Of a stretch of DNA of 64,000 nt, positions 1 to 64,000 are shown piece by piece. Origin of the DNA: an uncultured Kordiimonas sp. GTDB taxonomy: Bacteria; Pseudomonadota; Alphaproteobacteria; Sphingomonadales; Kordiimonadaceae. Under the pieces are notes generated by a model. It did no database searches, was not told the origin of the DNA, and saw only the letters and a list, made by a program, of their open reading frames with translations. The stretch is from assembly GCA_947503625.1 (NCBI GenBank), contig CANNEK010000001.1, positions 372,001-436,000 on the forward strand. The letters run 5' to 3'. How positions within the stretch are numbered: position 1 is the stretch's first letter; every line of letters starts with the position of its first letter. A program made the translations under genes and the position numbers.

Positions 1-63
1 GAGGGCAAAAGCTATACGCACCCGGTAAGCGGCGGAAGACCTGAAATATCCATATAGTTCCAT
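1..63 (-). CDS. maiA: maleylacetoacetate isomerase, first 21 codons only (gene runs off the window start)
   Basis: Reading the - strand from an ATG at 63 gives 21 residues that contain SSAAYRVRIA. This is the N-terminal thioredoxin-fold motif of zeta-class glutathione transferases / maleylacetoacetate isomerases, in which the Ser pair binds glutathione. The gene starts 3 bases after the TAA stop of the fumarylacetoacetate hydrolase gene, so it is almost certainly the next cistron of the tyrosine operon. The enzyme would isomerise maleylacetoacetate to fumarylacetoacetate, the step just before the hydrolase. The rest of the gene lies outside the window. The motif and the context agree; only the short length limits confidence. 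Confidence 0.8.
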   Translation of the reverse strand, partial: MELYGYFRSSAAYRVRIAFAL

Positions 64-66
64 GTT

Positions 67-1074
67 TTATGCCTGCGTTAGTGTTTGATCAATTGCACCG
101 AAGATCGAGGCGCCGGCTTTATCAAACATCTCAATGCGCACCTGATCACCAAAGTCCATGAAAGGTGTAGTTGGCGCACCGTTTTCAATCGTTTCAATCA
201 TCCGGATTTCCGCAATACAGCTGTATCCGACGCCGCCATCGTCAACAGGCTTGCCGGGGCCATCATTCAGCTTGTTGGATACCGTACCTGAACCAACAAT
301 TGCCCCAGCGCCAAGCGGCCGGGACTTTGCAGCGTGCGCAACCAGCTGCGCAAAATCAAATGTCATATCAATGCCCGCATCAGGCTTGCCAAACATCTTG
401 CCGTTCAGGTGGGACACCAGCGGCAAGTGCAGCTTGCTGCCCTGCCACGCATCGCCCAACTCGTCCGGTGTTACGCATACAGGACTGAAGGCACTTGAAG
501 GCTTGGACTGGAAAAAACCAAAACCCTTGCCCAACTCACCTGGGATTAGCCCTCGCAGCGAAACATCGTTTACCAGCATCAAGAGCTTAATATGTTTCGG
601 TGCATTCTCTACGCTTACAGCCATAGGGACATCGTCGGTGATCACAGCGATTTCAGCTTCGAAATCAACGCCCCAACCTTCAGTTTGGGGCATACGAATG
701 TCACCGCGCGGGTTCAGGAACGTGTCTGAGCCGCCTTGATACATCAACGGGTCTGTCCAGAAAGTCTCAGGCATCTCTGCGCCGCGCGCCCTGCGCACCA
801 ACTCGACATGGTTGACGTATGCAGAACCGTCAGCCCACTGATACGCTCTGGGTAACGGTGATGCGCACGCGGCTTCGTCGAAGGCTTCACCTTCGCAAGC
901 ACCGGAATTCAGCGATTCATAAAGGCCGCGCAAACGAGGTAAGGCGTTATCCCAGTTATCGATGGCGGCTTGCATGGTTGGCGCAATATCTGTCGCGTCA
1001 GCCATACGCTTGAGGTCTCTGGAGACCACTATGAGTTTACCATCTCTACCGTGTTCAAGTGATGCAAGTTTCAT
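67..1074 (-). CDS. fahA: fumarylacetoacetate hydrolase family protein
   Basis: A 335-residue protein of the FAH family, expected to cleave fumarylacetoacetate to fumarate and acetoacetate in the cytoplasm, the last step of tyrosine/homogentisate breakdown. The N-terminal third is the small SH3-like domain. The C-terminal catalytic fold starts near residue 130 and shows the acidic metal-binding FEAEIAVI segment, the GFGFFQSKPSSAF stretch, and a late GSGTVSN turn typical of the family. The length fits the short bacterial form. The start is set by an AGGGAAA ribosome site just before the ATG. It sits between the VOC gene (51 bases upstream) and maiA (3 bases downstream). The FAH fold also serves other acylpyruvases, but the hppD/maiA context makes fumarylacetoacetate the likely substrate. 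Confidence 0.88.
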   Translation of the reverse strand: MKLASLEHGRDGKLIVVSRDLKRMADATDIAPTMQAAIDNWDNALPRLRGLYESLNSGACEGEAFDEAACASPLPRAYQWADGSAYVNHVELVRRARGAEMPETFWTDPLMYQGGSDTFLNPRGDIRMPQTEGWGVDFEAEIAVITDDVPMAVSVENAPKHIKLLMLVNDVSLRGLIPGELGKGFGFFQSKPSSAFSPVCVTPDELGDAWQGSKLHLPLVSHLNGKMFGKPDAGIDMTFDFAQLVAHAAKSRPLGAGAIVGSGTVSNKLNDGPGKPVDDGGVGYSCIAEIRMIETIENGAPTTPFMDFGDQVRIEMFDKAGASIFGAIDQTLTQA

Positions 1075-1125
1075 AAATTTCCCTAGGTTCCGTCTTCAAT
1101 AGTTTCTGTGGGTATGTGGCCAACA

Positions 1126-1668
1126 CTATGGCGCTTTGAATTCGCCATCGCCGTGTAACCAGGCCGCGTGCTTTGGTGCTTTTTTTGTCTGAGACCATTC
1201 TTCAAGCATCGCAGGCGCGACACGCTTCAGTTCCTGCAGCATGCCGGGCTTGGCAGTGTTTGCCGCCAGCTCCAGTCTGTGCCCGTTGGGGTCAAAGAAA
1301 TAAATAGACTTGAAAATCGTATGCTCGGTTGGTCCCAGCACTTCTATGCCCGCACTTTCAAGCTTGGCTTTGGCCGCCAGAAGCGCATCAAGGTCTTCTA
1401 CTTCAAACGCGATATGCTGCACCCACTCGGGTGTTTTCTCGTCGCGCCCCATCTCGGGCTGCGTCGGCAATTCAAAGAACGCCAGCACATTGCCGTTCCC
1501 GGCATCCAGAAAAACATGCATGTATGGATCAGTTTCACCTGTGGATGGCACAGCATCTTCAGCAATTGCCAACTGGAAATCCATATCAAGATTCTTTTGA
1601 TAAAACTCGACGGTTTCCTTGGCATCCCGGCAGCGGTAGGCCACGTGATGGATACGTTTCAACTCCAT
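1126..1668 (-). CDS. VOC superfamily (glyoxalase/dioxygenase fold) metalloprotein in the tyrosine operon
   Basis: A 180-residue vicinal-oxygen-chelate protein. Two beta-alpha-beta-beta-beta modules are visible, with candidate metal ligands H8 (RIHHVAY), E66 (LAFFEL), H85 (VQHIAF) and E133 (HRLELA). That His/Glu/His/Glu quartet resembles glyoxalase I-like members more than the 2-His-1-Glu set of extradiol dioxygenases. The ATG at 1668 is preferred over an in-frame upstream start because AAAGGACC precedes it at good spacing and the fold begins there. It lies 22 bases after hppD and before fahA, a position where other bacteria often carry homogentisate dioxygenase. Its substrate is unknown; a role on an aromatic or maleylacetoacetate-type intermediate is inferred from context only. 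Confidence 0.8.
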   Translation of the reverse strand: MELKRIHHVAYRCRDAKETVEFYQKNLDMDFQLAIAEDAVPSTGETDPYMHVFLDAGNGNVLAFFELPTQPEMGRDEKTPEWVQHIAFEVEDLDALLAAKAKLESAGIEVLGPTEHTIFKSIYFFDPNGHRLELAANTAKPGMLQELKRVAPAMLEEWSQTKKAPKHAAWLHGDGEFKAP

Positions 1669-1690
1669 GGTCGGTCCTTTCGAGCTTTGC

Positions 1691-2779
1691 CTAGGCTGCA
1701 TCTTCTTTATTGCCGATTACGCCCCGCGCCAATTGGTCGCGCTCAATCGATTCGAACAATGCCTTGAAGTTACCTTCACCAAAGCCTTCGTCTTTCTTGC
1801 GCTGAATAAATTCAAAGAAAATCGGGCCAATGGCTGTATCCGAGAATATCTGCAACAACAGGCGTGGATCACCATCCTCGGTCGAGCCATCAAGCAGGAT
1901 ACCGCGCTTCTGCAACTCTTCAACCGGTTCACCGTGACCCGGCAGACGCTCGTCAAGCATTGCATAGTATGTTTCAGGCGGTGCAGTCATGAAAGGCACT
2001 CCCTGTTCTTTAAGGCGGTCCCAGCATTCGATAAGGTTGTCGCACGAAAAGGCAATATGCTGGATACCTTCGCCGTTATACTGCATCAGATACTCTTCGA
2101 TCTGACCATTGCCGCCACCGGATTCTTCGTTCAGTGGAATACGGATAAGGCCATCAGGGGCAGTCATCGCCCGCGATAGCAAGCCGGTGTATTCGCCCTT
2201 AATGTCAAAGTAACGAATTTCCCGGAAATTAAAGAGCGTCTCATAGTAGTTGGCCCAATAATCCATACGGCCCCGGTAAACATTGTGGGTCAGGTGATCA
2301 ATAACATTGAAGCCACAGCCTTTCGGATGACGATCAACGCCTTCAATCCACTCGAAATCAATGTCGTAGATACTGTTGCCGTCTTCAAAGCGATCGATCA
2401 GGTAAAGCATTGCTCCACCAATCCCCTTGATTGCGGGTAACTTCAGTTCCATCGGGCCTGTCGGCACATCAACGGGCTGGGCACCGTGCTCAAGGGCGCG
2501 CTCGTAAGCCGCCTTGCTGTCCCTGACCCGGAACGCCATGCCACTGGCACACGGGCCATGTTCCTCTGCAAAGTAAGCTGCAGGTGACTTGGGTTCATAG
2601 TTGGTGATGAAGTTGATGTCGCCCTGACGCCATAACTCCACATCCTTGGAACGATGTTTCGCAACTTTGGTGAAGCCCATCATTTCGAAAACTGGTTCCA
2701 GAACACCCTTTTCTGCGGCTGCGAATTCAACAAATTCGAAGCCGCAAAGGCCCATCGGGTTTTCAAACAGATCCGCCAT
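1691..2779 (-). CDS. hppD: 4-hydroxyphenylpyruvate dioxygenase
   Basis: A 362-residue Fe(II) dioxygenase that converts 4-hydroxyphenylpyruvate to homogentisate. Iron ligands are visible at H162 (IDHLTH), H241 (IQHIAF) and E323 ([10 protein letters not shown]), a spacing that matches bacterial HPPD. The C-terminal helix [15 protein letters not shown] is diagnostic. It is the first gene of the - strand operon hppD-VOC-fahA-maiA and diverges from a MarR regulator. The 132-base gap between them holds a 7-bp inverted repeat that is a likely operator. The ATG at 2779 has GGAGAG upstream. Homogentisate 1,2-dioxygenase, needed for the next step, is not seen in the window and may lie beyond its left edge. 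Confidence 0.95.
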
Positions 2780-2857
2780 GGTTCAACTCTCCAAAAAAAC
2801 TTGTATATAAAGACATATGAAACGATTCTATTGATCGCGTCGTTTGTTTGAAGCTAT

Positions 2858-2879
2858 ATTAGTTTCATTCGTAACTAAT
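2858..2879. promoter_or_regulatory. inverted repeat between hppD and marR, candidate MarR operator
   Basis: Arms ATTAGTT and AACTAAT are perfectly complementary and separated by 8 bases, a 22-bp site of the size bound by MarR dimers. It lies 33 bases before the MarR start and about 79 bases before hppD, so one site could control both promoters. Binding is inferred from symmetry and position only. Confidence 0.5.
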
Positions 2880-2911
2880 TGCAATAGGCGACACAAATGC
2901 CTGAGGAAAAA

Positions 2912-3370
2912 ATGCCAAAAGACGATAAATCAGGCACCGCCCTGCTTCTTGCAGACTTCCTGCCTTACAAGCTTTCAGTATTGTCAAACCGTATCAGCCG
3001 ATCAATTGCAGACGGTTATGAAGAACGCTTCCAGCTCTCCCTCGCCGAATGGCGGGTGATGGCGGTACTCGGCGAGGAACCTGACCTTTCTGCGGGTCAG
3101 GTCGCGGATAGAACAGCTATGGACAAAGTCGCTGTTTCCCGGGCTGTGAACAAGCTGCTGGACGCAGGTAGGATTGAGCGGCACTTTGCCAATGAAGACC
3201 GCAGGCGCTCAGTGCTTGCCCTGTCCGAAACAGGGTACGAGATATACCGTGAAGTAATCCCTATTGCGCTTGGATATGAAGAGAAGCTGCTTGAGCAGTT
3301 TTCCATAAAAGAGCAGGAACAGCTGAATGTGCTGTTGCAGAAACTGGAAGCAAGCCAGATCAAGACCTGA
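2912..3370 (+). CDS. MarR family transcriptional regulator (probable regulator of the hppD operon)
   Basis: A 152-residue winged-helix protein. The recognition region is SLAEWRVMAVLGEEPDLSAG followed by ADRTAMDKVAVSRAVNKLLDAG, and the wing is HFANEDRRRSVLALSETG. Flanking helices would form the dimer interface. An ATG at 2912 with GAGGAAAAA just upstream is preferred; another ATG five codons earlier (2897) is possible. It is divergent to hppD, the usual arrangement of HpdR/HmgR-like regulators that respond to tyrosine catabolites, so control of the hppD operon is likely. The ligand is not deducible. It ends 3 bases from the convergent EAL gene. Confidence 0.88.
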   Translation: MPKDDKSGTALLLADFLPYKLSVLSNRISRSIADGYEERFQLSLAEWRVMAVLGEEPDLSAGQVADRTAMDKVAVSRAVNKLLDAGRIERHFANEDRRRSVLALSETGYEIYREVIPIALGYEEKLLEQFSIKEQEQLNVLLQKLEASQIKT

Positions 3371-3373
3371 ACG

Positions 3374-4429
3374 CTAGACCGCGATCGGCCCATGCGCTAC
3401 AGGGCAGTCTTGCGGGAACCCGATATGATACCCCTGCAGGTAATCAACACCGACTTCGGTCAATAATTCTGCGGTTTCCCTGTCTTCGATACCCTCGGCG
3501 ATCACTTCTATATCCGAGTCTTTTGCTGAATCTACAATATTGGCGATCAAATTCCATTTTCGTCGATCCGTTGAAACGTCATCCACAAGAGATTTATCGA
3601 GCTTGATAAAATCCGGAGCAACTTCAACAAGACCAACAAGGTTGTTGAAACCACTACCAAAATCATCCATCGCCACGCGGATACCCTGGTCATGAAGTTT
3701 TTGCACCAACCGTTTAAGGGCTCCGGCATCTGAAAGCTGCTGGCTCTCCACCAACTCGAAAACAATTTGCTCAGGCGGGATTTCAGCAGCTGCCATAACC
3801 GCCTGCAACCAGGCATCAAGTCCCGCTTCGTCACCAATCGTTCTGGGCAATACGTTGACAAACACGTCTTCAGTCACATCGTGTAGTTTTGCGGTACGCG
3901 TCGCGCTCTCACCCGCCGCCATATCGAGAGCATACAGCATCTCGCATTGTTCCGCTGTGGCAAACAGGCTTGGAGCCGGAATATCTGTTCCGTCTGTGTG
4001 CAAACCGCGAATCAAGAATTCGTATCCCATCACCTGGTGTTGGTTTTTAGCATGCACAATGGGCTGCATAAGCGAGCGATAGCGCCTGTCCATCAACATA
4101 TCGCCCAGCCAGAGCGCCAACAATTGAGTCTCGTGGGATTCGATTGTTTTCAATCGACCAAAATCGAAAATATCAGGCTTGGCCGAATCGGCCATCAAAA
4201 CGGAAACCTGACGCTTTTCCCGCTCGCTGAGGAAATTACTGAGCACGGGCAGGCACGTTTCAAAGTCATCACACAGAAAGCAATGCACTCGCTCGTCCTG
4301 CAACGGATATTCTACGAAACCTGCGGCCAGCATACGTGACCGCACCCTGGCAGCCAAACGCCAGTTATCGTACCAGAAAAATATGTGGCCTAGCCCTTTT
4401 ACGGGTTGAAAAACATTCATATGTCGCAA
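3374..4429 (-). CDS. EAL domain protein, probable cyclic-di-GMP phosphodiesterase
   Basis: A 351-residue protein with an EAL domain over about residues 110-345. Key motifs are present: MGYEFLIRG (the EAL signature, here EFL), the Asn of VFVNVLP, IVFELVES, AMDDFGSGF (two metal-binding Asp), FIKLDKSLV (catalytic-site Lys), VIAEGIED and YLQGYHIG. The set suggests an active phosphodiesterase that would linearise cyclic di-GMP. The first 110 residues match no domain I recognise and could be a sensory or binding region; no membrane segment is seen. A TTG start at 4429 has GAGGG upstream; an ATG at 4420 is the alternative. It appears monocistronic. Confidence 0.87.
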   Translation of the reverse strand: MRHMNVFQPVKGLGHIFFWYDNWRLAARVRSRMLAAGFVEYPLQDERVHCFLCDDFETCLPVLSNFLSEREKRQVSVLMADSAKPDIFDFGRLKTIESHETQLLALWLGDMLMDRRYRSLMQPIVHAKNQHQVMGYEFLIRGLHTDGTDIPAPSLFATAEQCEMLYALDMAAGESATRTAKLHDVTEDVFVNVLPRTIGDEAGLDAWLQAVMAAAEIPPEQIVFELVESQQLSDAGALKRLVQKLHDQGIRVAMDDFGSGFNNLVGLVEVAPDFIKLDKSLVDDVSTDRRKWNLIANIVDSAKDSDIEVIAEGIEDRETAELLTEVGVDYLQGYHIGFPQDCPVAHGPIAV

Positions 4430-4483
4430 TGGACCCTCAAAACTCTCGCTACCACCGGGCGGTTTGTTATCTTGTTTCAGGCG

Positions 4484-5458
4484 TCAAACCTGTTTGACAA
4501 CCATGGCAAATTCCTGACGCCAATTTGGCATTTTCAAGCCAAGTAAAAGCGACAGCAGTATGCGGGCCTTTCGTCCACTTAGCCTGCCCGCAGGGACCAA
4601 GCCCTTGCTGAGAAGGTCGATTTCTGCACCCCGGTAGCCATAGGTCCGTTCAAAAACAGAACCGGCCCTGACGCGGGAAGATAAAATGACCGGAACCTCG
4701 TGCGCGATACCAGCCAGTTTTTCCGATACAAGTTCCGACACATGGCCGGCACCGAATCCTTCAACAACAAGTCCAGCGTATCCTGCACTCAAAATGGTAT
4801 CGAAAAGGTTACCATCGTCATCAAGTAATGCGCTTAAAAGTGCAATTGGTGCAAATTGGGCGGGAATATCAAAGGTTGGCGAAGGATGAACAGGATGGAG
4901 ATAGACGGTGTCTTCCGCTATCTGACCGATGGGGCCACGAACAGGACTCTGAAAAGCGGCGACATTGGAAGTGTGCGCCTTCGTCACATAAAACGGGTGA
5001 TGAATTTCGTCGTTCATAACAACAGATACACTGGGCGCACCGTCAGCGAGCGCCGTTTGCGCTGCTGCCAGCAAATTGGCACGACCATCGGCACCTGGCT
5101 GCCCCGGGGACCGCATGGCACCGGTAAACACAAGCGGCACGGATCCTTTGTAAAGCAAGCTTGCCAGAAACGATGTTTCTTCCATCGTGTCAGTGCCTTG
5201 TGTCACCAGAATACCATCACATGTTGCATTTTCGGCATGCTGGCAAAGTGTGACGATTTCCTGAAAGCGGAGGTTCGCACTGCCTTTAAGAGAAAGCGTT
5301 TCTGCCTGAATATCGGCGATTGATGAAAGCTCGGGTGCGGCACTAATAAGATCTGCTGCGGTTAAGGCCGGGCGCACGCCCGACCCTTCCTCGCTGCTTG
5401 CAGCCATTGCGATCGTACCGCCGAGGCTGAAAATTTGTAAAACTGGTTTCTTTGTCAT
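4484..5458 (-). CDS. L-asparaginase (type I/II asparaginase-glutaminase family)
   Basis: A 324-residue asparaginase that hydrolyses asparagine to aspartate and ammonia. The nucleophile Thr lies in SLGGTIAMA near the N-terminus, the second Thr-Asp pair in VTQGTDTMEET, and the catalytic Lys in FYVTKAHTSN; FTGAMRSPGQPGADGRANL is also typical. There is no signal peptide, so it should be cytoplasmic. It follows alanine dehydrogenase by 23 bases on the same strand and is probably co-transcribed with it, pairing two ammonia-releasing amino acid enzymes under the adjacent Lrp-type regulator. Confidence 0.9.
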   Translation of the reverse strand: MTKKPVLQIFSLGGTIAMAASSEEGSGVRPALTAADLISAAPELSSIADIQAETLSLKGSANLRFQEIVTLCQHAENATCDGILVTQGTDTMEETSFLASLLYKGSVPLVFTGAMRSPGQPGADGRANLLAAAQTALADGAPSVSVVMNDEIHHPFYVTKAHTSNVAAFQSPVRGPIGQIAEDTVYLHPVHPSPTFDIPAQFAPIALLSALLDDDGNLFDTILSAGYAGLVVEGFGAGHVSELVSEKLAGIAHEVPVILSSRVRAGSVFERTYGYRGAEIDLLSKGLVPAGRLSGRKARILLSLLLGLKMPNWRQEFAMVVKQV

Positions 5459-5481
5459 GACACCAGTTTGTAGACTAAATC

Positions 5482-6603
5482 CTATGTCAGTCCAACGACT
5501 TCTGCCGCAGGAACATATTGAATGTTCTGATCATGAGCAACTGCCTCATAGGTAATTTTACCCTCACAGACATTCAGGCCCTCAAGGAGGTTCTTGTCAT
5601 CGGCCAACGCCTGTTTCCAACCCTTATTGGCAATAGCCAGTGCATAGCCAAGTGTTGCATTGTTCAAGGCAAGCGTTGAGGTACGGGCAACACCGCCAGG
5701 CATGTTCGCCACGCAGTAATGAACCACATCATCCACCACATAGGTTGGTTCCTGATGCGTTGTTGCTTTCGATGTCGCAAAACAACCGCCCTGATCAATT
5801 GCGACATCAACAAGAACCGAGCCGCGCATCATTTTCGCAACCATATCACGTGAAACAAGCTTGGGTGCGGCGGCACCCGGAATAAGCACTGCGCCCACAA
5901 CAAGATCGGACGCAAGAACATGCTCTTCAACAGCATCCTGAGTAGAGAAAACAGTTTTCACCCGCCCCATAAAGATATCATCAAGCTGCTGCATGCGACG
6001 AATCGAGCGATCAAGGATGGTTACGTCGGCACCCATTCCTGCAGCCATACGTGCAGCATTTGTGCCTACAACACCACCACCAATGATCGTGACTTTGGCG
6101 GGGGCCACGCCAGGCACACCACCCAGCAACATGCCGCGGCCGCCCATGCTCATTTCCAGCGCATGAGCACCTGCCTGGATTGACATCCGACCCGCCACTT
6201 CAGACATCGGCGCCAAAAGGGGCAATCCACCATGATTGTCCGTCACCGTTTCGTAGGCGATGGCAATAGCACCTGATTTGATCAGGCCCTGTGTTTGGGC
6301 AATATCCGGTGCCAGATGCAGATACGTGTAGAGGATCTGGCCTTCGCGCAGCATTTCGCATTCAACAGCTTGAGGTTCTTTCACTTTCACAATCATCTCT
6401 GCGGTCGCAAAAACTTCTGCCGCCGCAGGCAAGATGGTTGCACCAACAGCCTCGTACATTTCGTCAGGGAAACCGATCGCTGCCCCCGCATTTTGTTCAA
6501 CCACTGCACTATGACCGGCGGCAATGAGCTCCCGCACAGAGGCAGGCGTCAAACCAACCCGGTACTCATGGTTTTTAATTTCCTTAGGGACACCTATCAG
6601 CAT
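5482..6603 (-). CDS. ald: alanine dehydrogenase
   Basis: A 373-residue NAD-dependent L-alanine dehydrogenase (alanine to pyruvate plus ammonia). The start [20 protein letters not shown] and the substrate-site KEP and YTYLHLAP segments are classic, and the Rossmann motif [15 protein letters not shown] lies near residue 175. The length matches the family. An AAGGA site precedes the ATG. It diverges from an Lrp/AsnC regulator, a common pairing in alphaproteobacteria where the regulator activates ald with alanine as ligand. L-asparaginase follows in the same direction. Confidence 0.95.
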
Positions 6604-6723
6604 GTTAAGTTTTCCTTCAACTAGTCGGGCAACAACCCAGAAAATGATTATCTATGTGTGATTGAACCACCTGCCAGAGGTGATTTCCTCGAAGAATTTA
6701 CTGAAGTTTATGCCGCATGTCCT

Positions 6724-6769
6724 TGCATATTCATGCTATTAGTATTTATATTTTGCAATATTCTGCGAA
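6724..6769. promoter_or_regulatory. AT-rich dyads in the ald/Lrp-regulator intergenic region
   Basis: The 194-base divergent gap carries an A/T-rich stretch with a dyad GCAT-ATTC-ATGC (6724-6735) and an imperfect dyad TTGCA...TGCGAA (6753-6769). Spaced, degenerate AT-rich dyads are what Lrp/AsnC proteins bind, and the location suits control of both genes. This is weak evidence by itself. Confidence 0.3.
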
Positions 6770-6797
6770 TTTTGATGAATAAAGCGGGAGGTAACAC

Positions 6798-7274
6798 TTG
6801 TCGAGTTTCGATAAAATTGACGCGGCGATCCTCGATGCCTTGCAACAAGATGGTCGCCTCAGCAATGTTGACCTCGCTGAAAAAGTCGGACTTTCAGAGT
6901 CCGCGTGTCTGCGCCGGGCAAAAGGTCTCGAAAACCAGGGCATTATTACTCATTACGCCGCTCACCTGGACGAAAAAGCCGTTGGCTTGCCGGGAACAGT
7001 ATTCGTTCGCGTGTCTCTGGTCAGCCAGCGAGAAGAGCAATTGCTAACCTTTGAAGACGCTGTGCTTCATGTTCCCGAAGTAATGGAATGTTATCTGATG
7101 AGCGGTGATGTAGACTATATCGTCCGGGTCGTTGTTCGGGATGCACCGGACTATGAACGCATCCACCATATTCTGACCAACCTGCCAGGCGTTGACCGGG
7201 TACACTCAAGTTTTGCCCTGAGAACCATCCTCAGGCGAACACGCCTGCCGGTTACCCGCATTGACCAACCCTGA
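6798..7274 (+). CDS. Lrp/AsnC family transcriptional regulator (probable ald regulator)
   Basis: A 158-residue feast/famine regulator. The N-terminal helix-turn-helix (KIDAAILDALQQDGRLSNVD, then LAEKVGLSESACLRRAKGLE) is followed by a RAM ligand-binding domain with the VMECYLMSGDVDYIVRVVV core. The start is a TTG at 6798, supported by GGGAGG a few bases upstream; no ATG fits. It is divergent to alanine dehydrogenase, consistent with an AldR/PutR-like activator that senses alanine, although the effector is inferred. Such proteins form octamers and may also autoregulate. Confidence 0.9.
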   Translation: MSSFDKIDAAILDALQQDGRLSNVDLAEKVGLSESACLRRAKGLENQGIITHYAAHLDEKAVGLPGTVFVRVSLVSQREEQLLTFEDAVLHVPEVMECYLMSGDVDYIVRVVVRDAPDYERIHHILTNLPGVDRVHSSFALRTILRRTRLPVTRIDQP

Positions 7275-7283
7275 AACACATGT

Positions 7284-7304
7284 GCATCCTTTGGCAAAGG
7301 ACGC
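7284..7304. terminator. small hairpin between convergent genes
   Basis: TCCTTT-GGC-AAAGGA forms a 6-bp stem, extended by two more pairs after a mismatch, in the 38-base gap between the convergent Lrp-type and RTX genes. Neither strand has a T-run, so intrinsic termination is uncertain. Confidence 0.25.
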
Positions 7305-7312
7305 CAAGCCTA

Positions 7313-9508
7313 TCAAAAATCGATGTTCACATCATTAACGTTGGTAACGTCGTGAAGAAAAACCTGATCTCCCTCGCCCAAATCAAACAACAGGCCAACC
7401 TGTCCTGCCACAACTGTCGCAACAGCATTGGCTTTCAGCGCAGTCAGGCTTGAAAAGCGCACATTGTAGTCGCTGAAGTCTATTGTGTCGGCGGATAAAT
7501 CAAAATCAATCACAGTGTCCGCACCGCTGCCGGGCAAAAAATAGAAAACGTCGTTCCCCGTCCCACCCGAAAGAATGTCGTCACCTGTACCACCATATAT
7601 GTGGTCATGGCCACCGCCTGCATTCAGGGTGTCTTTCCCTGTACCACCAAACAAAGTGTCGTTGTCCGCGCCACCATTAACCAGATCATTTCCACCAGAA
7701 GCAAAGACCGCATCATTACCGGTTCCTCCGCTGATAACATCGTTAACCCCTTCTGCGGACTGATCTCCTCGTCCACCGTAGATGACATCATTTCCATCAG
7801 CGCCAGCAAGTGCATCTGCACCTGTACCACCGCCCAGGGTGTCATCGCCATAGGAGCCGAAAACCACGTCATCACCAGTGCCTGCATATATGACATTAGA
7901 TGCTATGGAACCAAAATCGGATACCGTCGTAGCACCTTGTTCATCGACGATGAATCTCGGGGACCCACCATAAATCGTATCATTGCCTTCGCCGCCAAAA
8001 AGAGTGTCCGAGCCATCCAGACGTTCTTCCAAACTGCGAGACAGAAGGGTTTGTGCATCCACCTCAATCAGCTGACCGCCGATTACGAGATCATCACCAC
8101 CGCCCGCACCGATAAGGTCGTCACCGCTGCCACCGACAACAGAATCATTTCCGGTATCGCCCGGCCCCGCAAAAGAAACGTCCTCGCCTCTGCCCAATAA
8201 CAGCCTGTCGCTGCCTGCGCCTCCAATGACGGTATCGTTTCCTGAGCGCGCAACGATCACATTGTCGGTTGCGTCACCCACCAAACGGTTGGCGGCAATA
8301 TCGCCCCCTTCTGCGTTCGTCACACTCAAGGACATGTCATCCACTGTCACGTCTTGACGGTTAAATGCCGCGTCATTGATGCTGAGGCGCTCAATCGTAA
8401 AGTCACCTGTAGGAAAGTCGCGGGGAAAATCGAAAATTGCAGCGCCATTGTCACTGTCCGAGAATACCACCTCAGCATCAAGCTGATACCTGCTACCCAG
8501 CGTACTGATAAGAACGATGGTGGCAGTCTGGACACCCGTTGCGCCAAAACCGCTGTCTGATGCTACAAGTGAAACCTTAAGGCTCGCGCCATTCGTTCCG
8601 ACAACAACTTCGTTCGAGTCCAGCGACAGACTGTCAACTGTAGGACTCGTCGCGTCTTGCAGGTCCTCCGGGGAAACAATCTGAACAGAATTCTGATATC
8701 CAAGACCAGCAAGGTCATCAGCGGTCAACAAGGTCGTATTGCCCTGATCATCCGAAACCCTCAGCAGTTCAAAAACATATTTGCCAGCGGGAGCTTCTGT
8801 GTTGAATGTCGACAACTGTTTGACACCTTGTGACAAGTCACCAAAAATGCCAACTGAAGCACCAATAACTGCTGGCGAACCGGGACCGATATCAAACTCA
8901 AACTCGATGATGTTCAACCCCGAGTTTTCATCGGTGAAAGTGCCCTGAAAAGTAATTTCAGCGGACTCACCTCCCCCCAAAACACCCGGCAAGTCGTTGT
9001 CTACCAGTATAGACCGGGTTGGCAGCAACAAGTCGCTGACCTCCGGCGGCGTAATATCCTGGTCAGGATTGTCGAATTCTATGAAGCGCGAGGGAATGAG
9101 GCTTGATATCTGATCTGCCCCCAAGGTTAATCCGTCCTCCGGCAAGCCGGTTACAAGCGGGTCGCCTGCAAAACTGATCCTTATGCCGCTAATCTCGTAG
9201 TTGCCACTTATGGATTGCGAACGCAGTCCAACGAAGAGCTGTTCGAGGTTTTCATTGTCATTCGCGTCAGCAACTTCTGAGACAATCTCTCCATCCGGCG
9301 CGCGCAGCTCTACACGAACAGACGAAATTTGCGCGGCGATACCCGGCGCATACGTTACGTTGACAAACACGCCAGGGGCGTTCCCGCCTCCACCACCATT
9401 AATGATGGTACCAAAGTTCAGCGCGGTAATTATAACGGTACCTGTTTCAGGTACTGCTCCGGGCGCGGTTTGCGCACTCTGCCCGGATTCCGTATTCAAG
9501 AACGACAT
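7313..9508 (-). CDS. RTX (hemolysin-type calcium-binding repeat) secreted protein
   Basis: A 731-residue acidic protein. From about residue 410 to 650 it is built of glycine-rich nonapeptides of the GGxGxDxux type (for example GGAGSDRLL, GGEGNDTIY, GGTGNDVFYF) that fold into a calcium-loaded beta-roll. The end, DTVIDFDLSADTIDFSDYN followed by DQVFLHDVT, is typical of C-terminal type I secretion signals. Residues about 1-400 look like two or three Ig-like/cadherin-like modules, each introduced by a DxTxPxV motif (DITPPEVSDL, DATSPTVDSL). No signal peptide is seen. No ABC exporter or membrane-fusion protein is nearby, so secretion must use a system encoded elsewhere. No lytic domain is recognised; adhesion or a surface-layer role is possible. 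ATG 9508 has GGGGA upstream; a TTG six codons earlier is less likely. Confidence 0.88.
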   Translation of the reverse strand: MSFLNTESGQSAQTAPGAVPETGTVIITALNFGTIINGGGGGNAPGVFVNVTYAPGIAAQISSVRVELRAPDGEIVSEVADANDNENLEQLFVGLRSQSISGNYEISGIRISFAGDPLVTGLPEDGLTLGADQISSLIPSRFIEFDNPDQDITPPEVSDLLLPTRSILVDNDLPGVLGGGESAEITFQGTFTDENSGLNIIEFEFDIGPGSPAVIGASVGIFGDLSQGVKQLSTFNTEAPAGKYVFELLRVSDDQGNTTLLTADDLAGLGYQNSVQIVSPEDLQDATSPTVDSLSLDSNEVVVGTNGASLKVSLVASDSGFGATGVQTATIVLISTLGSRYQLDAEVVFSDSDNGAAIFDFPRDFPTGDFTIERLSINDAAFNRQDVTVDDMSLSVTNAEGGDIAANRLVGDATDNVIVARSGNDTVIGGAGSDRLLLGRGEDVSFAGPGDTGNDSVVGGSGDDLIGAGGGDDLVIGGQLIEVDAQTLLSRSLEERLDGSDTLFGGEGNDTIYGGSPRFIVDEQGATTVSDFGSIASNVIYAGTGDDVVFGSYGDDTLGGGTGADALAGADGNDVIYGGRGDQSAEGVNDVISGGTGNDAVFASGGNDLVNGGADNDTLFGGTGKDTLNAGGGHDHIYGGTGDDILSGGTGNDVFYFLPGSGADTVIDFDLSADTIDFSDYNVRFSSLTALKANAVATVVAGQVGLLFDLGEGDQVFLHDVTNVNDVNIDF

Positions 9509-9566
9509 ATTTCCCCAATCGCACAATTGATATCCCTAGATGCCGCACTCCAGAAGTGCTGCATCA

Positions 9567-9593
9567 ACCATAAACCTTTGCGAACTTTATGGT
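9567..9593. promoter_or_regulatory. inverted repeat upstream of the RTX gene
   Basis: Arms ACCATAAA and TTTATGGT are perfect complements separated by 11 bases, 59-85 bases before the RTX start in a 165-base gap. It could be an operator for the RTX gene, but no regulator is adjacent. Confidence 0.3.
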
Positions 9594-9673
9594 ATAAATG
9601 TGGCACGAACGCGAAGGTATCAACAAACGCTAATAGGAAATTCCAAACCTGATGATTTCGGACAAGCGCAATA

Positions 9674-10672
9674 CTATAGCCAAGAGGGAACAGGCAAGTT
9701 CTTGCTGCGCAGGAACTCCGGATTAAACAGCTTCGACTGATAGCGAAGTCCGCTATCACACAATAGCGTAACGATAGTGTGCCCTGGCCCCATTTTCTTC
9801 GCAAGGCGAATGGCGCCAGCGACATTAACCCCTGAAGAAGAACCAACACACAGTCCTTCTCTGGCCAAAAGGTCAAATGCGATTGGTAGCGCCTCGGAGT
9901 CTGGTATCTGGAAAGCCTCATCAACGGACGCGCCATCAAGATTTGCGGTTATTCGTGATTGCCCGATTCCCTCAGAAATCGAACTCCCTTCCGACTTCAA
10001 TTCGCCATTGGTAAAATAACTGTATAGCGCAGCGCCCATAGGGTCCGCCAAGCCAATGACAATGTCTTTGTTGTGCTCCTTGAGGCCCATCGCGGTTCCC
10101 ACAAGCGAACCGCCTGATCCAACTGCAGTTATGTAAGCATCCACTTTTCCATCGGTTTGCTGCCAGATTTCCTGAGCTGTCGTCTTGATATGCGCTTCAC
10201 GGTTAGCAACATTGTCGAATTGATTGGCCCAAATAACGCCGTGCTGTTCCGTCGCTTGCAATTTTTCTGCTTTACGGCGAGCAACATGCTGGAAATTGCC
10301 CTCGTTTGAGTAGGGAGCCGCAGGAACGAGCTTCAAGCCCGCCCCCATAACCTTGAGAGTATCTATTTTCTCTTGCGCCTGTGTTTCAGGCATTACGATC
10401 AGAGTACGATATCCCTTTGCATTTGCCACAACAGTGAGCCCAATACCGGTGTTTCCGGCTGTGCCTTCAACGATCAGTCCGCCGGGTTCCAATTGGCCTT
10501 TTTTCTCTGCTTCCTCAATGATATTGAGCGCAGGGCGGTCTTTCAGCGAACCGCCCGGGTTGGCATATTCCGCTTTCCCGTAAATGCTGCAGCCGGTTAA
10601 CTCGGAAGCGTATTTCAGCTTAATCAGCGGCGTATTGCCAATGGCGGCAAGAGCACCTGTTCGATGAGACAT
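9674..10672 (-). CDS. cysK: cysteine synthase A (O-acetylserine sulfhydrylase)
   Basis: A 332-residue PLP enzyme of the beta-substituting family that makes cysteine from O-acetylserine and sulfide. The PLP lysine is K44 in NPGGSLKDRPA, the phosphate-binding loop is GSGGSLVGT, and the substrate loop reads EGTAGNTGIGL instead of the enteric EPTSGNTGI, a variant common in alphaproteobacterial CysK homologues. The ending around LLCDSGLRYQSKLFNPEFL matches family members. It stands alone between the RTX and histidine kinase genes. A cystathionine beta-synthase-like activity cannot be excluded from sequence alone. Confidence 0.9.
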   Translation of the reverse strand: MSHRTGALAAIGNTPLIKLKYASELTGCSIYGKAEYANPGGSLKDRPALNIIEEAEKKGQLEPGGLIVEGTAGNTGIGLTVVANAKGYRTLIVMPETQAQEKIDTLKVMGAGLKLVPAAPYSNEGNFQHVARRKAEKLQATEQHGVIWANQFDNVANREAHIKTTAQEIWQQTDGKVDAYITAVGSGGSLVGTAMGLKEHNKDIVIGLADPMGAALYSYFTNGELKSEGSSISEGIGQSRITANLDGASVDEAFQIPDSEALPIAFDLLAREGLCVGSSSGVNVAGAIRLAKKMGPGHTIVTLLCDSGLRYQSKLFNPEFLRSKNLPVPSWL

Positions 10673-10824
10673 AATTTGCTCCGGATAAATCGAATAGATA
10701 ACGTGCGTTTACTTACGCATCGTTTCAGGCAAATCAATAGTGCCATCAACTAATATTTTTGTGATTTTAAAATATTTTTCTAACCTGAGTAGGCGGAATG
10801 CATGCACACCCAGAAAAATGCCTG

Positions 10825-12588
10825 CTAACTCAACTCTTCCAGGAGTGCATCCAGAGGGTCGGATGCAGGCACGGTTTCTTTGGTTGACGTACCTTTGCTA
10901 CGACCGTCAAAGCCATGTGTAAACTGCTTGGTGTCACCATCAAGCGATGGTTGCTCCACAACATGGATGGTTTCACCCAGAACTTCGTTAATCGCAGTGA
11001 GCAAACGGTTGCGGTTGATTGGTTTGGTCACAACATCTTGCATACCGGCTTGTTTAAAGCGCTCCAATTGCTCAGGAAATGCATCAGCTGTGCACCCAAC
11101 AATTGGCAGCTCGGCTTTGCCCTCATCCATCGCCCTTATCCATTTGGTTGCGTCAATACCCCCGAGAACAGGCATCTGAATGTCCATCAGAATAAGGTCG
11201 AAATCTTCTTCTTCAACACGGGAACAGGCTAACGCGCCGTTCTCAACAGCAATCAGTGTATGGCCCAGCTTGCTCAACATGTTGGAAACAATACGCTGGT
11301 TAATCGCATTGTCGTCAGCGACGAGTATCTTCAGCTTTCGAGATGCGGTCGCTTGACGCATATCGCCAACCGTCAGCTCGCCGTTATCTGATGTCAGATC
11401 CGCAGCGTCACCTACCTGACAGATAAAGGTGAACCAAAATGTGGAACCTTCACCTTCTTCGCTATCAACACCGATCTCTCCATCAAGCAGAGAACAAAGT
11501 TGTTTACATATAGCAAGGCCTAGCCCTGTTCCGCCAAACCGGCGTGTAGTCGATGCATCTGCTTGCGTAAACTTCTGGAATAGTTTGCGCTGTGCCTCAT
11601 GGCCAATTCCAATGCCGGTGTCTTTGATTGACACCTTGATCGTTACGCCGTCCTCAGTTGAAGAAACCTGTTCCGCTATAATGTCGACGCCACCACGTTC
11701 GGTGAACTTGATGGCATTACCAACCAGATTGAAAAGAATTTGCCTCAACCTTGTAGGGTCAGAGACGATAACGTCGGGTAAATTATCGGCTGGAAGCCAC
11801 CTGATATCCAGCCCCTTCTCCAAGGCTTTCGGCTGAAGAAACTCGGCAATGTTTTCGACGACCCGGCTTATCCTTGTTGTTTGATACTCCAGCTCAACCT
11901 TGCCTGCCTCAAGTTTGGATATATCGAGAATATCGTTGATGACGGTAAGAAGCGTCTGGCCGGACTGCTGCAACGTATCAGCAAAATACTGCTGGTTTTC
12001 ATCAAGACCGGTATCACGCAACAGGTCGACCATACCAATCACACCATTGAGCGGCGTTCTGATTTCATGGCTCATGGTCGCAAGGAATTCCGATTTTGCC
12101 ACATTGGCGGATTCGGCAGCATCGCGCGCTTTCGACAGTTCATTTGCCAGTTTGGCAAATGCCTCGCGCTGTTCTTTCAGGATAGCCTCGTTACGGCGTT
12201 TTTCCTGAACAACGTCCTCAAGCTGGGCTTTTGTCAGGTTCAGTTCAATCACCTGATCATGGATCATCTCAAATTGCTTCCGAAGCGTTTCAAACGCCTC
12301 GCCGAGGTCAGATCGTTTTGCAAAACCCAGTCGAATCTCTCCGGCATCCAATTGCTGATTGGAGAACAGTTTTTGCATCGACTGAATGAAGGTGCGCCCG
12401 GGCATTATCACCCTGCTGACCATGAAAATATAAAAATATACGCTTATCGCAAGAGAAACGAGTGCTCCAATACCAAAGGGCAGCCAGTCTATTGACTCTT
12501 GTCCTGATGTATAGAAGACGTAAAGTGCTGAGACGAAAATGGGCACGAGCATCAGAACAGGCAGAAATATTAGCGCTCTTTTCACCAT
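10825..12588 (-). CDS. membrane hybrid sensor histidine kinase with receiver domain
   Basis: A 587-residue hybrid kinase. Two membrane segments (about residues 4-26 and 36-56) with almost no periplasmic loop are followed by a HAMP-like/coiled-coil linker. The HisKA domain has phospho-acceptor H174 in [13 protein letters not shown]. The HATPase domain shows [14 protein letters not shown] (N box), DTGIGIG (G1) and GGTGLGLAI (G2). A C-terminal receiver holds [10 protein letters not shown], the acceptor Asp in [12 protein letters not shown] and the VTKPIN lysine. No Hpt domain is fused, so phosphate must pass to a separate Hpt protein. ATG 12588 is preferred because it starts the first membrane helix; an upstream TTG (12645) is possible. 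The signal and target are unknown; no partner regulator is adjacent. Confidence 0.9.
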
Positions 12589-12695
12589 GCGATTATCAGC
12601 TTTACCCCCAACGAGCCGTACCCAATGCACGGTTTTAAAATACAACCATGAATGTTTACGATGTAATTATTGAAAAGAGGTTAATGCACCGACGC

Positions 12696-13454
12696 TTAGA
12701 ACTGAACTCTTTTCGTCATTCCTCCATCAATTATCACGTTGGTTCCCGTAATCCAAGACGCGGCATTGCTCACAAGGAAAACAACAGCGTTTGCGACCTC
12801 GCTGGTCGTGCCCATGCGCCCCGAAGGGTGCCTCGCGCAAACGGCTTCGTACATTTCGGGCTGATTGGCCTTCACGTTGCCCCAAAATCCGTCATCAACA
12901 TGAATAGGGCCCGGTGACACGCAGTTTACACGCACACCGTGAGCACCCGATATATCTGCCAATTGACTGCCATATGAAATCAGCCCCGCTTTCACAGTGC
13001 CATAAGGGCCGGGACCGCCAAAGGCTTCAAGACCGGCAATGCTTGAAATAATGACCATGGAACCGCCGCCGCCATGCGCCATAACAGGCAATAAGGTTTC
13101 GCACCCCCTGACGGTCGCCATCATATCAACCTCAAAAGCCTTCTGCCAACCCGCTTCACCCGCTTCGGAACCGCCACTAACATTGGCGACGAAGATATCA
13201 ACACCACCCAGCGATGCCACAGTCTGGTTTAACCAACTTTCGTATACATCTTTGTCACCAACGTCACAAATCGAGGCAGACAGGGACAACCCCCGCGCTG
13301 AAGCACTTTCCTCTACAGACCTGACCTGGTCCATGGTGCGCGCGCATGTGGCTACTGACACCCCTTCCGATAGCAGGAGTTCAACAATTGCGGCGCCAAT
13401 ACCTCGTGTTCCGCCTGTGACAATCGCCCGTTTACCTTTAAGACCAAGGTCCAT
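12696..13454 (-). CDS. SDR family NAD(P)-dependent oxidoreductase
   Basis: A 252-residue classical short-chain dehydrogenase: TGGTRGIGAA cofactor loop, NVSG in place of NNAG, active-site Ser in VIISSIAG, and the YGTVK catalytic pair. The end (TGTNVIIDGGMTKRVQF) is typical. ATG 13454 with AGGGAAG upstream is preferred over a start five codons earlier. It is the last of three same-strand genes patatin - fadD - SDR (36 bases after fadD), so a substrate related to fatty acyl or hydroxyacyl chains is likely but not proven. Confidence 0.85.
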   Translation of the reverse strand: MDLGLKGKRAIVTGGTRGIGAAIVELLLSEGVSVATCARTMDQVRSVEESASARGLSLSASICDVGDKDVYESWLNQTVASLGGVDIFVANVSGGSEAGEAGWQKAFEVDMMATVRGCETLLPVMAHGGGGSMVIISSIAGLEAFGGPGPYGTVKAGLISYGSQLADISGAHGVRVNCVSPGPIHVDDGFWGNVKANQPEMYEAVCARHPSGRMGTTSEVANAVVFLVSNAASWITGTNVIIDGGMTKRVQF

Positions 13455-13490
13455 CGTGCTTCCCTTCATTAAATATCCCAGAGATTGGCT

Positions 13491-15194
13491 TTAACCCGCG
13501 ATCAATTCGCTTGCCTGATCCCTTAGCTCTCTGCGTAGCACCTTTCCAACCGGTGATTTTGGCAGTTCATCCAGAAAACATACTGTTTTGGGGATTTTGT
13601 AACTGGTTAGATGGTCTCGACAGTACCCAATCACATCTTCTTCTGTAAGCGCTGTGTCCTGCTTAACAATATATGCCACAACCCGCTCACCCGTCGAAGG
13701 GTCCTGCGCGCCCACCACAGCCGCTTCAGCAATCGCCGGATTTTTCGTCAACACGTCTTCAATGTCAGCCGGAAACACATTGAAACCTGAAACAATAATC
13801 ATATCTTTGATACGATCAACGATCGTGAGATATCCCTCTTCGTCAATCTTGCCGACGTCACCCGTTTTGAGCCAGCCATCAACAAATGTGTCTGCTGTTG
13901 CGGCAGGATTATTGAGATACCCTTTCATCACTTGAGGGCCCCGCACCCAGAGCTCGCCAGCCGCGCCCATTGGCAAGTCATTGCCATCAGCATCCACGAT
14001 CCTAAGCTCGGTTCCGGGAATGGGTGTTCCGCAAGTGCCTCGTTTGGGAGGCTTGTTAAGCGGCATTGTCGTCACGACGCAGGTGCACTCTGTCATGCCA
14101 TAGCCTTCATAAATCTGCTGACCAGTCAGTTTCTCCCACGCGTCGGCCGTCGCTGGCTGCAGCGGGGCCGCACCAGAGTAACACGCCCGCAAGGATGCAG
14201 GCGGGTTTTCAAGAAACCAGCTTTCCTGCATCAAGCCCATATACAGGGTGTTAATGCCGGGCAGTATACTGACGTCAAATTTATCGAAAGCGTGTCTTAG
14301 GTTTTCAAGTGGCCTGGGTACCGGCATCAGCACGACATGCACGCCGTTTCTCATGCTGGCAAGGGCACCCACTGCCAATGCATACACATGATATAGCGGC
14401 AGGATCAGTAGCATGACATCTTCTTCGGTTTGCTCCAGGCTATCTTCGCGTTTGTCGGCCTGGGACAGATTGCCAACTATATTATAGTGTGACAATTCGG
14501 CTCCTTTACTGCGCCCCGTTGTTCCCCCGGTATACTGATAGATCGCCACATCGGTTACGGATTGTTCCGCTCTATATTTGCTGGTTTCCCCAACCATTTT
14601 GAGGTGCTTAAGTCCTGCAACAATCACAGACCGTGTGGTGCCTGCAAGCTCACCGGTAAAAGGCGGGATCACTTTTTTGAGGTATTTCATGGCTGCGCCC
14701 AGCAGAATTCTTTGCGATGCTGGGAAAAAATCCAGAAGCGAAAGCTTGTAAACATGAGTGACCGACGTCCCTGCAACAGAATCCGCAACCCGGTCACCGA
14801 AGACATCAATCACGAACCATACCTTGGCGCCGCTGTCTTTCAATTGGTGGTTCGTTTCATCCGTTGTGTAGAGAGGGTTGATATTTGTAACCGTCAAACC
14901 TGCTTTCAAAATACCAAAGGCAATCACCGGATACGCAAGCGTATTGGGGGCCTGAACCGCAACCACATCTCCCGGGGCAAGACCAAGTTCCTCCCTCAAA
15001 TAGGCGGCAACTGCGTCTGAATAGGTGCCAAGTTCATCAAATGTCATCGTCTGACTCTGGCCAGTCGGCAGAACACAGCTAAAAGCTTTCTTGCCCGCGT
15101 GACTTTTCACACAGTCATCAACCAGACTTCCCAAATGATTGGACAACAAGTCATCTGCGCTAAAGGGAATACTGTTTGTATAGGGTGCCGCCAT
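13491..15194 (-). CDS. fadD: long-chain fatty acid-CoA ligase (FadD type)
   Basis: A 567-residue AMP-forming ligase that activates fatty acids to acyl-CoA. The P-loop-like YTGGTTGRSKGA is the FadD form of the AMP-binding motif; YEGYGMTECT, WLKTGDVGKIDEEGY and VDRIKDMIIVSG follow in order, and the C-terminal lysine is in KSPVGKVLRREL. The ATG at 15194 is fixed by an AAGGAG site; an upstream start is unlikely. It is co-directional with a patatin-like lipase upstream (51 bases) and an SDR downstream (36 bases), which fits release of fatty acids from lipids followed by activation. Confidence 0.9.
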   Translation of the reverse strand: MAAPYTNSIPFSADDLLSNHLGSLVDDCVKSHAGKKAFSCVLPTGQSQTMTFDELGTYSDAVAAYLREELGLAPGDVVAVQAPNTLAYPVIAFGILKAGLTVTNINPLYTTDETNHQLKDSGAKVWFVIDVFGDRVADSVAGTSVTHVYKLSLLDFFPASQRILLGAAMKYLKKVIPPFTGELAGTTRSVIVAGLKHLKMVGETSKYRAEQSVTDVAIYQYTGGTTGRSKGAELSHYNIVGNLSQADKREDSLEQTEEDVMLLILPLYHVYALAVGALASMRNGVHVVLMPVPRPLENLRHAFDKFDVSILPGINTLYMGLMQESWFLENPPASLRACYSGAAPLQPATADAWEKLTGQQIYEGYGMTECTCVVTTMPLNKPPKRGTCGTPIPGTELRIVDADGNDLPMGAAGELWVRGPQVMKGYLNNPAATADTFVDGWLKTGDVGKIDEEGYLTIVDRIKDMIIVSGFNVFPADIEDVLTKNPAIAEAAVVGAQDPSTGERVVAYIVKQDTALTEEDVIGYCRDHLTSYKIPKTVCFLDELPKSPVGKVLRRELRDQASELIAG

Positions 15195-15245
15195 TACTAC
15201 TCCTTGCCCGAAAGGGCCTGCATGCATTGATTTATTCGGGAATGA

Positions 15246-16319
15246 TTATTCGGCTCCCGGCGCACCGTTTAAATTGTCGACCAATTTGCCGTGATCGTCC
15301 AGCAATTCCGCAAACTCGTCCGCCAGTCGATCACTTTCATCAACAACCTTTTGCCATGCGACAAGTCGCTCATCGTCCGACATTTCCGAGAAATCCTTAC
15401 GGTCCGTGATTTTCCCGCCCGGTAGGGTACTGACGAATTCCTGCGTTGGGGCAAGCAACAATACCTGATCCCAGGCTGTTCCGGCGGCGCGGCGCGACGG
15501 ACGGTTTTTGTCAAACCAGCCGGGCACAATATGATCATAGAAATGGGGGTAGAGAACAATACCGTCCTGATAGTGCCATGGGATATCAAAGTGATAGTCA
15601 ATCACACCTCCATCCCGGTAGACACCAGCCCCTGCCCCTTTGATATCTATAACAGGTTCGGAAACAAAGGGTATCGAGCCGCTTGCCATCAAAGCGTCAG
15701 CCAGAGTTTCGGGCCTTAAAGCAACGTCCGCGCGGTCAAATCCGTGCCAAACATCCGGACAGGCAATTTGCTCGCCACTATGAAACACAACACGCTCGAA
15801 AAACTTCGCCAGATGAGCTCTCGACACCCGGTTCGCTGTTGCCGCTGCCAACATGCCGGCGGCTTCGGTTGCTTTGCTTTTACTGCCGGCGATACCCTTG
15901 CCCCGCACGGCCACAATGTTCAAGTTGCGGTTGGCGTTATTGATCAGGCGCTCTGTTTCCTCTGGAGGGTAAAGACCGTGAATAATACCATAGGATGCTA
16001 CGGTCAGTTCGCTCGCCGACTTCACATTGTCTGTTCGGAAACTGAAGTAGCTGTTCAGGAAAGCATCAAAAGTCTCCCCCGGGTTTGGGTGCGCATAAAC
16101 CGTCATCCGCCAGGCACCAATCGAAGAGCCCACAAGATCAATTGTCTGCTGTGCCTTTGGCAGCCATTCGTGGCACAGATAATTGTCCAGTCCTTTAAGA
16201 ACCAACCATTTGGGGCCTCCTGAAGCACCAACAATCAGCCGCAGGTGTTCCGGGCCAAGACCGAACTTTTCAATTCGTGTCCGGGCGGTTTTGCCAGCGA
16301 TTAGTTTTAATGCCTTCAT
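15246..16319 (-). CDS. patatin-like phospholipase
   Basis: A 357-residue protein with the patatin Ser-Asp dyad. The oxyanion loop is GASGGPKW, the nucleophile elbow is VGSSIGAW (GxSxG) and the catalytic Asp lies in YRDGGVIDYH. It would hydrolyse acyl esters of phospholipids or neutral lipids; no signal peptide is clear. The start is uncertain: ATG 16319 begins the conserved region, but GAGGAG lies 13 bases upstream, directly before another in-frame ATG at 16331, and a TTG at 16373 would add a hydrophobic N-terminus. It is the first gene of the patatin-fadD-SDR set, so released fatty acids could feed directly into the adjacent ligase. Confidence 0.85.
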   Translation of the reverse strand: MKALKLIAGKTARTRIEKFGLGPEHLRLIVGASGGPKWLVLKGLDNYLCHEWLPKAQQTIDLVGSSIGAWRMTVYAHPNPGETFDAFLNSYFSFRTDNVKSASELTVASYGIIHGLYPPEETERLINNANRNLNIVAVRGKGIAGSKSKATEAAGMLAAATANRVSRAHLAKFFERVVFHSGEQIACPDVWHGFDRADVALRPETLADALMASGSIPFVSEPVIDIKGAGAGVYRDGGVIDYHFDIPWHYQDGIVLYPHFYDHIVPGWFDKNRPSRRAAGTAWDQVLLLAPTQEFVSTLPGGKITDRKDFSEMSDDERLVAWQKVVDESDRLADEFAELLDDHGKLVDNLNGAPGAE

Positions 16320-16392
16320 CAGCCAGATCATACTCCTCGAACACGAGAATATGGCTGCAAGGAATTTAATCAAGACCCATCAGTCCAGAAAT

Positions 16393-16423
16393 GGAAAAAG
16401 CGACCAAGAAAAGCCGCTTTTCC
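16393..16423 (-). terminator. hairpin downstream of the acyl-CoA degradation genes, possible terminator
   Basis: GGAAAAAGCG (16393-16402) can pair with CGCTTTTCC (16415-16423) with one bulge; an alternative fold uses the perfect dyad GAAAAGC-C-GCTTTTC. On the - strand it lies 26 bases after the stop at 16449, and the last arm is T-rich. The stem is modest, so it could be a weak terminator or processing site. Confidence 0.4.
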
Positions 16424-16448
16424 TATACTTCGTTCGATTAGAATACAG

Positions 16449-17423
16449 TTAAGGCGTCAGGACCACCTTACCCTTGGCCCGCCGCTCGGTCAGGCAGGCA
16501 TAAGCTTGTTCCACTTCGCTCATGGGGAAGACATCGTTGACGCTTGCCCGCACACTGCCATCCGCAACCATGCCCAGAATTTCCTTCATATTCTGCATCT
16601 GTTCAGACGGGTTTTTGCTGGCCCAGGCACCCCAAAATACACCGACAAGAGATGCCTGTTTCAGAAGGCACAGGTTAATTGGCACTTTGGGGATATCGCC
16701 TGCGGCAAAGCCAATCACCAGAAGACGTCCACCCGGCGCCATATTGCGGAAAGCAGCTTCCGTGTATTCACCGCCAACCGGATCGTAGATAACATCCACG
16801 CCTTTACCACCGGTGATTTCCTTCAGCCGGGCCTTGAGGTCTTCCGTTGAATAGTTGATCAACTCATCAGCGCCCGAAGCTTTGCAGAACGCAAGCTTGT
16901 CATCAGTGCTGGCTGCCGCAATCACTTTTGCACCTATGGCTTTTGCCAGTTCAACGGTGGCAATACCAACTCCACCAGCTGCACCAAGGACGAGAACCGT
17001 CTCTCCAGCCTTAAGCTCGGCGCGCTGTTTCAATGCATGGTAGCTGGTACCATACGTAAGGGTGATCCCTGCCGCCATCTCGAAAGAGAGGCCGTCCGGC
17101 ATCGGGATCGCAGTAATCGCTGGCACTGCTACTTTCTCGGCAAACGCGCCGGTTTGGCACATGAAAATCACCTTATCGCCGACCTTCAGGTGGCTTACAC
17201 CTTCACCAACTGCCGAAATAGTACCTGCGCCTTCACCCCCTGGAGTGAAGGGCAGATCCGGCTGTACCTGATATTTGCCCTGAATAATGAGCGTGTCGGG
17301 GAAGTTGAGACCTGCGGCCTTCACGTCCACCACCACATGTCCTGGTGCCGGCGTCGGATCCGCAACCTCCTCAATTGCAAGCTTGTCGGCTAGGCCCAGC
17401 TCTTTGCAAAGAACAGCTTTCAT
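16449..17423 (-). CDS. NADPH:quinone oxidoreductase-like zinc-free MDR protein
   Basis: A 324-residue medium-chain dehydrogenase/reductase of the quinone oxidoreductase branch. The GroES-like N-terminal half shows GLNFPDTLIIQGKYQ and FTPGGEGAGTI; the Rossmann half starts at VLGAAGGVGIATVELAK. The structural-zinc cysteine cluster of alcohol dehydrogenases is absent. It uses NAD(P)H; in lipid clusters such proteins often act as enoyl/acryloyl-type reductases, but the substrate cannot be told from sequence. It ends the thiolase operon, 25 bases after the thiolase stop. Confidence 0.85.
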   Translation of the reverse strand: MKAVLCKELGLADKLAIEEVADPTPAPGHVVVDVKAAGLNFPDTLIIQGKYQVQPDLPFTPGGEGAGTISAVGEGVSHLKVGDKVIFMCQTGAFAEKVAVPAITAIPMPDGLSFEMAAGITLTYGTSYHALKQRAELKAGETVLVLGAAGGVGIATVELAKAIGAKVIAAASTDDKLAFCKASGADELINYSTEDLKARLKEITGGKGVDVIYDPVGGEYTEAAFRNMAPGGRLLVIGFAAGDIPKVPINLCLLKQASLVGVFWGAWASKNPSEQMQNMKEILGMVADGSVRASVNDVFPMSEVEQAYACLTERRAKGKVVLTP

Positions 17424-17448
17424 GCTGGCCTCCTTTCGAAATTAAGGT

Positions 17449-18630
17449 TTATGCGACTTCAAACAGCCCGGCTGCGCCCATACCGCCACCAACGCACATG
17501 GTTGAAACCACATATTTGGCACCACGGCGCTTGCCTTCGATAAGTGCGTGGGCAACCATCCGAGCACCAGACATGCCGTAAGGATGTCCAATAGAAATCG
17601 CGCCGCCGTTAACGTTCAGCAACTCGTTCGGAATACCAAGCTTGTCACGGCAGTACACAACCTGCACAGCGAACGCTTCGTTCAGCTCCCAAAGGCCGAT
17701 ATCGTCCATTTTAAGGCCGTTTTTCTCGAGAAGTTTTGGGATCGCATAAATAGGACCAATACCCATCTCATCTGGCTCAAGGCCAGCAACCGCAATACCG
17801 CGGTAGATACCGAGTGGCTGCAAACCACGCTTCTCGGCGACTTTGGCTTCCATGAGAACAGAAGCAGAAGAGCCATCAGAAAGCTGGCTGGCATTTCCAG
17901 CTGTAATGGTTCCACCATCAATAACGGTTTTAAGACCCGAGAGGCCTTCCAGTGTTGTTTCAGGGCGGTTGCCTTCATCTTTTTCCAATGTCACTTCATG
18001 GAAAGTCATTTCTTTGGTTTCTTTGTTCACAACAGCCATGTTTGTGGTGATTGGCACAATCTCGTCATCAAACTTGCCAGCCTGCTGTGCGGCTGCTGTG
18101 CGCTGCTGCGACTGCAGGCCGTATTCGTCCATTGTTTCGCGACTGACGTTATAACGATCTGCCACAACCTCAGCGGTTTGAAGCATTGGCATATAAGTAT
18201 GCTCGTGCATGGCAACGAGGCTTTTATCGACCGCCTGGAACCGGTTCATGTTTTCGTTCTGCACAACCGAGATGCTGTCAATGCCAGCACCAACGGCGAT
18301 GTCCATACCGTCAGACACAATCTGTTTGGCTGCGGTTGCAATAGCCATCATGCCTGAAGAACACTGACGATCGATTGTCATGCCGGACACACTGGTCGGC
18401 AAACCTGCACGCAGTGCGGCCAGACGGCCGATATTGGAACCAGTTGAACCCTGGGTCAGGGCACAGCCCATGATCACATCTTCAACTTCTGCACCGTCAA
18501 TACCGGCGCGCTTTACAGCGTGAGATATTGAATGAGCACCAAGGGTCGGGCCCAAGGTTGCGTTCAAAGAGCCGCGATAGGCGCGACCAATAGGGGTTCT
18601 GGCTGTTGATACGATTACTGCTTCACGCAT
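17449..18630 (-). CDS. acetyl-CoA C-acyltransferase (thiolase)
   Basis: A 393-residue thiolase. The acyl-accepting Cys is C90 in [18 protein letters not shown], the catalytic His in [16 protein letters not shown] and the second Cys in [13 protein letters not shown] complete the site. The length fits degradative and biosynthetic thiolases alike. Its place between a MaoC hydratase, an SDR and an MDR enzyme argues for thiolytic cleavage in beta-oxidation. It starts 9 bases after the SDR stop, so the genes are probably translated from one message. Confidence 0.93.
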
Positions 18631-18639
18631 GGGGAATTC

Positions 18640-19560
18640 CTATCCTGCTTTCACGCCGAGTGCGGCGGCTGCTTTTGTTACAAATTTCATGGTTTGTTGT
18701 CCGCCCTGAACGAACTCCTGCTGACCTTCAGGGTCAGAAACGTCTGCATATGCAGCACGCACATTTTCAGGCGTTTGCTCATCTGGCTTGAGATAAATGC
18801 CATCTGTTTCATAAACGATTGCTTTGGCGAAGCCGCCACCTCCGGCGCATAGAATAGCGCGATTTGGCGCATCATCATCACAGAGTGTAAGCAGGCCCGC
18901 TGTTACAGACTCTGGTGTGAGAACATCAAGCGCTTCCTGTGGCATCAGCCCTTCCGTCATGCGCGTTGCTGCTGTGGGGGCCAGGCAGTTGACATTGATG
19001 TTGTATTTTGCGCCCTCGAGACACAAGGTATTCATGAAGCCAACCAGTGCCATTTTCGCCGCGCCATAGTTTGCTTGCCCGAAGTTACCATAAAGGCCCG
19101 AAGAAGACGTGGTCATCACGATACGGCCATAAGCCTGTTCGCGCATGATATCCCAAACCGCTTTGGTACATGTAACTGCGCCCATGACGTGAACCTGCAT
19201 TACGAAATTGAAGTCGTCCAGGTCCATCTTGGCGAAGGTCTTGTCGCGCAATACGCCAGCATTATTGATCAGGATGTCCACCCTGCCCCATTTGTCCATG
19301 GTCTGCTTGACCATGTCAGCAACCTGTCCGGCATCACATACGTTGGCACCGTGGGCGATAGCCTCGCCGCCGGCTGCTTCGATTTCGGCCACCACGGCTT
19401 GTGCTGCTGATGACGAACCACCTTCGCCGTGAACGTCACCGCCAAGGTCGTTTACAACAACCTTTGCACCGCGTGCTGCCAGTGCCAGAGCGTGACTGCG
19501 CCCCAAACCACCGCCAGCACCTGTAACGATGGCCACTTTGCCTTCATAAGAAATACTCAT
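18640..19560 (-). CDS. SDR, (3R)-hydroxyacyl-CoA dehydrogenase-like (MFE-2 type)
   Basis: A 306-residue SDR resembling the dehydrogenase unit of peroxisomal multifunctional enzyme 2: TGAGGGLGRSHALALA, the long NDLGGDVHGEGGSSS segment, NNAGVLRDKTF, active Ser in TTSSSGLYGNFGQ, and the YGAAK pair. Human-type MFE-2 fuses this unit with a MaoC-like hydratase; here the hydratase is the separate gene just upstream. It should oxidise (3R)-hydroxyacyl-CoA with NAD. ATG 19560 has GGAGAG upstream; 12 further in-frame codons are not expected to be used. Confidence 0.87.
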   Translation of the reverse strand: MSISYEGKVAIVTGAGGGLGRSHALALAARGAKVVVNDLGGDVHGEGGSSSAAQAVVAEIEAAGGEAIAHGANVCDAGQVADMVKQTMDKWGRVDILINNAGVLRDKTFAKMDLDDFNFVMQVHVMGAVTCTKAVWDIMREQAYGRIVMTTSSSGLYGNFGQANYGAAKMALVGFMNTLCLEGAKYNINVNCLAPTAATRMTEGLMPQEALDVLTPESVTAGLLTLCDDDAPNRAILCAGGGGFAKAIVYETDGIYLKPDEQTPENVRAAYADVSDPEGQQEFVQGGQQTMKFVTKAAAALGVKAG

Positions 19561-19598
19561 ACGTCTCTCCGAACTAAAAAATCTCTTGAGGGGCAAAA

Positions 19599-20063
19599 CT
19601 ACCCGCCAACAACAATCATACTGAGGGACTCAGCCAGCATTGCCGGCCTGTCTTCACCTTTAATTTCAATCGTAACTTCGTTTTTAATCAGAAGCCTATT
19701 ACCGGGCTTTTCGGTCACATCGGCAAGTTTTACCCTTGCACGAATTTCGCTATTAACCTTGACCGGGCTCAGGAACCGAACTTTGTCAGTGCCATAATTG
19801 ATGCCCATGACAGCGCCCTTCACACCAATGGATGCACTACTCGCCAGGTGCGACACCAAAGACAAGGTCAGGAATCCGTGCGCGATTGTCGTGCCGAATG
19901 GTGTTTTGGCGGCGGCCTCCTGATCGATATGGATAAACTGATGATCTTCCGTCACGTCCGCAAATTTATTGATGCGCTCCTGATCGATCAGGAACCAGTC
20001 TGACACGCCGGTTTCAGTTCCGATGTAATTTTTGAGATCATCTTTACTTACAGTTTCAGCCAT
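19599..20063 (-). CDS. MaoC-like (R)-specific enoyl-CoA hydratase
   Basis: A 154-residue hot-dog protein of the MaoC/(R)-hydratase family. The hydratase 2 motif appears as FADVTEDHQFIHIDQEAAAKTPFG (Asp and His active-site pair, close to the family's D-x4-H) and the turn GTTIAHGFLTLSL is diagnostic. It would hydrate trans-2-enoyl-CoA to (3R)-hydroxyacyl-CoA for the next gene's dehydrogenase. ATG 20063 has GGAGG at ideal spacing. It is the first gene of the set maoC-SDR-thiolase-MDR and has its own 136-base upstream region with a palindromic operator. Confidence 0.9.
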   Translation of the reverse strand: MAETVSKDDLKNYIGTETGVSDWFLIDQERINKFADVTEDHQFIHIDQEAAAKTPFGTTIAHGFLTLSLVSHLASSASIGVKGAVMGINYGTDKVRFLSPVKVNSEIRARVKLADVTEKPGNRLLIKNEVTIEIKGEDRPAMLAESLSMIVVGG

Positions 20064-20161
20064 CTTTTCCTCCATTTTGGTGAGCAGAGCCAACTCCGCG
20101 CCTAATAAGGTTTTGATTCAAGAAGGTCGCTTAACACATTGTTCCGAATCATTATCTTCTA

Positions 20162-20192
20162 AAACGAATCAATGATTCGTTTCGATTCGTTT
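20162..20192. promoter_or_regulatory. perfect 10-bp palindrome plus third half-site upstream of maoC
   Basis: Arms AAACGAATCA (20162-20171) and TGATTCGTTT (20173-20182) are exact complements around one central base. A further GATTCGTTT copy lies at 20184-20192, ten bases (one helical turn) from the second half-site. Related CGAATCATTA and TTGATTCA elements lie nearer the gene. It sits 99 bases or more before the maoC start and just after the preceding SDR stop. The symmetry indicates a dimeric repressor, possibly of the TetR type common for fatty acid genes; no such regulator is in the window. Confidence 0.55.
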
Positions 20193-20199
20193 TGACTTG

Positions 20200-20994
20200 T
20201 CATGGCATAGCAGACAAACCACCATCCAATGGAATGATACCACCAGTGATGTAGCTGCCCGCACGCGAACAGAGCATCAAAAGTACGCCGGCAATATCTT
20301 CGGGCTCCCCGACACGGTGGAGAGGCACCCGCGCCTCCATCGCTTTCTTGCGGCTATCATCTCTGATTACATGAGCCATCATCCGGCTTGGGAAAGGCCC
20401 TGGCGCAATCGCATTCACCGTAACATGCATAGAGCCAAACTCGTTCGCCAGCATCTTCGTCAGGTGGTGAATAGCCGCCTTGCTGGCACCATAGCTATAG
20501 GCCTGGTTAGACGCCGGACGCGTACCAACCACGGAACCCAGGTTTACAACCCTTGCTGGATCTTCCGCGGTTCCGGCACGCTTCAGCAGTGGCAGAAGGT
20601 TTTTGGTAAGATCTGCAACCGCTGACACATTAAGCGCCATAACTTCATCCCATTTTGACCTTGGAAACTCATCAAACGGTGCCCCCCACGTCATTCCGGA
20701 ATTATTGACGAGAATATCAAGCTTGTCTTCCTGACTTTCCAGCGCCGTAGCCAGCGCTCTGGTACCCTCCTCGGTGCTAAGATCAGCCTGCAATGCAACC
20801 ACGGACCCGGGGCCCATGGCGTTGTATTCTTCCGCTACAGCTTCGCAGCTTTCAAGACGACGAGACGCAATATAGACCTTACAGCCTGCGCGCACCAATG
20901 CCTCGGTTGCCATCGTCCCTATGCCGGACCCACCGCCAGTGACCAGGGCAATCTTGCCCTGGACATTGAACAGGTTGTTGATATCAATCGTCAT
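20200..20994 (-). CDS. SDR family oxidoreductase (RhlG-like)
   Basis: A 264-residue classical SDR with TGGGSGIGTMATEALV, NNSG, active-site Ser in NLGSVVGTRP, and YSYGASK. The extended segment around AIAPGPFPSRMM is typical of the RhlG/3-oxoacyl reductase-like branch. Substrate unknown; 3-hydroxyacyl or 3-oxoacyl chains are likely from context. It follows the acyl-CoA dehydrogenase by 14 bases and closes the upstream half of the acyl-CoA region before the operator gap. Confidence 0.85.
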   Translation of the reverse strand: MTIDINNLFNVQGKIALVTGGGSGIGTMATEALVRAGCKVYIASRRLESCEAVAEEYNAMGPGSVVALQADLSTEEGTRALATALESQEDKLDILVNNSGMTWGAPFDEFPRSKWDEVMALNVSAVADLTKNLLPLLKRAGTAEDPARVVNLGSVVGTRPASNQAYSYGASKAAIHHLTKMLANEFGSMHVTVNAIAPGPFPSRMMAHVIRDDSRKKAMEARVPLHRVGEPEDIAGVLLMLCSRAGSYITGGIIPLDGGLSAMP

Positions 20995-21008
20995 GCGTCC
21001 GGTACCTG

Positions 21009-22241
21009 TTAAACGCTGTTCGAGCGATATTTCTTGAGCTCGGTGCGTGCAATCACCATACGGTGCACGGCATCAGGCCCATCAGCGAAACGAAGTGTAC
21101 GTTGGCCATGCCACATGCTCGCAAGCGGAAAGTCCTGACTGATACCACGCCCGCCATGCATCTGCATTGCCTCGTCAATCACTTCAAGCGCCATTCGCGG
21201 AGCCTGCACCTTGATCTGTGAAATGTATGGCTGTGCCGCTTGTGTGCCGATGGTATCCATCATGTAGGCCGCTTTCAGGCACAAAAGCCGCGACATTTCA
21301 ATGCCGATGCGCGCTTCAGCGATGATATCATAGTTGGCGCCCAGCTTGGCAAGTGGGCGACCAAACGCTTCCCTTGTCGTGGCACGTTTGCACAAAAGTT
21401 CAAGCGCCCGCTCTGCAGCACCAATAGAACGCATGCAGTGGTGAATACGGCCAGGGCCAAGCCGTCCCTGCGATACTTCAAAACCACGCCCATCGCCAAG
21501 GATAAGGTTTTCCTTCGGTACGCGCACATTGGTGAACCTAATATGCATATGGCCATGCGGCGCATCATCATGACCAAAGACCATCATGGGGCGCAGGATT
21601 TCGATACCATCCGTACCGGGCTCGACGAAAATCATGCTGTGGCGGTTTTTGCGCGGCGTGTCTTCATCACCGGTTTTCACCATGACAACATAAAGCGCAC
21701 AGCGTGGATCACCTGCGCCGGACGCCCAGTATTTCTCGCCGTTCAATACATAGTCATCACCGTCAAGAACGGCGCTCATTTCCAGATTTGTGGCGTCGGA
21801 CGAAGCGACATCCGGTTCCGTCATCAAATAGGCAGACCGCATTTTGCCTTCCAGCAACGGCTTGAGCCACTTGTCTTTGTGCTCCTGCGTACCGTACCGT
21901 TCGATTACTTCCATGTTGCCGGTGTCAGGCGCGCTACAGTTAAAGCTTTCAGCAGCCAGATGAGAGCGCCCCATTTCCTCGGCAAGGTAAGCATACTCAA
22001 CGGTTGTAAGACCGTATCCGGCTTCGCTGTCAGTCAGCCAGAAATTCCAGAGTTTTTCTGCTTTGGCGGCGCTTTTGAGGCTCTCCAGAATCTCGGTCAT
22101 TCGCTCTGTAAATTCAAAACGATCGCCGTTTTTGCCAACTTCTGCGAGATACTCTTCCTCAAGCGGCATAACCTTTTCATCGATAAATTTACGAACCCGG
22201 TCCCGTAGCTCACTGCCACGTTTACTCAACCCCAAATCCAT
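21009..22241 (-). CDS. acyl-CoA dehydrogenase, ACAD10/11-like branch
   Basis: A 410-residue flavin acyl-CoA dehydrogenase. FAD/substrate motifs AYLMTEPDVASSDATN, YWASGAGDPRC, LGPGRIHHCMRSIG and the late segment MQMHGGRGISQDFPLA followed by LRFADGPDAVHR place it nearest the ACAD10/ACAD11 dehydrogenase domain rather than short/medium-chain enzymes. ATG 22241, preceded by AGAGGAA, is preferred to a GTG one codon earlier. The proteins of this branch act on long or 4-hydroxy/phosphoryl acyl-CoAs together with a kinase domain; here the kinase-like gene is separate, about 9 kb away on the same strand. Confidence 0.9.
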   Translation of the reverse strand: MDLGLSKRGSELRDRVRKFIDEKVMPLEEEYLAEVGKNGDRFEFTERMTEILESLKSAAKAEKLWNFWLTDSEAGYGLTTVEYAYLAEEMGRSHLAAESFNCSAPDTGNMEVIERYGTQEHKDKWLKPLLEGKMRSAYLMTEPDVASSDATNLEMSAVLDGDDYVLNGEKYWASGAGDPRCALYVVMVKTGDEDTPRKNRHSMIFVEPGTDGIEILRPMMVFGHDDAPHGHMHIRFTNVRVPKENLILGDGRGFEVSQGRLGPGRIHHCMRSIGAAERALELLCKRATTREAFGRPLAKLGANYDIIAEARIGIEMSRLLCLKAAYMMDTIGTQAAQPYISQIKVQAPRMALEVIDEAMQMHGGRGISQDFPLASMWHGQRTLRFADGPDAVHRMVIARTELKKYRSNSV

Positions 22242-22258
22242 CACAAATTCCTCTCTAT

Positions 22259-23977
22259 TTAACTCTGATAAACATTTTGATAGTGGGCCTTAATGGCCTT
22301 TCGATCGATCTTCCCGGATGCAATCAATGGCAGCGGCTCTTCGGATATCCAGATATGCGCTGGAATCTTGAACTCGGCTAAGTGTTTGCGGGTCTCTGCC
22401 AGTATGGCATCTACAGTCAGGCTTTCCTCGCTGAGCACAACCACAGCGCCAACAATCTCGCCCAGTGTTTCACACGGGAGAGAAAACACCATAACATCCT
22501 CAACACCATCGATAGCGTGAAGCACAGCTTCGACCTCAAGTGAACTGATGTTTTCTCCGCCACGGATGATGATGTCCTTCAGCCTGTCGACGATGAAAAT
22601 ATAACCCTCTTCATCCTGATAGCCGACATCTCCAGAATGGAACCAGCCGTCTTTGAACGCACGGGCTGTGGCTTCGGGGTTATTCCAGTAGTGGGTGACA
22701 TTCATCACCGATTTCATACAAATTTCGCCACGTTCGCCCTGCGCAACTACATTGCCGACGCTATCGACGATTTTGATCTCCATCACTGGCGGCGTTGGTT
22801 TACCAACACTTGCAGGCCGCTCCACATATTCGTCACCGGACAGCAAAGACGCCATGGCATTGGTTTCAGTCAGCCCATATCCAACACCGGGGTTGGAATT
22901 TGGCAACGCCTCCCGAATCAACTTCACATGTTCAGGTGGGCGCGCGGCTCCGCCACCTCCCATATCCACAAGAGTAGACATGTCATATTTGCCGGATTTG
23001 GCAAGTTGCGCCATCTCGTATGACATGGTGGGTACGCCGGTAAACGTTGTGACGCCCTCTTCCTCGACCATACGGCAGGCATCTTCCGCGCTCCATTTAT
23101 GCATGATAATCAATTTACGGCCAACGACGGCTGAAACAAGCATCACGGGCAGCAACCCTGTGACATGAAAAAATGGCACGGCAACCAGCATCACAGGCTG
23201 GAAATCCGGGTCGTCTGGAATACGGCCGAGCATTTTGAGACACAAGGCAACCACGATCCAGGTAAACAACACACTGATCACAGCACGATGCGTGGATGGA
23301 GCCCCTTTCGGGAAACCTGTTGAACCTGACGTATAGAGCATCATAGCCAGATCATCCGTGTCCATCTCAACATCCGGCCAGACCATTGGCTTTTTGCCCT
23401 TGATTGCATCGTCAAAACCGCTCACTCGCGGATGCGCATCAAAAACGTCTCGGGCAACGATTATTTTAAGATCAAGTTCATCGGCTGATGGCAACATACA
23501 GGCGGCACGGCGCGCGTCTGTAATGGCCAGTTTGGCACCGCTGTCCTTCATCGCCCAACAGCATTCTTCCTCTTTCCACCAGGCGTTCATCAAAACAGCT
23601 ATGCCGCCTGCGGCCACAATACCCATATAGGCGATCGGCCATTCCGGATAATTGCGCATGGCAATCGCAATACGGTCACCTTTCTTGACGCCGTAATCAT
23701 CAACCAGCGCCTGCGCAAGCTGTGTAGCTTTGGCAACGGTTTCGGAAAAGGTAATCCGCTCCCCCTGGAAAACCATATATTCCTTGTCACCATGGCCCAG
23801 GATCATCATGAACACATCCCGCAAGGTGGCTGGCTGATGCTCAAAAACTCGCAACTTTTGGCCAAGAACCTCTTCCTCTTTCGTGGAAAAAGGCATTCCA
23901 GGCGCTGTCAGCTTGCCAATCAGATCATCGATCGGCGTATTCGGGTCCGCCTTTGGCAGGTCCAGATTATCAAGCAT
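22259..23977 (-). CDS. AMP-dependent acyl-CoA synthetase
   Basis: A 572-residue ANL-superfamily ligase. Motifs in order: YTSGSTGFPKGAPSTH, GYGLTETNAMAS, WFHSGDVGYQDEEGY, VDRLKDIIIRGGENI and the catalytic lysine in LIASGKIDRKAIK. It activates a carboxylic acid, probably a medium or long chain or unusual fatty acid given its neighbours. It lies between two acyl-CoA dehydrogenase genes with gaps of 35 and 17 bases, and GGGGAG precedes the ATG. This is the second such ligase in the window, so the two probably differ in substrate. Confidence 0.9.
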   Translation of the reverse strand: MLDNLDLPKADPNTPIDDLIGKLTAPGMPFSTKEEEVLGQKLRVFEHQPATLRDVFMMILGHGDKEYMVFQGERITFSETVAKATQLAQALVDDYGVKKGDRIAIAMRNYPEWPIAYMGIVAAGGIAVLMNAWWKEEECCWAMKDSGAKLAITDARRAACMLPSADELDLKIIVARDVFDAHPRVSGFDDAIKGKKPMVWPDVEMDTDDLAMMLYTSGSTGFPKGAPSTHRAVISVLFTWIVVALCLKMLGRIPDDPDFQPVMLVAVPFFHVTGLLPVMLVSAVVGRKLIIMHKWSAEDACRMVEEEGVTTFTGVPTMSYEMAQLAKSGKYDMSTLVDMGGGGAARPPEHVKLIREALPNSNPGVGYGLTETNAMASLLSGDEYVERPASVGKPTPPVMEIKIVDSVGNVVAQGERGEICMKSVMNVTHYWNNPEATARAFKDGWFHSGDVGYQDEEGYIFIVDRLKDIIIRGGENISSLEVEAVLHAIDGVEDVMVFSLPCETLGEIVGAVVVLSEESLTVDAILAETRKHLAEFKIPAHIWISEEPLPLIASGKIDRKAIKAHYQNVYQS

Positions 23978-24012
23978 TGTCTCTCCCCAAACAATTCATT
24001 GACGGTAGCGCA

Positions 24013-25149
24013 TCAGTAGCTTGAACAAGCCGCAAATCGATCCGCATGAAAATTGAAATCGCCAAACATGGCCTGCAGCACGCGCGCGCGCTTGATATAG
24101 AACCCCATATCAAACTCGTCGGTCATACCAATGCCGCCATGCATTTGAATAGCTTCGTTTGTCGCCAACTCAGCAGTTTTACTGGCTTTGGCTTTGGCAA
24201 GGCTTGCGAACCAACGAATATCCCCGCCGGCGTCTGCCATCTGCATCGCCTTAAGAACCGCTGACCGTGTGACTTCAATCTCGCTAAACAAGTGCGACGC
24301 TCGGTGCTGAAGCCCTTGGAAAGTACCAATCACAACGCCAAACTGCTTGCGTTCACGCAAATATTCAACGGTACGGTCAAGGCACTCTTGTGCAATGCCC
24401 AAAAGCTCCGCAGCAATGATTATACGCGCCTGATCAAGTGCCGGCTCAATCGCGTTGAATGCGCCATCAAGCGGACCAACCAGTGCATCAGCGCTAACCC
24501 GGACACCTTCAAAGGTGACTTTGGCCCAGTTTCGGCTGTCCGTCATCGATGTACGATCTACGATCAACCCGCCTGTCCCTTTGTTGACGAGGAACAGACT
24601 AAGGCCGCTGGTATCGCCTGCCTTGCCTGAAGTGCGAGCCAGAACAAGAAAAGTATCGGCAACATGACCGTCGCAAACAAAGGTTTTCATGCCGGTCAGC
24701 ACGAAACCATCGCCGTCAGACGCTGCTTTTAACTGCGTGTTTTCAGGTCGGTGGTGTGCTGTTTCATCTATAGCCAGTGTAACGATCTTCTCGCCCGCAG
24801 CAATTACCGGCAACAATTCCTGTTTTTGCGCATCAGAACCAGCAGCCTTCACTACAGCAGCACCAATCACTGCGCTTGCAAGGAAAGGAGACGCAGACAG
24901 GGTTTTGCCCATTGATTCAGCAACAGTACCTGCTCCCACAACGCCAAAGTCCGTACCGCCATTGTTTTCATCAACCAGAAGCCCGGCAAAACCCATTTCA
25001 GCCATTTCAGCCCACAGATCTTCAGAGAAGCCTTTTTCATCTTCGGCGTCGCGCAACGCCCGCAATTGGCTAATCGGCGCCTTTTCGGCGAAAAAGCCCT
25101 CTGCAGATTCTTTCAGGAGCTGCTGTTCTTCATTTAAAATCAAAGCCAT
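24013..25149 (-). CDS. acyl-CoA dehydrogenase
   Basis: A 378-residue acyl-CoA dehydrogenase-fold protein with N-terminal helical domain, a beta domain around TFVCDGHVADTFLVLARTSG, and a C-terminal flavin domain with QFGVVIGTFQGLQHRAS and IQMHGGIGMTDEFDMGFY. Several positions usually conserved in the beta domain are loose, which is normal for the non-catalytic-looking partner in two-gene heteromeric dehydrogenases. It is 13 bases from the next dehydrogenase gene; a heterocomplex of the two, as in steroid side-chain enzymes, is an inference worth noting. Confidence 0.9.
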   Translation of the reverse strand: MALILNEEQQLLKESAEGFFAEKAPISQLRALRDAEDEKGFSEDLWAEMAEMGFAGLLVDENNGGTDFGVVGAGTVAESMGKTLSASPFLASAVIGAAVVKAAGSDAQKQELLPVIAAGEKIVTLAIDETAHHRPENTQLKAASDGDGFVLTGMKTFVCDGHVADTFLVLARTSGKAGDTSGLSLFLVNKGTGGLIVDRTSMTDSRNWAKVTFEGVRVSADALVGPLDGAFNAIEPALDQARIIIAAELLGIAQECLDRTVEYLRERKQFGVVIGTFQGLQHRASHLFSEIEVTRSAVLKAMQMADAGGDIRWFASLAKAKASKTAELATNEAIQMHGGIGMTDEFDMGFYIKRARVLQAMFGDFNFHADRFAACSSY

Positions 25150-25162
25150 TACTCAAAACTCC

Positions 25163-26335
25163 TTAGGCTGGCAGGTCGAGAATACGTTTGGAAATAATAT
25201 TGAGCTGCACTTCAGATGTGCCACCCTCAATGGAGTTGGCCTTTGTCCTCAACCAATTGCGCGCAATCTCGCCATCGTTCGAATACTGCCCCTCCCACTC
25301 AAGCGCGTCCGAGCCATTGACCTTAACGATCAACTCATGGCGATCCTTGTTGATCTCGGTGCCATAGTATTTGAGCATGGAAGAAAACGCGCCAATATCA
25401 CCACCGGCTTTCGCCTGATCTTTGGCGCGCTCCAGCGTGAAAACAAATGAAGCGGCGTCAATCTCATGCTCTGCGACCTGATGGCGCAACATAGCTTCCG
25501 GCAACTTGCCGTCATCGTCTGTGCCCAGCTTGTCTTTTGCGAGCATGTTCAGCGGTGTCGGCATTCCCATGTCACTAATGCCTGTGCGCTCATGGGTCAG
25601 CAGGTATTTGGCGATGGTCCAACCTTTATCCTGCTCGCCGACAAGGTTTGTCTTGGGCACCTTCACATCATCAAAGAATGTTTCACAGAACGGAGAATTG
25701 CCTGAAATCAACTTGATAGGCTTGGTGGAGACACCCTCGCTCTCCATATCAAAAAGGACAAAGCTGATACCATGGTGCTTGGCACCGGTGTTGTCTGTGC
25801 GGACCAGACAAAAAATCCAGTCAGCTTTATCGGCATAGGACGTCCAGACCTTCTGGCCATTTACAACCCAGTGATCGCCTTCGTCTTCCGCTTTCGTTGC
25901 CAGCGAAGCGAGATCTGAGCCCGCGTTTGGCTCCGAATAACCCTGACACCAGCGAATTTCACCGCGTGCAATTTTTGGCAAATGCTCAAGCTTCTGCTCT
26001 TCGTTGCCGAACTTCAGCAGCGCGGGGCCAAGCATCCATATACCAAAAGAAGTAAGAGGTGACCGGGCTTTGATCCGGCGCATTTCGGAAGCAAGGATTT
26101 TTGTCTCTTCTTTGCTAAGACCGCCGCCACCATATTCTTTTGGCCAGCTAGGCACCGTCCAGCCACGTGCTGCCATGCGCTCCAGCCAAAGCTTCTGGTC
26201 TTCAGATGAAAACCTGAAATTGCGTCCACCCCAGCATGCATCATCATCAATGCTCACCGGTGTCCGCATTGACATCGGGCAATTTTCTTCAAGCCAGGCT
26301 CTGGTCTCGCTTTGGAAGGTTTCCAGGTCTGTCAT
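25163..26335 (-). CDS. acyl-CoA dehydrogenase
   Basis: A 390-residue dehydrogenase with GYSEPNAGSDLASLATKAE, VVNGQKVWTSYADKADWIF, FFDDVKVPKTNLVGE and the C-terminal EGGTSEVQLNIISKRIL. The ending and the WPKEYGGGGLS segment match FadE-like proteins of alpha- and actinobacterial catabolic clusters. ATG 26335 has GGGAGAG upstream and gives the usual length; an ATG 29 codons earlier (26422) would add an atypical extension. It is the first gene of the nine-gene - strand region and is divergent to the MATE pump. No palindrome like that before maoC is seen at its promoter. Confidence 0.9.
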   Translation of the reverse strand: MTDLETFQSETRAWLEENCPMSMRTPVSIDDDACWGGRNFRFSSEDQKLWLERMAARGWTVPSWPKEYGGGGLSKEETKILASEMRRIKARSPLTSFGIWMLGPALLKFGNEEQKLEHLPKIARGEIRWCQGYSEPNAGSDLASLATKAEDEGDHWVVNGQKVWTSYADKADWIFCLVRTDNTGAKHHGISFVLFDMESEGVSTKPIKLISGNSPFCETFFDDVKVPKTNLVGEQDKGWTIAKYLLTHERTGISDMGMPTPLNMLAKDKLGTDDDGKLPEAMLRHQVAEHEIDAASFVFTLERAKDQAKAGGDIGAFSSMLKYYGTEINKDRHELIVKVNGSDALEWEGQYSNDGEIARNWLRTKANSIEGGTSEVQLNIISKRILDLPA

Positions 26336-26547
26336 TACTCTCTCCCACTCTGATCCGAACTGAGTGCCGCTGAATACCGGCCATTCGAAAATTAGTTCTG
26401 TTTCCAGAGTGACATCGGTCATAGACGCCCTAAGTCAAGCTCATTACTGAATTTTAAGTGTTTGAGTTTAAAAACAGCCATTTCCGCTACGGTTTCCGGG
26501 TTTTTTATCTAAAGAAACATGGAGACCGGGATCAGAAGCAGGGTTTT

Positions 26548-27957
26548 ATGGATCAGCTATCCTACCGAAGTATCTGGCAGTTGGCCGGGCCAAATATTGC
26601 CAGCAACATCTTGATGGTGTCCATTTCTTTTGCGCACTTGTGGATTATTGCGCCGTTTGGCCCAGAGGCCAGCGCCGCCGTTGTTACCGGTGGACGGGTG
26701 CATTTTTTGTTGATGTCAGCGGCCATGGCTCTTTCTGTTGCAACCACCGCTGTTGTTGCGCGCGCCTGGGGCGCTGAAGATACCGAAGAAGCTTCTGAAG
26801 CAACGACCAGTTCCCTGACGTTGGCTGCCCTGATTTCACTAACACTTGGTGGATTCACCTATCTGCTAGCCGATCATATTGTCGGCTTGTTTAACCTTGA
26901 CGAACAATCAAGCCAGCTTGCCGTGGAGTACGTTCGACCCGCCGCGATACTGAACGTAATTTTCGCGTTAGCCATGACTATCGCAACAGCCTTTCGTGCT
27001 ATTGGCGATGTGGTACGCCCCTTGCGGTACGCCGCTTTTTCAACAATATTTGGCACCATTGGTTCCTACCTACTGGTACACGGCAGCTTTGGGCTTCCTG
27101 AAATGGGCATGAGTGGCATTCCCTGGGGCACTGCCCTCGGCCAGGTTTTCGTCGTCGGCTGGTTCTTTTTACGCTGGCTTTTGAAGGCTTATCCCTTGCT
27201 CCCGACATCCCATGCGATTTTTGATACCGGACGCTTGAGGCAACTGGCACGCATCGGCGCACCTGCCGCACTGGAGCAGGTAATCATCCAAACGAGTTTC
27301 GTCCTGTTTATGATTTTGGTTGCAGGCTATGGCACTGCAGCTTTTGCAGCCTATGGAATCGGCATCACAATACTCAGTATATGTATTGTGGTGGGTATGG
27401 GCTTTGGCGCTGCCAGTGCCACCTTGTCCGGTCAGAACCTCGGGGCCCGTGATCCGGAAGCTGCCCGGGCCAATGGCTGGCTTGCGATGAAAATGGCTAT
27501 CGCGATCATGACCATAATGGCATTGGTATCACTAATATTTAAGTCCGAGCTTGCGGCACTTCTTTCCATAGACCCGGAGGTGCGAGCCCATACCGAATAT
27601 TTTATCATTATACTGGCAATTGTGCAGCCCCTGATGGCGATTGAATTTGCCATCGGCAGCGCTCTCAGGGGGGGCGGAGAAACCCGCTACCCTTTGTTGG
27701 TAACATTCATAGGTATAATCGTCGGCCGCTTCAGTTTTGGGTTTCTTGTCCTTGCGCTTGAAGGGCCGGTAGAAGCCATGTATGCGGTGATCATCGCAGA
27801 CTATCTGGTCAAATCAATTCTACTTATCTTGCGTTTTCGTTCTGACGGATGGATTAAACATGTAGACGACCATGCTCCTCTTGCTGTTCAGTCGGTTGCA
27901 GGCATGGTGAGAGCACCGGTTCGCAGCTATTTCTCAAGGTCAAAAAAGAGGCGTTAA
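26548..27957 (+). CDS. MATE family efflux transporter
   Basis: A 469-residue inner-membrane protein with about twelve hydrophobic segments in two similar halves, as in Na+/H+-driven multidrug exporters (NorM/DinF type). Typical positions include the first-helix LAGPNIASNILMVS, PWGTALGQVF in the sixth segment, and FRAIGDVVRPL and ALRGGGETRYPL as the two equivalent inter-helix motifs of the halves. An ATG at 26548 begins the conserved part; a GTG at 26458 would add 30 polar residues of no known family. It is divergent to the acyl-CoA genes; the exported compound is unknown. Confidence 0.88.
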   Translation: MDQLSYRSIWQLAGPNIASNILMVSISFAHLWIIAPFGPEASAAVVTGGRVHFLLMSAAMALSVATTAVVARAWGAEDTEEASEATTSSLTLAALISLTLGGFTYLLADHIVGLFNLDEQSSQLAVEYVRPAAILNVIFALAMTIATAFRAIGDVVRPLRYAAFSTIFGTIGSYLLVHGSFGLPEMGMSGIPWGTALGQVFVVGWFFLRWLLKAYPLLPTSHAIFDTGRLRQLARIGAPAALEQVIIQTSFVLFMILVAGYGTAAFAAYGIGITILSICIVVGMGFGAASATLSGQNLGARDPEAARANGWLAMKMAIAIMTIMALVSLIFKSELAALLSIDPEVRAHTEYFIIILAIVQPLMAIEFAIGSALRGGGETRYPLLVTFIGIIVGRFSFGFLVLALEGPVEAMYAVIIADYLVKSILLILRFRSDGWIKHVDDHAPLAVQSVAGMVRAPVRSYFSRSKKRR

Positions 27958-28049
27958 CTCGATCAACTCGTCCAACAGAACTAGGTCACAAATTCTATAT
28001 ACTGAATTCTTGGACCCTCCGTTCATTCGGGCTAGGTTAAAGCTAAAGC

Positions 28050-28065
28050 ACGGGCGATTGCCCGT
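28050..28065 (+). promoter_or_regulatory. hairpin between the MATE and aldolase genes
   Basis: ACGGGC-gatt-GCCCGT forms a 6-bp GC-rich stem 93 bases after the MATE stop and 33 bases before the aldolase start. The following TTTG is a poor T-run, so it may be a weak MATE terminator or a leader structure. Confidence 0.3.
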
Positions 28066-28097
28066 TTGCATCCGGTGAAGCGAGAGGAGAGGAACCG

Positions 28098-28877
28098 ATG
28101 AGCCACGCAGGTGTATTAGATATTCCGTCCGTTAAAGACCAGGTCAGTGAAGAAGAATGGGAAGCCCGCGTCAATCTTGCTGCTGCTTACCGCATGTGTG
28201 CTCATTATGGCTGGGATGACCTGATCTATACCCATATCTCCGCTCGTGTGCCGAACACCGATCATCATTTTCTTATCAATCCATTAGGCCTGATGTTTGA
28301 AGAAATGACAGCGTCAAGCCTGATTAAGGTGGACCTTAACGGCAAGGCCATGATGGAAACGCCGTACATTCCAAATGCTGCAGGTTTTGTCATCCATAGT
28401 GCCATCCATGAAGCACGAGAAGATGCCGGCTGCGTCCTGCATTTACACACGGATTACGGTATTGCCGTTTCGAATTTAGCAAGTGGGCTGGAGCCGCTTG
28501 CACAGAGCTCAATTCCAGCATGGGCGCAAGTCGCTTACCATGATTACGAAGGCTTTGCGGTAAATGACGGAGAAAAAGAACGGCTAGTCGCAGATATGGG
28601 TAAAAAAAGCGCGCTCATTCTCAGGAACCACGGCACGCTGACGGTAGGACCCACAGTAGCGCAAGCGTTTGAAGGCATGTTCTTCCTTGAGAAGGCCTGT
28701 AAAATTCAGGTTTTGACGCGCGCAACCGGCATGCCACTTCATGAGCCAAGTCAGGAGTCGATCGAGAACGCCCTCCGGGACCTGCGTGTAGTTGCAGGAG
28801 CCGGCGGTGCTGACAACTTTGTATGGCCCGCAATCCTGCGCAAGCTGGATCGTATGGACCCAAGTTACCGAACATAA
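28098..28877 (+). CDS. class II aldolase/adducin family protein
   Basis: A 259-residue class II aldolase/adducin fold. The zinc-site pair is in LHLHTDYG and the third His in LRNHGTLTVG; THIS and the FLINPLGLMFEEMTASSL segment are typical of this branch. Members include fuculose-phosphate aldolase-like enzymes and many uncharacterised ones; the substrate cannot be assigned. A strong GAGAGGAGAGG ribosome site precedes the ATG. It is 9 bases upstream of tesB, so the two are probably co-transcribed, which suggests a link to acyl or sugar-acid metabolism. Confidence 0.87.
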   Translation: MSHAGVLDIPSVKDQVSEEEWEARVNLAAAYRMCAHYGWDDLIYTHISARVPNTDHHFLINPLGLMFEEMTASSLIKVDLNGKAMMETPYIPNAAGFVIHSAIHEAREDAGCVLHLHTDYGIAVSNLASGLEPLAQSSIPAWAQVAYHDYEGFAVNDGEKERLVADMGKKSALILRNHGTLTVGPTVAQAFEGMFFLEKACKIQVLTRATGMPLHEPSQESIENALRDLRVVAGAGGADNFVWPAILRKLDRMDPSYRT

Positions 28878-28886
28878 GGAACCTTC

Positions 28887-29753
28887 ATGGGAACTGTTGC
28901 CAAAGTCATCGATCAATTGACGGTCGAAAAACTAGACCGCCTGCTGTTTCGCGGCGAACCAAACGATTGGCCCAATAAACATGTTTTTGGCGGGCACGTT
29001 GTCGCGCAAGCAATGGAAGCGGCAGAAAATACCGTCGACGCGTCATACCGGCTGCATTCCCTGCATGGCTATTTCCTGCGTCCCGGTATCGCCGACCAGC
29101 CCATAATCTATGACGTGGACCCGATCAGGGATGGCCGCAGCTTTGTTACCCGACGTGTCGTAGCGTTGCAGAATGGCGAGGCGATTTTCACCCTCGCGGC
29201 CTCGTTCCATGTTGGGGAAGATGGTGTATCACATCAGATCGACATGCCTGATGTGCCTATGCCTGAAGACCTTGATGATGACGAAGCATATTATGAAAAG
29301 GTGCTGCGCGCCTTTAACTCTGGAAGCAAGAAGCGGGCTTACCTGCCATTTGAAACACGGGCCATTGACCGGATGGACCTTGAAGACATCAAACCGAAAG
29401 ACCCGGTTACAGGCTATTGGCTACGACTAAAGGAGCCGATTGGTGACGATCAGGCGCTTCACAGACGCCTGCTCGCTTACATATCCGACTTCGCATTTTT
29501 GTCATCTAACCTGCGGCCTCACGCAATGATACCGCGAGACCCAAGGTTAAAAACTGTTGCCAGTCTTGATCACGCGATGTGGTTTCACAGAGATACATTC
29601 CGCACAGACGACTGGATTTTCTATAAAACCGAAGGATACTGGTCTGGCAAAGGACGCGGGCTTGCTCGCGGCGCAATGTATTCCCGTGATGGACGGTTAA
29701 TTGCCTCAACGGCTCAGGAAAGCCTGCTCAGAATGAAGAAGGACCAATCCTAG
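28887..29753 (+). CDS. tesB: acyl-CoA thioesterase II
   Basis: A 288-residue double hot-dog thioesterase. The first domain shows HVFGGHVVAQAMEAA and HSLHGYFLRPG, the second ISDFAFL (active-site Asp), SLDHAMWFHR and the end LIASTAQESLLR (active-site Gln). It releases free fatty acid from medium and long acyl-CoA, probably relieving CoA sequestration. AAGGAA precedes the ATG. Its TAG stop shares the palindromic CTAG with the stop of the convergent methyltransferase gene. Confidence 0.93.
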   Translation: MGTVAKVIDQLTVEKLDRLLFRGEPNDWPNKHVFGGHVVAQAMEAAENTVDASYRLHSLHGYFLRPGIADQPIIYDVDPIRDGRSFVTRRVVALQNGEAIFTLAASFHVGEDGVSHQIDMPDVPMPEDLDDDEAYYEKVLRAFNSGSKKRAYLPFETRAIDRMDLEDIKPKDPVTGYWLRLKEPIGDDQALHRRLLAYISDFAFLSSNLRPHAMIPRDPRLKTVASLDHAMWFHRDTFRTDDWIFYKTEGYWSGKGRGLARGAMYSRDGRLIASTAQESLLRMKKDQS

Positions 29754-30496
29754 GCAGTTACTTTCACTTGAATGGGAACAGAAGACGCCTCAAGCTGTTT
29801 TGCCGACAGTTTGCGCCGCCACACCACATAACGCACCTCGACACCACTCATAATGTTGCGCCTGAGCCCGGAACCAGTCTTGACGATGCCAAGTGTTTCC
29901 ATCGCCATTTTCTTCTTGTCGAGGTCGGGCTCCCAGTCATCCAAAGCGAGGTAACTGGTCCGGATCTGCTGGGCAGTACGTTCGCTAACATCATAGTTAC
30001 CGGACAAGTTAAAATATTTTGCCAGGGTGTTTTGCTTGCCGGGCAACTTGTTGGAAATCTGCGAGTAGACGAAATATCCTCCGGGCCTGACCATGCGTTG
30101 AACATTCTCGGTCCATTCCTGAGCTTCCCGGAATGCTCTCAAATCATCCATACAGAACAGAGCATGGAACCGCATTTTCCCCCGCATGATCGGGTCGTTC
30201 AGATGTTTGACAGGATAGAGGCGCACAGCGCTGTTGTTTTTAAACATAGCTTCCAGGTGTGTCAGGCATTCCTCACGACCTTCGTAGGCATCAACAATAT
30301 AGCCCCTGTTTGCCAGTGTTTTGACGAGCCTGCCACCGCCCGGGCCGACAACGCCGACATGGGCACGCTCCGGCAAATCGCTGAACATTGCCATTGTATC
30401 AATAACATCAAGACTGAGAGGTCGCTCGCAGTAGTCGACATTCTGGCCATTGAACATAAGATCCATAGCCATGGAAAAAGCCAAGCGTTCACTCAT
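29750..30496 (-). CDS. class I SAM-dependent methyltransferase-like protein
   Basis: A 248-residue protein with a Rossmann-like core: VGVVGPGGGRLVKTLANRG (the SAM loop, GPGGG), VDAYEGREECL (acidic end of strand two), ALFCMDDLRAFREA and MVRPGGYFVYSQIS. The pattern fits a class I methyltransferase, but I do not recognise a specific family and the acceptor is unknown. It ends tail to tail with tesB (4-base overlap). The 186-base region upstream holds two palindromes and would contain its promoter. Confidence 0.7.
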   Translation of the reverse strand: MSERLAFSMAMDLMFNGQNVDYCERPLSLDVIDTMAMFSDLPERAHVGVVGPGGGRLVKTLANRGYIVDAYEGREECLTHLEAMFKNNSAVRLYPVKHLNDPIMRGKMRFHALFCMDDLRAFREAQEWTENVQRMVRPGGYFVYSQISNKLPGKQNTLAKYFNLSGNYDVSERTAQQIRTSYLALDDWEPDLDKKKMAMETLGIVKTGSGLRRNIMSGVEVRYVVWRRKLSAKQLEASSVPIQVKVTA

Positions 30497-30522
30497 AGAA
30501 GATGCACTCCCTCACTGGTTTC

Positions 30523-30534
30523 GGGATTAATCCC
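30523..30534. promoter_or_regulatory. 12-bp perfect palindrome upstream of the methyltransferase gene
   Basis: GGGATTAATCCC is self-complementary and is flanked by GGTT and ACC that extend the symmetry imperfectly. It lies 27-38 bases before the methyltransferase start and could be an operator or a leader hairpin. Confidence 0.3.
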
Positions 30535-30660
30535 AACCGTGTGGACCATGCGCCCCTTTCCCCGAGCGATAACCACGAATTTTTATACACTACTAATAAC
30601 AGCGCTGCCATCACCCTATCTATAGAAAGGCCATTAACCGAGACCTAATGAATACAAGCA

Positions 30661-30684
30661 AATTGTATCAATCTTGATACAATT
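30661..30684. promoter_or_regulatory. 24-bp perfect inverted repeat at the end of the kinase gene
   Basis: Arms AATTGTATCAA and TTGATACAATT are exact complements around two bases. The right end overlaps the TAA stop of the phosphotransferase gene, and the site is about 165 bases upstream of the methyltransferase start. It is AT-rich with no T-run after it, so a protein-binding site seems at least as likely as a transcription terminator. Confidence 0.45.
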
Positions 30685-31759
30685 ACCCGATTGAGGATGC
30701 CTCAATCAGCTGTCGTGCATAGTTACCAAGCATGTTGGTTCGCCCGGCGAACGCTGCAAAAGCAGGGTTTTTGCTCTGCCCATGATAGTAACGATAATAG
30801 ATTTGTTGCAAAATCACCGCCAGCCGAAACACGCCGTAGACATGATAATAGTCGAATTTTGAAAGGTCGTGGCCGGTTTTTTCTGCATACAGGTCACAAA
30901 TTTCTTCACGCGTCATCATCCCGGGTTCAAGACAGGGCTGCATCCGCATCATTTTCATTTCTTCAGGATCACTGGGTTGGCTCCAGTAAGCCAGCGTATT
31001 GCCAAGATCCATGAGCGGGTCGCCCAATGCACTGATTTCCCAATCAAGCACAGCAATGATCTCAAAGGGGTTTTCTTCCGCCAGAATGACATTATCCAGA
31101 CGGAAATCACCATGAAGGATCGCGTGACCAACTTCGGTTGGCGGCATGTTGTCCTCAAGCCATTTGCGTACATCTTCAAAATTTTCGACGTCATCGGTCA
31201 GAGCTTTTTCATAGCGCCGATTCCAGCCAAGTACCTGTCGCTCGACATACCCCTCAGGCTTTCCGAAGTCATCGAGACCAATGGCTTTATAGTCCACATT
31301 GTGCAGGTCGATCAGTTTATTGAAAAACGAAAGGCATAACTTGCGCCCCTCCTCTTCGCCAAAACCCCATTCTTTCGGAATATCGCGCTCCAGCTTGCGC
31401 CCATGCACCTGTTCCATCACATAAAATTCGGCATCAAACGGGCTGTCTTCGTCCGACATATGGAAATAAGTATGCGGCACTGCCGGGAAAACAGGTTTTA
31501 ACGCATTCATCACCCGAAATTCCCGGATCATACTGTGACCGGATTTCGGTCGGGTGCCGAAGGGCGGCCGTCGTAAAACGAACTTCTGGTCACCATACTG
31601 AATTGAATATGTCAGGTTCGAATTGCCACCCGCAAACTGACGAACTGTCGGTTCCCCTTTCAGGCCCTCAATATGGTCTTTCATCACCTGATCGACAATT
31701 GCCGCATCAAGTTCTTCGCCTTCCCGCACATCTACGGTTTTGTTTAATTCATCAGACAT
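30683..31759 (-). CDS. phosphotransferase family protein (ACAD10/11 or LvaA-type kinase domain)
   Basis: A 358-residue APH/choline-kinase-fold protein. The nucleotide-binding GGNSNLTYSIQYGDQKFVLRR start, the catalytic loop LHGDFRLDNVI and the metal-binding AVLDWEISALGDPLMDLG are complete, so it should be an active kinase. This sequence type matches the N-terminal kinase domain of ACAD10/11 and bacterial LvaA, which phosphorylate 4-hydroxyacyl-CoAs before removal of the 4-OH group. ATG 31759, preceded by GGGAGA, avoids an unlikely 41-residue extension into the SDR gene. It is the last gene of a six-gene operon. The hydroxyacyl-CoA role is inferred from family and context. Confidence 0.87.
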   Translation of the reverse strand: MSDELNKTVDVREGEELDAAIVDQVMKDHIEGLKGEPTVRQFAGGNSNLTYSIQYGDQKFVLRRPPFGTRPKSGHSMIREFRVMNALKPVFPAVPHTYFHMSDEDSPFDAEFYVMEQVHGRKLERDIPKEWGFGEEEGRKLCLSFFNKLIDLHNVDYKAIGLDDFGKPEGYVERQVLGWNRRYEKALTDDVENFEDVRKWLEDNMPPTEVGHAILHGDFRLDNVILAEENPFEIIAVLDWEISALGDPLMDLGNTLAYWSQPSDPEEMKMMRMQPCLEPGMMTREEICDLYAEKTGHDLSKFDYYHVYGVFRLAVILQQIYYRYYHGQSKNPAFAAFAGRTNMLGNYARQLIEASSIG

Positions 31760-31772
31760 CAGTGTCTCCCGC

Positions 31773-32540
31773 TTAAGCGATGTGCCCGCCGTCCATGACA
31801 AGGGTGGTTCCTGTAGTGAAAGCTGCTGCGTCAGAGGCCAGGTAAAGAACGCCGCCAACCATATCTTCGGGTTTACCAGCACGCGGGATCGGGAAGCTAT
31901 CAGTATGCGACTTTAACAGATCTTCATTTGCCGTGAAAACAGCGGTCATCTTGGTGTCGACAAGCCCCGGGCAAATGGCGTTCACCCGAATGCCATCGTG
32001 GCCATACTCACGTGCATAAGCCTTGGTCATGTTAATCATCGCGCACTTGGTCATCGAATAGATGCCCTGCAAATGGCCAGGTGTAATGCCATTGATCGAC
32101 GCAACGTTTACGATTGCACCACCGCCCTGCTCTTTCATCATTTTCACCGCACTGGCCGACAGATAAAACGGGCCTTTGAGATTGACGTCGATGGTCTTGT
32201 CAAACGCGGCTTCCGGGGTATCTCCGATCAGACCGTAGAACGGGTTGGTGCCACCACAGTTCACAAGTACATCAAGTCGGCCATATTCGGCCTGTATCCA
32301 TTCAAACACGGCGGCCACATCTTCCATACGACCGGCGTGCGCCGCTTTTGCTTTTGCTTTTCCACCATCTGCCCGGATGCTTTCCGCGACTTTTTCGCAT
32401 ACCGCCTGATCCCGGCTGGAGACAATAACATCAGCACCATTTGCAGCGAATGCGCGCACGACAGCCTCGCCAATGCCGCGGGAAGAGCCACTGACAAAAA
32501 CAACCTTGCCCGTGAAGTCCATGAGTTTTGTGTAATCCAT
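31773..32540 (-). CDS. SDR family oxidoreductase
   Basis: A 255-residue classical SDR: VSGSSRGIGEAVVRAF, a cysteine-containing variant NCGGTNPF of NNAG, the active Ser in NVASINGITP, and YSMTK. The end TGTTLVMDGGHIA is typical. It lies between another SDR (29 bases) and the kinase gene (13 bases). SDRs next to ACAD10/11-type kinases often oxidise hydroxyacyl chains; no specific substrate is claimed. AGAGGAA precedes the ATG. Confidence 0.86.
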   Translation of the reverse strand: MDYTKLMDFTGKVVFVSGSSRGIGEAVVRAFAANGADVIVSSRDQAVCEKVAESIRADGGKAKAKAAHAGRMEDVAAVFEWIQAEYGRLDVLVNCGGTNPFYGLIGDTPEAAFDKTIDVNLKGPFYLSASAVKMMKEQGGGAIVNVASINGITPGHLQGIYSMTKCAMINMTKAYAREYGHDGIRVNAICPGLVDTKMTAVFTANEDLLKSHTDSFPIPRAGKPEDMVGGVLYLASDAAAFTTGTTLVMDGGHIA

Positions 32541-32569
32541 TTTATATTCCTCTAAAACGTGCGTATTCG

Positions 32570-33373
32570 CTATATTGGGCGACCGGTTTTTTCCATCTGA
32601 GTGCGTCTGAATTTGCGCATGCCACCAATCCAGCGGTCGTAATCATTTGCTTTGTGCTTGAAATAGCCTTCGACTTCCGGGTGAGGCCGGATCATAAAGC
32701 GGCCTTCCTGCATCTGGGCATACACACGGCGGGCAAACTCGTCAGCTTCCATCACACCGTCACCGGCTGCTGAACTATCTTCACCGCCAGCGGTCATCTT
32801 CGATTTAACTGCCTGAGGGCACAACGCTGCAACATAAAGCCCGTCGTCACCGTGACTGATAGCAACGCTTTCCGCCAAACCAAGCGCCGCGTGTTTTGTT
32901 GTCGAATAAGAAGTATCACCAATCTGACTCAGAAGCCCGGCCGCCGAAGCCGTGATAATGAAGCCACATCCGTCTCGCTCCAGCATACCCGGTAAAACCG
33001 CACGAAGCGCCAGAATGTGAGACATAACGTTCACTTCCCAGATCTTCTGCCACTGCTCATTAGTTTGGGAAGTCGCTCTCCAGTCAGGTGCATCCGAGAA
33101 AAATATACCGGCGTTGGAGAAGTAAAGGTCAACCGGCCCGGCGACTGCACTTACATCGTCTACCATGGCCTGCGTTGCCGCTTCGTCCGTCACATCTAGC
33201 GAATAGGCTTTTGCCTTGGCACCGATACCTGCTGCAACCGCTTTCGCTCCCTCTGCATCCATGTCTGCAACTGCAATGAACTTTGCCCCCTCGGCAGCAA
33301 ACAGTTCCGACAAGGCTTTGCCAATACCACTGGCCCCGCCCGTCACGACGATGACTTTATCTTTAACGTCCAT
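32570..33373 (-). CDS. SDR family oxidoreductase
   Basis: A 267-residue SDR with TGGASGIGKALSELFA, SNAGIFF, Ser in ITASAAGLLSQ and YSTTK. After residue 200 it has a longer, acidic C-terminal region (AGGEDSSAAGDGVMEADEFA) and ends in a basic tail, unlike the adjacent SDR, so the two are not recent duplicates. ATG 33373 with GGGGAG upstream is preferred over a start nine codons earlier. The gene is internal to the six-gene operon. Confidence 0.85.
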   Translation of the reverse strand: MDVKDKVIVVTGGASGIGKALSELFAAEGAKFIAVADMDAEGAKAVAAGIGAKAKAYSLDVTDEAATQAMVDDVSAVAGPVDLYFSNAGIFFSDAPDWRATSQTNEQWQKIWEVNVMSHILALRAVLPGMLERDGCGFIITASAAGLLSQIGDTSYSTTKHAALGLAESVAISHGDDGLYVAALCPQAVKSKMTAGGEDSSAAGDGVMEADEFARRVYAQMQEGRFMIRPHPEVEGYFKHKANDYDRWIGGMRKFRRTQMEKTGRPI

Positions 33374-33403
33374 GAAACTCCCCAGTCGTTTATGGCGCAA
33401 CCG

Positions 33404-33838
33404 CTAAACGGCAAATTCGATGGTTTTCAGCGCCGATTTCATCTGTTCCGCTAATGAAGTGGGGCGACGGCTTTCCCTGTCCACATAAACATGCACAAAA
33501 AAGCCCTGTGCGGCGGGTGCATTAACGCCTTTTTTGAACAATCCAACCTCATATCGCACGCTACTGTTACCAATATGGCTTACGCCGATGCCCGCGACAA
33601 TCGTTTCCGGAAAGGCAAGCGGCGCAAAATATTGGCAACCTGTTTCGACGACCAGACCGATAGTTGGGCCTTTTTCAATATCAAGCACTCCCGCATCGAT
33701 AAGGAAGCTATTCACTGCCGTATCAAAGAAACTGTAATACTGAACATTGTTAATATGCCCATAGACATCATTGTCCATCCAGCGCGTGGTTATCTGGCAT
33801 GTGTGGGCATAGTCTGCGAGCGTTCGTTTGTCTGTCAC
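33404..33838 (-). CDS. acyl-CoA thioesterase, hot-dog fold (4-hydroxybenzoyl-CoA thioesterase-like)
   Basis: A 144-residue single hot-dog protein. The TRWMDNDVYGHINNVQYYSF segment carries the catalytic Asp (D in the DxxGHxNN-type motif of this branch), and the rest follows the YbgC/FadM-like fold. It would hydrolyse a thioester; aromatic or short acyl groups are plausible. The GTG start at 33838 directly abuts the TAA stop of the alcohol dehydrogenase gene, so translation is probably coupled. Confidence 0.85.
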   Translation of the reverse strand: MTDKRTLADYAHTCQITTRWMDNDVYGHINNVQYYSFFDTAVNSFLIDAGVLDIEKGPTIGLVVETGCQYFAPLAFPETIVAGIGVSHIGNSSVRYEVGLFKKGVNAPAAQGFFVHVYVDRESRRPTSLAEQMKSALKTIEFAV

Positions 33839-34993
33839 TTACCAGGCCTGTTGATAGATTTCGAAAGCTTGAGCTTCGCTAACGTCCCGAGGATTGTTAA
33901 CGAGAAGCCTTGTCTGGTCCATGGCATCGTTCGCAAGCATAGACAAATCAGCTTCCGCGATGGCCATATCCCGCAGTCTCATCTCTATGCCTGTCGCCTC
34001 GGTTAGATCAGTCAGCCATTTTATGAAGGACTGCGTTTTCCCAGCTTCAGAGGTGCCCGGCAACGCGAGGCTATCTGCCAGTTCCGCATAGAGACCGGAC
34101 GCGACAGAGGCGTTGAACTTCAGGACATGAGGCAAAACAAGCGAATTGGAATGCCCGTGCGGGATATGGAACCTTCCGCCCAACGGATAAGCCAGAGCAT
34201 GCACTGCACCCACAGGCGCGTTGGCAAACGCCTGGCCGGCAAGCATAGCCCCGATAAGCATCGAACGGCGGGCTTCGAGGCTATCCGGATTTTCGCAAGC
34301 CGCAACGATATTGCCGCCAAGCATAGCCAGGCCTCGGATAGCAAGTGCATCAGATATCGGGTTCTTCTTAATTCGCGAAGTATAAGCTTCAATTGCATGA
34401 ACCATGGCATCAATACCAGTCGCGGCCGTTATATGCCGGGGCAAACCGGTCGTAAGGGTCGCATCCAAAACGGCCAGATCCGCGAACAACGTGGGGTCTG
34501 ACACCCCCATTTTGGTGTGCTCACCGGTGGTAACGACAGAAATCGGCGTTACTTCGGACCCGGTACCAGACGTGGTGGGCAACAGCACAAGCGGCAAACG
34601 GCTTGAACGCACCTGACCAACACCGTACATATCTGCGAGCGCCTGTTCGCCTCGCGCAAGGATGGCAACCAGTTTAGCAACATCCATGGAGCTGCCGCCG
34701 CCAAAGCCAACCACAATATCGACACCTTCGGATATCGCCAATTGCGCGGCATCAAGCACTATATTTTCTGCAGGGTCGGCCGCTACATCATCAAAAATAA
34801 CCGGGTCCAGACCTGCTTTCGTTAACGACGCAAGCGCTGTGTCGGCGAGGCCCAATTTTGTGATGCCGGAATCTGTAACCAGCATGGTCCGGCTCGGCGA
34901 AAACCTGTCGGCAAGAATGTCGCCAAGCCTTTCCGCTGAGCCGTCTTCGACCAAAATTGATGATACGCTGTCAAACTGAAAGGTTTTGCTCAT
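33839..34993 (-). CDS. iron-containing alcohol dehydrogenase
   Basis: A 384-residue group III (Fe-dependent) alcohol dehydrogenase. The dinucleotide site is VGFGGGSSMDVAK, and PTTSGTGSEVTPIS, the metal-binding IDAMVHAIEAY, VHALAYPLGG and IPHGHSNS are all present, so the metal centre looks intact. Such enzymes interconvert alcohols and aldehydes or 4-hydroxybutyrate and succinic semialdehyde. It follows an aldehyde dehydrogenase gene by 30 bases, which suggests stepwise oxidation of an alcohol through its aldehyde to an acid. Confidence 0.92.
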   Translation of the reverse strand: MSKTFQFDSVSSILVEDGSAERLGDILADRFSPSRTMLVTDSGITKLGLADTALASLTKAGLDPVIFDDVAADPAENIVLDAAQLAISEGVDIVVGFGGGSSMDVAKLVAILARGEQALADMYGVGQVRSSRLPLVLLPTTSGTGSEVTPISVVTTGEHTKMGVSDPTLFADLAVLDATLTTGLPRHITAATGIDAMVHAIEAYTSRIKKNPISDALAIRGLAMLGGNIVAACENPDSLEARRSMLIGAMLAGQAFANAPVGAVHALAYPLGGRFHIPHGHSNSLVLPHVLKFNASVASGLYAELADSLALPGTSEAGKTQSFIKWLTDLTEATGIEMRLRDMAIAEADLSMLANDAMDQTRLLVNNPRDVSEAQAFEIYQQAW

Positions 34994-35023
34994 AACCCGC
35001 CCTGCTGAAGAAGTTTAAGATGC

Positions 35024-36475
35024 TTACTTGGTCATGCGTTCCACATTTTTGCGAAGTTTATCCGTATAAGGCGGCACCACCCCAAGCAAACGGCCTATGC
35101 TGGTCTTGGCCGGATGTTTAAGCACGGGCTTCATGTGACTGAATTCCCTGAAGCCATCATATCCGTGGTACGCACCAATACCGCTATTACCCACGCCGCC
35201 AAACGGCAAGGTTTCATGGCCACCGTGCCAAAGCACATCATTAACAGTCACACCGCCAGACGTTGTACGGGACAAAACCTGATGCTGTTCGGCTTCGTCA
35301 TTGCCAAAATAATACAGCGCCAAAGGTCGCTCCCGATCATTGACATACGATACGGCGTCCTCAGTACTCTCATAAGTTCTAACTGGTAAAATCGGGCCAA
35401 AAATCTCTTCCTGCATCACCTTCATGTCGTCCGTCGGATCAAGGATTACCGCTGCGGGCAGCTTGTTGCCCTGGTTCTGGCCGGAAAAATCTTCATCTGC
35501 AGGATTAATTACCCGCACATCAGCGCCCTTTTCACGGGCATCATCGAGGTATCCTTCAAGGCGTTCACGATGACGAGCCGAAATGATCGAGGTATACTGG
35601 TCGTTTGACAACATAGAAGGATACATCTTGCTGACAGTTTTGGTGTAACTGTCCACGAAATCATCCCGCTGATGTTTTTTGAGGTTGATATAGTCAGGAG
35701 CCAGGCAAATCTGGCCGGCATTCATAAGCTTCATCGTCGCGACACGTTCCGCGACCATATCAAGGTCTGCGCTTTCCCCTACTATGACCGGGCTTTTACC
35801 GCCCAGCTCCAGCGTAACGGGTGTCAGGTTTTCAGACGCTGCCCGCATAATCAGCTTCCCGACAACAGGAGCGCCGGTAAACATCAAATGATCCCATGGC
35901 TGATGTGCAAAAGACTGGCTTGTCTCAACAGCACCATTGACAACAGCTACTTCTGTTTCATCGAAATGCTCTTTAAAAACCCTGACAAAAAAAGCAGAGG
36001 TTAGAGGTGTGTGCTCGGACGGTTTGATAACGACCCTGTTGCCCGCAGCGAGCATTTGCGCCAAGGGCACAAAAACCATGGTAAGCGGAAAATTCCAGGG
36101 TGTAATCAAGCCCACAACGCCCTTCGGCTGAGGCACGACCTGTGCTTTTGCGCCCAAAAGCCCCAAAGGAAACTGCAGTGACCTCTTCTCTGGCTTCATC
36201 CACTTTCCGACGTGCTTTATCGCCTCCTTCAAAGCCCCCGCACTGCCTCCAATGTCCGCAAAAAGTGTTGTATCCGAAGATCTATTACCGAAATCATCCG
36301 ATATAAGGCGGATAAACTCGTCTTTATTATCCATCAGACATTTCAGAGCTCTGGACAGTCTATCCTTGCGAGTTGCAAGCGACACCTCACCCTCCGCCAG
36401 ATAAGCGGCTCTTTGCCGAGCCAAAATATCAGCAATATCTTCAGCTGGCGTTTCAAGCTGGTGCATCCCGTCCAT
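35024..36475 (-). CDS. coniferyl-aldehyde dehydrogenase-type aldehyde dehydrogenase
   Basis: A 483-residue NAD(P) aldehyde dehydrogenase of the class 3/coniferyl branch. The catalytic Glu is in TLELGGKSPV and the nucleophile Cys in NAGQICLAPDY; the APDY ending is characteristic. VTVNDVLWHGGHETLPFGGVGNS and the C-terminal hydrophobic PAKTSIGRLLGVVPPYT end also fit. Substrates in this group include aromatic and long aliphatic aldehydes. ATG 36475 has GGGGAG upstream; the extra 23 codons of the open frame are not expected to be used. It is the first gene of the six-gene operon. Confidence 0.9.
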   Translation of the reverse strand: MDGMHQLETPAEDIADILARQRAAYLAEGEVSLATRKDRLSRALKCLMDNKDEFIRLISDDFGNRSSDTTLFADIGGSAGALKEAIKHVGKWMKPEKRSLQFPLGLLGAKAQVVPQPKGVVGLITPWNFPLTMVFVPLAQMLAAGNRVVIKPSEHTPLTSAFFVRVFKEHFDETEVAVVNGAVETSQSFAHQPWDHLMFTGAPVVGKLIMRAASENLTPVTLELGGKSPVIVGESADLDMVAERVATMKLMNAGQICLAPDYINLKKHQRDDFVDSYTKTVSKMYPSMLSNDQYTSIISARHRERLEGYLDDAREKGADVRVINPADEDFSGQNQGNKLPAAVILDPTDDMKVMQEEIFGPILPVRTYESTEDAVSYVNDRERPLALYYFGNDEAEQHQVLSRTTSGGVTVNDVLWHGGHETLPFGGVGNSGIGAYHGYDGFREFSHMKPVLKHPAKTSIGRLLGVVPPYTDKLRKNVERMTK

Positions 36476-36547
36476 GATCTTCTCCCCAGAAACAATGGCA
36501 CAATTCGTCTGTAGGTAATCTAACGCTAAACAGCGTGTGGTCAAAGG

Positions 36548-37144
36548 TCAGGGATAGATTTCTTCGATATTCCAGCCCTGCCCTTTTTCATCCAGACTAT
36601 ATGTTTTCCGCTCATGGAGGCGAAATTTTCTGTCACGCCAGAACTCAAAATAATCGGGTACAAGCCTGAATCCAGACCAGAAATCGGGCCTTGGGATTTC
36701 GCCTGAACCGAACCTGGCTGTATATTTGGCAATCTCGGCCTCGAACTCGAACCTACCTTCCATGGCACGCGATTGTTTTGATGCCCAGGCGCCTATGCGA
36801 CTGGTTCGTGGCCTGGACGCAAAATATTCGTCGGCTTCAGCATCGCTCACAACCTCAACCCTGCCTTCAATTCTGATTTGGCGGCGCAATGACTTCCAGT
36901 GAAAAAGCAATGCTGCATTAGGGTTATCTGTCAGTTGCTCGCCCTTGCGGCTTTCAAAATTGGTGTAAAAAACAAAACCTCTCTCGTCGCATCCTTTCAG
37001 CAACACCATGCGCAAGCTGGGTGCGCCTCGCGGTCCAACCGTCGCAAGCGCCATCGCTGTCGGGTCATTAACTTCAGATTTCCCTGCTTCCTCAAGCCAG
37101 CTTTGGCTGAGAGAGAAAGGTGTTGAAAATGGTGCTTGCTGCAT
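36548..37144 (-). CDS. pdxH: pyridoxine/pyridoxamine 5'-phosphate oxidase
   Basis: A 198-residue FMN oxidase that makes pyridoxal 5'-phosphate. Visible signatures are [55 protein letters not shown] and the C-terminal [14 protein letters not shown] 37144 gives the usual length; the open frame continues upstream without a good start. It diverges from the dnaJ-like gene, and the arrangement pdxH / dnaJ-like-brkB-fabI-aroC recurs in alphaproteobacterial genomes, which supports the identification. Confidence 0.93.
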
Positions 37145-37278
37145 TTTATGAGGGTCCCTGATATCTAATGCTGCTTTTTTTCCGTCAAAATGACACAGAC
37201 GATTGCAGCAACCATATGCGCAAGTATATAGTGGCTTCGTCAAAACCGACAATCAGTTTTACCAACAGAAACAATATC

Positions 37279-38208
37279 ATGCGAAATCTATACAGCATCC
37301 TTGGTGTCGAAAAACAAGCGTCAGAGGCAAACATTAAAAAAGCCTATAGAACACTTGCGAAAGAGCTGCATCCGGATCTGAACAAGGATGACAAACTGAT
37401 AGCAGATCGCTTCAAGGAAGTTTCTGCTGCCTATTCCATTCTGGGGGACAAGGATAGACGCGGGAAATATGATCGCGGCGAAATTGATGAAAACGGTAAT
37501 GAGAAAGCTCCAAACTTTGGTGGTGGTTTTCGTCCGCGGGGATTTGGCGGTCAGGCACGTCACGATTTTGACATGGAAGACGCCGAGAACGTGTTTTCAG
37601 AATTCTTTCGCTTTACGGGTGCAGGAAAGTCCGGGGGCACGCGGCGTGCAGGCAAACAACAGGCCCCAAGGGCCAAGGGTCTGGATATCAGTTACGAGGT
37701 AACGATAGGTTTTGAGGAATCGATCACCGGCGGAACACGCCGTTTAGCACTTAACGATAATCGTAATGTCGATATTAAAATTCCTCCCGGCATCAAAAAT
37801 GGCCAGGTTATAAGGCTGAGCGGTCAAGGCGGCCCTGGCTTGGGCCAAGGCCCCAAAGGCGATGCACTTGTCGAAATACGGGTGGCCAAACATCCCTACT
37901 ATCGCCGGGAAGGCGACGACATACACCTTGAACTCCCGATAACAATTAATGAGGCGATATTGGGTGGCGATATTCAGGTGCCAACCCCACGCGGCAAACT
38001 CACGGTCCGCATTCCACGAAACTCTTCAAGTGGTACTCGCCTGCGGTTAAAAGGAAAAGGCGTAGAGACCAAAAAAGCAGTCGGCAACATGTATGTTGCA
38101 CTCAAAATCATGGCACCTGAAAAACGCGACATTGAACTTGAGAAAGCACTTAAGGAATGGGATGGCAGTGACGGCGCGGCTCTGCGCAAAAAAGCGGGGC
38201 TGGTTTGA
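37279..38208 (+). CDS. DnaJ-like co-chaperone (CbpA/DjlA-type, no zinc finger)
   Basis: A 309-residue protein. The J domain (about residues 1-70) has the HPD tripeptide in AKELHPDLN needed to stimulate DnaK ATPase. A Gly/Phe-rich linker (GGGFRPRGFGGQ) follows, then two C-terminal substrate-binding subdomains (about 135-300). The CxxCxGxG zinc repeats of true DnaJ are missing, so it is a type II/CbpA-like co-chaperone. ATG 37279 starts the J domain; no clear ribosome site is seen. It overlaps the start of the next gene by 4 bases. Confidence 0.9.
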   Translation: MRNLYSILGVEKQASEANIKKAYRTLAKELHPDLNKDDKLIADRFKEVSAAYSILGDKDRRGKYDRGEIDENGNEKAPNFGGGFRPRGFGGQARHDFDMEDAENVFSEFFRFTGAGKSGGTRRAGKQQAPRAKGLDISYEVTIGFEESITGGTRRLALNDNRNVDIKIPPGIKNGQVIRLSGQGGPGLGQGPKGDALVEIRVAKHPYYRREGDDIHLELPITINEAILGGDIQVPTPRGKLTVRIPRNSSSGTRLRLKGKGVETKKAVGNMYVALKIMAPEKRDIELEKALKEWDGSDGAALRKKAGLV

Positions 38209-39122
38209 CGGCAACGCCTGAAATTTCTTTGATGGACAGGCATATATTTGCCTGGAAACGCACGCTGAAACAATTTGGCCGCAATGGCGGCATGGCTGCA
38301 GCTGGTAACATGGCCTTTCTGACCATGTTATCGTTGTTTCCGTTCATTATCTTTCTCGTAGCCTTGTCCGGCTTTCTCGGGCAAACTGAAAGAGGCTTGG
38401 AAGCCATCACCTTCCTGTTTGATGTTTTACCGCCCGAGGTATCCTCGGTTATTGACGGGCCCATCAAGGGTATTATCGCCAATACCGGTCCCAGCATTCT
38501 GACCGGCTCAATACTTTTTGCCATATGGACTGCCGCATTTGGTGTTGAAGCAGCGCGTGAGGCACTGTTGAAGGCCTATGGACGAGATAACGCAAGTGCA
38601 GCATGGTTGAGGCGGCTTGAAAGCCTCGCCATCGTTGTTCTTGGTGCAATTTCCGTCATTATAGCGATGTCTGTTCAGGTGCTTGGGCCGCCTTTAATGG
38701 TGGCAGCCAGCGCAGTTTTGCCAGAGGACATCTCTACGGGGTTCGAAACAGTCTGGAGCTATCTGGGCTTGTTGGTTAGCCCCGCCCTTATTATGTTGGG
38801 GCTTTATGCAGTGTACTTGTCCCTGACACCGCGACGCGTAAAAAAGGCTTCTCGTTTGCCCGGCACACTTTTCAGCCTGTTTGTGCTTCTGGCGACAGCA
38901 AAAGGTCTTTCTGTATATTTGAAGTATGTAGACAACTACGACATGACCTACGGCTCGCTCGCAGGCGTTGTGATCCTTCAACTCTTTTGTTTTTTTGTCA
39001 GCATCGGCTTTGTTATCGGTGCTGAACTCAATGCCGCTTATACGGTAGGGAACCGTCGTTTACGGCGCGCTATGGAAAGGCAGGAAAAGGAAAAAAGCGA
39101 GGAAGACTGCCCGGAACACTAG
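38205..39122 (+). CDS. YihY/virulence factor BrkB family membrane protein
   Basis: A 305-residue inner-membrane protein with six predicted hydrophobic helices and the family's N-terminal signature NMAFLTMLSLFPFIIFLVALSG. It was once called ribonuclease BN by error; the true function is unknown, with transport or envelope roles proposed. The TTG at 38205 overlaps the TGA of the chaperone gene (TTGA), which suggests coupling; an ATG at 38232 is an alternative. The C-terminal tail is charged and should be cytoplasmic. Confidence 0.88.
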   Translation: MTATPEISLMDRHIFAWKRTLKQFGRNGGMAAAGNMAFLTMLSLFPFIIFLVALSGFLGQTERGLEAITFLFDVLPPEVSSVIDGPIKGIIANTGPSILTGSILFAIWTAAFGVEAAREALLKAYGRDNASAAWLRRLESLAIVVLGAISVIIAMSVQVLGPPLMVAASAVLPEDISTGFETVWSYLGLLVSPALIMLGLYAVYLSLTPRRVKKASRLPGTLFSLFVLLATAKGLSVYLKYVDNYDMTYGSLAGVVILQLFCFFVSIGFVIGAELNAAYTVGNRRLRRAMERQEKEKSEEDCPEH

Positions 39123-39145
39123 AGGACACTAGAATATATAAGGTG

Positions 39146-39164
39146 CACAGCAACATCGGCTGTG
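39146..39164 (+). promoter_or_regulatory. hairpin in the leader of fabI
   Basis: CACAGC and GCTGTG pair around a 7-base loop, extended by GGT/ACC with a bulge, 41-59 bases before the fabI start. An A-run (not a T-run) follows, so it is not an ordinary terminator; a regulatory role in fabI expression is possible but unsupported. Confidence 0.25.
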
Positions 39165-39204
39165 GTACCAGCAAACCATAAAAAAAAGGCTAAGGGATTT
39201 AGAG

Positions 39205-40020
39205 ATGACAAAATTGATGGAAGGCAAGCGCGGCCTTATTATGGGCGTAGCAAATGACAAGTCTATGGCTTGGGGGATTGCCAAAGCCTGCGCGGAACAA
39301 GGCGCTGAATTGGCATTCACCTATGTGGGCGACGCTCTGAAAAAACGTGTTGAGCCGCTTGCAACGTCACTGGGTTCTGACTTCCTTGAAGACTGCAATG
39401 TCTCTGAAGGTGCATCCATCGATGCGATGTTCGAAAAGCTGCAGGCAAAATGGGACGGTCTCGATTTCGTTGTACATGCCATTGGATATTCGGACAAAAG
39501 CGAACTTAAAGGACGCTATGTCGATACATCACTAGACAATTTCCTGATGACAATGAATGTTTCCGCCTACAGCTTTGTTGCAGTTGCCCAGCGGGCAGAA
39601 AAAATGATGACCAGCGGTGGCAGCATGTTGACCCTGAGCTATTACGGTGCCGACAAGGTTGTGCCACGCTATAATGTGATGGGCGTCGCCAAAGCCGCCC
39701 TGGAGGCAAGCACACGCTATATGGCCCGGGACCTGGGTGAAAAAGGCATTCGCGTCAATGCAATATCAGCCGGCCCGATGCGCACGCTTGCCGCTTCTGG
39801 TGTTGGCGACTTCCGTACGCTTTTGAAATACAACGAAAAAAATGCACCTTTACGCAGAAATATAACACTTGAAGACGTTGCCGGCGCCGGCATCTATATG
39901 TTGTCTGACCTCTCTTCCGGTGTGACTGGCGAGATTCATTTTGTCGATGCAGGTTTCAACATTACCTGCATGCCAACCGACGACGACGCCATGAAGACGT
40001 TTGTTTCCAACAACGAATAG
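39205..40020 (+). CDS. fabI: enoyl-[acyl-carrier-protein] reductase (NADH)
   Basis: A 271-residue FabI, the last reductase of each fatty acid elongation cycle. It has the atypical SDR cofactor loop [28 protein letters not shown], and the Tyr-x6-Lys pair in [14 protein letters not shown]. The [14 protein letters not shown] segment is the substrate-binding loop. The second gene after it is chorismate synthase, 14 bases downstream. It links the window's biosynthetic and degradative fatty acid functions only by proximity, not by operon. Confidence 0.95.
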
Positions 40021-40034
40021 CCACGGGACTCCGC

Positions 40035-41108
40035 ATGTCTTTCAACACATTTGGCCGCCTGTTTCGTTTTACCACGTGGGGAGAAAGCCACGGTCCAGCA
40101 ATCGGTTGTACGGTTGACGGTGTTCCGCCACGCATTCCAATGACCGAGGCTGACATCCAGGTGTATCTGGACGAACGGCGGCCAGGGCAATCTAAATACA
40201 CCACACAGCGCCGCGAACCTGACGCAGTCAAAATTCTTTCGGGAGTTTTTGATGGCCAGACCACCGGCACGCCTATTCAGTTAATGATTGAAAACGTAGA
40301 CCAGCGTTCAAAGGACTATGGCGACATTGCCCAGTCATACAGGCCGGGACACGCAGACTTTACCTATGACGCAAAATATGGAATTCGGGACTATCGCGGT
40401 GGCGGCCGCTCGAGTGCGCGAGAGACAGCTTCGCGCGTGGGTGCCGGCGCTATTGCACGCAAGGTACTGGGAAGCGCCATAAATATCCGCGCGGGCATGG
40501 TACAGATGGGTGGGCACCACATTGACCGTGATCGGCTGGATTGGAACGAAGTAAGACAGAACCCATTGTTCTGTCCCGATCCTGTGGCCGCAGAGAAATG
40601 GGCGATAGAGCTCGATAAAATTCGAAAATCAGGCAGCTCGGTAGGAGCGGTTATCGAGGTTGTGGCGGACGGTGTTCCTGCAGGCTGGGGTGCACCAATA
40701 TATGGTAAGCTTGATGCCGATCTTGCAACGGCCCTCATGAGCATTAATGCCGCCAAAGGTGTGGAAATTGGTGCGGGCATGGGCGCCGCCGCCCTGACAG
40801 GTGAAGAAAACGCGGACCAGATGCGCCCTGGAGGCGGTGAAGGTCCGGAGTTTCTTTCAAATAACGCCGGTGGAATTTTGGGTGGAATTTCGACAGGCCA
40901 GCAGATTGTTGCCCGTTTCTCGGTGAAACCAACCAGCTCTATCCTGACGCCGCGCCAGAGCGTAACAAGTTCCGGCGATGCGGTCGATGTTGTGACCAAA
41001 GGTCGACATGACCCGTGCGTTGGCATTCGGGCTGTGCCGATTGCCGAGGCCATGATGGCTGTCGTGCTTGCAGATCATATGATGTTGCACCGTGCTCAAT
41101 GTGGCTAG
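40035..41108 (+). CDS. aroC: chorismate synthase
   Basis: A 357-residue FMN-dependent enzyme that converts EPSP to chorismate, the end of the shikimate pathway. Family signatures are visible: [17 protein letters not shown], the [21 protein letters not shown] region, [19 protein letters not shown], and the late [20 protein letters not shown]. It is the last gene of the dnaJ-like-brkB-fabI-aroC series. Its TAG stop shares the palindrome CTAG with the stop of the convergent Na/Pi transporter gene. Confidence 0.97.
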
Positions 41109-42682
41109 TCGTCGGAGACTGTGTCCATCTGGTTGAGGTGAAACACAATACGCCAGATATGATACGAAACTCTGTGCAGCCAGCGGGCACCATCAAGGCG
41201 CAACATCATTTCTGACCAGTCCGTACCATTGTGAGCCGCGTCATCAATCGTTTGCTCACGAACCGCGGCTCGCTCCCGCCGCAGCAGCTGCCGCAAACGA
41301 TCCAGTGACTGCGTGTCTCCTACAATGCCGTCATCAGCGAAGTCAGCATTTAGCGCCTCTCTCAGCAGGTTTGCAAGGCGCGTCAACCGGCTCTCTGTCA
41401 TCAAAACCTCCACCCGTTCCGTCTGGACACACCGATGATGCAAACGGCTTAGATGATCCAGTGCATGCAGTGCAGACCTGTATTCATGTGCCGAGGTATT
41501 CTGGTCTTGCTTAACGCGGATACGTTCCCAGTAGTCAAGCGTTGCATCTATGGCACGTTCAATTTCCTGCGCTTTGGTTTTATCTACGTGTTGTTGTTTT
41601 CGTGGGTCCAGAAGTGCAGCTACCAGGCCAAAAGTTTCATTTGCAATTCGTTTGGTGGTCCGCATGGCAGCATCCGAGGCTGCGGCGGTGTCTTTTAACA
41701 GGCCTGAATCCAGTCCACTTTCCAATTGCGGGCCACTGGAGGGAACAATTCGAACAATGAATTGTGCGAAAAGCCGTGTAAACGGCAAAATCAGGACAAC
41801 CCCAATGGTATTGAATAGAGTGTGGAAGCCCACCAAAGCGATTTGCGCATTACCCGCTGCGCCGCCCATAGCCCAAGATTCGACTGCAACAGTGTATGGC
41901 ACCACAAGTATGAAAGCCATCAAGCCAGTCATAAGGTTGTAGATCACATGTGCGAAACCAGTTTGGCGCATTGCCGTGGAACCACCCACAGTCGCCAATG
42001 CAGCGGTAAACGTGGTTCCCACATCCATGCCGATCACCATGGCAGCGGCTTGCGGGAACGATATAACGCCGCTACCCAGCGCCACCATTGCGGTTGCCAC
42101 ACCTGCACTGGAAGATTGAGTAACCAGTGTTATTCCAACGCCGATCAACAGAAGAAGGAAACGGCCTCCAATAGTATCTGCCGGGAAGTTATCAGGGGTG
42201 ACAGTTCCTTCAAAGGCCATAAGCCCCTGTTGCATAACGTCAATACCGACGAAAAGCAGCCCGAAACCGACAATTGCATTGCCGATAAAGCGCGCACGGC
42301 GCTCACCAAACATCCTGAGCAGCGTTCCAGCCAGCAACAGGGGCATTGCCAGAAGGCCGATGTTGAGTTTAAAGCCGATCAAGGCAACCAGCCAGCCGGT
42401 AATCGTCGTGCCAATATTTGCACCGAAGATTATTCCCAAAGCCTGCGAGAAACTGAGGAGACCAGCACCAACAAACCCGATAGCAGTGACCGTTGTCGCA
42501 CTGGAAGATTGAATGAGAGCCGTTGTGACCGCACCTGTTAACGCTCCGGACGCCGGCGTGCGGGTATAGGTTGCAAGCGCGCGGCGCATTGCACGACCTG
42601 CAAGCTGACGCAAACCGTCTGTCAGCAGCATCATGCCCAGAAGGAACAGCCCCACACCACCCAATGCGAACAATAAATTCAT
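41105..42682 (-). CDS. Na+/phosphate cotransporter family protein (NptA/PNaS type) with PhoU-like tail
   Basis: A 525-residue protein. The membrane half holds two inverted repeats, each with a QSSSA motif ([13 protein letters not shown] and [13 protein letters not shown]) and a GxxxGTT motif ([20 protein letters not shown]), the signature of Na/Pi-II cotransporters. The last 200 residues are cytoplasmic, helical and PhoU-like. It probably imports or exports phosphate with sodium. The second of two ATGs (42682) is best spaced from AAAGG. It is divergent to the alpha/beta hydrolase. Confidence 0.9.
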
Positions 42683-42781
42683 GATCATGCCTTTAAAATA
42701 GCATGAAAAACGTCCCTGGGACTTGCCGCCGGTCAATTCTCCGCGTTAGCTTGTCTATGTTGGGTGCAAAAACCCTAAAGC

Positions 42782-42804
42782 CTTTGGAAACCGAGGTTTC
42801 AAAG
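42782..42804. promoter_or_regulatory. near-perfect palindrome in the hydrolase leader
   Basis: CTTTGGAAACC and GGTTTCAAAG pair over ten positions with a single bulged G around a 2-base centre, 16 bases before the hydrolase start and next to its CAGGAGA ribosome site. It could be an operator or a translation-controlling hairpin. Confidence 0.3.
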
Positions 42805-42819
42805 TCGCAGGAGACTACA

Positions 42820-43779
42820 ATGATCAAATGGCTGAAATATGTAACCGGTGTTCTTCTGCTGATTCTGGTACTATTTGTTTATAAGGGCTGGGCGCCAGAC
42901 ATACCGCATGATCAACTGGCGGCAAAATACGCTACTGGTGCATCAGAGTTTGTAACGCTGCCATCAGGGGCACGTGCTCACTATCGCATGCAGGGCAACC
43001 GTGATGGCAAAACAATGCTCCTTCTTCACGGGTCCAATTCATCACTGCACACATGGGAGTCCTGGGTTGAAAGTCTGTCGGATGATTTTTTTACAGTGAC
43101 GATCGATTTGCCCGGCCACGGCCTGACCGGCCCTGTTCCGGATGAGGATTACACATACAAGGGTATGGTTCGCTTCCTGAAAGAGTTCAACGAATCGCTC
43201 GGGCTGAAGTCTTTCGTTCTGGGCGGCAATAGCATGGGGGGCGGTGTAACACTGTCCTACGCTCTCACGTACCCAGGTGATGTTACACATTTGATTTTGG
43301 TTGATGCTTCGGGTGTTCGTCTGCCCGCCAGCACGTCGGGGAAAGTTGATCGTCCCCTTGCCTTCGAGTTGGCTGGTCGTTGGTATGCAAACTGGATACT
43401 TGAAAATATAACGCCCCGAAGCCTTGCGCGTGACGGGCTGATGAAAAGCGTAAGCCGCACTGAAATCGTTACAGAAGACATGATAGACAGATACTGGGAA
43501 CTGGTGCGACATCCGGGTAATAGGTCCGCAACGGCAAAAAGATTCTCCTCCTACCGCGAGATGGGAGGACTTGACCTTCCGGTAGACCGCATAACGGCAC
43601 CGACACTGATTATCTGGGGCCAGGAGGACACATTGATACCTGTTGAAACAGCGGATGTACTTACGGCAAAAATTCCGAATGCTCAGTTGCGTATTTTTGA
43701 AGGCGTAGGTCACTTGCCGATGGAAGAGATTGCAGCGGAAACGGCAAGCGAGGTCAGAAACTTCTTGTTGGCGCACTAA
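42820..43779 (+). CDS. membrane-anchored alpha/beta hydrolase
   Basis: A 319-residue hydrolase. An N-terminal hydrophobic segment (WLKYVTGVLLLILVLFV) anchors it or acts as an uncleaved signal, so the enzyme probably faces the periplasm. The oxyanion region is LLLHGSNSSLHTW, the nucleophile is in GGNSMGGGV, the Asp in IIWGQEDTLIP and the His in GVGHLPMEE. It is an esterase/epoxide-hydrolase-like enzyme with unknown substrate. ATG 42820 has CAGGAGA upstream. Confidence 0.87.
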   Translation: MIKWLKYVTGVLLLILVLFVYKGWAPDIPHDQLAAKYATGASEFVTLPSGARAHYRMQGNRDGKTMLLLHGSNSSLHTWESWVESLSDDFFTVTIDLPGHGLTGPVPDEDYTYKGMVRFLKEFNESLGLKSFVLGGNSMGGGVTLSYALTYPGDVTHLILVDASGVRLPASTSGKVDRPLAFELAGRWYANWILENITPRSLARDGLMKSVSRTEIVTEDMIDRYWELVRHPGNRSATAKRFSSYREMGGLDLPVDRITAPTLIIWGQEDTLIPVETADVLTAKIPNAQLRIFEGVGHLPMEEIAAETASEVRNFLLAH

Positions 43780-43811
43780 CAACAATCCGCAACTGGAGCA
43801 TTGTTCGGACG

Positions 43812-45086
43812 CTATCTCCGGAAAACACCAACAAGTTCAAGGTGTGTAGACCAAAGAAACTGGTCCACAGGCAACACGCTCTCAATTGTAAAGCCACCGT
43901 CAGCCAAAATACGCGCGTCACGCGCAAACGTATTGGGGTTGCAGGAAATGGATACTACATTTTCTACTGTAGAGTTCGCGATCTCAACCATCTGAGCTTG
44001 CGCGCCCGCGCGTGGCGGATCAATAACCACTGCCCCAAATGCAGCAAGCTCCTTTACGCTTAGCGGGCGTCGAAAAAGATCCCGGTGTTTGGAAACAATT
44101 TGCTTTAGTTGAACGCCGTTAGCGGATGCCATGTTCCGGCCAACCTCAAGAGCAGCCAATGACTCTTGCGCTCCTTCAATCGCTAGCACCTGATGATCGA
44201 CCGCCAAAGGAAACGTGAACGTACCAATGCCACAAAAGAGGTCCGCAACGCGACGAGTACCCTCGCATGCAGATACAACAGCATCCACCATGCTCCGTTC
44301 GCAGCCGATACTCGCTTGAATGAAGGCAGCAGGCGGCAACGGGACCTTTACTCCAGCATGTTTCATCACTGGCTCGCGGCGGATAGAGACCGGGTCAAGC
44401 TGTCCTTCGAAACTCCAGTGTAGTGCTGCAATGTCATGCTTGTCCGCGAACTCCGCCAGTTTTTCCCTTGCCCCCAAGTCAATCGTGCTTGACGCTTCAA
44501 CCAGCATATCCAGACCACTGTCTGTATCGGTAAGATGAACTGTCGCCAATTTTCGGGCTGGCAGCAAGCTACCTAACAAGATGCGCAACGACGGAAGAAG
44601 AGTCTGCAAGGAAGGCGCCATAACCGGACATTCATTCAGGTTCACAATTTGGTGGCTGCCAGCTTCATTAAAACCAAGTATCAAGCCTGCTGCAGTATTA
44701 AGTGCTTTCAGCGCCACCCTTCTACGACTGGCCGGTGACGCAATAACTGCCTGCTTTATGGGTATGTTTTCAAAACCATGCTGGTTCAACGCCAACATGG
44801 CACGGTCCTGCACCCATTGCGCGTAAGCTTCACTATTGAGGTGCTGCAGTTGACACCCCCCACATCTGCCAAAATGAACACAAGCCGGCGCTCCACGCAT
44901 TGCACTGTCTTCTTCGATAGAGACCAGATCGGCATACAGGCCGTTTTTCTTCCTTTCGCGAACACATACAGTGGCGCGGTCTCCAGGCAGCGCCATGGGT
45001 ACATAGACGGGCAGCCCATCTTGCGTGCCGACACCGTCTCCGCGCGCGCCCATCGTCTTGATTGTAACCTCAAACGTATTAGTCAT
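43812..45086 (-). CDS. 23S rRNA (uracil-5-)-methyltransferase, RlmD/RumA family
   Basis: A 424-residue class I RNA m5U methyltransferase. Residues 1-60 form a TRAM domain; the Fe-S cysteines are CVHFGRCGGCQ plus one in NECPVM. The SAM-binding core is VADLFCGIGTFTFPLA, followed by VIDPPRAG and the catalytic Cys in ISCNPNTFARD. It would methylate a uridine in 23S rRNA (RlmC/RlmD) or, less likely, tRNA. Its start overlaps the tlyA stop by 8 bases, so it is the last cistron of the xseB operon. Confidence 0.92.
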   Translation of the reverse strand: MTNTFEVTIKTMGARGDGVGTQDGLPVYVPMALPGDRATVCVRERKKNGLYADLVSIEEDSAMRGAPACVHFGRCGGCQLQHLNSEAYAQWVQDRAMLALNQHGFENIPIKQAVIASPASRRRVALKALNTAAGLILGFNEAGSHQIVNLNECPVMAPSLQTLLPSLRILLGSLLPARKLATVHLTDTDSGLDMLVEASSTIDLGAREKLAEFADKHDIAALHWSFEGQLDPVSIRREPVMKHAGVKVPLPPAAFIQASIGCERSMVDAVVSACEGTRRVADLFCGIGTFTFPLAVDHQVLAIEGAQESLAALEVGRNMASANGVQLKQIVSKHRDLFRRPLSVKELAAFGAVVIDPPRAGAQAQMVEIANSTVENVVSISCNPNTFARDARILADGGFTIESVLPVDQFLWSTHLELVGVFRR

Positions 45087-45822
45087 CCGTTTTGGTACCG
45101 TGAATAAGGAATTCTATATTGCCCTCAGGGCCTTTGATCGGGCTTTCCGTGATCCCTGACGCCGCCCATCCCGGCAAGGCGTCCAGCCATGCCTGTATGT
45201 CGTCGCAGACTTGCTTATGTAATGCCGGATCTCTGACGACACCGCCTTTTCCAACGTTCTCCCGCCCGACCTCGAATTGAGGCTTTATAAGCGCAATGAG
45301 ATCTCCCCCGGTTTTCACAAACCCAAGTGCCGCTGGCAGGACAGTTTTAAGCGAGATAAAGCTGGCATCACAGACGACGAGGTCGACTTCTTGGGGAACA
45401 TGTTCTTCAGTCAAATACCGGGCGTTCGTTTTTTCCAGAACACTGACCCTGTCATCATTCCTGAGCTTCCAGGCCAGTTGCCCGCGCCCAACATCTACAG
45501 CAAATACGTGCCGGGCGCCATTCTGCAACAAAACATCGGTAAACCCGCCGGTCGACGCACCAACATCAATCGCGGTACCGCCTTCAACTTCAACGGAAAA
45601 TTCCACCAAACCCTTCTCCAGCTTCAGGCCGCCGCGGCTCACCCACGGGTGATCTTTTCCGCGAACCTCAAGCGGTATTTCTTCCTTTATCTGCTGCCCC
45701 GCCTTGGTAATTTTGGTTTCGCCAGAAAAAACGACTCCCGCCATTATAAGAGCCTGGGCTTTGCTTCGGGTTTCCACCAAACCTCGATCGACAAGCGCTA
45801 CATCCGCCCTTATTTTTGCCAC
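45079..45822 (-). CDS. tlyA: TlyA family rRNA (cytidine-2'-O)-methyltransferase
   Basis: A 247-residue protein with an N-terminal S4 RNA-binding domain (ADVALVDRGLVETRSKAQAL) and an FtsJ-like methyltransferase domain: AIDVGASTGGFTDVLLQNGA, LVVCDASFISL and ALIKPQFEVGREN. TlyA proteins methylate 16S and 23S rRNA, and hemolysis phenotypes are indirect. The GTG at 45822, with CAGGGAC upstream, starts the S4 domain and lies 22 bases after the dxs stop; a longer upstream start would overlap dxs. It is followed by an overlapping RNA methyltransferase gene. Confidence 0.92.
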   Translation of the reverse strand: MAKIRADVALVDRGLVETRSKAQALIMAGVVFSGETKITKAGQQIKEEIPLEVRGKDHPWVSRGGLKLEKGLVEFSVEVEGGTAIDVGASTGGFTDVLLQNGARHVFAVDVGRGQLAWKLRNDDRVSVLEKTNARYLTEEHVPQEVDLVVCDASFISLKTVLPAALGFVKTGGDLIALIKPQFEVGRENVGKGGVVRDPALHKQVCDDIQAWLDALPGWAASGITESPIKGPEGNIEFLIHGTKTDD

Positions 45823-45844
45823 TGAATGTGTCCCTGTATTGGTA

Positions 45845-47770
45845 TCAGGTGATAGCCGCAGTCTGGCCGTAACTGTTGTGGCCAAGTGCTTTCAAGGCTG
45901 CGGTTACAATGCCCGCTGCGTCCAGTCCTGCGTCAGCGTACATCTGGTCCGCTTTTCCGTGTTCAATGAAGACATCAGGTAGCTTGAGGGCGCGCACACG
46001 CAGGCGTCCGTCCAGAATGCCCTCTTCTGCACAGAAGTCCATTACATGGGCACCAAAACCACCAATCGAGCCTTCTTCAAGGGTCAACAACAGATCGTGG
46101 CTCGCTGCCAAGTCCCTGATCAGTTGCTGATCAACCGGTTTCGCAAAGCGGGCGTCTGCAACTGTCGTAGACAGCCCGCGAGCATCAAGTTGTTCCGCTG
46201 CAGACATTGCTTCGCTTAGCCTTGCACCTAGAGAAAGAATGGCAACCTTGGTGCCTTTTTTGACAATTCGGCCTTTGCCGACCTCCAGAACTTCACCTCG
46301 TTCAGGTACAGGAGCACCGGTTCCTTCACCACGCGGATAGCGCACAGCAGATGGCCTGTCATCAAGCGAAGCACAGGTAGCCACCATATGCTTCAGTTCT
46401 GCCTCATCGGCCGCCGCCATAACCACCATATTAGGCAAACTGGCAAGATACGTTACGTCAAAGCTACCAGCGTGAGTTGGTCCATCCGCACCGACAAGGC
46501 CTGCACGATCAATAGCAAACCTGACGGGCAGGTTCTGGACTGCAACGTCGTGTACGATCTGGTCATAAGCCCGCTGGAGGAACGTCGAATAAATTGTCGC
46601 AAAGGGCTTGTATCCCTCAGCTGCAAGGCCTGCTGCAAACGTCACAGCATGCTGCTCGGCGATGCCAACATCAAATGTCCGGTCAGGAAACGCCTGCTCG
46701 AACTTGTTAATACCAGTCCCTGAAGGCATTGCGGCCGTAATGGCAACAATTTTCTCGTCTCGTCGGGCTTCATCGATCAATGCTTCGGCAAATACATTGG
46801 TGAAGGTCGGTGCCTTGGGTACGGATTTTTTCTGCTCTTTAGTAATCAGATTAAACTGCGGCACAGCATGGTATTTTTCCTGGTGAGGTTCCCCAAACGG
46901 GTTACCTCGACCCTTTTCTGTTACCACATGAATAAGCATTGGCCCCTCGGCAGCGTCACGTACGTTCTCGAGCACCGGCAACAAATGATCCATGTTGTGG
47001 CCATCAATAGGTCCTACATAATAGAAACCCAACTGATCAAATAGCGTGCCCCCACCCGCAGCAATACCGCGCGCTGTTTCCTCTGCCAGCCGGGCCCTGT
47101 CCGCCAGTGGCTTGGGCAGTTTATCAATGATCTTTTTGCCAAAACCACGCAGGCTCAAAAACGTTTCGGAGCTGATGATTTTCGCCAGATAGGCACTTAA
47201 GCCGCCAACGGCAGGCGCTATCGACATATCATTGTCATTCAGAATTACGATCAAGCGGTTGCCAGCCAGTTTGGCGTTATTCATCGCTTCATATGCCATG
47301 CCCGCACTCATGGCTCCATCGCCAATAACCGCTATTGCCCGGCCAGGTTTATCCTCAAGCTTGTTTGCAATTGCCATACCGAGCGCTGCGCTTATCGAGG
47401 TTGACGAATGCCCTGCGCCAAACGGGTCATACTCACTCTCGCCACGCTTTGTGAACGGCGAAAGTCCGCCCGGTTGCCGGATCGATCTGATTTTATCCCG
47501 ACGCCCGGTTAAAATTTTATGAGGATAGGCCTGATGACCCACGTCCCAGATCAGGCGATCTTTAGGTGTATCGAAAAGATAATGTATCGCGACAGTCAGT
47601 TCGACGACGCCCAAGCCAGCGCCAAAGTGCCCGCCAGAGACAGAAGCCGCGCTGATTATTTCCGAGCGCAATTCATCAGCGAGACCCTGTAATTGATCTC
47701 GGGGAATTTTCCTCAAATCTTCCGGGTTCTGTACTTTGTCCAGCAAAGGTGTGTCTTGGCGATTGCTCAC
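45845..47770 (-). CDS. dxs: 1-deoxy-D-xylulose-5-phosphate synthase
   Basis: A 641-residue thiamine diphosphate enzyme that joins pyruvate and glyceraldehyde 3-phosphate, the entry step of the MEP isoprenoid route. Signatures in order: [21 protein letters not shown], the ThDP loop [26 protein letters not shown], the glutamate of [14 protein letters not shown], and [18 protein letters not shown] 47770 gives the usual length; a GTG at 47809 lacks a ribosome site. It follows ispA by 56 bases and belongs to the xseB-ispA-dxs-tlyA series. Confidence 0.95.
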
Positions 47771-47826
47771 GGATTTCTCTTCTGATTTCTTTAGTCTTGT
47801 TTTAGACACAAATTCGAGTTGGGTCG

Positions 47827-48735
47827 CTATGTGCGTCGAAATATAGCAAAATGCGCAACAGCACGCAAAAGCGACGCTTTGTCATCAAACTCACTTAAGT
47901 GTTCAATAGCTTGCTCCGTCAACATCTCGGCTTGTTGCCTGGCCCGGTCAATACCCATAATACCAACGAGTGTTGCTTTTCCGGCACTTGCGTCCTTTTG
48001 TGTGGCTTTTCCGACCTCATCAGCGTCGCCTTCCACATCCAGCAGGTCATCAGCGATTTGAAAGGCCAGCCCAAGGTTCCTTGCATACCCCTGCAAAGAA
48101 GACATAGCTTTTGAACTCGCGTGCCCCAATATGGCGCCTGCTTCAGTGGCAAAGCTTATTAAAGCGCCAGTTTTCATTTGCTGAAGGCGATGAATTTCAG
48201 CTTCATCCAATTTTTGGCTACTGGCGCTCAGGTCAATCATCTGGCCGCCCACCATGCCATGATGACCCGACGCGCGTGCGAGGCACTGGATAAGGCGGAG
48301 CCTCACATTTGGGTCAGGGTGAGCCCGTTCATCACTCAACATATCAAACGCCAGTGTCAGCAAGGCATCGCCAGCCAAAATCGCCGTAGCTTCGTCAAAT
48401 GCTTTGTGGACCGTGGGTTTGCCGCGCCGCAGGTCATCGTCATCCATTGGTGGCAAATCGTCATGGACAAGGGAATAGCAATGCACGCACTCTACCGCCG
48501 CGGCAACACGCAAAGCCTGTTTTTTGTCAACGCCGAACAACTCCGAACTGGCAAGAACCAGGAAGGGCCGAAGTCTCTTGCCACCGGAGAAAAACGCATA
48601 ACGCATTGCTTCAACGACTCTGGCCTCAGGGCCTGCAGGTACGGACAGTTCCGGATTGATCATCCGCTCAACCGCCTGGGACGTCGCTGAAAGCGCATCC
48701 TTCAGGGCCTTGTTGTCAAATGGGGCGCTTGACAT
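47827..48735 (-). CDS. ispA: farnesyl diphosphate synthase (polyprenyl synthetase)
   Basis: A 302-residue trans-prenyltransferase. The first Asp-rich motif is [15 protein letters not shown] and the second is [12 protein letters not shown], both intact; GGKRLRP binds the substrate diphosphate. Residues before the first motif ([13 protein letters not shown]) suit a C15 product, so farnesyl diphosphate synthase is likely, although a geranylgeranyl product cannot be excluded. The ATG at 48735 overlaps the TGA of xseB (TGATG), so translation is coupled. Confidence 0.93.
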
Positions 48736-48977
48736 CAACCGGCCGGGTCAAAAGGTGTTGTGCCGGTTGGATCACCTTTTTCATCAAGTGTGATCTTCTC
48801 TATTTTGGCCTGAGCGTCTTTCAACAGCGCTTCACAGCGTGCTTTTAACTGAGTACCGCGTGTGTATAACTCGATAGACTGCTCAAGAGGTGCAGACCCT
48901 GATTCCAGACGAGCAACAACGTCATCCAGTTCAGCCATAGCTTGCTCAAAACTAAGGGTTTCAATCTCTTTTGCCAC
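48735..48977 (-). CDS. xseB: exodeoxyribonuclease VII small subunit
   Basis: An 80-residue helical protein matching XseB: LSFEQAMAELDDVVARLESG and APLEQSIELYTRGTQLKARCE form the two-helix hairpin that coats the large subunit XseA. The GTG at 48977, with GAGG upstream, gives the normal length; an upstream start would add 18 unlikely residues. It is the first gene of the operon and overlaps ispA by one base. Confidence 0.92.
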   Translation of the reverse strand: MAKEIETLSFEQAMAELDDVVARLESGSAPLEQSIELYTRGTQLKARCEALLKDAQAKIEKITLDEKGDPTGTTPFDPAG

Positions 48978-49083
48978 GCTTGCCTCACCTGTTAGTCTTA
49001 TATTCAGCGACCCAAAGTCGCCCATACACAACTTCTATATAAAGCCCGATCAACCAACAGGTAAAGGTCTATGTATCTGCTTG

Positions 49084-50271
49084 CTAAAAGATTTCCAGCA
49101 AACTGCGGAGTTGAACGCCGGGCTGATTATTTACCTGTTCGAGGACATCTGTTTTGGTCAACTGCCCGTGTGAAACAAAATGGTATACCTCTCCGTCAAA
49201 GGAGCGACTGAGAACACCGAGCGACTCCAGCAAATGCAGATGGGCAACCGCTTCACCAAGCGCCAGGAAAAAGTCCATACCTTCAATCTTACGGCGGTAC
49301 AATGCCCGAAAAGTCTTTACAACGGTGCGTGGTTCCTTACACCAGCCGTGCAGTTTCTCTAGTTTCTCAAGGTGGCCATTAATAAGAGCATCCAAACGCT
49401 CCTGAAGACCAAAGAAAACGCGGCCATGCGATGGCAACACCAGCGGGCTTCCAGGTATGTCGCGCATCCTGTCGAGGCTGGATAGCCAGTGAGCAAGCGG
49501 GTTGCCATTAGGTTCACGAGCATACACCGAAACATTTGATGTGATTTCAGGTAAAATCTGGTCGCCACCAATAAAAAGGGGTTCGTCAAGACAAGCCAGA
49601 CACGCGTGCTCGGGCGAGTGACCACGCCCAATTACTACACGCCACTTTCGGCCCCCCAGCGACAACTCGGAACCATCTTCAATGCGAATGTAACTCGCTG
49701 GCAGCGTATGAACGCCTTTTTTATAGTTTCCATAACCGGCAGCACGAATCATCGGCTCATAGGAGCGATCCACACCGGACCTGAACAGAAATGTGAGTTC
49801 ATTTTCCGGAAACTCTTCACCGGCGCCATGCCATAGCGTGCTGGCCAGCATGTATTCAGTTTGTGTGGTCCAGAATTCGGCGCCGTATTTTTCAACCAAC
49901 CAACCTGCCAGACCCAAATGATCTGGATGCATATGGGTTGCAATAACACGAGTGATCGGGCGGCCTTTCAGGACCTCCTGATCAATGGTATTCCATGCTT
50001 CCTTTCCCGTTTTGCCGCGAGCGCCGGTATCAATAACTGTCCAGCCGCCCTTTTCTTCAAACAGATACACATTGATATGATCCAGTGACCACGGCAACGG
50101 GATCCGCGCCCAGAATATTCCTTTCGCAACTTCAATGACATCGCCGCCCGCCGGGATACGCTCGCCGTACGGATATTCCAGGCCTTTGTCGCTTGGCCCG
50201 GAAGATGATAATCGGTGGTCAAGCGTCTGTACGTCGGCGACTTCAATGTCGGCCGGTTGGTCTTTACTCAC
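49084..50271 (-). CDS. MBL-fold metallo-hydrolase
   Basis: A 395-residue metallo-beta-lactamase-fold protein. The metal motif is ATHMHPDHLG, with later ligands in GRGHSPEHA, FIGGDQIL and PSHGRVF. A C-terminal winged-helix-like extension (about residues 310-395) is typical of LACTB2/hydrolase relatives. Substrate unknown; thioester or nuclease activities occur in the family. The GTG start is 2 bases after the dehydrogenase stop, so the two genes are almost certainly one transcript and possibly one pathway. Confidence 0.88.
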   Translation of the reverse strand: MSKDQPADIEVADVQTLDHRLSSSGPSDKGLEYPYGERIPAGGDVIEVAKGIFWARIPLPWSLDHINVYLFEEKGGWTVIDTGARGKTGKEAWNTIDQEVLKGRPITRVIATHMHPDHLGLAGWLVEKYGAEFWTTQTEYMLASTLWHGAGEEFPENELTFLFRSGVDRSYEPMIRAAGYGNYKKGVHTLPASYIRIEDGSELSLGGRKWRVVIGRGHSPEHACLACLDEPLFIGGDQILPEITSNVSVYAREPNGNPLAHWLSSLDRMRDIPGSPLVLPSHGRVFFGLQERLDALINGHLEKLEKLHGWCKEPRTVVKTFRALYRRKIEGMDFFLALGEAVAHLHLLESLGVLSRSFDGEVYHFVSHGQLTKTDVLEQVNNQPGVQLRSLLEIF

Positions 50272-50273
50272 AT

Positions 50274-52067
50274 TTATGCCCTTCCGAAATCGACATTTTC
50301 CATTGCCATCATGGATTTTGCCCCGGCCTTTATCGGGCCAGCCAGTGCCGTTGCAGTTGGCAAAATTTGCTCGATATAAAAACGGGCCACAGAAATTTTA
50401 CTTTTGAGGAATGATGGATTGCCTTCATTTGAAGCAAGCCTGCGCTCCGCCTCAATGGCCTGCTGTGCCAACAAGTGAGCGCCCAGAACGGTACCAAACA
50501 AACGGAGGTAAGGCGTAGCTGCACCCGCTGTATCGACAATATTCTCGAAACCGTTGGCAAAGAGGGTAGTCGCCGCGTCTTCCAACGCATCTATACCCTC
50601 TATCAGTGCGGGTTTTGCTGATGCCATCGAGCGGCTTAGTTCGCCAGCAAAAGATCGCATCTCGGCGATCAAGGCACGCCAATGAGCGCCACCATCGGCA
50701 TTCAGTTTGCGGCCAGCCAGGTCCAGCGCCTGAATACCATTGGTTCCTTCGTAGATCGGCGCAATTCTAGCATCGCGATAATATTGCGCTACGCCAGTTT
50801 CTTCAACAAAACCCATGCCGCCGTGAATTTGTACCGCAAGCGAAGCTGCTTCTACGCCGACGTCGGTTGAATAAGCCTTTGAAATTGGTGTGAGCAAATC
50901 CGCCTCACCAGCCGCTGCCCGCTTTTCCTCTTTATCTGTTGCTTTGTGCGCACGATCAGCGGCCCAGACATTCCGGTAAATAATTGCCCGGGATGCTTCT
51001 GCTGTAGCACGGATCGTCATGAGCATACGACGAACATCAGGATGGTTGATAATTGGAACAGAGTCTCTGGATTTGGCGCCAATTTCAGCAGACTGCACCC
51101 TGTCCTGCGCAAACAGGACCGAATGCTGATACGCTCTTTCTGCAATTGCAACGCCCTGAAGGCCAACGCCAATGCGCGCATGGTTCATCATGGTGAACAT
51201 GTTGCGCATCCCAAAATTCTCTTCCCCGACCAGATAGCCAACGCAGTTTCCACTTTCGCCAAAGGCCATGGTGCAGGTGGGGCTGCCATGGATACCAAGC
51301 TTGTGTTCAAGGCTCACACATTTGACGTCATTACGTTCACCGATGCTGCCGTCTTTGTTCACCAAAAACTTGGGAACAATAAACATGGAAATGCCCTTGG
51401 TGCCGGGTGGGCTATCTGGCAGGCGCGCCAGCACCAAATGAACAACATTGTCACACAGGTCATGCTCTCCCCATGTGATGTATATTTTTTGACCCGAAAT
51501 CAGGTACGTGCCGTCCGGCTGTTTCTCTGCCTTGGCACGCAAGGCACCAACATCCGAGCCAGCGCTTGGCTCAGTCAGGTTCATGGCACCTGACCATTCG
51601 CCAGATACCATCTTGGGAAGATAGGTCATGCGCAAATCGTCACTGGCATGCGCGTGAATTGCCTGTATCGCGCCGCTCGTCAGCAAAGGCTGCAGGCTAT
51701 ACGCCATGTTCGCTGAGGTCACCATTTCGGTTACAGCGATTTCAAGTGATGCCGGAAGCCCCTGCCCTCCGAGCTCGGGATCGGCACTGAGTGTCGACCA
51801 GCCACCCTCGACAAAGGTTTCATGCATGGGCTTGAAAGCATCCGGAGTTTTAACGGCACCGTCCTTGAGAACAGCACCTTCTGCATCTCCGACTGCATTT
51901 GTCGGCGCTATCACATCTGTTGCAAGTTTTCCGGCTTCTTCCAGTACTGCAAGTACCAGGTCTTCCCCGGCCTCTTCAAACCCTGAGACTGAACTCCATT
52001 GCTTCATTCCGGCAACAGTTTCCAGCGCAAAAGTGATTTCTTCAAGTGGTGCGCGATAATAACTCAT
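50274..52067 (-). CDS. acyl-CoA dehydrogenase, DmdC-like (large form)
   Basis: A 597-residue dehydrogenase of the long form typified by 3-methylmercaptopropionyl-CoA dehydrogenase. The start MSYYRAPLEEITFALETVAG, the beta-domain NLTEPSAGSDVGALRAKAE, YITWGEHDL, the HGSPTCTMAFGE loop and IHGGMGFVEETGVAQYYRDARI are characteristic, and there is an extra C-terminal helical domain after residue 450. Alphaproteobacteria often have several paralogues, only some of which act on DMSP-derived thioesters, so the substrate is open. It is co-transcribed with the MBL hydrolase. Confidence 0.9.
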   Translation of the reverse strand: MSYYRAPLEEITFALETVAGMKQWSSVSGFEEAGEDLVLAVLEEAGKLATDVIAPTNAVGDAEGAVLKDGAVKTPDAFKPMHETFVEGGWSTLSADPELGGQGLPASLEIAVTEMVTSANMAYSLQPLLTSGAIQAIHAHASDDLRMTYLPKMVSGEWSGAMNLTEPSAGSDVGALRAKAEKQPDGTYLISGQKIYITWGEHDLCDNVVHLVLARLPDSPPGTKGISMFIVPKFLVNKDGSIGERNDVKCVSLEHKLGIHGSPTCTMAFGESGNCVGYLVGEENFGMRNMFTMMNHARIGVGLQGVAIAERAYQHSVLFAQDRVQSAEIGAKSRDSVPIINHPDVRRMLMTIRATAEASRAIIYRNVWAADRAHKATDKEEKRAAAGEADLLTPISKAYSTDVGVEAASLAVQIHGGMGFVEETGVAQYYRDARIAPIYEGTNGIQALDLAGRKLNADGGAHWRALIAEMRSFAGELSRSMASAKPALIEGIDALEDAATTLFANGFENIVDTAGAATPYLRLFGTVLGAHLLAQQAIEAERRLASNEGNPSFLKSKISVARFYIEQILPTATALAGPIKAGAKSMMAMENVDFGRA

Positions 52068-52216
52068 ACTTTAAAATCCATATTGGTGGCGGTCGTTTCA
52101 GGCAAACTGGGTTCGCAATCGAAATCCATCAATGCGAGGCATTCCCTTTCAGCAAGGCTGTGTATATAACCTGTTCTGGCAAGGAAATGATATAAACCAA
52201 CTTGGTCTGCCTGGAC

Positions 52217-53194
52217 ATGCCTACAATAACATCAATGGTTTCTGCCTCTCAAGATGGAGCGATCGATCTCGCAGTCGAGAAATTAATGCACGGCGAGCTG
52301 GTTGCTTTGCCAACAGAGACTGTATATGGACTGGCCGCGGACGCATCAAATGAAGCCGCTGTTGGCAAAATCTTCGAGGCCAAAGGCCGACCGAGCTATA
52401 ACCCGCTGATTTGTCACGTAAGTTCACTGGAAATGGCGGAGCAATTTGTCGACCTGTCTTCCACTGCAAAACGATTAATTGCCGCTTTTTGGCCCGGACC
52501 ACTTACCTTGGTATGTACCGTCCGGGAAAGTTGCACCGTTGCCCGTTCTGTAATGGCAGGTTTGAGCACGCTCGCAGTGCGCTGCCCCGACAACAAAATC
52601 ACCAGAGAAATCATCACCCGACTGGACCGCCCTGTCGCGGCACCAAGTGCCAATATATCAGGGAAGCTTTCACCAACAACGGCAATGGCCGTTTGGCATT
52701 CGATTGGTGATCGTGTACCCCTTATTATTGACGACGGTCCCACTGATTGCGGCATAGAGTCGACCATTGTGGCTGTAGATCACGATAGACTGACATTGCT
52801 TCGGCCAGGCACCATAACTGTAGACGAATTGTCAGATGCAACAGGACTGGATGTTCTGGACCGGGACGACAAAACGATCTCTGCCCCCGGACAACTAGCC
52901 AGCCATTACGCGCCGGAAGCAAACGTGATACTGAACCAGGAAACCTCATCAGGGCATGTATTTATAGGATTCGGTGCATTGAAAGGTGATTTCAATTTGA
53001 GCCCGAATGGCGACCTGAGAGAGGCGGCTCATAATCTTTTTGAAACACTGCGAAAAGCAGACAAAACCGGACGCAAGACTATAGCCATCGCACCAATTCC
53101 AAGTAAGGGAATCGGTATTGCAATAAATGATCGGCTAAAGCGAGCCGCGGCCCCAAGAAATAGTGACCGGGAAACCGAGAATACAAATGATTGA
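52217..53194 (+). CDS. tsaC: L-threonylcarbamoyladenylate synthase, Sua5 type
   Basis: A 325-residue enzyme that makes threonylcarbamoyl-AMP for the universal t6A37 tRNA modification. The catalytic YrdC domain shows ALPTETVYGLAADAS, RPSYNPLICHV and APSANISGKLSPT. The linker APGQLASHYAPEANV and a further 100 residues make it the two-domain Sua5 form. The ATG at 52217 is chosen; another at 52235 is possible. It overlaps the next gene by 8 bases. Confidence 0.92.
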   Translation: MPTITSMVSASQDGAIDLAVEKLMHGELVALPTETVYGLAADASNEAAVGKIFEAKGRPSYNPLICHVSSLEMAEQFVDLSSTAKRLIAAFWPGPLTLVCTVRESCTVARSVMAGLSTLAVRCPDNKITREIITRLDRPVAAPSANISGKLSPTTAMAVWHSIGDRVPLIIDDGPTDCGIESTIVAVDHDRLTLLRPGTITVDELSDATGLDVLDRDDKTISAPGQLASHYAPEANVILNQETSSGHVFIGFGALKGDFNLSPNGDLREAAHNLFETLRKADKTGRKTIAIAPIPSKGIGIAINDRLKRAAAPRNSDRETENTND

Positions 53195-54605
53195 ACGCCA
53201 GCACATTAATGCGCTCAAAGCAATTGTAGGCCCCAAAGGCGTCATCACGGCACCTGAAAACATGGGTCCTTATATCACTGAATGGCGCGATAAATTTCTT
53301 GGCAAGACCCAATTGGTTCTTTTGCCTGCCTCGACCAAAGAAGTGGCCCGCATCGTTCGTTACTGCAATGTCCATGGCGTCAAGATTGTTCCTCAAGGCG
53401 GCAACACCGGTTTGGTCGGTGGCGGCATTCCCGGCCTGGAAGGCGCTGATGAGATTTTGTTGAGTAGTCGCAGACTGGTTTCCGAAGTTCAGGTTAACGC
53501 CAATGGTTACTCTTTGATCGCAACAGCGGGCACAACCGTGACAGAGATGCAAGAGGCTGCTGCCAACCATGACCGGTTGTTTGCGCTTGCGCTTGCCTCG
53601 GAAGGCAGTTGCACCGCGGGCGGTATAACTGCCACAAACGCAGGCGGTGTTCATGTTATTCGCTATGGTACAACCCGGGACATGCTGCTGGGCATTGAAG
53701 CAGTTCTGCCAGATGGAAGCATCATCAACGAGCTTTCAGGCCTGCGCAAAGACAATACCGGCTTTCCTCTGTCACAGTTGTTAGCCGGGTCAGAAGGCAC
53801 ACTTGGTTTCATAACGCGTGTCTGTTTCAAATTGTTTCCTCGGGAAAAAACGCATTCAACATCATGGGTAGCGGTGCCCTCGCCCAAGCACGCGCTTGAG
53901 CTGCTTGGTATGGCGCGCGATATATGTGAAGATCAGGTGAGTGTATTTGAGCTTATGTGCCGAGACGCTCTTGATTTCACATTCAACCACATCCCCGGCG
54001 TACGCGACCCTCTGGAAGCTTGCCACCCTTGGTATGTGTTGCTGGAAACAGCATCCAGTGCAAACAATAGCGCCCTTGATCAGCGGATGCAGTCGTTACT
54101 GGAACGCGCGCTGGAAACCAAAATAATTCTGAACGGCACGGTCGCGCAGTCATTGGACCAACGACATCTTTTCTGGCGCATTCGAGAGAGCATTTCAGAA
54201 GCACAAAAACTGGAAGGTGGCAGCATCAAACACGATATATCTGTGCCACTGGACCGCATCGCGGATTTCATAGCAAGCGCAACAGAAGCCCTTAAAAAGG
54301 CGTATCAGGGTGCCCGGGTAACACCTTTTGGACATTTGGGCGATGGAAACCTACACTTCAATGTCATGCAGCCCAAGAATGGTGAAAAGGAAGCATTTCT
54401 GGCGCATTGGGAAGGCATGAACAAGCTGGTACATGACATTGTGCTCGCCCATGGAGGATCAATATCTGCTGAACATGGCATTGGTGTCCTGAAAAAATCC
54501 GAATTGGCACGCACCAAACCAACAGAGGAACTTGATGCCATGAGATCGATCAAGAATGCTCTGGACCCAAACGGGATAATGAATCCCGGATGTCTTTTCG
54601 ACTAG
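53187..54605 (+). CDS. FAD-linked D-2-hydroxyacid dehydrogenase (D-2-hydroxyglutarate/glycolate oxidase family)
   Basis: A 472-residue flavoprotein of the VAO family. FAD-binding segments are VPQGGNTGLVGGGIPG, ATNAGGVHVIRYGTTRDMLLG and LLAGSEGTLGFI; the substrate and metal site is FGHLGDGNLHFN, ending in SAEHGIGVLKK. The set resembles D2HGDH, which oxidises D-2-hydroxyglutarate; D-lactate or glycolate are alternatives. ATG 53187 overlaps the tsaC stop by 8 bases; a GTG at 53163 would extend the overlap. It ends 12 bases before the convergent acyltransferase gene. Confidence 0.9.
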   Translation: MIERQHINALKAIVGPKGVITAPENMGPYITEWRDKFLGKTQLVLLPASTKEVARIVRYCNVHGVKIVPQGGNTGLVGGGIPGLEGADEILLSSRRLVSEVQVNANGYSLIATAGTTVTEMQEAAANHDRLFALALASEGSCTAGGITATNAGGVHVIRYGTTRDMLLGIEAVLPDGSIINELSGLRKDNTGFPLSQLLAGSEGTLGFITRVCFKLFPREKTHSTSWVAVPSPKHALELLGMARDICEDQVSVFELMCRDALDFTFNHIPGVRDPLEACHPWYVLLETASSANNSALDQRMQSLLERALETKIILNGTVAQSLDQRHLFWRIRESISEAQKLEGGSIKHDISVPLDRIADFIASATEALKKAYQGARVTPFGHLGDGNLHFNVMQPKNGEKEAFLAHWEGMNKLVHDIVLAHGGSISAEHGIGVLKKSELARTKPTEELDAMRSIKNALDPNGIMNPGCLFD

Positions 54606-54617
54606 TATGGCGGCAAC

Positions 54618-55202
54618 CTACACTGGAGAAGGTCTTATGCCTGTCTTGGACGCATAGAATGTACGGATGGATGCAATGTCTTCTTCCATATTGCCTGTGG
54701 GATAAAACACCATGCCAAAGCCAAGTTCTTTTCTTGGTGCGTCAAGGTATGCCAATACAATTGGCACCCCTGCCCCTTCAGCAATGCGGTAAAAGCCTGT
54801 TTTCCACTTCGTGACTTCGGAGCGTGTACCTTCTGGTGCCAGCGCCAGAATAAGCGATTGATTGTGCTTGAATAGATTAATGGCCTCGTCCACGAGTGCT
54901 GCTGCCCCACCACCGCCTCTATTTACAGGAATCCCACCAAGCCACTTGAACAACCAACCGAAAGGTGGCTTGAACAGGCCGTGTTTTCCGAGAAACCTTA
55001 CCTTGAGTTTGCAAAGGCCAACAACCGACATAAAAACAGGAAAATCCCAGTTGCTGGTGTGAGGCGCGGCAATGACAACGTATTTCCCAAGATCTGGCGG
55101 CATTCCAACCACTTTCCAGCGACCAGCTTTCAGGGTCATCCGGCCCAATAGCGATAATAGTAACCCAAAAAAACGGTTATCGTATATTAGTGAAGTCACC
55201 AT
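54618..55202 (-). CDS. lysophospholipid acyltransferase (PlsC-like)
   Basis: A 194-residue glycerophosphate acyltransferase-fold protein. The catalytic H-x4-D appears as APHTSNWDF and the glycerophosphate-binding motif as LAPEGTRSEV. GGIPVNRGGGG lies between them. A short hydrophobic segment near the N-terminus may anchor it in the membrane. It would transfer an acyl chain to a lysophospholipid or other polar lipid. ATG 55202 has GGAGGG upstream. The candidate small RNA or leader element ends only 56 bases before this start on the same strand, so attenuation of this gene is possible. Confidence 0.85.
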   Translation of the reverse strand: MVTSLIYDNRFFGLLLSLLGRMTLKAGRWKVVGMPPDLGKYVVIAAPHTSNWDFPVFMSVVGLCKLKVRFLGKHGLFKPPFGWLFKWLGGIPVNRGGGGAAALVDEAINLFKHNQSLILALAPEGTRSEVTKWKTGFYRIAEGAGVPIVLAYLDAPRKELGFGMVFYPTGNMEEDIASIRTFYASKTGIRPSPV

Positions 55203-55257
55203 GTCCCTCCGGCTAGAGCAGGCGACGCTAACCGCACAGCGGGAAAGGTGCAAGATG

Positions 55258-55375
55258 CAAAAAGACGGACGAGCATTGCTCGTCCGTCGGAAGTAATTCC
55301 AATCCCCGCTCAGGCAAAACGGGTTTTTGGCATTTAGAAACTGTTCAAGTCGCCTCAGGCAAAAGCGTCAGGAAC
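55258..55375 (-). ncRNA. candidate structured small RNA or leader with twin hairpins of identical loop
   Basis: On the - strand, hairpin 1 (55375-55343) has outer stem GTTC/GAAC, an internal loop, inner stem CGC/GCG and loop TTTTGCCTGAG. Hairpin 2 (55330-55299) has outer stem CCAA/TTGG, inner stem CCCG/CGGG and exactly the same 11-base loop. A 10-base linker then leads to an 11-bp terminator and T5. An extended -10 box ends 7 bases before hairpin 1. The unit is about 118 bases and accounts for almost every position. It could be a free small RNA between the DUF2336 and acyltransferase genes or a terminator-controlled leader of the acyltransferase gene. I do not recognise it as a known RNA family; expression is untested. 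Confidence 0.55.
55259..55288 (-). terminator. strong intrinsic terminator on the - strand
   Basis: GACGGACGAGC and GCTCGTCCGTC form a perfect 11-bp GC-rich stem with a 3-base loop (55264-55288), followed on the - strand by five T. There is no T-run on the + strand. It ends the candidate small RNA and would also stop read-through from the DUF2336 gene, or act as an attenuator 56 bases before the acyltransferase. Confidence 0.8.
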
Positions 55376-55381
55376 ATCTAT

Positions 55382-55390
55382 AGTATAGCA
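55382..55390 (-). promoter_or_regulatory. extended -10 element for the candidate RNA
   Basis: The - strand reads TGC-TATACT, an extended -10 box (TGnTATAAT-like), with AT-rich sequence upstream but no good -35. Start of transcription about 7 bases later coincides with the first base of hairpin 1. Confidence 0.4.
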
Positions 55391-55531
55391 ATCAGAGTGC
55401 CAAAACTTTTATATTTATATTTCAATGACTTAATATTCAGGCTTTTTAAAATGTCTCATAGTGAAACATTTAGACCGTCCCAACTTGATACAGATTTCAA
55501 TCTGGAACACTCAGTGGACCAACAGTCTTGC

Positions 55532-56500
55532 TCAATAGACAAGTCTCTCATAGGAGATCAACAGAACTCCAATAACCGATTTTGAAAAACCGACAGAGTC
55601 AAGCAGACGGGCCAGGACTTTTTTTTCCCTGGTGGCAACTAATGGCTCAATTTTATCATAGGGTTTGTGGAGTAGCACTGCGATTGACATGGTAAACAAA
55701 CGAAGATTGTTGTTCTGCAGATACGTCAGCAAGACATCCGATCCAAGATGATGTCGTGCATGAAGCTGAGACAAGTAATTTTCAACCTCTGGCAAGGGTG
55801 ATACTTCCAGCGCTCTCGAAAAAACCTGCCTGTTTGCCAGTGACACCAGATAGGAAGAATAGTCATTCGAGATACCGTACTTTTCGATAAGCATTTTACC
55901 AAAAGACTGAGACACTTTGAAAACCAGATCTTCAATAACCTGTGTGGGCAGGTCTGCGCGTGCAGCCAGCTTTTCCATCAAACCCATATTTTCAGGAAAA
56001 CGCTCTATTACCTTGTCAAAAGTGCGCCTCGATAAATCTGCGCTGTCGTTGACTGCGAGTTTGTCGACGGCAACAAGGCATCCAACGTCGGATACCGCGA
56101 AACTGACCGCCTCTGACAAGCCGTTACGCATGGCGATCGCTTCCTGATGGCTATCGCCACAACTCCGGACGATCTCTTCCAGAAAGTCATCATCAATGGC
56201 CTGTGAAGCCACGAGGAAGGGCATAGATACCTGTTCAACGTCCCTGGCTATAGTTGCCAGTAAGTCTTCGGGCAAAAAAATGCAGGCTCTAAGCTCTTTC
56301 GACAAAGCTTCTCTAACAGAGATCGCTACATCCTCTGCCAGCACTCTGGCCAATTCAAGCGCGGCTTTCTGGTCAGCACCATCTTCCGAAGACGATAAAA
56401 TGTGCCCAACTTTGCGCGCAATTTCCGCCCTTGCGCTTTGTTCTAAATTTTTTAGGTCTTCAACATCTTTCACAGCAAATGTGTCTCTCAAAACGACCAT
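55532..56500 (-). CDS. DUF2336 domain protein of unknown function
   Basis: A 322-residue, almost entirely helical acidic protein matching the DUF2336 family, which is largely limited to alphaproteobacteria. Repeated helix pairs (for example ALELARVLAEDVAISVREAL and DVEQVSMPFLVASQAIDDDF) look like HEAT-type repeats, which suggests a protein-binding scaffold. No catalytic motif, signal peptide or membrane segment is seen. The ATG at 56500 is preferred over a TTG two codons earlier; neither has a good ribosome site. It stands alone, and the function is unknown. Confidence 0.8.
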   Translation of the reverse strand: MVVLRDTFAVKDVEDLKNLEQSARAEIARKVGHILSSSEDGADQKAALELARVLAEDVAISVREALSKELRACIFLPEDLLATIARDVEQVSMPFLVASQAIDDDFLEEIVRSCGDSHQEAIAMRNGLSEAVSFAVSDVGCLVAVDKLAVNDSADLSRRTFDKVIERFPENMGLMEKLAARADLPTQVIEDLVFKVSQSFGKMLIEKYGISNDYSSYLVSLANRQVFSRALEVSPLPEVENYLSQLHARHHLGSDVLLTYLQNNNLRLFTMSIAVLLHKPYDKIEPLVATREKKVLARLLDSVGFSKSVIGVLLISYERLVY

Positions 56501-56702
56501 ACTCAAAACAGTTCATCAGATATTCGGACCAAACAACGACACTTTCAAATTAGTTTTACATGTTTTTCTTCGCAGAATAGTGTCATCAATCGTTGATTTG
56601 GCTTAATTACCAAACAGATAGATCGACAGAATACGACGAACTGTTTAACAAATTGTTTCGTGTACGACAGATGACCAAAAGCAAATCACGTGGTAATCAG
56701 AA

Positions 56703-58664
56703 TTGACAAGCAGTCCAGACACCAAAGGCATATCCTGGAATAACGGCGTTCCTGTAGCGGATGCGTTTGATGACCCTTACTATTCACTTGATGATGGTTT
56801 GGCGGAAAGCCGTTTTGTTTTTCTGGACGGCGCCGATGTTCTTATTCGAGCCCGGGGCCGAAGCCATTTTACGATCGGTGAAACGGGTTTTGGGACAGGC
56901 CTGAACTTTCTCGCAACCTGGCAGGCCTGGCGCAAAGAGAAGATAAAATCGAGACTTGTCTTTGTTTCAGCGGAAGCTTTTCCGCTTGATCGGGGCGATC
57001 TCAAAAAGGCTCATGACAATTTTCCGGAACTCGCAGAATTGGCTGAGCAGCTGCGTGGCGTTTGGCCACCAGCCGCAGGCGGATTTCACCCTCGCGATTT
57101 TGACGACGGCAACATAAGCTTGTTGCTGTTGTTTGGTCCTGCCGAAGAGGCATTCTCCGAACTGGATGCAGTGGTCGACGCATGGTTTCTGGACGGTTTT
57201 GCGCCCGCAAAAAACCCTGAAATGTGGACTGAAAACCTGTTCGAACAGCTCTCACGTTTGTCAGCGCCGTCTGCCACGCTCGCAACCTTCACAGCAGCTG
57301 GCTTTGTCAGGCGTGGCCTTCAGGAACAAGGTTTCGCAATCAAAAAAGTGCCTGGTTTCGGGCGCAAACGAGAACGCTTGGTTGGCCATCACAACAACAT
57401 TCACCAGCCGCCCAATCCGGCTCGAAGCCGCGATGTAGCCTGGACCACCCCGGCAAGGCCCTCTAATGGCAAGATAGTCATAGTTGGCGGCGGAATTGGC
57501 GGCGCAAGCACTGCCTATGCTTTGAGAAAACGCGGGCGAACGCCTGTGCTGATTAATTCGGATAAATGTGCTGCAGCATCAGATGTGCCTGCGGCAATTT
57601 TAGCTCCTCGATTTCTACTGGACGACCAGCCGGAGCGGGCTTTTTTTAACTCGGCTTATGCATATGCAATGTGTCATCCGGCGATAAAACATGCCAGAGC
57701 ACATCATAGTGGCATTGAGATTGTCGCTCCTGACGACGCAACCGCATCAAGGTACAGAAAAATTTTCTCTGATTACGGTTGGGACAAAAACTGGATGTCT
57801 CTCAAGAATAGCAATCTTTACTTACCTCAAATAGGAACAATCAATACCCAAAAGGCCTTGAGTGCATTGACAGCAGGGCTTGAAACTATAAATGCATCCG
57901 TCGATCATCTAATTGCATCACAAAATGGCTGGAGACTGATTGACCAAAACGGCGATCTCATTTGTCACGCGGAAACAGTAATCTTGGCTGCAGGGATTGA
58001 AACAACCAGAATTCTGAACCGCTCAAACCTGGCAGGGTCATTGAACGAAAAAACACACCCGCCGGTGCAGGCCAACGGTGGACAAGTGGAGGTCATTGAT
58101 GAGCAGCTTTGGGGAGGTTTCCGGCATGAGACCATATCCTTTGGTGGATATCTGACCGCCACATTGTGTAATGAAAAGCGAAAGCAATACCGAACTCTTG
58201 GCTCTACGTTTATCAATCTTGATGAGGACGCTGTACAAGATTTTACATATACGGCTGCGGCAAAGAAAAAAATACTCGAACAAGGCTTACAAAAGGCCGG
58301 CATAAAGGTTGAAAACAGTTCGGAAACAGTTTCCTGGGCCGGCGTGCGGGCAACGGTTGCTGATCATCTGCCTTTTGCAGGGCCTGTCCCGGACTGGAAC
58401 GAACTGGCGGATGTTTGTGCCCCACTTGCACTGGACGCCAACGCGCCTCCGGGCAGGCCCGCCAACATACACGAAGGCTTGTTCTGTCTAACAGGCCTGG
58501 GGTCAAAAGGGTTTCAATATGCGCCACTTCTGGGTGAATATATAGCAGCGCTGATAACCGGTGAGCCTGTTCCTCTGTCACGGGAACTAGTGAAAAAACT
58601 GCACCCTGGTCGCAGTTTTGTGAAAGCCATTATTCGCGGCGCACAGACCAAACAATTGCTTTGA
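56703..58664 (+). CDS. mnmC: bifunctional tRNA 5-methylaminomethyl-2-thiouridine biosynthesis protein MnmC
   Basis: A 653-residue two-domain enzyme for the wobble uridine mnm5s2U34. The N-terminal methyltransferase (about 1-235) has the SAM loop IGETGFGTGLNFLATW and WFLDGFAPAKNPEMW. The C-terminal FAD oxidase (about 255-640) has IVGGGIGGASTAYALRKRG. In E. coli the oxidase removes the carboxymethyl group and the methylase then adds methyl. The length is close to the E. coli protein. The start appears to be TTG 56703, as no suitable ATG lies near; a ribosome site is weak. Confidence 0.92.
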   Translation: MTSSPDTKGISWNNGVPVADAFDDPYYSLDDGLAESRFVFLDGADVLIRARGRSHFTIGETGFGTGLNFLATWQAWRKEKIKSRLVFVSAEAFPLDRGDLKKAHDNFPELAELAEQLRGVWPPAAGGFHPRDFDDGNISLLLLFGPAEEAFSELDAVVDAWFLDGFAPAKNPEMWTENLFEQLSRLSAPSATLATFTAAGFVRRGLQEQGFAIKKVPGFGRKRERLVGHHNNIHQPPNPARSRDVAWTTPARPSNGKIVIVGGGIGGASTAYALRKRGRTPVLINSDKCAAASDVPAAILAPRFLLDDQPERAFFNSAYAYAMCHPAIKHARAHHSGIEIVAPDDATASRYRKIFSDYGWDKNWMSLKNSNLYLPQIGTINTQKALSALTAGLETINASVDHLIASQNGWRLIDQNGDLICHAETVILAAGIETTRILNRSNLAGSLNEKTHPPVQANGGQVEVIDEQLWGGFRHETISFGGYLTATLCNEKRKQYRTLGSTFINLDEDAVQDFTYTAAAKKKILEQGLQKAGIKVENSSETVSWAGVRATVADHLPFAGPVPDWNELADVCAPLALDANAPPGRPANIHEGLFCLTGLGSKGFQYAPLLGEYIAALITGEPVPLSRELVKKLHPGRSFVKAIIRGAQTKQLL

Positions 58665-58693
58665 TCGCGACAAAAGTGTTTTGGAGAACAAAA

Positions 58694-58723
58694 GGCCGCG
58701 CCTGGGGAGAAGCGCGGCGTTTT
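58694..58723. terminator. bidirectional terminator between mnmC and the TPR gene
   Basis: GCCGCGC (58695-58701) pairs with GCGCGGC (58712-58718) around a 10-base loop. AAAAG on one side and GTTTT on the other extend the stem and give T4 on both strands, as expected between two convergent genes. It is 31 bases after the mnmC stop. Confidence 0.75.
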
Positions 58724-58730
58724 GCCTTGC

Positions 58731-58760
58731 CCGGTCACAGCAAAAACCTGCTGAGACCGG
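58731..58760. terminator. second hairpin beside the TPR gene stop
   Basis: CCGGTC and GACCGG enclose CAGC and GCTG, giving ten pairs with one A/A mismatch and an 8-base loop. It lies 22 bases after the TPR stop on the - strand, without a long T-run. It may assist the neighbouring terminator. Confidence 0.55.
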
Positions 58761-58781
58761 ATTTCATGTTGGCAGCCTAAA

Positions 58782-59258
58782 TTAAGGTTGTGCCTTTGCG
58801 AGCTGGGTCGACGTATTTGCGCGGAAACTTGCAAGCGCGTTCTTTGCAATCCTGCTACCCGGCTTCAACGCAATCGCGCGCTCGTAGTCTTGCTCTGCTT
58901 CCAGCTGTTTTCCCAACGCAGCCCTTGCATTGCCTCGGTTAACATAAGCACGCCAATAGCGACGGTCCTCGCCAATGGCTTGCGAGCACACTTTTTCAGC
59001 GTTTTCATTGTGTCCAATGGCATATTCAACCGCGCAGAAATTGTTCAGTGCCGTCACCATCTTTTCCTCGCCAAGGTTTGCCTTGACTGCACGCCCGAAA
59101 TATTTTGATGCTGTTTTCAGCTCACCTGCCATCATCGCCTTATTGGCCTGGGCAAGATTGGAATTCTCATGACCATAAATAACCTGCGCCTGCCCGGTTG
59201 TTGACGCAACCATCAAAACCCCGACAGAAACCACCAGTGTTTTTGCAAATCTAAACAT
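58782..59258 (-). CDS. periplasmic TPR-repeat protein
   Basis: A 158-residue protein with a signal peptide (MFRFAKTLVVSVGVLMVAS, cleavage likely after GQAQ) and two to three tetratricopeptide repeats over about residues 35-140, such as AYVNRGNARAALGKQLEAEQ followed by DYERAIALKPGS. It should act as a small protein-binding scaffold in the periplasm; the partner is unknown. ATG 59258 has GAGGAG at ideal spacing. It is divergent to the LysR regulator, which might control it. Confidence 0.85.
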   Translation of the reverse strand: MFRFAKTLVVSVGVLMVASTTGQAQVIYGHENSNLAQANKAMMAGELKTASKYFGRAVKANLGEEKMVTALNNFCAVEYAIGHNENAEKVCSQAIGEDRRYWRAYVNRGNARAALGKQLEAEQDYERAIALKPGSRIAKNALASFRANTSTQLAKAQP

Positions 59259-59390
59259 TTTTAATCTCCTCGCAATTTCAGGAAGGACCCGCATCCTTCT
59301 GTTAAGTCTGCCACACACCAATTTCCGTGCTGACCAACTGAATGTGGGGATACGTTTTCACATGGTAATTGACAAATAATGCATTCAGGC

Positions 59391-59406
59391 TATTCATTAT
59401 TGAATA
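59391..59406. promoter_or_regulatory. LysR-type operator candidate
   Basis: TATTCA and TGAATA are perfect complements around four bases, 23 bases before the LysR start, in the 170-base gap with the divergent TPR gene. Short AT-rich dyads of this type suit LysR autoregulation. Confidence 0.4.
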
Positions 59407-59428
59407 TCAAAGAGTCGCGGAGGCCTAT

Positions 59429-60334
59429 ATGTTCAACTGGGATGATTTAAAATATTTTCTGGCAATGGCCGATGAGGGAAGCCTGTCTGCCGCGGCACGA
59501 AAGCTGAATGTCAGCCAGCCTACACTGTCCCGACGACTTACTGCACTGGAGGAGAACATCGGATCAGATCTGTTTGCTCGCACCCGGACAGGTCTGGAAA
59601 TGACAGCTATTGGCGAACAGTTGATTGATCACGCCCGCCATATGAGAGACGATGTCTACTCCATCGAACGGATGATTACCGGACACGATAGCAGCCTGCA
59701 GGGCAATGTGGTCATATCGTGCATAGAAATACTTGGTGCCGACTGGCTTGTTCGTCATACCAGACCTTTTCGAGAACAGTTTCCCGGCATTACAGTAGAA
59801 TTCAAAATCGAAAATGCTACGTCCGACTTATTAAGACGGGAGGCTGATATTGCCATTCGCATGTTCCGCCCTGTCCAGAATGACCTTATCGCAAAACGAA
59901 CGGGCACCATGAAATATGGCTACTATGCGAGCAAAGCCTATATCGAAAAACATGGCATGCCCAAAAACACCAAAGACCTCTCAAAACATGAGTTCATTCT
60001 GCCTCATGACGAAATACTGGCACATACCAACAAATTCGGGCAGCGACCCTTTCATCCGCGCGGCAACATTGCTTTTCGTTCCAACAACCTCATCTCGCTG
60101 GCATCTGCTGTGCGAGAGGGCTTCGGGATTGGCGCCTATAGCTGCATTATGGCGGACAAAGACCCCAATCTTGTAAGGCTATTTGACGATCTGGTGGTTT
60201 TCAGTTCGGATATTTGGCTCGTGAGCCATGCCGAACTGAAAAGAAGTGCCCGGATACGGGCCATGTTCGATTTTCTTGGCGACCTTTTCAACAAGCACTC
60301 CGCCGCGTTTGAAGGAGCAAACCAGTCAATATAA
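59429..60334 (+). CDS. LysR family transcriptional regulator
   Basis: A 301-residue regulator. The N-terminal helix-turn-helix reads WDDLKYFLAMADEGSLSAAA followed by RKLNVSQPTLSRRLTALE, and the periplasmic-binding-like effector domain covers about residues 90-290. The beginning (FNWDDLKYFLAMAD) is the subgroup often seen with GcvA/aromatic-type regulators of alphaproteobacteria. ATG 59429 has GGAGG directly upstream. It is divergent to the TPR gene; effector unknown. Confidence 0.9.
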   Translation: MFNWDDLKYFLAMADEGSLSAAARKLNVSQPTLSRRLTALEENIGSDLFARTRTGLEMTAIGEQLIDHARHMRDDVYSIERMITGHDSSLQGNVVISCIEILGADWLVRHTRPFREQFPGITVEFKIENATSDLLRREADIAIRMFRPVQNDLIAKRTGTMKYGYYASKAYIEKHGMPKNTKDLSKHEFILPHDEILAHTNKFGQRPFHPRGNIAFRSNNLISLASAVREGFGIGAYSCIMADKDPNLVRLFDDLVVFSSDIWLVSHAELKRSARIRAMFDFLGDLFNKHSAAFEGANQSI

Positions 60335-60371
60335 AACCGGTGTCACATCAAGAAGCCGCAGCAATCGGGAA

Positions 60372-62498
60372 CTAAAGTACAAAGACCGCTTCAACTTCAT
60401 TACCGTTACCTTGGTAGACGAGGCGGGAAAAACACCCTTTGGCCATTACGATACCGCGACCATGCTTCTTTTCATGGCCATTCACGTCGCCGATATAGGC
60501 TGCAAAATCGAAGCCTGGGCCCGGATCAGTTACCCTGAAAACCAGTTCGTTTTCGCACTGCTGCACCTGCACAGACGCATAGCGATCGCGATATTCTTTG
60601 GAGTTTCTTCGCCTCGCCACTTCAGCTGCGAGCTCACCGTTTTCTATTAATTCGCCTTTTTGGTTGTGCCCTATCTCAAGGCAACCATGCTCAATAGCAT
60701 TCAAAAACAGTTCTGAAAGGCCAATCGCCAAAGGCATGGGGTCATTGCAAACCTGAGAGAACATCATTGCCAGTTTCTGAGCTTCTCTGCGGGATGCAAA
60801 CCGGAACACACCGTTCATATCAGGAGGGGCATCAGGAGCACTGCTCTCCAACGCCGCTCTCAGAGCACAAACACGCACAAAATCATCAGCTTCCTGGGCG
60901 ACAAAACGGCGAAGAGCACCAACGCCCTTTTGGCCATTAAAATATTTGACACGATTGAAAGACAGGATCGGATCATCATGATCCGGTTCACCATCCAGAA
61001 CCAGGATCACAGGTCCGCCGTCCTCCAGGAATTCGGGGTCTATTATCGCGTGTTTTCTTTGTGCCGTTTCGAAACCTGCCGCCCCGTCGATGACAACTGC
61101 AGATAAATTCACGTGGTCCCGTTTGCGCAAAATATCTTCGATATCCGCGAGCAAAGTACGCTCCACGACCAAGCCCGGCGCCTGTAATTTTTCATAATAA
61201 TCGAAAAACGGGCTACCATCTGTCGTTACTGCAACAACTTTTGGAGGGCCATTATCGTTTGTTTCGGCACCTTCTCTACCGTTATCGTGTGCAACCCTGT
61301 GGACCGCCACAGCCGTCAAATCATCTGGCAAATGCTCATCTTGTCCTTCAAAAAAACGTTCAAGCAGTCTACCTATGGTCGATTGGCGTTCACCCTGTTG
61401 AAGGGCATGTTCCAGCCATTCAATTAGCCCGTCTTCTCCTATCATAGAGCCATCAGGCTTCTCTGCCTCTATAAGCACATCAGAATAACAAAACAGGCTT
61501 TCGCCGGGTTCAAGTCTATCTGTGAGGTTTTCATATGTAGCTGATTTGACTATGGCAATGGGCAAGCCGGAACTGTCGAGCGTGCGCACCTTGCTGCCGC
61601 CAAATATTATGGGGCGCGGCGCGCCTGCGCCCGCATAAGTCAATTCATGGGTTTTACAATCCAGTACTCCATAAAACATGGTAGCAAAGCGGCCCAATTG
61701 GAAAGTGCCCACAAGGGAGGAATTCAAACTGGCGAGAAACGCCGCCGGATCTGTTTTTTTGTCATCAAACCGCGCCATTGTAGCGTGCAGGCTGAAGGTA
61801 TTAAGTGCAGCACCCACCCCGTGGCCGGTAACATCAAGAACGTAGATACCCAGTCTATCATCAGGTAAAGGCCATGCGCCCCAAAGGTCGCCACCCAGTT
61901 CAGAAGAAGCCTTGTAGAATGCTTCAATTGACGCGTCACCGACGCTCTGAACTGTTTCAATAACATCGTTTTCCGGCAACAAGGAGTGCTGCATCTCGCG
62001 CGCCATTTTCAATTCGCTCTGCATGCGATCCTGAAAATCTGTCAGGCTTCTGATTAAAAACCTGTTTTCAAGATGCATACAAACACGTGCGAGCAATTCC
62101 GGGTGGTTGATGGGTTTCGAAACAAAGTCTGTTGCCCCTACTGCGAAGACCTCAACTCGTTCCTCAGCAGTTTCAGAAGCGGACTGCACCAAAATCGGCA
62201 GCCGCGATGTCGTCGGGTCAGCTCTCAATTGCCGGCACACGTCGTAACCTGAAAGCCTTGGCATATTGATGTCAAGAATGATCAGGTCAGGTATAGATGC
62301 CGCAATTTGCTTGAGAGCATCATCACCATCTTCCGCATACGTAACATTCGCAAAGCCGCCACGATGCAAACACATACCGATCATTTTGCGCATGATAGGC
62401 ATGTCGTCGACCACGAGGATATGAGCGCTGCTCACACCCTCGGGCAAAGCCTCATTACGACCCGGAACCGGGATTGAATCCTGAGCAGTCTCGGTCAT
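60372..62498 (-). CDS. response regulator fused to SpoIIE-type phosphatase and anti-sigma-type kinase (HsbR-like)
   Basis: A 708-residue switch protein. A receiver domain (about 25-140) has D31/D32, acceptor D76 in IILDINMP and K128. A helical linker leads to a PP2C/SpoIIE phosphatase (about 185-400) with metal-binding GGDLWG, LDVTGHGVGAAL and LPDDLTAVAV. Residues about 418-545 look like a degenerate second receiver fold (VVIDGAAG at the acceptor position). A C-terminal HATPase kinase (about 560-705) has N600 in ELFLNAIEHG, TDPGPGFD and HGRGIVMAK. The protein thus holds both kinase and phosphatase for a STAS partner, as in Pseudomonas HsbR, and the STAS gene is directly upstream. Phosphorylation of D76 presumably sets the kinase/phosphatase balance. 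Confidence 0.88.
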   Translation of the reverse strand: MTETAQDSIPVPGRNEALPEGVSSAHILVVDDMPIMRKMIGMCLHRGGFANVTYAEDGDDALKQIAASIPDLIILDINMPRLSGYDVCRQLRADPTTSRLPILVQSASETAEERVEVFAVGATDFVSKPINHPELLARVCMHLENRFLIRSLTDFQDRMQSELKMAREMQHSLLPENDVIETVQSVGDASIEAFYKASSELGGDLWGAWPLPDDRLGIYVLDVTGHGVGAALNTFSLHATMARFDDKKTDPAAFLASLNSSLVGTFQLGRFATMFYGVLDCKTHELTYAGAGAPRPIIFGGSKVRTLDSSGLPIAIVKSATYENLTDRLEPGESLFCYSDVLIEAEKPDGSMIGEDGLIEWLEHALQQGERQSTIGRLLERFFEGQDEHLPDDLTAVAVHRVAHDNGREGAETNDNGPPKVVAVTTDGSPFFDYYEKLQAPGLVVERTLLADIEDILRKRDHVNLSAVVIDGAAGFETAQRKHAIIDPEFLEDGGPVILVLDGEPDHDDPILSFNRVKYFNGQKGVGALRRFVAQEADDFVRVCALRAALESSAPDAPPDMNGVFRFASRREAQKLAMMFSQVCNDPMPLAIGLSELFLNAIEHGCLEIGHNQKGELIENGELAAEVARRRNSKEYRDRYASVQVQQCENELVFRVTDPGPGFDFAAYIGDVNGHEKKHGRGIVMAKGCFSRLVYQGNGNEVEAVFVL

Positions 62499-62532
62499 CC
62501 AAGGCCCCTAAACCTGCATATAAACTTAACTA

Positions 62533-62832
62533 TTAACCTGCCAACAGATCAGAAAGCTTAGTTAGCTTCAACATACTGGCCACGTGCCCTTGCGCACCTG
62601 TGACACTGAGCTTCCAGCCCGCGGTGTCAGCTTGTTCTTTAGCGATCAAAAACATACCCAGCCCCGCAGAGTCCACCATTCCCACATCCGTGAGGTCAAA
62701 CGTACATGCCTCCACGTTGCCTTCTGCCAACTCCTTCAGTATCTGGCGAAAACTGACGTTTTCCGAAAATGTGATATCACCGCTAAAAACGACTTTCGCA
62801 TCACCATTATTCTTGTCAATCCGGTATTCCAT
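62533..62832 (-). CDS. STAS-domain anti-sigma factor antagonist (HsbA-like)
   Basis: A 99-residue single STAS domain. The phosphorylatable serine is S55 in GMVDSAGLGMFL, as in SpoIIAA/RsbV and HsbA. It would bind a downstream target only in one phosphorylation state, set by the kinase and phosphatase domains of the next gene's product 34 bases downstream. The target (sigma/anti-sigma factor or a diguanylate cyclase) is not in the window. It is first in its operon. Confidence 0.9.
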   Translation of the reverse strand: MEYRIDKNNGDAKVVFSGDITFSENVSFRQILKELAEGNVEACTFDLTDVGMVDSAGLGMFLIAKEQADTAGWKLSVTGAQGHVASMLKLTKLSDLLAG

Positions 62833-62941
62833 GGTAGTTCCTTCTTATTCCTGAGAGGGCGTGCTGTCCCCAAGCAAACTTCGTCCAGCTGCAGGCCTAC
62901 ACACGGCAACTGCTTGCGTTCCGACAACACTAGGGTGAAAA

Positions 62942-62976
62942 TGTTAAGCTAGATTTAACAACTCCCCCTTGAGTTG
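62942..62976. promoter_or_regulatory. two adjacent dyads in the STAS/MFS gap
   Basis: TGTTAA/TTAACA (62942-62960, 7-base centre) adjoins CAACTC/GAGTTG (62959-62976, 6-base centre) in the 203-base gap upstream of the STAS gene and downstream of the MFS gene. They may be operator sites or a weak MFS terminator; no T-run is present. Confidence 0.3.
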
Positions 62977-63025
62977 CGGTGAGTGAGATATTGCGCGATT
63001 TTAGAGCCAAAAACAATCGATAGTT

Positions 63026-63042
63026 GCAATGAATATCATTGC
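63026..63042. promoter_or_regulatory. 17-base palindrome overlapping the MFS stop, Fur-box-like
   Basis: GCAATGA and TCATTGC are perfect arms around three bases, overlapping the MFS TGA stop. The ATGA...TCAT core resembles a Fur/Mur box; as RNA on the - strand it is a 7-bp hairpin with a TTTTT run 11 bases later, so a terminator is the alternative. Confidence 0.35.
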
Positions 63043-64000
63043 GCGTCAGCTTGGAATTGATGCATTAACCTCTGGAAAACAATCAACAAAACAAGAATGG
63101 TTGTCATTCCTGTCCAAAACGGCAAACCAACATGCACATCAAAAAGTAAACCGGCCATTAAAGGACCCAAAGAACGTCCCAGGGCCTGCATTGATTGTGC
63201 GACCCCAAGCACGGCTCCTTTTTCGTGAACATCCGCTTCGTGCGACGCCAGGGAAAGGCTGGATGCGCTGAAGAAAGCGGTGCCCACGCTGGTAAAGGTG
63301 AGGGCCGCATATAAGACTGCCTGATCTGGCACAAAGCCAAGCAAAGCCAAACCTGCCGCCATAAAACACAGGCCGGCCCGGGCCAGTTTCGTTTCACCGA
63401 ACCGTCGGGCCAAGGGCCCAACAAGACCGCCTTGCACCAGCACCAAGACACATCCGACAAAAATAAACACATTCCGCATCTCTTGCGGCCCCCAACTAAA
63501 GTGTACGAAGACATACTTCGGAATTATGGGTTCCATAAGGGCGACGCAAGACGTGAAAACTAGAATAAGGAAACACAGTTTCAACAACGAAGGATGTCGG
63601 GCAATTTTGTAAAAAGCCGCCAATCGATTTTGCTTCACGGCCTTATCCATTTGGGGTCCACCCAATGCTCTGGCATTCTCTTTGTGTGTTTCTTTAAAAA
63701 AGAAAAAAACCAGAAGGGCTCCCGTAAAACACGCAAGGGAAGAGCCAATTGTCGGCCCGACAATCGTCGCAGTTTCAGCAGTTTCTCCCGCCATGGAGCC
63801 CCCGACAGCCGTGCCAATAACAAATGACAATCCGATTGCAGCACCAATAACCCCCATACCTCTGGTACGATTTTTCGCTGATGTCATGTCTGCAACCGAC
63901 GCAAACACAACAGCCAGCGCACCAGCACATCCTCCAGCAAAAGCCATGGTCACAAACAGCGCATACAAGCTCCCACTTGACATTGCCATGCCAAGGTAGG
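63036..64000 (-). CDS. MFS transporter, N-terminus beyond the window
   Basis: The frame is open to the window end (residues Y-L-G precede the first Met at 63989), so the visible 320 residues are the C-terminal part of a roughly 400-residue transporter. About nine to ten membrane segments are seen; the MFS loop motif appears as ASVADMTSAKNRTRGMG after the fourth segment, and a second-half loop as GPLARRFGETKLARAG. This looks like the multidrug/tetracycline-resistance (DHA1) group. The missing N-terminal helices and substrate cannot be judged here. Confidence 0.87.
   Translation of the reverse strand, partial: YLGMAMSSGSLYALFVTMAFAGGCAGALAVVFASVADMTSAKNRTRGMGVIGAAIGLSFVIGTAVGGSMAGETAETATIVGPTIGSSLACFTGALLVFFFFKETHKENARALGGPQMDKAVKQNRLAAFYKIARHPSLLKLCFLILVFTSCVALMEPIIPKYVFVHFSWGPQEMRNVFIFVGCVLVLVQGGLVGPLARRFGETKLARAGLCFMAAGLALLGFVPDQAVLYAALTFTSVGTAFFSASSLSLASHEADVHEKGAVLGVAQSMQALGRSLGPLMAGLLFDVHVGLPFWTGMTTILVLLIVFQRLMHQFQADAQ

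Follow-up and report, generated by a model that had tools for sequence, protein, structure and literature searches.

Our results show that the DNA studied here, a window of 64,000 nucleotides from a Kordiimonas genome, contains a putative small RNA unit in which two hairpins with different stems present the same loop. We call it sRNA-A. It is predicted to be a sigma-54-dependent small RNA of about 118 nt (55259–55376, minus strand), and it is almost certainly a conserved structured RNA. Within the full explanation that we favor, sRNA-A would be a stand-alone, trans-acting small RNA, which we propose with moderate confidence from the DNA sequence.

One loop on two changing stems

The 11-base loop TTTTGCCTGAG occurs twice on the minus strand, at 55364–55354 and at 55319–55309, once in each hairpin. 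Hairpin 1 (55342–55376, minus strand) has the outer stem TGTTC/GAACA, and hairpin 2 (55299–55330, minus strand) the inner stem CCCG/CGGG. They are followed by an intrinsic terminator (55259–55288, minus strand) of the form GACGGACGAGC-AAT-GCTCGTCCGTC-TTTTT, a perfect 11-bp stem with an AAT loop and a T5 tail. A first, sequence-only reading of this DNA had described two different hairpins with one loop, the terminator, and a distance of 56 bases from the terminator to the ATG of an acyltransferase gene (55202), and it was correct in all three. It had also called such a repeat rare by chance. Indeed, the window has exactly two matches to TTTTGCCTGAG where 0.08 are expected, and none of 100 shuffles had two or more. 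The 4.07-Mb genome has the loop at seven places, and only the pair at 55364 and 55319 sits together. When 55258–55380 is folded with RNAfold, as had been suggested for the minus strand, the two hairpins and the terminator are predicted at −48.5 kcal/mol (z = −6.3), and none of 200 shuffles was equally stable. The length of about 118 nt given in the same reading agrees with the sigma-54 start predicted near 55376. Rfam 15 gave no match at gathering level in the window; at E ≤ 10 it gave three matches in 55150–55550, all far under their gathering scores.

The RNA is found throughout the genus and in much of the family. By BLAST, sRNA-A was seen in four of 59 genomes besides its own (which is among the 59), and the DNA that follows the orthologue of the neighboring DUF2336 gene contains it in 13 of 19 genus genomes. 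A covariance model (R1) was built from an alignment (A3) of 12 of these 13; the copy in genome G008 was omitted as longer. The window's copy, itself in the training set, matches this model with E 1.1e-21. Across the 29 family genomes (Kordiimonas and kin), the model finds convincing copies in 26, namely in 19/19 from the genus and in 7/10 from other genera. The weakest accepted E value, in one genome, is 5.8e-6, and promoters were inspected too. Genome G025 gave no match to the model. The matches in G024 (E 0.006) and G022 (E 0.99) are weak, have no promoter and were rejected, and further weak second matches, for example at G013:C1:1315074 (E 3.9e-4), were set aside. A second model (R2, alignment A5) used 24 of the 26 copies, as a cut at 1e-8 against reverse-strand terminator matches also removed G023 and G008. 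With strict filters, R2 was run on 385 genomes of the class, a sample in which the own genome was the only family member, and gave five weak matches outside that genome (E 2e-4 to 6e-3). None of these loci has the loop octamer TTGCCTGA, and we therefore take them as chance. A search of plasmids gave nothing.

In a MAFFT alignment of 12 sequences, 25 of 28 stem pairs have changed on both sides, and 89% of cells are paired; shuffles give 72.5%, and slid controls do not exceed 49%. By helix, the changes on both sides affect 9/11 pairs of helix 1 (hairpin 1), 7/7 of helix 2 (hairpin 2) and 9/10 of helix 3 (terminator). For 24 model-fitted copies, an alignment that leans to structure, the values are 28 of 35 pairs and 91.7% of cells. 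The loops hardly change. The octamer TTGCCTGA is exact in 25/26 first loops and 25/26 second loops (50/52 together), and the two exceptions are single substitutions. Changing stems under a constant loop was the pattern on which the sequence-only reading was built, and these counts support it strongly: the homologues returned by the covariance-model search that it had proposed keep the two identical loops, and their stems covary.

The linker varies more freely in places. The G008 copy (L031:1183-1328) has an expanded linker with repeated TTTTGAGTA-like units, and GAGTA is recurrent in the linker of several copies.

Promoter, candidate activator and a second twin-loop RNA

The sRNA-A promoter is a sigma-54 promoter, of which we are highly confident. 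The −24/−12 element TGGCACTCTGATTGC lies at 55388–55402 (minus strand), and the box T(G/T)G(C/T)A(C/T)-N7-GC precedes all 26 copies (0.085 expected from shuffles). The stricter form TGGYAY-N6-TGC precedes 25 of 26 (0.005 expected). Some letters in such counts are imposed by the search pattern itself; among those it leaves free, G−25 and C−23 are present in 25/26 and T−14 in 26/26. GG and GC stand ten bases apart, as in the −24/−12 promoters of sigma-54 sRNA genes, and the distance from the end of the box to the start of the model is 8–13 nt (10 nt in 19/26). The genome encodes RpoN (L109:48-1289, PF04552 and PF04963). The promoter had originally been read as an extended −10 box (TGCTATACT). 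This assignment does not hold across the relatives, which keep the sigma-54 box instead; when up to one mismatch is allowed, 6/26 homologues have a TGnTATAAT-like box. Since the window does have TGCTATACT, its own copy may have a second, sigma-70 start.

Three putative activator sites lie upstream on the minus strand: TGTTTCACTATGAGACA (55452–55468), an exact consensus site, TGTATCAAGTTGGGACG (55476–55492) with one mismatch, and the weaker, activator-like TGTTCCAGATTGAAATC (55493–55509) with two. Palindromes of the form TGTNNCA-N3-TGNNACA with at most one mismatch number 44 in the 26 promoters, where shuffles lead us to expect 0.33. At this level 25/26 promoters have a site, and at two mismatches all 26 do. 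The letters narrow to about TGTNYCA-N3-TGRNACA. Exact sites of this type also occur without a recognised sRNA, at L128, L136 (G027), L137 (G020), L129 (G028), L130 (G021) and L132–L135 (G023); other regulon members are a possible explanation.

The exact sequence TGTYYCANNNTGRRACA is found at only two places in the genome, the sRNA-A promoter and C3:155868. At the second, another sigma-54 box leads into another twin-loop small RNA, sRNA-B (G000:C3:155936-156100, that is L113:5937-6101), with the loop GCTGCCA. A model built from three copies has matches in 16/29 family genomes, all within the genus; the match in G009 lies within an apparent coding region and was dropped. Two GCTGCCA loops are present in 14 copies, and the divergent copy of G004 has one CTGCCA. 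In the 15 copies, 16 of 19 modelled pairs have changed on both sides and 95% are paired (76% in shuffles), with one of five covariation measures, further pair types, reached by 61 of 500 shuffles. The second hairpin lies outside the model. With a simple stem finder it is seen in most copies, although not in all of them as a clean stem. On its own, the sRNA-B fold is no better than shuffles in the own genome (z = −1.2), and z is −3.0 in G010 and −3.4 in G007. The sRNA-B promoters have TGGCA in 15/15 (in two, TTGA replaces TTGC) and 25 activator sites at up to one mismatch, where 0.12 are expected. Hence the same plan and control region serve two RNAs without evident sequence kinship, whose loops share only UGCC. 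Its terminator loop is C-rich, and an MBL-fold-like frame (named by eye) lies downstream. In two genomes the sRNA-A loop motif TTTGCCTGAG lies between the two sRNA-B hairpins (G006, L152; G014, L154).

Which protein could bind the upstream sites? Nine genes in the genome have a full sigma-54 activator domain. Models above cut-off name FlbD, NtrC, PspF and NtrX, and two further proteins match a LuxO model best, below cut-off. Our candidate is an orphan NtrC-type response regulator (G000:C1:1309052-1310503), flanked by a PNT/alanine-dehydrogenase-like (pntA-like) and an Asp/Glu-racemase-like (murI-like) gene. Orthologues with 57–81% identity occur in 24 further sRNA-A genomes so that, among the matches listed, the regulator is present in 25/26 genomes with sRNA-A and in 0/3 without. 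The places inspected in G002, G022, G024 and G025 reach 34–37% identity, and the orthologues in the other genomes score above the cut of the list of matches. G002, a 76% complete genome, has sRNA-A, and the candidate was not found in it. The three genomes without sRNA-A belong to other genera, and hence the co-occurrence may be a matter of shared ancestry.

All 25 candidate genes were also scored for sites in front of them. The best sites score 11.3–24.1; shuffles put the 99% level at 12.0, which 18 of them exceed. The commonest best site is TGTCCTGAAATGATACA; the site is an exact consensus in G023 and one mismatch from TGTYYCANNNTGRRACA in G008. The own genome's gene has the lowest value, 11.3, below the 99% level, and within 13 kb around it there is no site within two mismatches of TGTYYCANNNTGRRACA. 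For comparison, the 99% level for the orphan LuxO-like paralogue is 11.2; 6/29 of its genes have a site that exceeds it, and two of these sites (15.5 and 15.0) outscore most of those before the candidate genes. From this correlative, sequence-based link we consider the orphan NtrC-type regulator the probable activator of sRNA-A.

We had at first favored the LuxO-like proteins because of their matches to the LuxO model, and now think them less likely. The operon of the H-NOX-linked one is preceded by TTGCAGAATGCAA. The orphan one is present in 29/29 genomes and therefore shows no co-occurrence with sRNA-A. Another of the nine lies beside GTTCGAAACCGTACA repeats, and the ninth, L103, may be a further alternative to our candidate. 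The LuxO-like genes have features of their own. TGT(T/C)GC-type palindromes precede about 11/29 genes of the orphan protein (L109:6121-7533, G000:C2). The other protein stands in one row with H-NOX (haem-NO-binding) and a hybrid kinase with Hpt (L108:6320-10579, G000:C2), and this row adjoins an exosortase/polysaccharide cluster in which TTGCA-type sites and sigma-54-like boxes occur.

Possible modes of action

One could argue that the RNA belongs to one of its neighbors. The sequence-only reading had put a leader, controlling the downstream acyltransferase gene by termination, on an equal footing with a loop-recognising RNA. The gene (54618–55202, minus strand; PF01553, E 8.7e-16 when the ORF is taken from 55253) does begin very close to the terminator, and it lies downstream in the same direction in 20/26 loci. 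Nevertheless, a leader should have a constant downstream gene, and the locus DNA of G003, G006, G014, G019, G020 and G027 has no acyltransferase match; in these six a convergent FAD-oxidase gene follows the RNA. The predicted minimum-energy fold also shows no competing antiterminator. Because six of 26 loci have no acyltransferase gene beside the RNA, we regard a leader as very unlikely. Only part of the earlier proposal is left, a loop-recognising RNA, which the constant loop on changing stems supports. Less likely still is a fragment derived from the 3′-UTR of the DUF2336 mRNA, with no gene of its own. The DUF2336 gene (55532–56506, minus strand; PF10098, E 4.8e-40) is upstream within the locus in 24/26, and in 13 the RNA follows it by about 140–290 bases. 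However, in 11 loci it is 1.0–1.4 kb away and in two it is absent from the locus, an aminotransferase-like frame (by eye) comes first in six distant-or-absent loci inspected, and every copy of sRNA-A has its own sigma-54 box. Transcription of sRNA-A is a prediction, which would leave room for a repeat that arose by chance next to an ordinary terminator and has no function; given 26 genomes, covariation and near-invariant loops, this is extremely improbable.

In our preferred mechanism, sigma-54 RNA polymerase would start at about 55376, an enhancer-binding protein would bind the upstream TGTYYCA-N3-TGRRACA-like sites, and the transcript would fold into two hairpins, both showing UUGCCUGA, and stop at the terminator. 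These steps are supported by the sequence. The orphan NtrC-type regulator would be the activator and would also drive sRNA-B (loop GCUGCCA). What follows is the least certain part: each sRNA-A loop would be a pairing seed for mRNAs with CUCAGGCAA near their start codons, and each molecule, with its loop doubled, would have two opportunities to pair or could bind bivalently. That the loops act by base pairing rather than by protein binding seems to us the better bet: sRNA-A and sRNA-B have their control region and plan in common but differ in the loop, which fits separate mRNA targets better than a single protein partner.

The main rival is a protein-sequestering (decoy) RNA, whose two UUGCCUGA loops would titrate an RNA-binding protein. 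One octamer shown twice in hairpin loops, on stems that change freely, would fit such a role, as would the presence of TTTGCCTGAG between sRNA-B hairpins in G006 and G014 and a candidate mRNA leader in G003 with TGCCTGA twice. CsrB and RsmZ titrate CsrA in this way, through repeated GGA motifs in hairpin loops. In sRNA-A, however, 50/52 loops carry UUGCCUGA, an octamer without GGA, and sRNA-B has another loop under the same control sites, with only UGCC in common. We consider a decoy rather unlikely, at a probability that still deserves attention.

If base pairing is correct, targets should be recognisable. The 9-base loop complement CTCAGGCAA has 52, 55, 45 and 62 matches in G000 (the own genome), G006, G014 and G003, and the pattern read backwards has 7, 10, 4 and 7. 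The search covered this one 9-mer in the four genomes; leaving the sRNAs aside, 52/55 places were inspected in G006, 60/62 in G003, 14/45 in G014 and 5/50 in G000, and five groups were aligned between genomes. The best candidate is an orthologous TPR/SPOR-domain gene (PF14559, PF05036), the one group in which the match is non-coding and at a position suited to sRNA action. In G006, G003 and G014, CTCAGGCAA lies 4 nt before its ATG and is kept while the flanks diverge; upstream of it AGGCAAA recurs, at distances of 28, 28 and 63 nt. The leaders of G003 and G014 also contain a GCCTGAG by which the site could be masked. The predicted interaction (pairing minus opening) is −7.6, −5.9 and −5.7 kcal/mol in G006, G003 and G014, compared to shuffled means of 2.0, 0.9 and 0.7; among 30 shuffles for G003, the lowest value was −6.9. 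Coding sites in prfB give similar values (−3.6 to −6.7), so that this gene does not stand out by energy. By a hand estimate, a 9-mer this frequent should have about 0.3 start-region matches per genome. We therefore name the TPR/SPOR-domain mRNA as a tentative and rather doubtful target, predicted from sequence. The groups set aside are prfB codons, helicase coding DNA, one weakly aligned pair, and the antisense strand of a gene that looks, by eye, like a sulfite oxidase.

A different kind of target was suggested by the glycine riboswitch. Its aptamer (RF00504) carries CUCAGGCAAAA at L226:1568-1483 (G003, before gcvT) and L266:340-430 (G006), and UUUUGCCUGAG from the sRNA-A loop is a perfect complement of this conserved aptamer segment. 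If the aptamer letters are as in G003 and G006, loop 1 is complementary to the region over 12 bases in 14/26 genomes. In this reading sRNA-A would be a trans-acting antisense RNA to the ligand-binding core, besides the start-codon sites of other mRNAs; the loop would be fixed because its target cannot change, and a sigma-54 signal would override glycine sensing. We consider this improbable, and the complementarity may well be chance. According to PMC13104608, the Neisseria sRNAs NgncR_162/163 and the glycine riboswitch act on the same gcvT mRNA segment; as described there the sRNAs target the gcvT ribosome-binding site, whereas the sRNA-A loop is complementary only to the aptamer itself.

Relation to known sigma-54 small RNAs

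Repeated loops are known from Listeria LhrC and rhizobial alpha-r14, which have several hairpins with the same unpaired motif in C-rich anti-Shine-Dalgarno loops, and NrsZ of Pseudomonas has repeated stem-loop modules. The loop motif of sRNA-A is repeated in the same manner as in LhrC and alpha-r14 and differs from theirs in being UUGCCUGA. NrsZ, according to a review (PMC8395346), is sigma-54/NtrC-dependent and appears to act on a structure with the rhlA ribosome-binding site. Compared by this description it is, like sRNA-A, an sRNA of the sigma-54/NtrC type, and unlike it is about 226 nt long and processed.

Two other systems are closer in their control. For the Qrr sRNAs of Vibrio, PMC10162802 gives TTGCAWWWTGCAA as the site of LuxO and TTCTCANNNTGMDWN as that of SypG. 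These are sigma-54 sRNAs with NtrC-type activators and upstream sites, and a CA-N3-TG core is common to the LuxO, SypG and sRNA-A sites. Unlike Qrr, sRNA-A has no Rfam match, has two like-looped hairpins, and has half-sites of TGTNYCA rather than TTGCA: where TTGCA-N3-TGCAA would be expected, position 5 in the 69 sites that have up to one mismatch in the sRNA-A and sRNA-B promoters is T in 36, C in 32 and G in 1. GlmY and GlmZ of enterobacteria are likewise a pair of sRNAs whose sigma-54 promoters share a single activator, GlrR (PMC3844500), and GlmY acts as a decoy (PMC7073468), the protein being RapZ. Here the difference is that sRNA-A has no match in Rfam and no evident sequence kinship with sRNA-B.

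Hence, sigma-54-driven sRNAs under NtrC-type activators are an already known kind. What is new to us is the lineage, together with the doubled loop and a sister RNA that carries a different one. Our literature search, with subscription journals mostly outside its scope, found no description of sRNA-A or of any Kordiimonas sRNA, and a search with the loop sequence gave, among the matches listed, only unrelated work.

Most of a regulatory module can be read from the DNA in this case: the binding sites, the sigma-54 promoter, two unrelated sRNAs and a candidate activator. It raises the question of why one recognition loop is presented twice. If our explanation is right, this module would be an alphaproteobacterial case beside the sigma-54 sRNA circuits of Qrr and GlmY/GlmZ.
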